Source: a virus. From it: 25,135 nt of DNA. The first letter of the stretch is position 1, and every line of letters starts with the position of its first letter. Both the position numbers and the translations under genes were made by a program. The notes below the pieces were generated by a model. That model was not told where the DNA came from. It made no database searches and saw only the letters and a list, made by a program, of their open reading frames with translations. The stretch spans positions 1 through 25,135 of the IMG/VR virus record IMGVR_UViG_3300025141_000686, one strand, 5' to 3'. This document shows, piece by piece, positions 1 through 25,135 of the stretch.

Positions 1-1355
1 GAATCAATCTCCAGAATGATGGTGGGTTCGGTATATTCCTCCAAGAAAGTAATTCGCAAGATAATTATTTTGGGGTTAAGGTAAATGATGCAGAGGATAT
101 GACACAGTTAATTTCAGGTTCAGGTGCTTCAGTTAATACAGGTTTTGTATTTCATACAGCAGCAAGTGGTAGTGAAGCAGAAGCGATGAGAATAACAAGT
201 GGTGGAAATGTGGAATTCCAAGATGGTACGGCAGCATTACCATCTATAACTAATAGTGGAGATGAGAACACAGGAGTATATTTCCCTGCTTCTAATACAG
301 TTGGTTTCTCTGCCAGTGGAACTGAAAGGATGAGGATGGATACTTATGGTCTTATTATTCCAGCAGCAGCATATGCTACAAGCACTATACCTATGGACGA
401 TGCTCGTAACGACTATAACTCTAATGGCTTTCAGGACGATGTTGCTAATTGGTTAATGGGTAAAGAAATGCAACTTACTATAACTACCGGGGCTAATACT
501 GGTGGTATTGCAATAGATACACAGACAAGTACTAAATCATCTCGTGGTCAATTAGCTTTTAGAAGGGGTTATAGTACTGGTAGTTCTCTTGGCAATACAG
601 GTGGCGATACAGAGTTCGGTGCTATATCTTGGCAGCAAGTATATGACCCGGAGAGTGGGGATGCAGGAGCAGGATATTATCAATTAGCAGAAATAGCAAA
701 GATTGAATTGAAAGGAAGCCATAGTGTAGCTTCAACGACTCGTGCTACCCTTGACTTTTATACTTCTTCAAGAGGAGGAGATACCAGTACACAGACAGGT
801 GCTGCTTATTACGCTGGTGTTAGTGGCCCTGAACTAGCTATGAGTATTGGTTTTAATCAACAGACGACATTCTACAATGATATAAATATTACTAGGGGAC
901 TTAGTGGTACTGGTGCTGGGCTAAAATTGTATGACCCAGACGGAGATAATTGGACTAAGTTTATAGCAACAGACCAAGTTGCAAATCTTACTTTAACATT
1001 ACCACCTGCTTATGCTGCTAGTAGTGGATATCAATTAGTCAGTACTGATGCAGGAGTGTTGACTTGGACAGCAGATTCATCCTCATTAAGATATAAAGAA
1101 AACATACGACCCTTAGAAATAGATTCATCTAAATTGTTTGAGTTGACTCCAAAGAGTTTTAATTTTAAAGAGGGTCATATAACTACACTACCGGGTACGT
1201 TTGGATACATAGCAGAAGAGGTAGACAAGATTTTACCTGAACTGATTCAGTATAATAAAGAAGGTCAGCCAGATTCATTGATGTATCCGTTACTGACAGT
1301 ATTACTATTAGAAGAAGTAAGAAAATTACGTTCTATGATTATGGAGGGAAAATAA
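1..1355 (+). CDS. Tail fibre/tail spike with C-terminal S74 intramolecular chaperone domain (5' partial)
   Basis: The frame is open from base 3, so the gene starts upstream; an internal ATG at 99 is only an in-frame Met. The visible part is Gly/Ser/Thr-rich and beta-rich, with the fibre-type pattern of 'nTGvyfp' followed by 'ERMRMD' near bases 265-335. The last ~95 residues form an S74 (endosialidase-type) chaperone/peptidase domain. It contains SSLRYKENI with the presumed catalytic Ser at 1080-1082 and Lys at 1095-1097 (S-x4-K spacing as in the family), then GYIAEEVDKILPEL and YPLLTVLLLEEV. In this family the domain helps the fibre trimerise and then cleaves itself off just at the Ser. The protein would sit at the tail tip and contact the host surface. 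Its place just before the connector genes, rather than after the tail genes, is not the usual order. The S74 call is firm; the receptor is unknown. Confidence 0.88.
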   Translation, partial: INLQNDGGFGIFLQESNSQDNYFGVKVNDAEDMTQLISGSGASVNTGFVFHTAASGSEAEAMRITSGGNVEFQDGTAALPSITNSGDENTGVYFPASNTVGFSASGTERMRMDTYGLIIPAAAYATSTIPMDDARNDYNSNGFQDDVANWLMGKEMQLTITTGANTGGIAIDTQTSTKSSRGQLAFRRGYSTGSSLGNTGGDTEFGAISWQQVYDPESGDAGAGYYQLAEIAKIELKGSHSVASTTRATLDFYTSSRGGDTSTQTGAAYYAGVSGPELAMSIGFNQQTTFYNDINITRGLSGTGAGLKLYDPDGDNWTKFIATDQVANLTLTLPPAYAASSGYQLVSTDAGVLTWTADSSSLRYKENIRPLEIDSSKLFELTPKSFNFKEGHITTLPGTFGYIAEEVDKILPELIQYNKEGQPDSLMYPLLTVLLLEEVRKLRSMIMEGK

Positions 1356-1583
1356 ATGGCAGACACAACAATAACAATCACAATAGCAGAGGCACAGTTT
1401 CCTGTTCTACAAAATGCGTTAGCTAACAGCATAGGTGATGCAAGTCCTGATGCTGATGATATTAAAACATATCTAATCAATGGCTTGAAACAGTCAGTTA
1501 AAGATTATAATAGAAAGAATAGTGTAGTAAGTGGTGATGGAACTACTGATACCATTACTTATTCTACCTTTTCACCAAGTTAA
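1356..1583 (+). CDS. Small hypothetical protein downstream of the tail fibre
   Basis: This 75-residue protein is not recognised. The ATG abuts the TAA of the tail-fibre gene, and a GGAGGG Shine-Dalgarno lies at about 1343-1348, inside the fibre gene, so the two are translationally coupled. The N-terminus alternates Thr/Ile (TTITITIAEA), suggesting a beta strand; the middle (residues ~15-50) looks helical and the C-terminus is Ser/Thr-rich. There is no signal peptide, membrane segment or Cys. The coupling suggests a virion accessory or fibre-associated role, but that is inference only. A probable promoter follows immediately, so this gene likely ends a transcription segment. Confidence 0.65.
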   Translation: MADTTITITIAEAQFPVLQNALANSIGDASPDADDIKTYLINGLKQSVKDYNRKNSVVSGDGTTDTITYSTFSPS

Positions 1584-1598
1584 AATATGTAGTATAAT
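1569..1598 (+). promoter_or_regulatory. Putative sigma-70-type promoter
   Basis: A perfect TATAAT -10 box lies at 1593-1598 in the context AGTATAATA. A weak -35 candidate TTTTCA (4 of 6 matches) lies at 1569-1574, 18 nt upstream. It is in the gap between the orphan ending at 1583 and the gene at 1630, which has a strong AGGAGG ribosome site. The AGTATAATA core recurs upstream of the genes at 3515 and 20108. Confidence 0.5.
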
Positions 1599-1629
1599 AT
1601 AAAGATAAAGTTTAGTTAGGAGGTTCAAC

Positions 1630-1878
1630 ATGGAAGTTGACATTAAAGAAGATTTGAATACTATAACTGACCAATTAGGTCAATTGGGGCAGGAACTAGA
1701 TAAAATAAATAATTCTAGAAATACTCTGATAGGTCAGATACAGAATTTACAAGGTGTGGCTATGTACTTGAGGGGCAAGTTACCACCAGAAGAAAGGCAA
1801 GAAGTTGTTGAACAGAAAGAAGGTTCAACAGAAGACTTTGAGAGAAGTACAGAATATCCTTCAAATGAAGAATCTTAA
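1630..1878 (+). CDS. Small coiled-coil protein
   Basis: The product is 82 residues and not assigned to a family. Residues ~8-52 have heptad-like spacing of Leu/Ile (ITDQLGQLGQELDKINN onward), predicting a coiled coil. The C-terminal 30 residues are acidic and rich in Glu and Ser, probably disordered. A strong AGGAGG Shine-Dalgarno lies 6 nt before the ATG and a promoter-like TATAAT lies upstream, so it probably heads the head-tail/tail transcript. The position between fibre and connector genes suggests a structural or assembly helper. No function is claimed. Confidence 0.65.
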   Translation: MEVDIKEDLNTITDQLGQLGQELDKINNSRNTLIGQIQNLQGVAMYLRGKLPPEERQEVVEQKEGSTEDFERSTEYPSNEES

Positions 1879-1891
1879 TATGGAGTAAGGC

Positions 1892-3013
1892 ATGGCTACA
1901 ACGGCAGGAGCCGAATTCGATAAAGTTTATAATGAGAATACATCAACTAGTACATTTACAGATAACACGCTAGAGGCACAATCTCCAGCAGGAACTGCAT
2001 TTACCCTTTTTAATAGTACTGCTGATTATTTATTACTAGGTCATGAATCAAGATTTGATATGGCTGTTTTTGATATAGATACGGCTGGAAGTCTGGGAGC
2101 TTTAACATGGCAATTTTCTACTGGTAGTTCATGGACTACCTTTGTACCAGCTTCAGGCAGATATGAGTTAGACCCAGATGATGATGAAGGTGGACAATAT
2201 GCTTTTGATAAAGATGGAGTAGAAATATTTCCTCCGAATCTACTAAATGCTTGGGCTACTAGAAGTATTAATAGTGTAACCAAATATTGGATACGAGTTA
2301 GTGCAGCTAGTACAACTACTGCTCCTACAATTAAAAGAATTCAGATGCGTCCTTATAATGCTTACTGTAGTACTCAGGATGTATATGAATTATTACAATT
2401 AAAAAATATTACAAGTGGTACAGATTTCACAACTTCTACTGTACCTAGTAAAGCATCAGTAGAGCAGTATATTATAGAAGCACAGTCTTATATTGATATG
2501 TACACAAGAAAATCTTGGAGACCTACTTATGTTGCCAATGAATATCAACAGTTCAATTTAAATGGTTTTAAATTAGATAAACCAGACCCCTATAAAGTAT
2601 TGAGTCTTAAAATTTGGAATGGTGCTAGTTGGGACACTAAAACGCAGGGTAGAAAAAATGATTACTTTTTAGTACAAGATACTGGTATGGTTCAGTTTTC
2701 TAGGTATTTTCTACTTCCTGCGAGATTTACTTCTTATAATGCTCCTGTATGGAGATGGGGTGGTGGAGAATTTACAATGCCAGTTAAGGTAACTTATTTA
2801 TACGGAAGAGATATAAATACAGATACGAGACAGGGAGGGATAATTACAGATATAACTAAAAAATTAGCTTCTATAGATGTTATAAGAACTGCTGATTTTG
2901 GTGGGAATGTTGTTAGTGGTATGGATAGAATTAGTTTGGAATCAAAGATATCTGGTTGGGATACTGATGTTAAGGATAATTTGGATTCTATGAAAGCTTT
3001 TGAGGTGTTCTAA
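1892..3013 (+). CDS. Head-tail connector (gp6-like adaptor) with an extra N-terminal beta domain
   Basis: This 373-residue protein appears to have two parts. Residues ~1-155 form a beta-rich module with WQFSTGSSW, an acidic loop, and KYWIRVSA, a pattern seen in several phage structural proteins ('W..s.g..W...yWiRv'). From ~157 onward, YCSTQDVYELLQL, then VEQYIIEAQSYIDMYTRKSW, resembles the helical start of gp6-type head-tail connector/adaptor proteins, which form a ring beneath the portal. Connectors of this type are usually ~100-200 residues, so the N-terminal module is an addition. The start has a GGAG/AAGG ribosome site; the stop overlaps the next start (TAATG). The connector call rests on remembered family pattern and gene order. 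Confidence 0.6.
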   Translation: MATTAGAEFDKVYNENTSTSTFTDNTLEAQSPAGTAFTLFNSTADYLLLGHESRFDMAVFDIDTAGSLGALTWQFSTGSSWTTFVPASGRYELDPDDDEGGQYAFDKDGVEIFPPNLLNAWATRSINSVTKYWIRVSAASTTTAPTIKRIQMRPYNAYCSTQDVYELLQLKNITSGTDFTTSTVPSKASVEQYIIEAQSYIDMYTRKSWRPTYVANEYQQFNLNGFKLDKPDPYKVLSLKIWNGASWDTKTQGRKNDYFLVQDTGMVQFSRYFLLPARFTSYNAPVWRWGGGEFTMPVKVTYLYGRDINTDTRQGGIITDITKKLASIDVIRTADFGGNVVSGMDRISLESKISGWDTDVKDNLDSMKAFEVF

Positions 3014-3450
3014 TGGCTGATGAACCTATTCCAATAGATGATATAATTACAGATTTAGATGGGCAATGGAATGCCAGTAATGTTACTGAGCCTTCTTTTA
3101 TAATTGTTAATGGGGATAACCAACCAATAAGATTTGATTTGAATGTTGGAGACCATGTAATTGGTAGAACAGGTAGCCCAGCTTTTCAGGAAGAGCCTAT
3201 AGGAAATTGGAAATATGGAAATAGAACTTATAATGTTCAGTTAGAAGTATATACATTAAATAGTAGACAACGTTTATATAATTTAATGCAAGAGATTCGT
3301 AGAATTACACATAATAGAATGCATTCATTGTCTAATTTCCAAAGGCAACAGTTTATGGGATTTAATGAAGAAGTGAGCGAACAAGTAAATATGTGGACAG
3401 GAACTGTAGATATTAATTTAGTTAATAATGCAGTTTTATTAGATACATAG
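3013..3450 (+). CDS. Putative tail terminator / head-tail completion protein
   Basis: The protein is 145 residues, a usual size for tail terminators. The sequence begins with an acidic segment, then a beta stretch around FIIVNGDNQPIRFDL, then NRTYNVQLEVYTLNSRQRLYNL and a helix ending before IRRITHNRMHSL, and finishes in a strand (WTGTVDINLVNN). This mixed layout of strand, long helix and C-terminal strand fits the fold of tail-terminator proteins. The call depends mainly on position: directly after the connector (1-nt overlap) and directly before the tail tube gene. No enzymatic motif is present. It could be another small neck protein. Confidence 0.5.
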   Translation: MADEPIPIDDIITDLDGQWNASNVTEPSFIIVNGDNQPIRFDLNVGDHVIGRTGSPAFQEEPIGNWKYGNRTYNVQLEVYTLNSRQRLYNLMQEIRRITHNRMHSLSNFQRQQFMGFNEEVSEQVNMWTGTVDINLVNNAVLLDT

Positions 3451-3467
3451 GAAATTTAATTAAAATA

Positions 3468-3476
3468 AGTATAATA
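3468..3476 (+). promoter_or_regulatory. Putative -10 element (AGTATAATA) upstream of tail tube gene
   Basis: TATAAT at 3470-3475 lies in the 64-base gap before the tail tube gene. No convincing -35 is seen at 16-18 nt upstream, so this is weaker than the copies at 1593 and 20070. A separate promoter would make sense for a tail tube gene, whose product is needed in many copies. Confidence 0.35.
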
Positions 3477-3484
3477 ATATATGA

Positions 3485-3500
3485 TACTAGTAATCTAGTA
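3485..3500 (+). repeat. Short inverted repeat in the tail tube leader
   Basis: TACTAG and CTAGTA flank a TAAT loop, giving 6-bp arms directly before the GGGGG Shine-Dalgarno at 3501-3505 of the tail tube gene. A hairpin at the 5' end of the leader could stabilise the mRNA or the site could bind a regulator. It may also be chance in AT-rich DNA. Confidence 0.3.
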
Positions 3501-3514
3501 GGGGGTATTTAAAT

Positions 3515-5329
3515 ATGGCTGTTTATAGAAGTGACCAAGCGCAAGTAACGTTTGCTACAGAAGCTGCGCAGGGTGGAGACCCAGAAATGATGGAGGGAAC
3601 TGCTGGTTCTTCAACTGCATTATTGAATGCAGATGCAAATGCAGGAGCTAGGACAATTACTGTAGATACTATTGCATCAGCTTCTATCGTAGTGGGTGAT
3701 ATGGTTCGTATAGGTACAGTAGAAAGTACTGCTGCAAATACTTATAGAGAACATGAAGTAAGACGAGTTGAGGCTTTTGCTGGTACTCAACAAGTTGGAA
3801 CTACTCCCGGCAATACTATTACCCTTACTTTAGACAGACCCCTAGCTTTTTTCCATGCAGATAACGAAGAAGTTAAAGAAGTTACTGCCATAGGTGGAGC
3901 TGCTAGTAGAAATGATGATGATAAATATATTACTTATATTCCCGGTGTATATGAAACTGTAGATACTCCAGACCCAGAGATGTCACATGAAGGTAGGAGA
4001 TTCTTAGGAACTCAATCTAAAAGAAATTGGTCTTATGCTTATCCCGGTCAACAAACTTTGACTGGTTCCATCTCTGGAATCATTCTATTAAATGGATGGC
4101 CATTAAGATTTCCAATTGGTAGTGTTGTTACTACTCCTCAGACAAAAGGTAGTACTGGTGCATCTTTACATGGAGAAGCTAAAAAAGGAGATATTTTCAT
4201 TAGAATTGATAACGGAAGTGGTTCTGCTGTAACGGCTATCAATACTGCAGCTGCTGCTGGTGGTTATGTATGTATAGATGATGGAAGTGCTACTAAATCC
4301 GAAGTTAGACGATTTGCTCAAGCAGTAGTTAATACTACTTATTATAAATTAAATGCTCCTTTACAATTTGACCATGCTGATGATGTATCAGTCGAAACTT
4401 GTGATGCAGACGGTGGAGATTATTTTGACCACAAAATTATAGAACAAGTAGACCTAGATTCTGTTTCATGGCATGTACATATGAAAGATAGTGGTGAAAC
4501 AGTAGCTAATAATTTTGATAGACGATATGTGGGTGGAAAAATTGATTCAACTACTATTACTGCTGAAGAAGGTGGGATGGTAACAATGTCATGGGATGGT
4601 GTAAATTTCCTAAACATGGTACACAATCAATTGAATCAATCAACTGTTAGCACTAATATCTATAGTAGTGACTCTACAGGGGCTGGTATGCCCAGATATG
4701 GCTTGATGCAAGCTATTGATTCTGATGACATAGGTCAACCCGGTACAAATAATAATACTGGTTATCCAAGTACACAACCGTATTATTACTCTGAAGGAAC
4801 AGTAAAATTCTTTAGTCAGACTTTTGCAAGAATTAGAAGTTTCTCGCTCTCAATTGCCAATGGTTCTGAACCTAGATATTATATAGGTAAACAAGGAGCT
4901 AGAGCTAGAGGCCCTTATGAAATTAAAGAAGGCCCTAGAGAATATTCCATGTCTTGTTCAGTTGCCTTACCAGATACTGAAGCAGCTACAGGTACTGACC
5001 AATCTACAGCATTAGAATTATTCAAACAGCTATTGCTTGAAGGAGATTATGGAGGACTTTTAGATAGAAGAGGTTTTACAGCTTCATTAAAGTTTGAAAG
5101 AGCTGCTAATGATTATATAATTATTGATATACCTAGAAGTTCGGAAGGTGGGACTATAGGTTCTCCACTAGAGGGAACTGACAATAGGTCTAGACTTAAT
5201 GAACAAGGTATATTTATAAACACAGCACCTCATAGTTTAACAACTGATAATCCATTTCAAGTCGATTTGGATATGATATTCAGAAGTATAGAGATTAATA
5301 TAAGGGATACAGTACCTACTTATCCTTAA
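3515..5329 (+). CDS. Major tail (tube) protein with two inserted repeat modules
   Basis: At 604 residues this is longer than typical tail tube proteins (~150-350). The tube-like signature is in the middle and C-terminal half: DRRYVGGKIDSTTITAEEGG followed by MVTMSWDG, then FFSQTFARIRSFSLSI. Two beta modules, at about residues 36-128 and 212-303, are related to each other; both have a 'GD.v/i.I' strand, EVRR.., a strand ending in LDRPLAFFHAD or LNAPLQFDHAD, and an acidic end. They probably project as decorations from the tube. The gene has its own ribosome site (GGGGG, 9 nt) and a -10-like element. It precedes the tail chaperones and tape measure as expected. No sheath gene follows, supporting a non-contractile tail. 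Confidence 0.7.
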   Translation: MAVYRSDQAQVTFATEAAQGGDPEMMEGTAGSSTALLNADANAGARTITVDTIASASIVVGDMVRIGTVESTAANTYREHEVRRVEAFAGTQQVGTTPGNTITLTLDRPLAFFHADNEEVKEVTAIGGAASRNDDDKYITYIPGVYETVDTPDPEMSHEGRRFLGTQSKRNWSYAYPGQQTLTGSISGIILLNGWPLRFPIGSVVTTPQTKGSTGASLHGEAKKGDIFIRIDNGSGSAVTAINTAAAAGGYVCIDDGSATKSEVRRFAQAVVNTTYYKLNAPLQFDHADDVSVETCDADGGDYFDHKIIEQVDLDSVSWHVHMKDSGETVANNFDRRYVGGKIDSTTITAEEGGMVTMSWDGVNFLNMVHNQLNQSTVSTNIYSSDSTGAGMPRYGLMQAIDSDDIGQPGTNNNTGYPSTQPYYYSEGTVKFFSQTFARIRSFSLSIANGSEPRYYIGKQGARARGPYEIKEGPREYSMSCSVALPDTEAATGTDQSTALELFKQLLLEGDYGGLLDRRGFTASLKFERAANDYIIIDIPRSSEGGTIGSPLEGTDNRSRLNEQGIFINTAPHSLTTDNPFQVDLDMIFRSIEINIRDTVPTYP

Positions 5330-5355
5330 AATAAAATTAAATATCGGAGGAAAGA

Positions 5356-5727
5356 ATGGCCGTAAAGAAAAGTAATTTTGATATAAATAAATATCAAATT
5401 CAAAATACTCTACAGAAAATAAAAGTTGAGATACCAGATACTGGAGATGCCTTTGAGGTATCAGTAAAACAGTTATCTTGGAGCCAAAGAAATCAGTTAG
5501 TATCTAAATGTCTAGAATGGCAGAAAGATGGACAAACTAATTTTAATGGTGACCTTTATGTAAAGGAAAGTTTAAAAGAGATGATTGTAGAAGCTCCTTG
5601 GGGCAGAACTACAGAATCTTTTTTGTCTTCAATAGATGCTAGATTAGGAGCAGCATTAGAATCATTAGTTCCTAAAGCATATGGAGATGAGGATGGCATA
5701 GACCCTACAAATGTAAAAAAAGGGTAA
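5356..5727 (+). CDS. Tail assembly chaperone, N-terminal product (gpG-like)
   Basis: This 123-residue soluble protein begins with basic residues, contains a strand pair (KIKVEIPDTGDAFEVSVKQL), then helices (QRNQLVSKCLEW). It lies between the tail tube and tape measure genes, where tailed phages encode the chaperone that coats the tape measure during tail assembly. The last codons read GTA-AAA-AAA-GGG-TAA and include the slippery run A-AAA-AAA, after which a -1 shift enters the frame of the next gene. The expected longer product would have 122 residues from this gene plus 90 residues (212 total). A GGAGG ribosome site at 5346-5350 precedes the ATG. The role is inferred from position and the frameshift site. 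Confidence 0.72.
   Translation: MAVKKSNFDINKYQIQNTLQKIKVEIPDTGDAFEVSVKQLSWSQRNQLVSKCLEWQKDGQTNFNGDLYVKESLKEMIVEAPWGRTTESFLSSIDARLGAALESLVPKAYGDEDGIDPTNVKKG
5715..5722 (+). other. Programmed -1 ribosomal frameshift site (A-AAA-AAA-G)
   Basis: Seven A's at 5715-5721 followed by G are in the correct zero-frame phasing (A AAA AAA G) for tandem slippage. After a -1 shift the ribosome reads AGG-GTA-ATG and continues directly in the frame of the following ORF, without meeting a stop. This is the arrangement known for lambda G/GT and many other tail chaperone pairs. Confidence 0.8.
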
Positions 5728-5993
5728 TGGCTTTCATGAGGAATACAGGGGATTTCTCTCCCTTTGAAGCCTTAATTTTTACTTACTGGATTACAATATT
5801 ACAGATGTTGAAGAAAGGTATTCCATGGGAAGCCATAATGAATTTTTCACAAAGTGAGTTACACATGGTAGTTGGAATCGAAGCTGCACTTCAACAAAAA
5901 GAAGCAGATGACCAAGCTAGACAAATGGCTAGGTCATCTTCTACATCCTCTATGGCATCATCTTTTCCTAATATGGGGGGAGGTTTTAGCTAA
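5727..5993 (+). CDS. Tail assembly chaperone, frameshift extension (gpT-like)
   Basis: This ORF of 88 residues overlaps the stop of the previous gene (TAATG) and is in the -1 frame relative to it. It is probably made mostly as the C-terminal part of a 212-residue fusion through the slippery site at 5715-5721, although its own ATG could allow separate reinitiation. The first ~60 residues are helical with a hydrophobic stretch (EALIFTYWITILQMLKKG); the last ~25 are Ser/Met/Gly-rich and likely flexible. The T domain in known systems recruits the tail tube protein to the tape-measure complex. It ends in a TAATG overlap with the tape measure start. Confidence 0.7.
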   Translation: MAFMRNTGDFSPFEALIFTYWITILQMLKKGIPWEAIMNFSQSELHMVVGIEAALQQKEADDQARQMARSSSTSSMASSFPNMGGGFS

Positions 5994-8113
5994 TGGTAGG
6001 AAAAGGAAGATTTACAGGGGGTCAAGAACCTGTTACTCCCGGAAGGTGGAAAGGTAGTGGTGGGATATCAGAAGAAAGAGGAAGCCCTTGGAAAGTAAGA
6101 CATGACCCTAAAATGGCTTCCAAACTTGGTCAAGCCATGGAAAAGCAAGTTATCTTTGGTATGCAGGATGCAACAAAGGCGATTGCAAAATCCAAAAAAG
6201 TCAAACAAGCCGTTGCTGGCAATATGGCTGATTTTATGGAAACTGCCATTACTTCAGCTAAAGGTAGCAGAGCTGCTGGTGCTGGAAAAGCTATTAAAAG
6301 AGGTATTGCTTCTAAACGAGAGGCCGGTGGGGTAGCTGCTACTGCTTTAACAGATGCTATGAAAAACATACCGGGCGTGAGAGAAGCAGGACGAATGGGA
6401 CAGGATATTGGAGCTGTTGGGGGAATGGCTAGAAGAGGCATGGGACAAGCTGCAGAAGGTGCTAGAGGTATGGCTGGCCGAATAGGCGGAAGTACCTTTG
6501 GAACGACTGTAGGCGTTGGAGCCTTAGATGCTATGGAAGGGGCGAGAGCTATGGGTGGTAGAGCTATGGAAGGTGTGGCAGGTATGCGTAGAGGTATGGG
6601 AAGAGGTATGAGAAGAATGGCTGGAATGGCTGGAGGTATGGGTAGAGGTGCTATGGCAGGAGCTGAAGCAGGAGCTGCAGGGGCAAAAATGGGTGGTAAG
6701 GGCATGAAGTTCTTAGCTCAAGGTGGCCCTAAAATGCTTAAATCCATAAAGGGTATGGCTGGTAAAGGAATGGGTATGATGGGAATTTCCTTATCTTTAA
6801 GTTCTTTATTACGTCAGTCACAGATATTTACAGGAACTATAGGTTCTTTATTTCAAATTATTGGTGGATTCATTGACGTACTTCTTGCACCATTTATGCC
6901 GTTATTTGCTAAAGCTATGGAGTTTATAGCTCAATATATACCTATAGTCCAGAAATATGCTCAACTGGCATATGAGTGGTTAGAGGCAGAAGTTTTTCCT
7001 ATTATACAAGCCTACGTTGAATGGTGGTGGGGAAAGATACAAGAAGTATGGGCTATTTTGGAACCTCATGTGGAAACTACTATTGCTTGGTTAGCAGATG
7101 TATGGGAATGGGCAAAAACAGATTTACTAGCATGGGTTACTGATACTGCATGGCCAGCAATTCAGCCGGCTGTTGATTGGCTTGTAGGGGCTGGAGACTG
7201 GATACTTGATACGCTATGGGAAACTATTAAGACTTGGACTACGGAGCTTATACAATGGGCGCCGGATGCTTGGAATTGGATAGAAAATACAGCGTGGCCA
7301 GCCGTTAAAGCTGTAATGGATTATATTCAAGATGAAGTTTGGCCACTTATTAAAGACCTTTGGGAAACCGTAAAAACTTGGGCTGTAGGATTATGGGATT
7401 TAGTATTTCCAAAAGTAAAAGAGATGTGGGAAAATTTAAAAGATACTATTGAGCCTATTATAGAAGAAGCAAAGCCTATAATTATGGATATAATAGATAA
7501 TATAGTAGCTGCTGCTAAACCGTATTTTAATATGCTATGGGCAATCGTAGAAGAAGTAATAGTGCCTTTGGTGGGATTACTGGTTAAATTTGTAATGTTC
7601 ATATTAGGAAAAATTTGGGGTTGGCTAATGAAATTTCTTGGTTGGTTCTGGGACAATATAGGGAAAGGGGTTCTACAAGCTTTGAAATGGTGGACATCTA
7701 AATTACCGGGAATGTTTAATGCAATTACTGCCTTTATTAGAGACCCTATGAAGTATCTAGTTAAATGGGCAGCATTTATATTAGAAAAAGTAGTTAATTT
7801 CATGGATTATATAGCTGGAATTGAGTTGCCTTGGGGTATGGGAAAACCTTTTGATGGAGTCATGGATGCATTAGGTAGAAAGAGTTTGGATGGAATTCTT
7901 ACTGATTTAAACACCTTTTTAGATGCAAAAGCAGGGCCGGGAATGGCAACGGAAAATGTACTTACAGTTAATATAGCTACAGTAGATGCTACTACTGGTG
8001 CAGTTAATGAGGAAGCAGCCGTATTTGGTGCAAGCACTAAAGAAGCTCAATTGACCCAACTGTTAACAAATAAAGCATTAAAACAACCTGAACCGACTAT
8101 TGCTACAGATTAG
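5993..8113 (+). CDS. Tape measure protein
   Basis: This 706-residue protein sits in the usual place after the frameshifted chaperones. Residues ~1-255 are basic and then extremely rich in Gly, Met, Ala and Arg (GMARRGMGQAAEGARGMAG and similar), a low-complexity helical segment. Residues ~260-325 are strongly hydrophobic (ISLSLSSLL, FQIIGGFIDVLLAPFMPLF), as in tape measures that insert into the host membrane on DNA ejection. Residues ~327-565 carry many regularly spaced Trp residues in amphipathic helices (AWPAIQPAVDWL, AWPAVKAVMDYI, VWPLIKDLW). With the usual ~1.5 A of tail per residue, a tail of about 100 nm is expected. No lytic or peptidase domain is seen. Confidence 0.85.
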   Translation: MVGKGRFTGGQEPVTPGRWKGSGGISEERGSPWKVRHDPKMASKLGQAMEKQVIFGMQDATKAIAKSKKVKQAVAGNMADFMETAITSAKGSRAAGAGKAIKRGIASKREAGGVAATALTDAMKNIPGVREAGRMGQDIGAVGGMARRGMGQAAEGARGMAGRIGGSTFGTTVGVGALDAMEGARAMGGRAMEGVAGMRRGMGRGMRRMAGMAGGMGRGAMAGAEAGAAGAKMGGKGMKFLAQGGPKMLKSIKGMAGKGMGMMGISLSLSSLLRQSQIFTGTIGSLFQIIGGFIDVLLAPFMPLFAKAMEFIAQYIPIVQKYAQLAYEWLEAEVFPIIQAYVEWWWGKIQEVWAILEPHVETTIAWLADVWEWAKTDLLAWVTDTAWPAIQPAVDWLVGAGDWILDTLWETIKTWTTELIQWAPDAWNWIENTAWPAVKAVMDYIQDEVWPLIKDLWETVKTWAVGLWDLVFPKVKEMWENLKDTIEPIIEEAKPIIMDIIDNIVAAAKPYFNMLWAIVEEVIVPLVGLLVKFVMFILGKIWGWLMKFLGWFWDNIGKGVLQALKWWTSKLPGMFNAITAFIRDPMKYLVKWAAFILEKVVNFMDYIAGIELPWGMGKPFDGVMDALGRKSLDGILTDLNTFLDAKAGPGMATENVLTVNIATVDATTGAVNEEAAVFGASTKEAQLTQLLTNKALKQPEPTIATD

Positions 8114-8128
8114 GAGATGAATTTATAA

Positions 8129-8650
8129 ATGGATGCCCCATTATCAGTATTATTAAGAGATGGAACACATGCAGGAGCTTCTGTTAGATTAGCTCTAAAA
8201 GCTGAACAGTTTTCTGTTAATATAGCAAGAACTCCTCTTGTAACAGCTATTGCAGGAATAACTCCTATTATATTAGATTTGAGAATAAATAGACCTAGCA
8301 TAACTATATCTGGTCTTATAGATAATATCGGAAACGACACTACTAATACAACGTCTGGTTTTGAAGATATGGAGTCTATGACTATTAGTGGTCAAGTTTA
8401 TTACATTCCATATAAAAATTATTTAGAAGGTAAATTAGTTACATGGGGAACTGGAGGTAGTACAGATTTACAGGTAGAAGTAGGTGATGCCACAACTCCT
8501 ATACATTCTGGTGGTACTGATGCTACTGGTGGGGGTATATATAGAGTAGCTACACAACAAATGCAGTTTGCTCTTGCACCGGGTATGGAAGATAGATGGA
8601 CGTATAGTGTTCAATTTGCAGCTAAGTTAAGAAACGATATTACATTTTAA
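8129..8650 (+). CDS. Putative distal tail / baseplate protein
   Basis: This 173-residue, beta-rich protein follows the tape measure gene, the position of distal tail (Dit-like) proteins in siphoviruses. It shows alternating hydrophobic strands (TPIILDLRINRPSITISGLI) and a C-terminal pair (QMQFALAPG and RWTYSVQFAAKL). No catalytic motif, signal peptide or Cys is present. AGGAGA at 8112-8117 lies ~11 nt before the ATG. I do not recognise the family from sequence alone; the call is from location and fold type, and a minor tail protein is an equally good label. Confidence 0.45.
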   Translation: MDAPLSVLLRDGTHAGASVRLALKAEQFSVNIARTPLVTAIAGITPIILDLRINRPSITISGLIDNIGNDTTNTTSGFEDMESMTISGQVYYIPYKNYLEGKLVTWGTGGSTDLQVEVGDATTPIHSGGTDATGGGIYRVATQQMQFALAPGMEDRWTYSVQFAAKLRNDITF

Positions 8651-8661
8651 GGAGTAGCTAA

Positions 8662-11600
8662 ATGCCCGGAAGGTCAATGTTGCAATATCATGCAACTAAA
8701 CAGATGACATTGCTTAATGAAGCATTGGATGATTCAGAAACAGCCGTAGATGTGGATGCTAGTCATGGTTTACAAGTAGGTCAGCATATAACCGTAGATA
8801 GTGAAATCATGAAGATTACTAGTTTTGCATCTACTAATACTGCTAATGTAACTAGAGCGCAAAAAGGAACTACAGCAGCAGAGCATACTGATAATACTGA
8901 AGTTTATTCGGATGTATGGAATGATGTAGTTGTTAGTGGAACAACTGTTTCTGCTTTATCTAGTGTAACTATAGTAGATTCAATTAATGTGTCTAGAAAA
9001 GCTAGTATAACTATAGATAATACTCCTGCTGACCCATTTAATGCTACAGTTGCTACTGCTAATGGCCCTTATACAGGAATATTTACAGATTATATAAATG
9101 TAAGAATCTTAGATTCTGATGTAAAACAAACACTTTTTGCAGGAAAAGTTTTTTCTGTAGATGAGATTTATGATTTTAATACAGGTCATAAGATTAAATT
9201 AGAATGTGAGGATGATTTAGGTGTATTAAATTTACAGGAAGCTCAACATGCTCATGCAATTGAAATAGATATATCCAAAGCTGTTTTTAATCAGGTGTAT
9301 TTAACTGATACAAGAGATGATATTCTTCATCAATATACAGGAGATGCCATTTCAAGTAAGGGGGGTTTAATGGCTACTATATGTAATTTATATGCCCCAG
9401 ATATTAATTTTTCACCCGGAACTTCTGGGGATATGGCTAATGAACTACAGATAGAAACTCTACAAGCTAATACAGACGGTCAGTTAGATTTGAATGTGGC
9501 AACTGTTGCAGAGAAATATCCCACTAATGGTATTTATAGATTTGACGTAGGCCCTACTACTTTTGGAGGGCATCTAGCTCTTCTTGCAGAAGGTAATCCT
9601 ACTGATACAAATGCTCAAACTTTTGGAACTGATATATATGTTGATTCAGATGCTTTAGATATAACAAATACTTATACCAGATGGAATTCACGACTGAGAG
9701 TTATAACTAGAGGATTTGACCCTGTTACTCACACAGATTTAGATTTAAAAAATAATCCTACTAAAGGGTTATCTATAGAATATCCTAGTAATAATACAGC
9801 TTTTTCTGGGCAAAAACAAATAATGTATGAGTTTGAAAATCAAGACAATAAAGATTCAAATTTTAATTCAGCATCTGTTAATTATAAAGAACTGGTTCTT
9901 GCTACTGATGGGGCAGCTTATGAAGAAAGGTCTGTAGATATGGAATTAGTATCTATTAAAGATTGGCATTATCCTACTTTATTTGTAGCTTCTCCGAATG
10001 AAGCAGATGCTACTGTAGCACAGCAGATTAATATATCTAATGGTTTAGGAGCAAATAATACAGAACAATTAACTAAAGATGAGCAAACACTAGTACATAC
10101 AGATTATCAAGGATATAACGCAAAGGTGGCTCATTGGTTACAAGTAAAAGTTTCTGGTACTTGGAAAACAGTAGCTAGAATACAATGGTTAGATAGAACG
10201 TCAGGTACAATTAGTAGTGCATCTCCAGCATATGCTTTAATATCAGAAGTACAAGATACTATATCTACTAACGTAAATACAGGTTATTTTAAAGAAGGAA
10301 CTGTTTGGAGACAGACACCAATACAGAAAGGGGTGTTAGCTTATAAAGCTTATGTAGTAGGTTCTGCTGTTTTATGTGCTAATGTAATAGATACGGTTAA
10401 TACTACTATTAACTCATCTGTAACTAGTTTTATTATTAGTCATAATGTTAAAGCTAATTTTGGGCTTAACGCTAGAATAAAAATAGATAGTGAAATTATG
10501 ATAATAACTGCTCTTACTGATAATACTACACTTAACGTTCAACGAGCGCAAGAAGGTACTTCTGCTGCATCACATGCTTATAATGCAGTTATAAATGTTA
10601 CTATACCCCAAGATGAAACTACTAGTTTTGATGTAGAATCTGGGCATGAGATTGAGAATGGTAATTTATTAGCTATAGAATGTGCGCATTTTGACTATAC
10701 TGAAGTAATGCGAGTTACAGGTGTTGCTGGAGATACTATTACTGTAGTTAGAGGATTATCGGATACTGTATATGCAGATAATGACCCTACTACCATAGCT
10801 CTTCCGGCCGAAACTCAATTAGCCGAAGTACTGGATACATCGGAGACTGAGATAGATGTATCAAGTGGAACTCCCTTTGAAGATGGAGATACTATTACAA
10901 TTGATGAAGAAGATATGACCATTACTGGTATAGCTACTAATACTTTAACTGTAACAAGGGGAGCTAATAGCACAACAGCTGCTGGACATGATAATAGTAC
11001 TAAAATTTATAAGAAAGCTGTTGAGCTTTATAAAGGTGGTGAATCTGTAGATTTGAAATATCCATCTTTTGTACTTAAAGAAAGACCTATGCAATCTATG
11101 AATAATATTAAAAAAGCGACTGAGTTAAATATTCAAACTGTGAATAAGCCCAAAGCAATACGACAAGAGGTTGCTGCTGCTTTATATCGTGGAAATAATA
11201 CTACTTCTCAGATTCTTAAATTCAGAACCTATGAAAAACCTACATGGTATGTAGATGATAGCCCTTCGGCAGTAGCTGCTGATACTCCACAGACTGGTAT
11301 AACAAAAATAACAGCTTCTACTAATACTATATTATATGGTCTTGATAGAGGTATGTCTTTGGTAAAATTGGACAGTAGTTCAAATCCTACCACTACTTAT
11401 GGATATGTAGCTTGTTTAGTATCTAATTCAACTACTTCAATACTTGAGACAGTTTTAAATACAGGAAGTATCTCTGCTAGTGATACAGTACGTTATTATA
11501 TTCCTGTTAGAGTTGGGGATTCTCTATATGTTAAAAACAATACAGCTAATATATCAGCAAATGCTATAGTATTAGGAACTGTTTTTACCGAAGGTAATGG

Positions 11601-12108
11601 AGTTCAAACTACTAATTGGACAGTCTCAACGGCTGGTTCTTCGTTTAAAAGATATAGGCATCTTCTTTCTAATTTAGCAACTAAACAGGATATATCTGGA
11701 CTGAGAAGAGTTATAAAGGCTCATACACATGATAGTCCTTTTATTACTTTTCCATTAGTAAGTAATGGTGATGCTCAAATAGATTGGACTCCTGCTGGAG
11801 AACTAAGAATAGGCACTAAGTCTATTTCCATAGCTGCTGGCACTACGGCATCTACTATGGTTAATGATGCTGATGGAAATACTGGTCAATCAAGTACTCC
11901 TCTGGCAACAGATGAATATTTAATTTATTGGCCGGGTACAGGAACAGCTCTTAAAACCATCAAAAGAAAAAATTATGTAAATGTAGAAGGCAATAATGAT
12001 GTAGTTATAGCTAGATGTGCCGATAGGTCTGGGGCTGGAGCCAAATATGTGATGACAATAGATATTGATTTGAGAGCAAGTGCTACTGGAGCAATTACTA
12101 ATACATAA
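8662..12108 (+). CDS. Large tail-tip / baseplate hub-like protein with repeated beta modules
   Basis: At 1148 residues this is the largest gene of the window. A beta module at ~16-84 (VGQHITVDSEIMKITS, VTRAQKGTTAAEH) recurs at ~574-645 (IKIDSEIMIITA, VQRAQEGTSAASH), more weakly at ~650-715, and at ~716-785 (ITIDEEDMTITG, VTRGANSTTAAGH). Between copies 1 and 2 lies a hub-like segment from ~107 (SINVSRKASITIDN, then LFAGKVFSVDEIYD and KIKLECEDDLGVL), similar to baseplate hub/Tal proteins that close the tail tube. The C-terminal ~100 residues have the 'YLIYWP...VVIA' type end seen in tail proteins. The position after the tape measure and distal tail genes supports a tail-tip hub that may also bind the host. 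AAGGAG precedes the ATG. No peptidoglycan hydrolase motif is visible. Confidence 0.6.
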   Translation: MPGRSMLQYHATKQMTLLNEALDDSETAVDVDASHGLQVGQHITVDSEIMKITSFASTNTANVTRAQKGTTAAEHTDNTEVYSDVWNDVVVSGTTVSALSSVTIVDSINVSRKASITIDNTPADPFNATVATANGPYTGIFTDYINVRILDSDVKQTLFAGKVFSVDEIYDFNTGHKIKLECEDDLGVLNLQEAQHAHAIEIDISKAVFNQVYLTDTRDDILHQYTGDAISSKGGLMATICNLYAPDINFSPGTSGDMANELQIETLQANTDGQLDLNVATVAEKYPTNGIYRFDVGPTTFGGHLALLAEGNPTDTNAQTFGTDIYVDSDALDITNTYTRWNSRLRVITRGFDPVTHTDLDLKNNPTKGLSIEYPSNNTAFSGQKQIMYEFENQDNKDSNFNSASVNYKELVLATDGAAYEERSVDMELVSIKDWHYPTLFVASPNEADATVAQQINISNGLGANNTEQLTKDEQTLVHTDYQGYNAKVAHWLQVKVSGTWKTVARIQWLDRTSGTISSASPAYALISEVQDTISTNVNTGYFKEGTVWRQTPIQKGVLAYKAYVVGSAVLCANVIDTVNTTINSSVTSFIISHNVKANFGLNARIKIDSEIMIITALTDNTTLNVQRAQEGTSAASHAYNAVINVTIPQDETTSFDVESGHEIENGNLLAIECAHFDYTEVMRVTGVAGDTITVVRGLSDTVYADNDPTTIALPAETQLAEVLDTSETEIDVSSGTPFEDGDTITIDEEDMTITGIATNTLTVTRGANSTTAAGHDNSTKIYKKAVELYKGGESVDLKYPSFVLKERPMQSMNNIKKATELNIQTVNKPKAIRQEVAAALYRGNNTTSQILKFRTYEKPTWYVDDSPSAVAADTPQTGITKITASTNTILYGLDRGMSLVKLDSSSNPTTTYGYVACLVSNSTTSILETVLNTGSISASDTVRYYIPVRVGDSLYVKNNTANISANAIVLGTVFTEGNGVQTTNWTVSTAGSSFKRYRHLLSNLATKQDISGLRRVIKAHTHDSPFITFPLVSNGDAQIDWTPAGELRIGTKSISIAAGTTASTMVNDADGNTGQSSTPLATDEYLIYWPGTGTALKTIKRKNYVNVEGNNDVVIARCADRSGAGAKYVMTIDIDLRASATGAITNT

Positions 12109-12110
12109 GT

Positions 12111-12497
12111 ATGAATCGAGAAAAAATCGAACAGATTATTGGATATAGACAAGAAAAGCCTCATGAAACTTTACAAGGTATAGCAGATTATTTTAAAGTT
12201 TCTAAACCATATATCCATAAAGTATTAAAAAATAATAATATTCCTACAGTCGGAGCGAAAACCAAGACTGTGAAATATTGTTTAGTTTGTGGTGAGGTAA
12301 CTCCAAGAAAAAGAAAGCTTTGTCCCGGTAGATGTTCTTATACATATTACAATATAAAAGTTAATTGTGCTTTTTGCAGAATTCCTTTCTATAGAAAACG
12401 AGGGCAAATCAAACAGAAATATAATAGTGGACAATATAAAAATATATATTGTAGCTGGAAATGTTATTGTAGAGGACAAAGAGACAAAAGAAGTTGA
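12111..12497 (+). CDS. HTH plus double Cys4 zinc-module protein, putative regulator
   Basis: The 128 residues start with a helix-turn-helix at ~19-43 (LQGIADYFKVSKPYIHKVLK). Two cysteine clusters follow: CLVC...CPGRC (~57-75) and CAFC...CSWKC with a further Cys (~86-120), each able to bind one zinc. The C-terminal half is very basic. The plan suggests a nucleic-acid-binding protein, either a transcription regulator or a relic of a modular zinc-finger protein associated with HNH homing endonucleases; no HNH motif is seen. It lies at the junction between structural and replication modules, beside a sigma-like gene, which favours regulation. No strong ribosome site is present (2-nt gap after the hub gene). 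Confidence 0.6.
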   Translation: MNREKIEQIIGYRQEKPHETLQGIADYFKVSKPYIHKVLKNNNIPTVGAKTKTVKYCLVCGEVTPRKRKLCPGRCSYTYYNIKVNCAFCRIPFYRKRGQIKQKYNSGQYKNIYCSWKCYCRGQRDKRS

Positions 12498-12522
12498 TTC
12501 TTTTTTCATATTAATATAAAAT
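12494..12522 (+). promoter_or_regulatory. Putative promoter of the control/replication operon
   Basis: TTGATT (12494-12499) and TAAAAT (12517-12522) are separated by 17 nt and match sigma-70 -35 and -10 boxes in 4 of 6 and 5 of 6 positions. They sit in the 42-base gap before the membrane protein, sigma-like and replication genes, the natural boundary between late and early regions. Confidence 0.45.
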
Positions 12523-12539
12523 TTGTACAGGTACTTTTT

Positions 12540-12746
12540 ATGAAATGGTTAGATAAGAGTTTTTGGACATTGTTCGCATCTTTGTCCGTAGCACACATTA
12601 TGGAAGATATGGTTTGGGCTGTTTTAGCTCGGTATACCACGATTTCTATATTTATCTTATTGGGGGGAATAATACTTTGGTCGTTTGGTACGGCTGTAAT
12701 TCTAAAAAAATTAGGTAAAACAGGATTCTTCTATGGAAATAAATGA
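12540..12746 (+). CDS. Small membrane protein, possible holin-like
   Basis: A 68-residue protein with one certain membrane helix at ~34-55 (ISIFILLGGIILWSFGTAVIL) and a less certain one at ~8-28 (FWTLFASLSVAHIMEDMVW). The C-terminal tail is basic. Size and topology are compatible with a small holin, but no endolysin is visible in this window, so lysis context is lacking; superinfection exclusion or another membrane function is equally possible. It follows a promoter-like sequence, has a weak AGG ribosome site, and overlaps the sigma-like gene by 14 nt, which indicates co-translation. Confidence 0.5.
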   Translation: MKWLDKSFWTLFASLSVAHIMEDMVWAVLARYTTISIFILLGGIILWSFGTAVILKKLGKTGFFYGNK

Positions 12747-13353
12747 AGAATTAATCCGAAAATGGGAACCTAAAATTCAAAGAATGCTTTTGGTATGGTT
12801 TGTTCCGGGCATGACCAAAGAAGATTTAGCTCAAGAATTACGAATAGCTATAATTAAAGCAGCTAAATCTTATAGAAGTGATGCATCTACTATATTTCAT
12901 ACTTATCTACATAGAACTATGGTTAATACTATAATTACTTTAATTAGTAAGCAGAACAAAAGTAGAGTAATTTGCAGTAGTTGTGGAAAATCTAATACCA
13001 AACAAGTTAAAAAATGTGTTCTTTGTAAAGAACTTCTTCCAAAGGAATCTCCTACAGCCATGTCTTTTGAAAAGTTAGGTGATGATAATAGTCCAGTCGG
13101 ATATTTACCATTTTTATCTCCTTTTAGAATATGGGTTGATACTGGTATTATAGAAAATATGTTTTCTGATGAGGCAGCTACTTATGAACAAGTAGAGATG
13201 GATGCGTGGTTGGATTCACAAAAGCTTGAGCCAAAAGAAAGGGCTTTTATTTCTTTGCGTTTATATGGACTTACTATGGAAGAGATTACTGAAGATTTGG
13301 GGGAGTCTGCTTATAAAATTAGGCAGTCTTTGCGTGGAAAAATACAATTATGA
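12733..13353 (+). CDS. Sigma-70-family-like factor with inserted zinc ribbon
   Basis: Residues ~10-72 resemble sigma region 2 (DLAQELRIAIIKAAKSY and FHTYLHRTMVNTI: acidic D-x2-QE, then a Tyr/Phe-rich helix and conserved Asn), the part that binds core RNA polymerase and the -10 element. Residues ~164-204 resemble region 4 (LEPKERAFISLRLYGLTMEE followed by a recognition-type helix). Between them, C81-x2-C84 and C95-x2-C98 form a zinc ribbon, an unusual insertion for a sigma factor. At 206 residues it has the length of small ECF/phage sigmas plus the insert. It would redirect host RNA polymerase to phage promoters. The start has AGGA 7 nt upstream; the TGA overlaps the next ATG. An anti-sigma or RNAP-binding role cannot be excluded. 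Confidence 0.65.
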   Translation: MEINEELIRKWEPKIQRMLLVWFVPGMTKEDLAQELRIAIIKAAKSYRSDASTIFHTYLHRTMVNTIITLISKQNKSRVICSSCGKSNTKQVKKCVLCKELLPKESPTAMSFEKLGDDNSPVGYLPFLSPFRIWVDTGIIENMFSDEAATYEQVEMDAWLDSQKLEPKERAFISLRLYGLTMEEITEDLGESAYKIRQSLRGKIQL

Positions 13354-13829
13354 CTGCAAAAATTTTGTCCGATTACAACCAACGAGACATATACACCTTT
13401 TTTATGAAGTTGTATAAAGAGAAACATGGAATAGATTATAGAGGAGTTGGTTTTATTAACGATGAAATGCAATTAATCAGAAAGGCTATAGAAGAAAATG
13501 GAGCAGCTCAGATAGTTTGTGCCACAATAAATTGTATAGAACAGAATAATAGGTCAGTTACTATACGGTTTTTTATAGCAGGGTTAAAATATTATGTAAC
13601 TCCCTATCCTCCTGTAGTTTATTGGGCAGTTAAGCAATTTGCTGATAATGAAATTAAAAAACTATGGAGAAAGTTTGAAATTTTAGATTCTGTATGGCTT
13701 CCTAGAGGGTCTCAAAACATAGAACGTACTGAAATTTTAAATGAATTAAAGAAGTGGGCTAATGCCAAAAATAAATCGAAGAAGAAGAGGAAAACTAATA
13801 CAAAAACCAAACCCAAAACAAACGTTTAA
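13350..13829 (+). CDS. Hypothetical protein upstream of helicase, basic C-terminus
   Basis: The protein has 159 residues and no recognised family. It has helices at the N-terminus (YNQRDIYTFFMKLYKEKHG), a central segment with EENGAAQIVCATINCIEQ, and 'YYVTPYPPVVYWAVKQF'. The last ~25 residues are almost entirely Lys/Thr/Arg/Asn, typical of a flexible nucleic-acid-binding tail. It starts at an ATGA overlap with the sigma-like gene and lies two genes upstream of the replicative helicase. Phage helicase loaders and replisome organisers often occupy this slot and are poorly conserved, so this is a reasonable but unproven role. Its 3' end overlaps the next gene by 68 nt in another frame. Confidence 0.55.
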   Translation: MTAKILSDYNQRDIYTFFMKLYKEKHGIDYRGVGFINDEMQLIRKAIEENGAAQIVCATINCIEQNNRSVTIRFFIAGLKYYVTPYPPVVYWAVKQFADNEIKKLWRKFEILDSVWLPRGSQNIERTEILNELKKWANAKNKSKKKRKTNTKTKPKTNV

Positions 13830-13989
13830 GGTACTTGTTATGGATAGTACGTCAGGTGACGTATCATTAATTGGTGAATATGCTTCTTTTTCCGAAGCAA
13901 AACTGGTAGTTGACAAGACTGATACGTCTGGTGTATTATGCTTTGTACACGATGAAAGTAACAGAGTTTTGTATAGAAAAGGAGAGTGA
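13762..13989 (+). CDS. Small hypothetical protein (start uncertain)
   Basis: A 75-residue product of unknown function. The part from ~residue 22 looks like a compact alpha/beta domain (FKVLVMDSTSGDVSLIGEYA, then SEAKLVVD, then GVLCFVHDE). The first ~20 residues, starting with MPKINRRRRG, are basic and encoded over the basic tail of the preceding gene (68-nt overlap). If the ATG at 13840 is used instead, the overlap disappears but the first strand is cut, so I prefer 13762. It ends 6 nt before the helicase start and shares its transcript. Confidence 0.5.
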   Translation: MPKINRRRRGKLIQKPNPKQTFKVLVMDSTSGDVSLIGEYASFSEAKLVVDKTDTSGVLCFVHDESNRVLYRKGE

Positions 13990-13995
13990 GACGTA

Positions 13996-15258
13996 ATGTC
14001 AAGAAAAGATAATTATGACTATGTAGAATCGGCTATTATTTTTGGTCTTGATTCAAAAGCTAATTTAAATGATTTTAAATATGTAGAAAAAGATTTTGCT
14101 ACACATGGTTCTGCTTATGCATATGTAGTTAAGTTTTGGGAAAAATATGGGGAATTTCCTTCTCCAGAACACCTGTTTAAAGAGTTTCCTTTGTTAGCAA
14201 AAGAAGCCCAATCCGTTAATTTTGATTATGCTAAAGAGGAATTTAAAAGCCATGTATTACAAAGAAAAGTAATAAAAGCTGTTAAAAATGAAATGGATTT
14301 AGTTTATAAAAATCCTAAAAGAGCTTTATCTAATATCATGATAAACCTAACTGATATTGAAGTTATTTATGATGAAGATGTTCAAAGTTATGATACTGGT
14401 AATTTAGATAGATTAAGTGAATGGAAACAGAGAACTAAAATACGAGAAATGGGCGAGGGTATGATGGGAATACCTACCAGTTTCAAAACTATAAATGATA
14501 CTGGAGTAGGTTGGATGAAAGGGGAATTAATAGCTATGTTTGCTAGACCTACTATAGGTAAAACATGGATGTGTGTTCATGCAGCAGCTACGGCTGTCAC
14601 TAAAGGTTTTAGAACTTTATTGATTTCTACCGAAATGCCTACTAGAGCTATTAACATGAGAACAGATGTAGTATTAGGTAACATGATGGGTTATAAATTA
14701 TCTCACTCAGCTCTTCGTAGAGGAGATAAAATAGATGAATTAGAATATACAAAGTTTTTACAGGATGCTAATAATAAATCTTTGTTGGTTTGTGACCATA
14801 TAGCAGGACAAATGGGTATATCTACTCAAGCTATTGCTAGTCTTGTAAGAAAACATAAACCTGATTTTGTAGTTATTGATGGGGTATATCTAGTTTCTAC
14901 TGGAGATAGAAGACAAGCTGTATGGGAACAGTCTCATGCGCTTTTCTATGGTTTAAAGAATCTTGCTACAGCTACAGATACTCCAATTATGGTATCAACT
15001 CAAGCTACTAGAGAAGCATCTAATATGTTTATTCCTCCAAGGGCTGACCAAGTAGCTTTTGGGGATGCTTTAATTAGAGCAGCTGACGTTGCTATGGCTA
15101 TGTGTGCTTTAGAAAATGATGATAAAAAACGCATGGTACAATTTCAAAAATATCGTGATGGTGAGTTAGCAAAAGATACTACTGTCATGGATTGGAATTT
15201 AGATTGTGGGGATATAAAAGAACTACCAGATTATGATTGGATGCAAATGAGTACATAA
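13996..15258 (+). CDS. DnaB-type replicative DNA helicase
   Basis: At 420 residues this is a RecA-fold, SF4 hexameric helicase that would unwind the replication fork. Residues ~1-130 form a helical N-terminal domain for primase/loader contacts. The motor begins near 158 (GIPTSFKTINDTGVGWMKGE, typical 'G...FD.lt.G...GEL' element). Walker A is ARPTIGKT at 183-190, with Ala in place of the usual first Gly. Walker B is FVVID at 291-295, followed by the ARR-like 'RQAVWEQSH' region and a Gln sensor (STQATRE). It is followed by the primase gene two steps downstream, so the two proteins should act together. A GGAG ribosome site lies ~12 nt before the ATG. Confidence 0.88.
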   Translation: MSRKDNYDYVESAIIFGLDSKANLNDFKYVEKDFATHGSAYAYVVKFWEKYGEFPSPEHLFKEFPLLAKEAQSVNFDYAKEEFKSHVLQRKVIKAVKNEMDLVYKNPKRALSNIMINLTDIEVIYDEDVQSYDTGNLDRLSEWKQRTKIREMGEGMMGIPTSFKTINDTGVGWMKGELIAMFARPTIGKTWMCVHAAATAVTKGFRTLLISTEMPTRAINMRTDVVLGNMMGYKLSHSALRRGDKIDELEYTKFLQDANNKSLLVCDHIAGQMGISTQAIASLVRKHKPDFVVIDGVYLVSTGDRRQAVWEQSHALFYGLKNLATATDTPIMVSTQATREASNMFIPPRADQVAFGDALIRAADVAMAMCALENDDKKRMVQFQKYRDGELAKDTTVMDWNLDCGDIKELPDYDWMQMST

Positions 15259-15279
15259 TTTTTTAATAGGAGTGTAGAT

Positions 15280-15468
15280 ATGGGCATTTTAGATTGGTTT
15301 ACAGAAGATGACGATGGAGTAATAGTAAAATCTTTGACCAGTAAAGGATTAGGTAAAGAACCTATAGAAATTACTGTTGGAGATATTAAAAAGGGAATTG
15401 CTAAAGATTCTCGTGGATATGAGAATGAAGTGGTACTCTTTTTAAGAAAGAATAAAAAAGACCGATGA
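15280..15468 (+). CDS. Small hypothetical protein between helicase and primase
   Basis: A 62-residue protein with an acidic start (MGILDWFTEDDDG) and a basic end. It is not recognised. AGGAG lies 10 nt before the ATG, and the TGA overlaps the primase ATG (ATGA), so it is translated with the primase. The size and the conserved-looking GDIKKGIAKDSRGYENEVV segment suggest a small folded domain, possibly a replisome accessory, but nothing in the sequence shows this. Confidence 0.55.
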   Translation: MGILDWFTEDDDGVIVKSLTSKGLGKEPIEITVGDIKKGIAKDSRGYENEVVLFLRKNKKDR

Positions 15469-16337
15469 TGGATTGGGCTTCTATATTAATCAAATACGGA
15501 GTCCAAATCTCAGATGAAATTCAATTTGATATAGTTTGTCCTTTTCACCATGACAATACTCCTTCATTAAGTATCAATGTAGAACGAGGTGAGTGGCATT
15601 GTCATGCAGGATGTGGAGGGGGCAAACTAGAATATTTCATCTCAAAATTTTCAGGAAAACCTTGGAAAGAGATAGAAACTAATGAAACATGGGAGATAGA
15701 TTTTTCTGATTTTGAGGATAAACCATCCGTAGAAGAAGAAGATAGTGATTCTATTATTGATTATGGGGATAATTTAGTAGACATTCCTTCTAATCATTGG
15801 ATATTTAAAAGAGGTTTTACTAAAAGCATTTTAGATAAATGGGATTGTAAGGTTAATTCTTATAATGATTTAGTAATTCCTATAAAAACTAAAGAGGGTA
15901 CTACTTCAGGTTGGATAACTAGAAGAATTCAAGCTACCCCAAAATATATGTATTCTAAAGGATTGAAGAAAAGTAAACTTTTGTATGGTATAAACCATCT
16001 TCAATCAGTTGGTACATTATATATAGTTGAGGGAGCTTTGGATGCCATGTGGATGGATTATCATGGATACCCCACTGTAGCTATATTAGGAGCAAGGATA
16101 AGTAAAGCACAAGTAAGCTTAATACGTTCCTTATATCCTAGTGAAGTAGTATTGTGTTTAGATAATGATGAAGCAGGTCAAAGAGGAATTGATAGAGCAA
16201 CACTTGACATGGAAGGTTTATTTATGTTATCTTATATAAACATACCTGATATATATAAAGATTTACAGGAAATACCTAATAAAGAACTTTTAAAGAAAGT
16301 AATAAAAAATAAAGCCTTATGGCGAGGGAGTATATAG
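15465..16337 (+). CDS. DNA primase (CHC2 zinc finger + Toprim)
   Basis: This protein of 290 residues makes RNA primers for lagging-strand synthesis. The N-terminal zinc finger is CPFH (25-28) with PSLSIN and WHCHAGCGGG (Cys46, Cys50), a variant common in phage primases. The Toprim catalytic domain has the EG-x2-D motif (E189, G190, D193, in IVEGALDAM) and the DNDEAG motif (233-238) that hold the catalytic metal. The length matches compact phage primases lacking the helicase-binding C-terminal domain of bacterial DnaG; the helicase is encoded separately upstream. An acidic linker (~88-105) joins finger and core. The start may be ATG 15465 or the adjoining ATG 15468. Confidence 0.9.
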   Translation: MMDWASILIKYGVQISDEIQFDIVCPFHHDNTPSLSINVERGEWHCHAGCGGGKLEYFISKFSGKPWKEIETNETWEIDFSDFEDKPSVEEEDSDSIIDYGDNLVDIPSNHWIFKRGFTKSILDKWDCKVNSYNDLVIPIKTKEGTTSGWITRRIQATPKYMYSKGLKKSKLLYGINHLQSVGTLYIVEGALDAMWMDYHGYPTVAILGARISKAQVSLIRSLYPSEVVLCLDNDEAGQRGIDRATLDMEGLFMLSYINIPDIYKDLQEIPNKELLKKVIKNKALWRGSI

Positions 16338-16339
16338 AT

Positions 16340-17038
16340 ATGAGTGGAATCATGAAGATTCAGCAGAGAAGGGATGAATTAAAAAATCCTAAGACAGAAG
16401 AAACAAAACATACAGAGGTTTGGCTCAAGGATGGAGAACAACTTTTTTGTACATCAGTTGCTAGTGGAGCAGACGATGACAAGCTAGTAGATGAATTATG
16501 GATGTATACCTTTAGAATAGGTAATAGATTCCGTAGTCTATTACAAGATTCTTCAGTAGATGCAACTGGTGTTCCAGAGGATACTAGAGCTTCTCATAGA
16601 TTTGGTTTGTGGGTATATGCACATTATATTTTCCATGTGGACAAAAGAAATGATGAGTGGGAAGAAGTAGAGACTCCATCTGGAGTAAAGATGTTCAAAG
16701 AAGTAATTGATGATTATAGAATAGTTCAGTTAGCTTTTGGTAGAGGGGATTATGTCTGGAATCAGCTAGTAGAAATTTATGGTGATTGGGGTAGTTTAAA
16801 TAAAGGAGTAATTAGAGTTAAGCGTAATGGTATTGGTCTAGATACTTCTTATGCTATTATGGCTACAACTAAAAAAGAAAAGATTCCTGCAGCAAGAAAA
16901 GCAGAAGCATCTGATTTACAGACAATTAAAGAGTACAATTTAGAGAGGTATGGTAAACCTCTGACTGAAGAAGATATGGATATGATGACGATTCATAATA
17001 CTGCTAATGGACACTCATCTGAGGAAACTACTTACTAA
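16340..17038 (+). CDS. Putative single-stranded DNA-binding protein
   Basis: The product is 232 residues from ATG 16340, chosen because GAGGGAG lies 9 nt upstream; an earlier ATG at 16319 overlaps the primase and lacks a ribosome site. The core has aromatic and basic strands (WMYTFRIGNRFRSLL, then RFGLWVYAHYIFHVDKR) and ends with VIRVKRNGIGLDTSYAIMAT, resembling the 'i.R.G.G..T.Y.i.p' element of some phage SSB-like proteins. The C-terminus is acidic (EEDMDMM, SSEETTY), as in many SSBs. It lies between primase and DNA polymerase, exactly where an SSB would be encoded. The assignment is inference from location and these patterns. Confidence 0.45.
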   Translation: MSGIMKIQQRRDELKNPKTEETKHTEVWLKDGEQLFCTSVASGADDDKLVDELWMYTFRIGNRFRSLLQDSSVDATGVPEDTRASHRFGLWVYAHYIFHVDKRNDEWEEVETPSGVKMFKEVIDDYRIVQLAFGRGDYVWNQLVEIYGDWGSLNKGVIRVKRNGIGLDTSYAIMATTKKEKIPAARKAEASDLQTIKEYNLERYGKPLTEEDMDMMTIHNTANGHSSEETTY

Positions 17039-19102
17039 GTGTCTCTAGTAACTAAGGCTACTTTTGATTCTGATTTTGCAGGATTAAAGGAAGTTATTAG
17101 TTCTTATAATGCAAAGAAAACTCTTGTTGTTGATGTAGAAACTAATGGCAAAGACCCCTATAGCTACAATCAAATTTGTGGCTTGGGGGTCGGAGACCAT
17201 CATGGTACTTTAACTCAGTACTATCCTTTTAGGCATCAGCAAGGAGAGAATCTTGATATTGAGCATTTAAAAGAAGTAGTAGCTTTTCTCAATGATTCTG
17301 TGGATACTTTTATAGGTTTTAACTGTAAATTCGATTTTCGTTTTTTAGAGAAGGAAGGAGTAGATTTTTCCGATAAAAAACTAATTGACGTTATCGTAAT
17401 GGCTCGGTTAATTGAACCGGCAGAAACAGCAGAAGCCATGTTTACACAAATGAGTTTAACGTCTGTAGGAACAAGGCATTATGGTATTGGAGCAGTACAA
17501 TACGATATTGACACAAAACTTGAATTAAGAAAGAAAAAGTGGGATAAGGATTATTCTTTGTCACCACCAACTTTTTTAGGGCCTTATTGCGAGAAAGATG
17601 TTGAGTTAACTACTAGATTATATAATGATTGTTTAAAAAAGATTATTAAATCTAAGCAAACCAATCTTTATGAGATGCAATGTGACCTTACAAAAGTTTT
17701 ATTTAATACTGAAAGAAGAGGAATTGCTGTAGATGAACAGTATGCAGAAGAGGCTCAACAAAAAGTATTGAAACGTCTTGATGAAGTAGAGCAACAAATA
17801 TTAAATATGTCAGGTCGTATAAAATGGCGTGCTGATATTCCTTCTACTTCTGTTGAACATGATTTAGAAAAAGAATTTAATATTTTAAGTTATCAGCAAG
17901 TAGGAAAGGTTTTTAATAGTATGGGAATAGAGTCCCCAACGAAGACTGCTACAGGTGCTGATTCTTGGGATGAAGCTACTTTGATTAATATTAATCATCC
18001 TATAGCAGGGTTACTCAGACAGTATAGAACTTTAAGGAAACTAAATTCTACTTATATAAAACCTTACCTAAATTCTGAGATTATGAGGACTGTATTTTGT
18101 AATTGGGGAACATCTACAGGTAGATTATCTAGCCGTAATCCTAATTTACAGAATATACCTAGAAATCATTTTAAGATGGAAGGAGTTTCTTTAACTGATG
18201 AAGAAGCTGAAAATCTGTATCTTAAAATTAAAAGTTTGTTTGCTTCAAAAGGAATATCTATTCCTGATTCTATATCAAAAGAAGTTTTGGAAACTTGGTC
18301 TTTTGTAGGAGATGAATCATATGACGATTCAGATGATAATCAAATAGCGATTAGAAGACTATTTATATCTAGACCTGATTATCAATTAATTAGTTTTGAC
18401 TATTCTCAGATGGAAGTTAGAGTATTTCTTTCTTATTTTCTTAATGAGGTTACAGAAGCTATGTTAAAGAAACAGGATGTAGATTTTCATACTGAAGCAG
18501 CTAAATTAGCTTTCGGTATAACTGAAGATGATAAACGTTTTAAGGAGTTTAGACAAATGGCTAAAGCTATTACATTTGGAACTATTTATGGTATTGGAAA
18601 TAAAAAACTTGCTGAACAATTAGGAGTTTCTCCTACAGAAGCAGGGGCTTATAAAAGACAGTATTTTAGTGCCATGAAAGGTTCAAAGAAATTTTTTACT
18701 GATGCTACTAAAAAAATTGAACAATGGGGTTTTGTAAAAAATAGGTATGGGCGTGTATATAAATTGCCTAAAGCTGTTGCTTACAAAGCAGTAAATTATC
18801 TAGTACAGGGAACTAGTGCTGATATTCTAAGTGAGCGAATGATAGAGATAGATAAATACCTTGCTGATAAGCAGAGTAATATCCTACTTCAAGTTCATGA
18901 TGAGATTATCTGCGAGATTCATAACTCTGAATTGGATAATATACCATTTGTTATAAAATCTTTATTGGAGACAAATAGTTTAGATATTCCTTTGGTAGTG
19001 GATATGGAAATTTGTTCTCCTTCATGGGCATCAAAAAAGGATTTTACTATTCCAACAGAATATATGGAAGAGGATGATTATCTGGAATATTTAGATAAAT
19101 AA
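17039..19102 (+). CDS. polA: Family A DNA polymerase with 3'-5' exonuclease
   Basis: The protein is 687 residues with a GTG start directly after the preceding TAA; GAGGAA lies 12 nt upstream. The proofreading domain has DVE (D32, E34), GFNCKFD (N95, D99) and Y183-x3-D187. The polymerase domain has motif A DYSQMEVRV (D454), motif B R505-x3-K509-x3-F513 ending in YG, and motif C VHDE (H620-E622). There is no 5'-nuclease domain, as usual for phage enzymes. The residue matching E. coli Phe762 is Phe513. Between NPNLQNIP (~367-374) and IRRLF (~438-442) there are ~60 extra residues with an acidic end, absent in E. coli Pol I. It replicates the phage genome with the upstream helicase, primase and SSB-like protein. 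Confidence 0.93.
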   Translation: MSLVTKATFDSDFAGLKEVISSYNAKKTLVVDVETNGKDPYSYNQICGLGVGDHHGTLTQYYPFRHQQGENLDIEHLKEVVAFLNDSVDTFIGFNCKFDFRFLEKEGVDFSDKKLIDVIVMARLIEPAETAEAMFTQMSLTSVGTRHYGIGAVQYDIDTKLELRKKKWDKDYSLSPPTFLGPYCEKDVELTTRLYNDCLKKIIKSKQTNLYEMQCDLTKVLFNTERRGIAVDEQYAEEAQQKVLKRLDEVEQQILNMSGRIKWRADIPSTSVEHDLEKEFNILSYQQVGKVFNSMGIESPTKTATGADSWDEATLININHPIAGLLRQYRTLRKLNSTYIKPYLNSEIMRTVFCNWGTSTGRLSSRNPNLQNIPRNHFKMEGVSLTDEEAENLYLKIKSLFASKGISIPDSISKEVLETWSFVGDESYDDSDDNQIAIRRLFISRPDYQLISFDYSQMEVRVFLSYFLNEVTEAMLKKQDVDFHTEAAKLAFGITEDDKRFKEFRQMAKAITFGTIYGIGNKKLAEQLGVSPTEAGAYKRQYFSAMKGSKKFFTDATKKIEQWGFVKNRYGRVYKLPKAVAYKAVNYLVQGTSADILSERMIEIDKYLADKQSNILLQVHDEIICEIHNSELDNIPFVIKSLLETNSLDIPLVVDMEICSPSWASKKDFTIPTEYMEEDDYLEYLDK

Positions 19103-19107
19103 AGAAT

Positions 19108-19147
19108 CAATGGATATACCCCCCCTAAGAAGGGGGTATATCCATTG
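19108..19147 (+). promoter_or_regulatory. Perfect 16-bp hairpin sequestering the mom-like start
   Basis: Bases 19108-19123 and 19132-19147 are exact reverse complements (CAATGGATATACCCCC / GGGGGTATATCCATTG) around an 8-nt loop. The stem begins 5 nt after the polymerase stop. The right arm holds both the G-rich Shine-Dalgarno run (19132-19136) and the TTG start (19145-19147) of the mom-like gene. The following bases (AAGAAAAATAAG) contain no U-tract, arguing against an intrinsic terminator on this strand. A translation-blocking role is proposed. Confidence 0.75.
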
Positions 19148-19672
19148 AAGAAAAATAAGGGGGATAACACGGACATAACAGTAAAAGATATAGTAGTTGA
19201 ACAAACACGAGCGCAAATCGCTTGTATGTTGAATGAACTATGGCATTCCAAACTACCAGACATCCATTGGTCAAATGTTGTAAGAAATAAGCATTATATA
19301 TGCTATGCATTCAAATATAAGCAAGCAATAATAGGTGTGGGTATATGGTCTTCACCTGTAGCAGCCAATAGATTCAAGGATGGGGATAAGTTATTAGAGT
19401 TAAGAAGACTTGCTTTATCTGATGTATGTCCTAGAAATACAGCCTCCTTTGTTATAGCAACTATGATAAAGGATATTAAGGAACGATTTCCAGAGTTGAT
19501 ACGATTAATTTCCTATCAGGATACAGAAGCCCATTTAGGAACTATATATAAAGCATCTAACTGGACACAGGCTCCTCAACAGACTCCTTTATTAGATTGG
19601 ACTACTTCAAAACGAAAACGGACTCCTTTACAGTCCACAGCAGCTAAGATTAGATGGGAGTATGAATTATAA
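19145..19672 (+). CDS. mom: Mom-like GNAT DNA-modification protein
   Basis: At 175 residues this fits Mom-like phage acyltransferases of the GNAT fold. Their Mu prototype converts adenine in DNA to an N6-carbamoylmethyl-type base and so protects phage DNA from restriction. Family-like segments are LWHSKLP (32-38), IWSSPVA (67-73), ELRRLAL (85-91), PRNTAS (96-101), LISYQDT (121-127) and GTIYKASNW (132-140). The C-terminus is basic. The start TTG (19145) has a GGGGG run 8 nt upstream; both are in a perfect hairpin. The next possible start, ATG 19226, would remove 27 residues and leave no good ribosome site. In Mu the gene is tightly controlled because its product is toxic; the rare start and hairpin here fit that. 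The modified site and base are unknown. Confidence 0.78.
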   Translation: MKKNKGDNTDITVKDIVVEQTRAQIACMLNELWHSKLPDIHWSNVVRNKHYICYAFKYKQAIIGVGIWSSPVAANRFKDGDKLLELRRLALSDVCPRNTASFVIATMIKDIKERFPELIRLISYQDTEAHLGTIYKASNWTQAPQQTPLLDWTTSKRKRTPLQSTAAKIRWEYEL

Positions 19673-19673
19673 G

Positions 19674-20063
19674 ATGGTACAGTTTAATAAAAATTTTAAG
19701 CATGATTTAGAATTTGGGGAAATTAGGGAGCAGAAAGTTGCTGATATTTTCCTAAATGAGAAAATTGAAGTAAAAACAGAGCGTGATACATGGTTCACTA
19801 CAGGAAATATTGCTATAGAGATAAAGTATAGGAATGAAGATAGTGGTCTTAGAACTACTGAATCTAAGTATTGGATGCATATTCTTGACTATAATGGTCA
19901 ACAATTTTGTACGTTGATGTTTGAGGTTGCTACTTTAAGAAAATTGGTTAATGAATTATTAGACCAAGAAAAAGCTGTGATTAAAATGGGTGGGGATGAT
20001 AAACAAAGTACTTTAGTTCTTATACCAATTAGTAAAATATTCACAGTTGCTAATCAGATATAG
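19674..20063 (+). CDS. PD-(D/E)XK-like endonuclease family protein
   Basis: The protein has 129 residues from ATG 19674; an earlier ATG at 19662 (133 residues, 11-nt overlap with mom) is only 1 nt from the GGGAG ribosome site and so less likely. The layout helix with Glu (GEIREQKVADIF), strand with EVKTE (32-36), strand with IAIEIKYR, then 'SGLRTTESKYWMHIL', resembles small PD-(D/E)XK-fold nucleases found in phages. Candidate metal ligands are Glu16 or Glu19, Glu32, Lys34, Glu49 and Lys51. It could be a structure-specific nuclease for replication branches, or, given its neighbour, act against unmodified DNA. The fold call is pattern-based. Confidence 0.55.
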   Translation: MVQFNKNFKHDLEFGEIREQKVADIFLNEKIEVKTERDTWFTTGNIAIEIKYRNEDSGLRTTESKYWMHILDYNGQQFCTLMFEVATLRKLVNELLDQEKAVIKMGGDDKQSTLVLIPISKIFTVANQI

Positions 20064-20075
20064 ATAGAGTATAAT
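20047..20075 (+). promoter_or_regulatory. Putative sigma-70-type promoter for the recombination genes
   Basis: TTGCTA (20047-20052, 4 of 6) and a perfect TATAAT (20070-20075) are spaced by 17 nt. The -10 lies in the 44-base gap before the gene at 20108, in the same AGTATAATA context as at 1591 and 3468. It would allow the recombination genes to be expressed separately from the mom-like gene. Confidence 0.55.
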
Positions 20076-20107
20076 AGGTTTTATATTAAATACAGGAGAG
20101 AATAAAT

Positions 20108-20341
20108 ATGTCAAAAGTTAGCGTACATTTAGGATTTACATTCAGAGTAGAGCCATTAGACCAGAATCAATATGGTAGAGTAGACCTTACTTATGACCAG
20201 ATTGATACTGAACTACCTCTTCAACCTCAATTAGATTCATCTAATGATGTAGCAGATATAGTTTGGGGTACTATTAAAGAGAAAGTAGATTCACAAATTG
20301 ATAGTATGCTACTAAAGAAGAAGAAGAAGAATACTGGATAA
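20108..20341 (+). CDS. Small hypothetical protein
   Basis: A 77-residue protein of unknown family. Residues 1-35 look beta-rich (VSVHLGFTFRVEPLD and GRVDLTYDQIDTEL), residues ~45-68 helical, and the C-terminus is a run of Lys. AGGAGAG lies before the ATG, downstream of a good promoter candidate. It heads the run MazG-like - RecA-like - nucleases - resolvase, so a part in DNA metabolism is possible, but no motif supports a specific role. Confidence 0.55.
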   Translation: MSKVSVHLGFTFRVEPLDQNQYGRVDLTYDQIDTELPLQPQLDSSNDVADIVWGTIKEKVDSQIDSMLLKKKKKNTG

Positions 20342-20343
20342 AT

Positions 20344-20601
20344 ATGTCTGAGCTTGGTCGTATAGTAGTTTTAGAAGCTATCTTAAAAGAAAGAGAGCTT
20401 CAAGATTCTGTATGGAAAGACCAAGAAGATTACTCCAATGAATGGTGGCATGTGATAGCCACAGAGAAAAGTGGAGAAGTCGCTAAAGAGATATACCAAG
20501 CCTCTGAGAAACAATTACTTAGAAAACTCATTGTTTTATGTGCTGTTTATTTTGCTTGGGCAGAGATGTTAGTTAAAAATTCACAAGGAGATATTGAATG
20601 A
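20344..20601 (+). CDS. MazG-like (all-alpha NTP pyrophosphohydrolase fold) protein, probably degenerate
   Basis: At 85 residues this is a short all-helical protein of the MazG-like type: ILKERELQDSVW, then ATEKSGEVAKEIYQ, then KLIVLCAVYFAWAEML. In active relatives the middle helix has EE-x2-E and a later helix has E-x2-D, which bind Mg2+ for NTP hydrolysis. Here the first is E41-K-S-G-E45, and the second is replaced by K61-L-I-V64, so metal binding is likely impaired. It may have become a regulatory or scaffold protein, or the call may be only a fold resemblance. Its TGA overlaps the recA-like ATG (ATGA) and its end supplies that gene's AAGGAGA ribosome site. Confidence 0.6.
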   Translation: MSELGRIVVLEAILKERELQDSVWKDQEDYSNEWWHVIATEKSGEVAKEIYQASEKQLLRKLIVLCAVYFAWAEMLVKNSQGDIE

Positions 20602-21554
20602 AACAAAGCGCAAAAGAAATAATGGACACTTTGTTAAAGAATGATAAAAATTTGAAGTTGGGGAATGATGATGAGTTTGTGTATTCACGAATTCCTTTTA
20701 ATATTCCTAATCTAGATAAATTAACTGGTGGAGGAATTCCTACAAAAAGGATATCTCTTATACATGGCCCTTCTAATGTAGGTAAATCTTATTTAGCTTT
20801 ACGTCTATTGAATACTGTACAGAAACAAGGCGGTTTAACGGCTTGGGTAGATACAGAACTATCGTGGGATAGAGAGTGGGTTGCTAAAGCTGGGGTAAAT
20901 CCTGATGAAGTATTGATGGTACAACCAAAAAATGGTGAACATGCTTTAGATAAGATGAGAGATTTTATGAGAGAGGGTGTAGATATTATTGTTTTAGATA
21001 GTCTAGCAGGATTAGTTCCTGAAAATATAGAAGCAGGAGATTTTTCTTATAGTCCTATAGCATGGCAATCTAGATTTATAAACCAATCCTTACCTAAACT
21101 AGTGAATAGTTTAAGACATGGGTCTACTCTAGTGGTTATAAATCAAGTGAGAGATTCTTTAAGTCCATCACAATTTCAATCGATGCCGGGAGGAAAGGGA
21201 CAAATATACTTTGCTCATGTTATGTTGGAATTAAAAAAGGGCGGTTGGCTAGAGGAAGAATTAGAAGGGAAAAAGACTAAACGTAAATTAGGTTTTGATA
21301 TAGATGTTAGATTGAAAAAAACAAAAGCAGGGGGACATAATTGGGAAAATGTTCTTGTGCCTTTTAGGGTAGAGGGGGGTATTGATATCATAGAATGTAA
21401 TATGAGGGAAGCTATAGCACAAGATTTAATAAAGAAAAATGGTGCTTGGTATACATACAAAGATAATAGAATACAAGGAATGAATGGATTAAGAAATTTC
21501 TTTACAGCTAATCCTAAAGTTTACCAAGAAATGGAAAATGAACTCTCCACCTAG
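20598..21554 (+). CDS. recA-like: RecA/UvsX-like recombinase
   Basis: A 318-residue strand-exchange ATPase. After an N-terminal ~25 residues comes IPNLDKLTGGGIPTKRISLI, typical of the RecA core, then Walker A GPSNVGKS (57-64), a catalytic-region 'WVDTELSWDREW' (83-94) and Walker B IIVLDS (130-135). VVINQVRDSLSPSQFQSMPG corresponds to the strand before DNA-binding loop 2, and 'GGKGQIYFAHVMLEL' follows it. The bacterial C-terminal domain is reduced, as in phage proteins such as UvsX. It would form filaments on ssDNA and drive recombination-dependent replication together with the UvsY-like and RuvC-like products encoded downstream. It could also be read as a Sak4-like single-strand annealing ATPase, but the length and loop favour a full recombinase. 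Confidence 0.82.
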   Translation: MKQSAKEIMDTLLKNDKNLKLGNDDEFVYSRIPFNIPNLDKLTGGGIPTKRISLIHGPSNVGKSYLALRLLNTVQKQGGLTAWVDTELSWDREWVAKAGVNPDEVLMVQPKNGEHALDKMRDFMREGVDIIVLDSLAGLVPENIEAGDFSYSPIAWQSRFINQSLPKLVNSLRHGSTLVVINQVRDSLSPSQFQSMPGGKGQIYFAHVMLELKKGGWLEEELEGKKTKRKLGFDIDVRLKKTKAGGHNWENVLVPFRVEGGIDIIECNMREAIAQDLIKKNGAWYTYKDNRIQGMNGLRNFFTANPKVYQEMENELST

Positions 21555-21849
21555 AGATTATACTAAACAGGAAAATATTATAGCAGGACTTTTATCTGAG
21601 TCTGGTTTAAGATATTCTGACCAAACAGAATTTCCTCCTTATACAGTAGATTTCTATATAGCTGAGATTGAGACAGTAATTGAAGCAGATGGCATATATG
21701 GTCATTTTCAGAAGCGAGACAGCAAAAGAGATGCTTTTTTATTAGAGCAAGACGAAGTTAAGCATATAATACATATTAAAGAAAAAACAAAAAAAGATAT
21801 AAAGGAAAAATTATGGCAGGAATTGAACAAATTAAGTCAGCCAAATTAA
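21538..21849 (+). CDS. Vsr/DUF559-like PD-(D/E)XK endonuclease
   Basis: A 103-residue protein with a compact nuclease core: YTVDFYIAEIETVIEADG carries Asp38 and Glu49-x-Asp51-Gly, followed by His56 and then KRDAFLLEQDEVKHIIHI. This is the 'DF.ip....viE.DG..H...D..Rd..l...g..v..i' plan of the Vsr and DUF559 families. Vsr nicks at T:G mismatches; DUF559 members are uncharacterised nucleases. The gene overlaps the RecA-like gene by 17 nt and the Cas4-like gene by 37 nt, so it belongs to the same recombination/repair operon. Function as a repair or branch nuclease is inferred. Confidence 0.68.
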   Translation: MNSPPRDYTKQENIIAGLLSESGLRYSDQTEFPPYTVDFYIAEIETVIEADGIYGHFQKRDSKRDAFLLEQDEVKHIIHIKEKTKKDIKEKLWQELNKLSQPN

Positions 21850-22475
21850 ATAAATATAGAGAAGATATTTGGCTAGTAGATTTATTAGATGAGTATTTAG
21901 GGGGTACTATGGATTCTCCAAGGTCTGGAGTATTCCATCCGTCTACTTTAAGTAATAAGTGTGATAGAGCTGTATGGTTAATTTATCATGGGCAGATGGT
22001 GTCTTCTCCTTTAGAAGCTGTAACACAACGAATTTTTCAGAATGGTGATTATTTAGAAAAACGTGTGGAAAAATGGCTTACTAATCTAAGGATATTAGTA
22101 GGAAGAGAAATACCAGTAAAATTTGAATTTCCTCCTATGTCTGGAAGAATGGACTTTTTAATTAAACACGAACTTTATGGGATAATGCCTATAGAGTTAA
22201 AATCTATAAACACGTCTGGTTTTTCAAAATTAACCACACCTAAAGAAGAACATCAATTACAATTACAGATGTATCTTAATATGGGTAATTATGAGAAAGG
22301 AACTATTTTATATGAGAATAAAAATGACCAAAAACTTAAATCATTCATTATTGAAAAAAATCCTGCTCAATGGGATTCTATAATAGAGAGATGTTTTAAA
22401 ATTCAGAATATGCCAGAAGCTCCTGAGAAATGTACTGGAGCAAGATGGTGTGCTTGTAGGAGAGTGGAAAAATGA
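21813..22475 (+). CDS. Cas4-like PD-(D/E)XK nuclease with Fe-S cysteines
   Basis: The 220-residue protein has the Cas4/RecB-type layout. Cys50 (SNKCDRAVW) near the N-terminus and Cys207, Cys213 and Cys215 at the C-terminus could hold a 4Fe-4S cluster. Catalytic residues are Asp114 (SGRMDFLI), Glu128-x-Lys130 (IELK) and the QLQLQMYL helix (148-155) typical of RecB nucleases. In phages such proteins act as exonucleases that make 3' ssDNA ends for recombination, here for the RecA-like protein encoded just upstream. No CRISPR genes or arrays occur nearby, so an adaptation role is not suggested. The ATG is inside the preceding gene. Confidence 0.78.
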   Translation: MAGIEQIKSAKLNKYREDIWLVDLLDEYLGGTMDSPRSGVFHPSTLSNKCDRAVWLIYHGQMVSSPLEAVTQRIFQNGDYLEKRVEKWLTNLRILVGREIPVKFEFPPMSGRMDFLIKHELYGIMPIELKSINTSGFSKLTTPKEEHQLQLQMYLNMGNYEKGTILYENKNDQKLKSFIIEKNPAQWDSIIERCFKIQNMPEAPEKCTGARWCACRRVEK

Positions 22476-23188
22476 TACAAACAATTACATTTACAGGGGC
22501 TAGTGATTCAACTAACCCACAAGATTTAATAGATATTTCAGAGAAATACCCTTTTGTAGAATGGGGAATTCTTGTACCTACTTATAAGATAGGTAGATTT
22601 CCATCTAAAGAGTGGTTAGAAAATTTAGTTAAGGTAACAAAAGATACTTCAGTTAGATTATCTGGACATTTCTGTGAGCCTTGGGTAGAACATTTACTTA
22701 TAGATGGGAATTATATAAATGATATAAAAAAAGAGCTTGGTACTGAAGTATTTAATGCTTTTAAAAGAATTCAGATAAATTTCCATGGTATTGAATATAC
22801 TGGATATAGTACTAGTTTTGAGAAAATGATGGCTGACCATAAGGATAAAGAATTCATCCTTCAAGCTGATGGTGTAAATAATTGGATAAGTACTCAAGTA
22901 AAAGCTCCTAATGCTTCTATTTTGGTAGATAAGTCAAGTGGAGCAGGGATTTTTAATAATGTATGGCCTTCTTTTAATAAAAAGAAATTTGGATATGCTG
23001 GTGGTTTAAATATAGAAACTTTACCAATAGCTATGAAAACTTGGATAAAAACAGCTAGAGATATACCTTGGATAGATATAGAATCTGGTATTATGGAAGA
23101 AGAGGATGGAAATTTCTCAATTCCTAGAGTAACAGAAGTAATAGAATATATGAATCCGTATATTTTTAAAGGAATGGTAGATGGATAA
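22472..23188 (+). CDS. TrpF-like TIM-barrel protein of unknown function
   Basis: At 238 residues the sequence shows alternating strands and helices of a TIM barrel with elements like those of phosphoribosylanthranilate isomerase: FTGASDSTNPQDL near the start, ILVDKSSGAGI (150-160), FGYAGGLN (173-180) and WIDIESGI (200-207), which resemble the phosphate-binding loops. The catalytic Cys of TrpF (in 'K-I-C-G') is replaced by Thr8, while Asp153 sits at the place of the general acid. Isomerase activity is therefore doubtful, and a different phosphosugar- or nucleotide-linked role is likely. Its ATGA overlap with the Cas4-like gene places it firmly in the recombination operon, an unexpected place for a tryptophan enzyme. 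Confidence 0.6.
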   Translation: MIQTITFTGASDSTNPQDLIDISEKYPFVEWGILVPTYKIGRFPSKEWLENLVKVTKDTSVRLSGHFCEPWVEHLLIDGNYINDIKKELGTEVFNAFKRIQINFHGIEYTGYSTSFEKMMADHKDKEFILQADGVNNWISTQVKAPNASILVDKSSGAGIFNNVWPSFNKKKFGYAGGLNIETLPIAMKTWIKTARDIPWIDIESGIMEEEDGNFSIPRVTEVIEYMNPYIFKGMVDG

Positions 23189-23687
23189 TAAAGACTGGAA
23201 TCCTATGAAAACTTTCAATAAGACTAAAAAAAGAGTTGAAGCTTTAGGTATACCGAAATTTAGTTTGACTAAAGAGTATGAGAATACTGTAGAGAATTTA
23301 TTTGGAAAGTACGACCAGATAACTGAAATGGAGAATAAACAACTAGAAGAATTTCTATTATTTTTCGGTGGGTATAAAGCTACTTTAGAGCATATGGTAG
23401 CTGATAAAAAAGCTACTGTAGGTCTTTTGGAAGCTTCTTATAATGATAAATATAGTACTACTTTATCTAATATAACTAGAGAATATGATAAGAATAATAA
23501 AAAGAAACCTACAAAAGATGAGTTAAGAGGGGAGATATTAGAGAATGAGGATGTACTAGAATTACGTCAAGGCTTTTTAGAGCATCAAGCTGAATTAATT
23601 CAACAGGAAGGATTATTAGCTATGTATACTGCTTTTTATAATAATGTAAGTAGAGTTGTGTCTATCCGAACTCATGGGCAGAGCTAA
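23181..23687 (+). CDS. Putative UvsY-like recombination mediator
   Basis: A 168-residue, highly charged, helical protein. The layout of a helix rich in Lys with ATLEHMV, a basic linker 'NNKKKPTKDELRGEIL', then DVLELRQGFLEHQ and a C-terminal helix ending in a basic stretch, resembles T4 UvsY, which loads UvsX onto SSB-covered ssDNA. The sequence identity to UvsY is not obvious by eye and the call leans on neighbours: RecA-like recombinase, Cas4-like nuclease and RuvC-like resolvase. It overlaps the TrpF-like gene by 8 nt and the resolvase by 1 nt (TAATG). If not UvsY-like, it is an unassigned recombination-operon protein. Confidence 0.4.
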   Translation: MDNKDWNPMKTFNKTKKRVEALGIPKFSLTKEYENTVENLFGKYDQITEMENKQLEEFLLFFGGYKATLEHMVADKKATVGLLEASYNDKYSTTLSNITREYDKNNKKKPTKDELRGEILENEDVLELRQGFLEHQAELIQQEGLLAMYTAFYNNVSRVVSIRTHGQS

Positions 23688-24133
23688 TGTATTTAGGTTT
23701 AGATTGTTCGACTTTAGCTGTTCATGGAGTTCTTTTAGATAAGAATGAGAATATATTAAAGTTTTATAAGTGGGGAAGCAAAAAGAAAACTTTTGAAGAA
23801 AGATTTCCTGAAATTCTGTTAGATTTTTTTGAAGATTTAAGTAAAATAAAGATATTAAACGCTTCAGTTGAAGCAGCTGTATATGTACAAAATCATAGAA
23901 TTGCTATTAAACTTTCTTATGTAGTAGGAGCAGTATGGCTTTCTTTATTAAAAGCTGGTATAAATACAGAGATAATTGAAAATAAAGAGTGGAAAAAAGG
24001 TGTTCTTGATAAAGGGAATGCATCTAAGATAGAGATAAAAAATTTTGCTATAGAGAAGTGGGGAGATGTCTTCCCAGAGCAAGATTATGCTGATGCAGCA
24101 TGTATTGCATTATTAACTAAAAGAAGGAGCTAA
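23687..24133 (+). CDS. ruvC-like: RuvC-like Holliday junction resolvase
   Basis: This 148-residue protein has the RNase H-like fold of RuvC. The catalytic acids expected in the family are all present: Asp6 (LGLDCST), Glu62 (VEAAV), Asp133 and Asp136 (EQDYADAACIAL). Spacing resembles bacterial RuvC (Asp7, Glu66, Asp138, Asp141). VYVQNHRIAIKLSYVVGAVW and KKGVLDKGNASK match the helix and basic loop that grip the junction. It would resolve recombination and replication intermediates so that DNA can be packaged; the terminase gene lies shortly downstream. It is shorter than the 173-residue E. coli RuvC, mainly at the C-terminus. Confidence 0.85.
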   Translation: MYLGLDCSTLAVHGVLLDKNENILKFYKWGSKKKTFEERFPEILLDFFEDLSKIKILNASVEAAVYVQNHRIAIKLSYVVGAVWLSLLKAGINTEIIENKEWKKGVLDKGNASKIEIKNFAIEKWGDVFPEQDYADAACIALLTKRRS

Positions 24134-24136
24134 GAT

Positions 24137-24640
24137 ATGGCTAGAGCTGGTGGATTACAAAAAGTAAATAAAGGGATTAGAGTATTTACTAATTCTAAAA
24201 AAGCAAAAGAAAAGAAGGTATACAAGGATAAATTTCCTAAAGAACTACCTACTTTTGACGATGTTAAAGATAAATATGGTGTAGTGGTCTGGTGTAAATT
24301 CACAGACTGCAAAAATAATAAGGAGATAAAAGGCTTGCAAAGAAAATCTGGAACTCTATTAAAGAATAGAACATATAAGCCTTTGAGTGAAGGTGAAGGT
24401 ACATGGACAGGAATTTGTACCAGAAATGAGATTGGAATAACTTATAATGAAGTTATGACTTCCTCTAAGAGCAAATTTAAAATACCTTCTTGTTTTGTAT
24501 CTGCTACAAATAAGACTGGTCACATAGATTTTACTAGATTCTTACAATCAGATGGTTCACCAATAGGTGGTAATATTGATTCACAACATCCTTCAGATGA
24601 GGGATATGGTGGATTAGACCCTAATAATATGTATGGATAA
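24137..24640 (+). CDS. Hypothetical four-cysteine protein
   Basis: The 167-residue protein is not recognised. The N-terminus is strongly basic (~1-32), suggesting nucleic-acid binding. Four cysteines (Cys53 and Cys58 in WCKFTDC, Cys94 in GICTRN, Cys119 in PSCFVS) could bind one zinc. The C-terminus is acidic and glycine-rich (SDEGYGGLDPNNMYG), probably flexible. AAGGAG lies 8 nt before the ATG, a better site than most genes here, and the gap to the resolvase is 3 nt. It lies between the recombination and packaging modules; no function is proposed. Confidence 0.6.
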   Translation: MARAGGLQKVNKGIRVFTNSKKAKEKKVYKDKFPKELPTFDDVKDKYGVVVWCKFTDCKNNKEIKGLQRKSGTLLKNRTYKPLSEGEGTWTGICTRNEIGITYNEVMTSSKSKFKIPSCFVSATNKTGHIDFTRFLQSDGSPIGGNIDSQHPSDEGYGGLDPNNMYG

Positions 24641-24645
24641 ATATA

Positions 24646-25135
24646 ATGCCTAAACATATACCAGAAGCAACTAAATTAGAAGCTATGACTTTATTTCTAG
24701 AAGGGGATAAAACAGCTAAAGAAATTGCTGAAGTGATTTCTAAAGATGGAGTAATTGTCACACCTCCTACTATATATTCATGGGCTAAAAAGAATCGGTG
24801 GGGAGAACAAAAAGATGTTGCTAGATATGATAAACAGAAAGAATTAGTAGAAACTGAAGGACAAAGATACTCCAGATTACAAAAAGAGCAGTTGGCGAGT
24901 TATACGACTGTTACTGAGAAAGGGTATAAAGAATTAGAAGGACTTCATTTTGATAGGGCCTTAGATGCAGCTAAAGCAATAGATATGGGTATTAAAGGAC
25001 AACGAGAAGTTATATCTGGATTGATTAATCTTCAATTTGTTCAGGATGTGTTAGGTATTTTGGTCGAAGAAATAGGTGACCAAGATGTTTTAAGCAAAAT
25101 TGCAGTTAAACTAAAGACATTAGTTCAAAATCAAA
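24646..25135 (+). CDS. terS: Putative terminase small subunit (3' partial)
   Basis: From ATG 24646 the frame stays open to the window end (163 residues visible). The N-terminal ~55 residues form an HTH of the type seen in small terminases: LEAMTLFLEGDKTAKEIAEV, then TPPTIYSWAKKNRW with 'GE.kD' following. Then comes a helical, charged middle (KQKELVETEG, YKELEG, DRALDAAKAIDMGIKGQRE) typical of the oligomerisation region. The protein would recognise phage DNA for packaging; the large subunit should follow outside the window. The ribosome site is weak. A different HTH regulator cannot be fully excluded since the C-terminus is missing. Confidence 0.7.
   Translation, partial: MPKHIPEATKLEAMTLFLEGDKTAKEIAEVISKDGVIVTPPTIYSWAKKNRWGEQKDVARYDKQKELVETEGQRYSRLQKEQLASYTTVTEKGYKELEGLHFDRALDAAKAIDMGIKGQREVISGLINLQFVQDVLGILVEEIGDQDVLSKIAVKLKTLVQNQ

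Follow-up and report, generated by a model that had tools for sequence, protein, structure and literature searches.

The viral DNA fragment analysed here (25,135 nucleotides, positions 1 to 25,135 of IMG/VR record IMGVR_UViG_3300025141_000686; hereafter the window) carries a perfect hairpin at the junction between a DNA polymerase gene and a mom gene. The explanation we favour, at a probability of about 0.55, is that this hairpin is a copy of a small dispersed palindromic element and not a switch built for mom, and that it likely weakens mom translation. The same hairpin occurs at sites without mom in other phage sequences, and thus it looks like a travelling repeat rather than a purpose-built device. 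Directly seen are the repeat family with its sites, a relative of the junction that has no hairpin, and an ACG codon in place of the ATG of that relative. A regulatory role of the hairpin on mom is possible.

The hairpin was identified by inverted-repeat listing, folding and an arm scan, and occupies positions 19107–19148 on the plus strand, with its arms at 19107–19123 and 19132–19148 and an 8-nt loop, CCTAAGAA. The original prediction had described a perfect stem of 16 bp; the perfect pairing held, but the stem is one pair longer (17 bp). Among seven inverted repeats in the window (at least 12 nt, within 40 nt), it is the sole perfect one. Folding of 19080–19260, which had been suggested as a check, gave a strong structure of -53.6 kcal/mol (z -6.85), and none of 200 shuffles was equally stable. 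When 40 windows were simulated with a first-order model that preserved the dinucleotide composition, their longest perfect stems measured 8–11 bp, compared with 17 bp here, and the hairpin is confirmed to lie far beyond chance. Rfam gave no match in the window at gathering score.

Upstream of the hairpin lies a family A DNA polymerase gene (17039–19102, plus strand), recognised by a profile match. Its stop codon was confirmed at 19100–19102, although the proposed distance of 5 nt shrinks to 4 nt when counted from the 17-bp stem. Downstream, the Mom-like gene (19145–19672, plus strand; 175 aa from TTG as listed) matches the profiles PF25680 and phrog_1384, and its score of 65 bits against PF25680, with a curated cut-off of 27.1, bears out its assignment to the true Mom family; Mom of phage Mu reaches 253 bits with the same profile. 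As claimed, the right arm contains both GGGGG (19132–19136) and TTG (19145–19147). A leader frame of 12 codons (19110–19148, plus strand) runs from an ATG across the hairpin to a TGA which overlaps TTG 19145 as TTGA, and it includes a run of seven C at 19119–19125 (plus strand). The hairpin is flanked on the plus strand by the direct repeat AGAA (19103–19106 on the left and 19149–19152 on the right), a possible 4-bp target duplication with a chance of about 0.006.

Relatives of the gene and of the region were sought in sequence collections. GenBank phages held no DNA similar to 17039–21554, and tblastn of Mom against them matched 81 records, every one below 60% identity. Among the contexts encountered (L066 and L067), mom adjoins a DNA polymerase gene in opposite order in Salmonella phage SP-031 and overlaps an annotated type II restriction endonuclease gene in Synechococcus phage DSL-LC03. 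One phage record carries a tandem, overlapping pair of Mom-family genes (L026:4786-6007).

An indication that the hairpin is not proper to mom came from a scan of the IMG/VR viral contigs (viral_contigs, 2.9 million contigs), in which both arms were required. Four contigs were retrieved, namely L002 and L011, which belong to the lineage of the window, and L012 and L013, which carry the palindrome at sites without mom. L012 and L013 are 99.2% alike over 10 kb and were therefore counted as one source, and the family amounts to three distinct sites in five records including the window. Each of these two contigs has one copy that matches that of the window except for the run lengths (C5/G4) and a second, diverged copy 446 nt upstream of the first. 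The family follows the pattern T[C/T]AATG[G/A]ATAT...Cn-TAAGAA-Gn...ATAT[C/T]CATT[G/A]A over 39–42 bp, and the TAAGAA loop is kept in all copies. The four hairpin sequences compared are all perfectly paired over 16–17 pairs. Relative to the window, the diverged copy has both members of two pairs replaced and lacks both members of a third, with no pair broken, so complementarity has been kept despite sequence drift. DNA template switching can, however, also preserve palindromes in this way.

The near-identical L012 copy begins 3 nt past a TAA stop and lies upstream of a gene of 1263 aa, which matches NUDIX families and not Mom. In viral_contigs this gene was found only in the L012 and L013 contigs, so there is no hairpin-free relative to compare at that site; GenBank phages gave partial matches only (8 records, 18–19% of the query). 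The diverged copy (L012:4649-4776) sits between two divergent promoter-like sites, upstream of both, which agree with the consensus at 12/12 and 11/12 positions. The promoter scan returned three sites, compared with 4.5 expected in shuffles, and since this is fewer than in shuffles, the site count is meaningless and only the two scores are informative.

Searches beyond the arm scan returned little. The 42-nt hairpin gave an 18-nt partial match in one Pseudomonas phage record among GenBank phages and none among plasmids, and a scan of host genomes (genome_contigs, 84,980 species) yielded five stretches, none with the family arms. The core CCCCCTAAGAAGGGGG alone occurs in 35 viral contigs, of which four are the family and 31 have other arms or none; two of these 31 (L039 and L062) have stems of their own. 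One further contig (L025) was dropped as a family member, as only one arm matched. A literature search on phase-variable mom, on Mom and Com, and on phage hairpin repeats gave nothing on this element among the matches listed. The most fitting label for the element is that of a new, small dispersed palindrome of phages, which to date is known from Mom-bearing phage records.

The DNA match between the window and L012 extends slightly past the palindrome (window 19096–19155, 87% over 60 nt), and no element end beyond the palindrome was found. The window copy has a flush direct repeat of 4 bp, whereas in L012 one copy has 3 bp and the other none, so target duplication is not consistent. The AGAA flanks may point to insertion, but this pattern does not recur at the other sites.

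The three sites need not belong to different phages. Searched with open reading frames of the window (at least 50 aa), the two pieces of L012 returned two Mom matches (29–31% identity) and one match of 29 residues (E 0.002). The record of L013 returned one Mom match (25% identity, E 0.009) and, at E 0.002, a short frame on the minus strand. With the record of the junction relative L010 (G003) as the query, the L012 record yielded two matches to Mom plus five other, weak ones (E 5e-5 to 0.008), and that of L013 one match to Mom plus one other, weak one (E 0.004 and 0.006). At least one Mom gene over the cut-off was present in each of the four records searched, compared with none of 14 control genomes; the record of L013 has a single one (L028:16297-16920). 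A family A polymerase is absent from the records of L012 and L013, which are possibly fragments. The correlation of tetranucleotide usage with the window was 0.79 and 0.88 for the L012 pieces, 0.94 for the record of L013 and 0.98 for that of L010, and the halves of the window correlate at 0.89; such values would fit a shared host, or even a single genome. L012, L013 and the window could thus be fragments of one phage type, in which case the repeat would be intragenomic. Whether there is one phage type or two, mom is not the only place where the hairpin occurs.

Three close relatives of the junction itself were found among viral contigs, L002, L011 and L005/L010. The first two are near-identical to the window and keep the stem. 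Over 9.4 kb, L002 differs by eight substitutions, one C missing in the run at 19119 and a 3-bp deletion, the last at 20315–20317 in an AAG repeat towards the end of a small gene (20108–20341). From 12110 to 20326, L011 differs by one substitution and the missing C in the same run. Within 19000–19672, the length of the C-run is the sole difference between the window and these two records, and the mom region is identical in all three. The end of a tail-fibre-like gene (11831–12109) differs strongly from L011, elsewhere almost identical, which points either to recombination or hypervariability in this patch or, since the L011 contig ends here, to an artefact. More remote contigs (L006–L008) were rejected as comparators, their Mom identity of 33–34% being too distant.

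L005/L010 is 73–81% identical to the window at the DNA level in three aligned pieces and lacks the hairpin. Close relatives without the stem had been named as evidence against a lock on mom; L010 provides such a case, but at this identity it is not very close, and the closer L002 and L011 retain the stem. With a single relative lacking the hairpin, gain here and loss in L010 are indistinguishable. From GGACATAACAG onward, L010 and the window are in close agreement, and their Mom proteins are 95% identical; the polymerase of L010 has a longer C-terminus. The L010 gene begins with ATG GAC ATA ACA, the first start codon in frame, overlapping the polymerase stop. The corresponding position in the window is ACG (19169–19171, plus strand), preceded by a Shine-Dalgarno-like AAGGGGG at 19157–19163; no ATG, GTG or TTG is found there. 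As the L010 start aligns outside the stem, TTG 19145 is probably not the inherited start but a candidate replacement.

Accessibility of these starts was compared by folding. In a 300-nt fold, the unpaired probability was 0.00 for TTG 19145, 0.82 for ACG 19169, 0.12 for the second AAGGGGG and 0.07 for the L010 mom ATG, and in 100-nt folds it was 0.94 for the stretch before ACG and 0.63 for the L010 ATG. The choice of folding window alters everything except the 17-bp stem, which is the sole stable feature.

From Mom itself, strong conservation is evident. Between the window and L010 (19172–19672), dN is 0.018, far below the 0.17–0.34 of eight compared neighbours (polymerase 0.23), and dS is 0.49, the lowest among the nine genes compared. 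Exchange of mom as a block was considered and rejected, as its dS is close to that of one neighbour (0.51) and strong constraint alone may explain the values. This constraint reflects the time before the split and is silent on present expression.

Taken as a sequence of events, the preferred explanation would start from an ancestor in which the mom ATG probably overlapped the polymerase stop. The palindrome would have arrived at the junction by insertion or recombination, the alternative being its loss in the relative, and would have separated mom from the polymerase stop and so broken translational coupling. The ancestral ATG was presumably lost, leaving a weak start, either TTG in the stem or ACG behind the second AAGGGGG, and the main effect would be a lower output of Mom.

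Other explanations were weighed against the dispersed element. The original prediction proposed that mom starts at TTG 19145, is hidden by the stem as in phage Mu and is opened by some factor, which we consider unlikely. In Mu, as outlined in PMC6483171, Com binds a hairpin beside an inhibition structure which holds the GUG start, and the Com motif is given there as CC(N)2-3GAG. The Mu com-mom region, used as a control, showed two such motifs and a folded stem over GUG, so the tests are able to detect an arrangement of the Mu type; the Mu record annotates an upstream ATG as the mom start. Part of the proposed analogy stands, as TTG and its GGGGG do lie in a very stable stem and the relative's start aligns with ACG and not with ATG, GTG or TTG. 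The part that makes the hairpin proper to mom is not supported, given the same palindrome without mom elsewhere, the relative's start outside the stem and the absence of CC(N)2-3GAG from 19000–19260, where the loop CCTAAGAA is a near miss. Absence of an adjacent Com-like Cys4 protein was predicted correctly; the 25-kb window contains none, and its only two frames with paired CxxC lie about 6–7 kb from the junction. Both had been suggested as zinc proteins that open the stem, and both do have the paired CxxC, but the one at 12733 matches sigma-70 region 2 (region 4 is below the cut-off) and the one at 12111 has a weak HNH-like match. A Com-like gene could lie beyond the 25-kb fragment.

If mom were locked in this way, the likeliest opener would be the ribosome. 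Ribosomes terminating on the polymerase gene halt 4 nt short of the stem; reinitiation at ATG 19110 could then carry them along the 12-codon frame, through the stem, to the TGA which overlaps TTG. This overlap is present in the 7-C window, but it is not kept in the 6-C records L002 and L011, where the leader frame ends in the loop after five codons; moreover, a palindrome with TCAATG ends supplies ATG and CATTGA by itself. When 14 mom starts were folded, each with 60 nt of upstream and 40 nt of downstream sequence, a perfect stem of 15–17 bp was seen at three (TTG and ACG of the window and TTG of L002). At the other 11, all of which lie away from this junction and which include the annotated ATG of Mu, the longest perfect stem ranged from 3 to 7 bp, which favours the lock. 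Against it, a paired start is not rare among these weak folds either, with unpaired probabilities of 0.00 for the second mom of L026, 0.05 for Riggi and 0.14 for VnaP.

It is less likely still that the hairpin serves the upstream gene, as a terminator, RNase III site or stabiliser at the 3' end of its message. Two of the three sites begin 3–4 nt past a TAA stop (the window and L012 5144), and all three are terminator-like on the minus strand, with T-rich tails. The plus strand reads otherwise: as originally stated, no U-run follows the stem (GAAGAAAAAT), a T-rich tail being present on the minus strand only, the tip of the stem rather than its base carries the G+C pairs, and a terminator-like site at 19107 is listed for the minus strand and none for the plus strand. 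At the third site, the hairpin is upstream of both divergent promoter-like sites. A strong terminator would also cut off mom and the genes downstream, and the scan lists no plus-strand promoter-like site between 18424 and 19683.

Phase variation is a further candidate, and a doubtful one. Slippage in the C-run would shift the frame of ATG 19110 relative to mom: with 5 or 8 C, ATG 19110 is open into Mom (ON), and with 6 or 7 C it is out of frame (OFF). The change from 7 to 6 C between otherwise near-identical records, being one of only two differences from L011, would fit, as would the lengths of 7, 6, 5 and 7 in the four hairpin sequences compared and the position of ATG 19110 only 7 nt past the stop codon of the polymerase, a distance that makes coupled initiation plausible. 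However, the ON allele was not seen in the three records of the lineage, and classic contingency tracts tend to be longer than a run of 6–7. Runs vary in the mom-free copies too, so slippage may be neutral, or the variation may be assembly error at the hairpin tip. Just as doubtful is a combined account in which both an ATG and a slippery C-run came with a mobile palindrome and the gene lost its native ATG; Mom would then be turned on in part of the phage population by slippage of the run, with the stem opened by translation of the leader.

If the hairpin is a mobile palindrome, a tiny phage-borne repeat would have rewired the start of an anti-restriction gene, which would call for caution before every hairpin at a start site is taken for a dedicated regulator. 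If a switch were true instead, the phage would be hedging DNA modification within its population.

Several known systems resemble the element in part. The lox and FRT sites consist of inverted arms around an asymmetric core of about 8 bp. The sequence plan of the palindrome is similar, with arms around an asymmetric core of 7–8 nt, and the two L012 copies flank one gene as direct repeats at a distance of 446 nt. The arms of 16–17 bp and the variable core length set it apart from these sites.

With the com/mom translation inhibition structure (TIS) of Mu, as far as PMC6483171 describes it, the junction shares a Mom-family gene and a start codon with a nearby Shine-Dalgarno sequence in an RNA stem. 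The Mu stem is short and imperfect, whereas that of the window has 17 perfect pairs, and in identical folding the stem alone reached -29.5 kcal/mol, compared with -9.5 for the 32-nt Mu stretch. Unlike in Mu, no Com gene was seen in the window and no CC(N)2-3GAG at its junction; its hairpin also occurs away from mom, and the start of the relative aligns outside the stem.

Repetitive extragenic palindromes (REP) and similar small palindromes offer another parallel. They differ in that the present element is found in phage records only and in few copies. By the descriptions given in PMC3733652 and PMC12306157, REP-type palindromes measure 20–40 bp and are dispersed at gene ends or between genes, as is the case here, and a further REP-like trait of this element is that its pairing is preserved while the sequence drifts.
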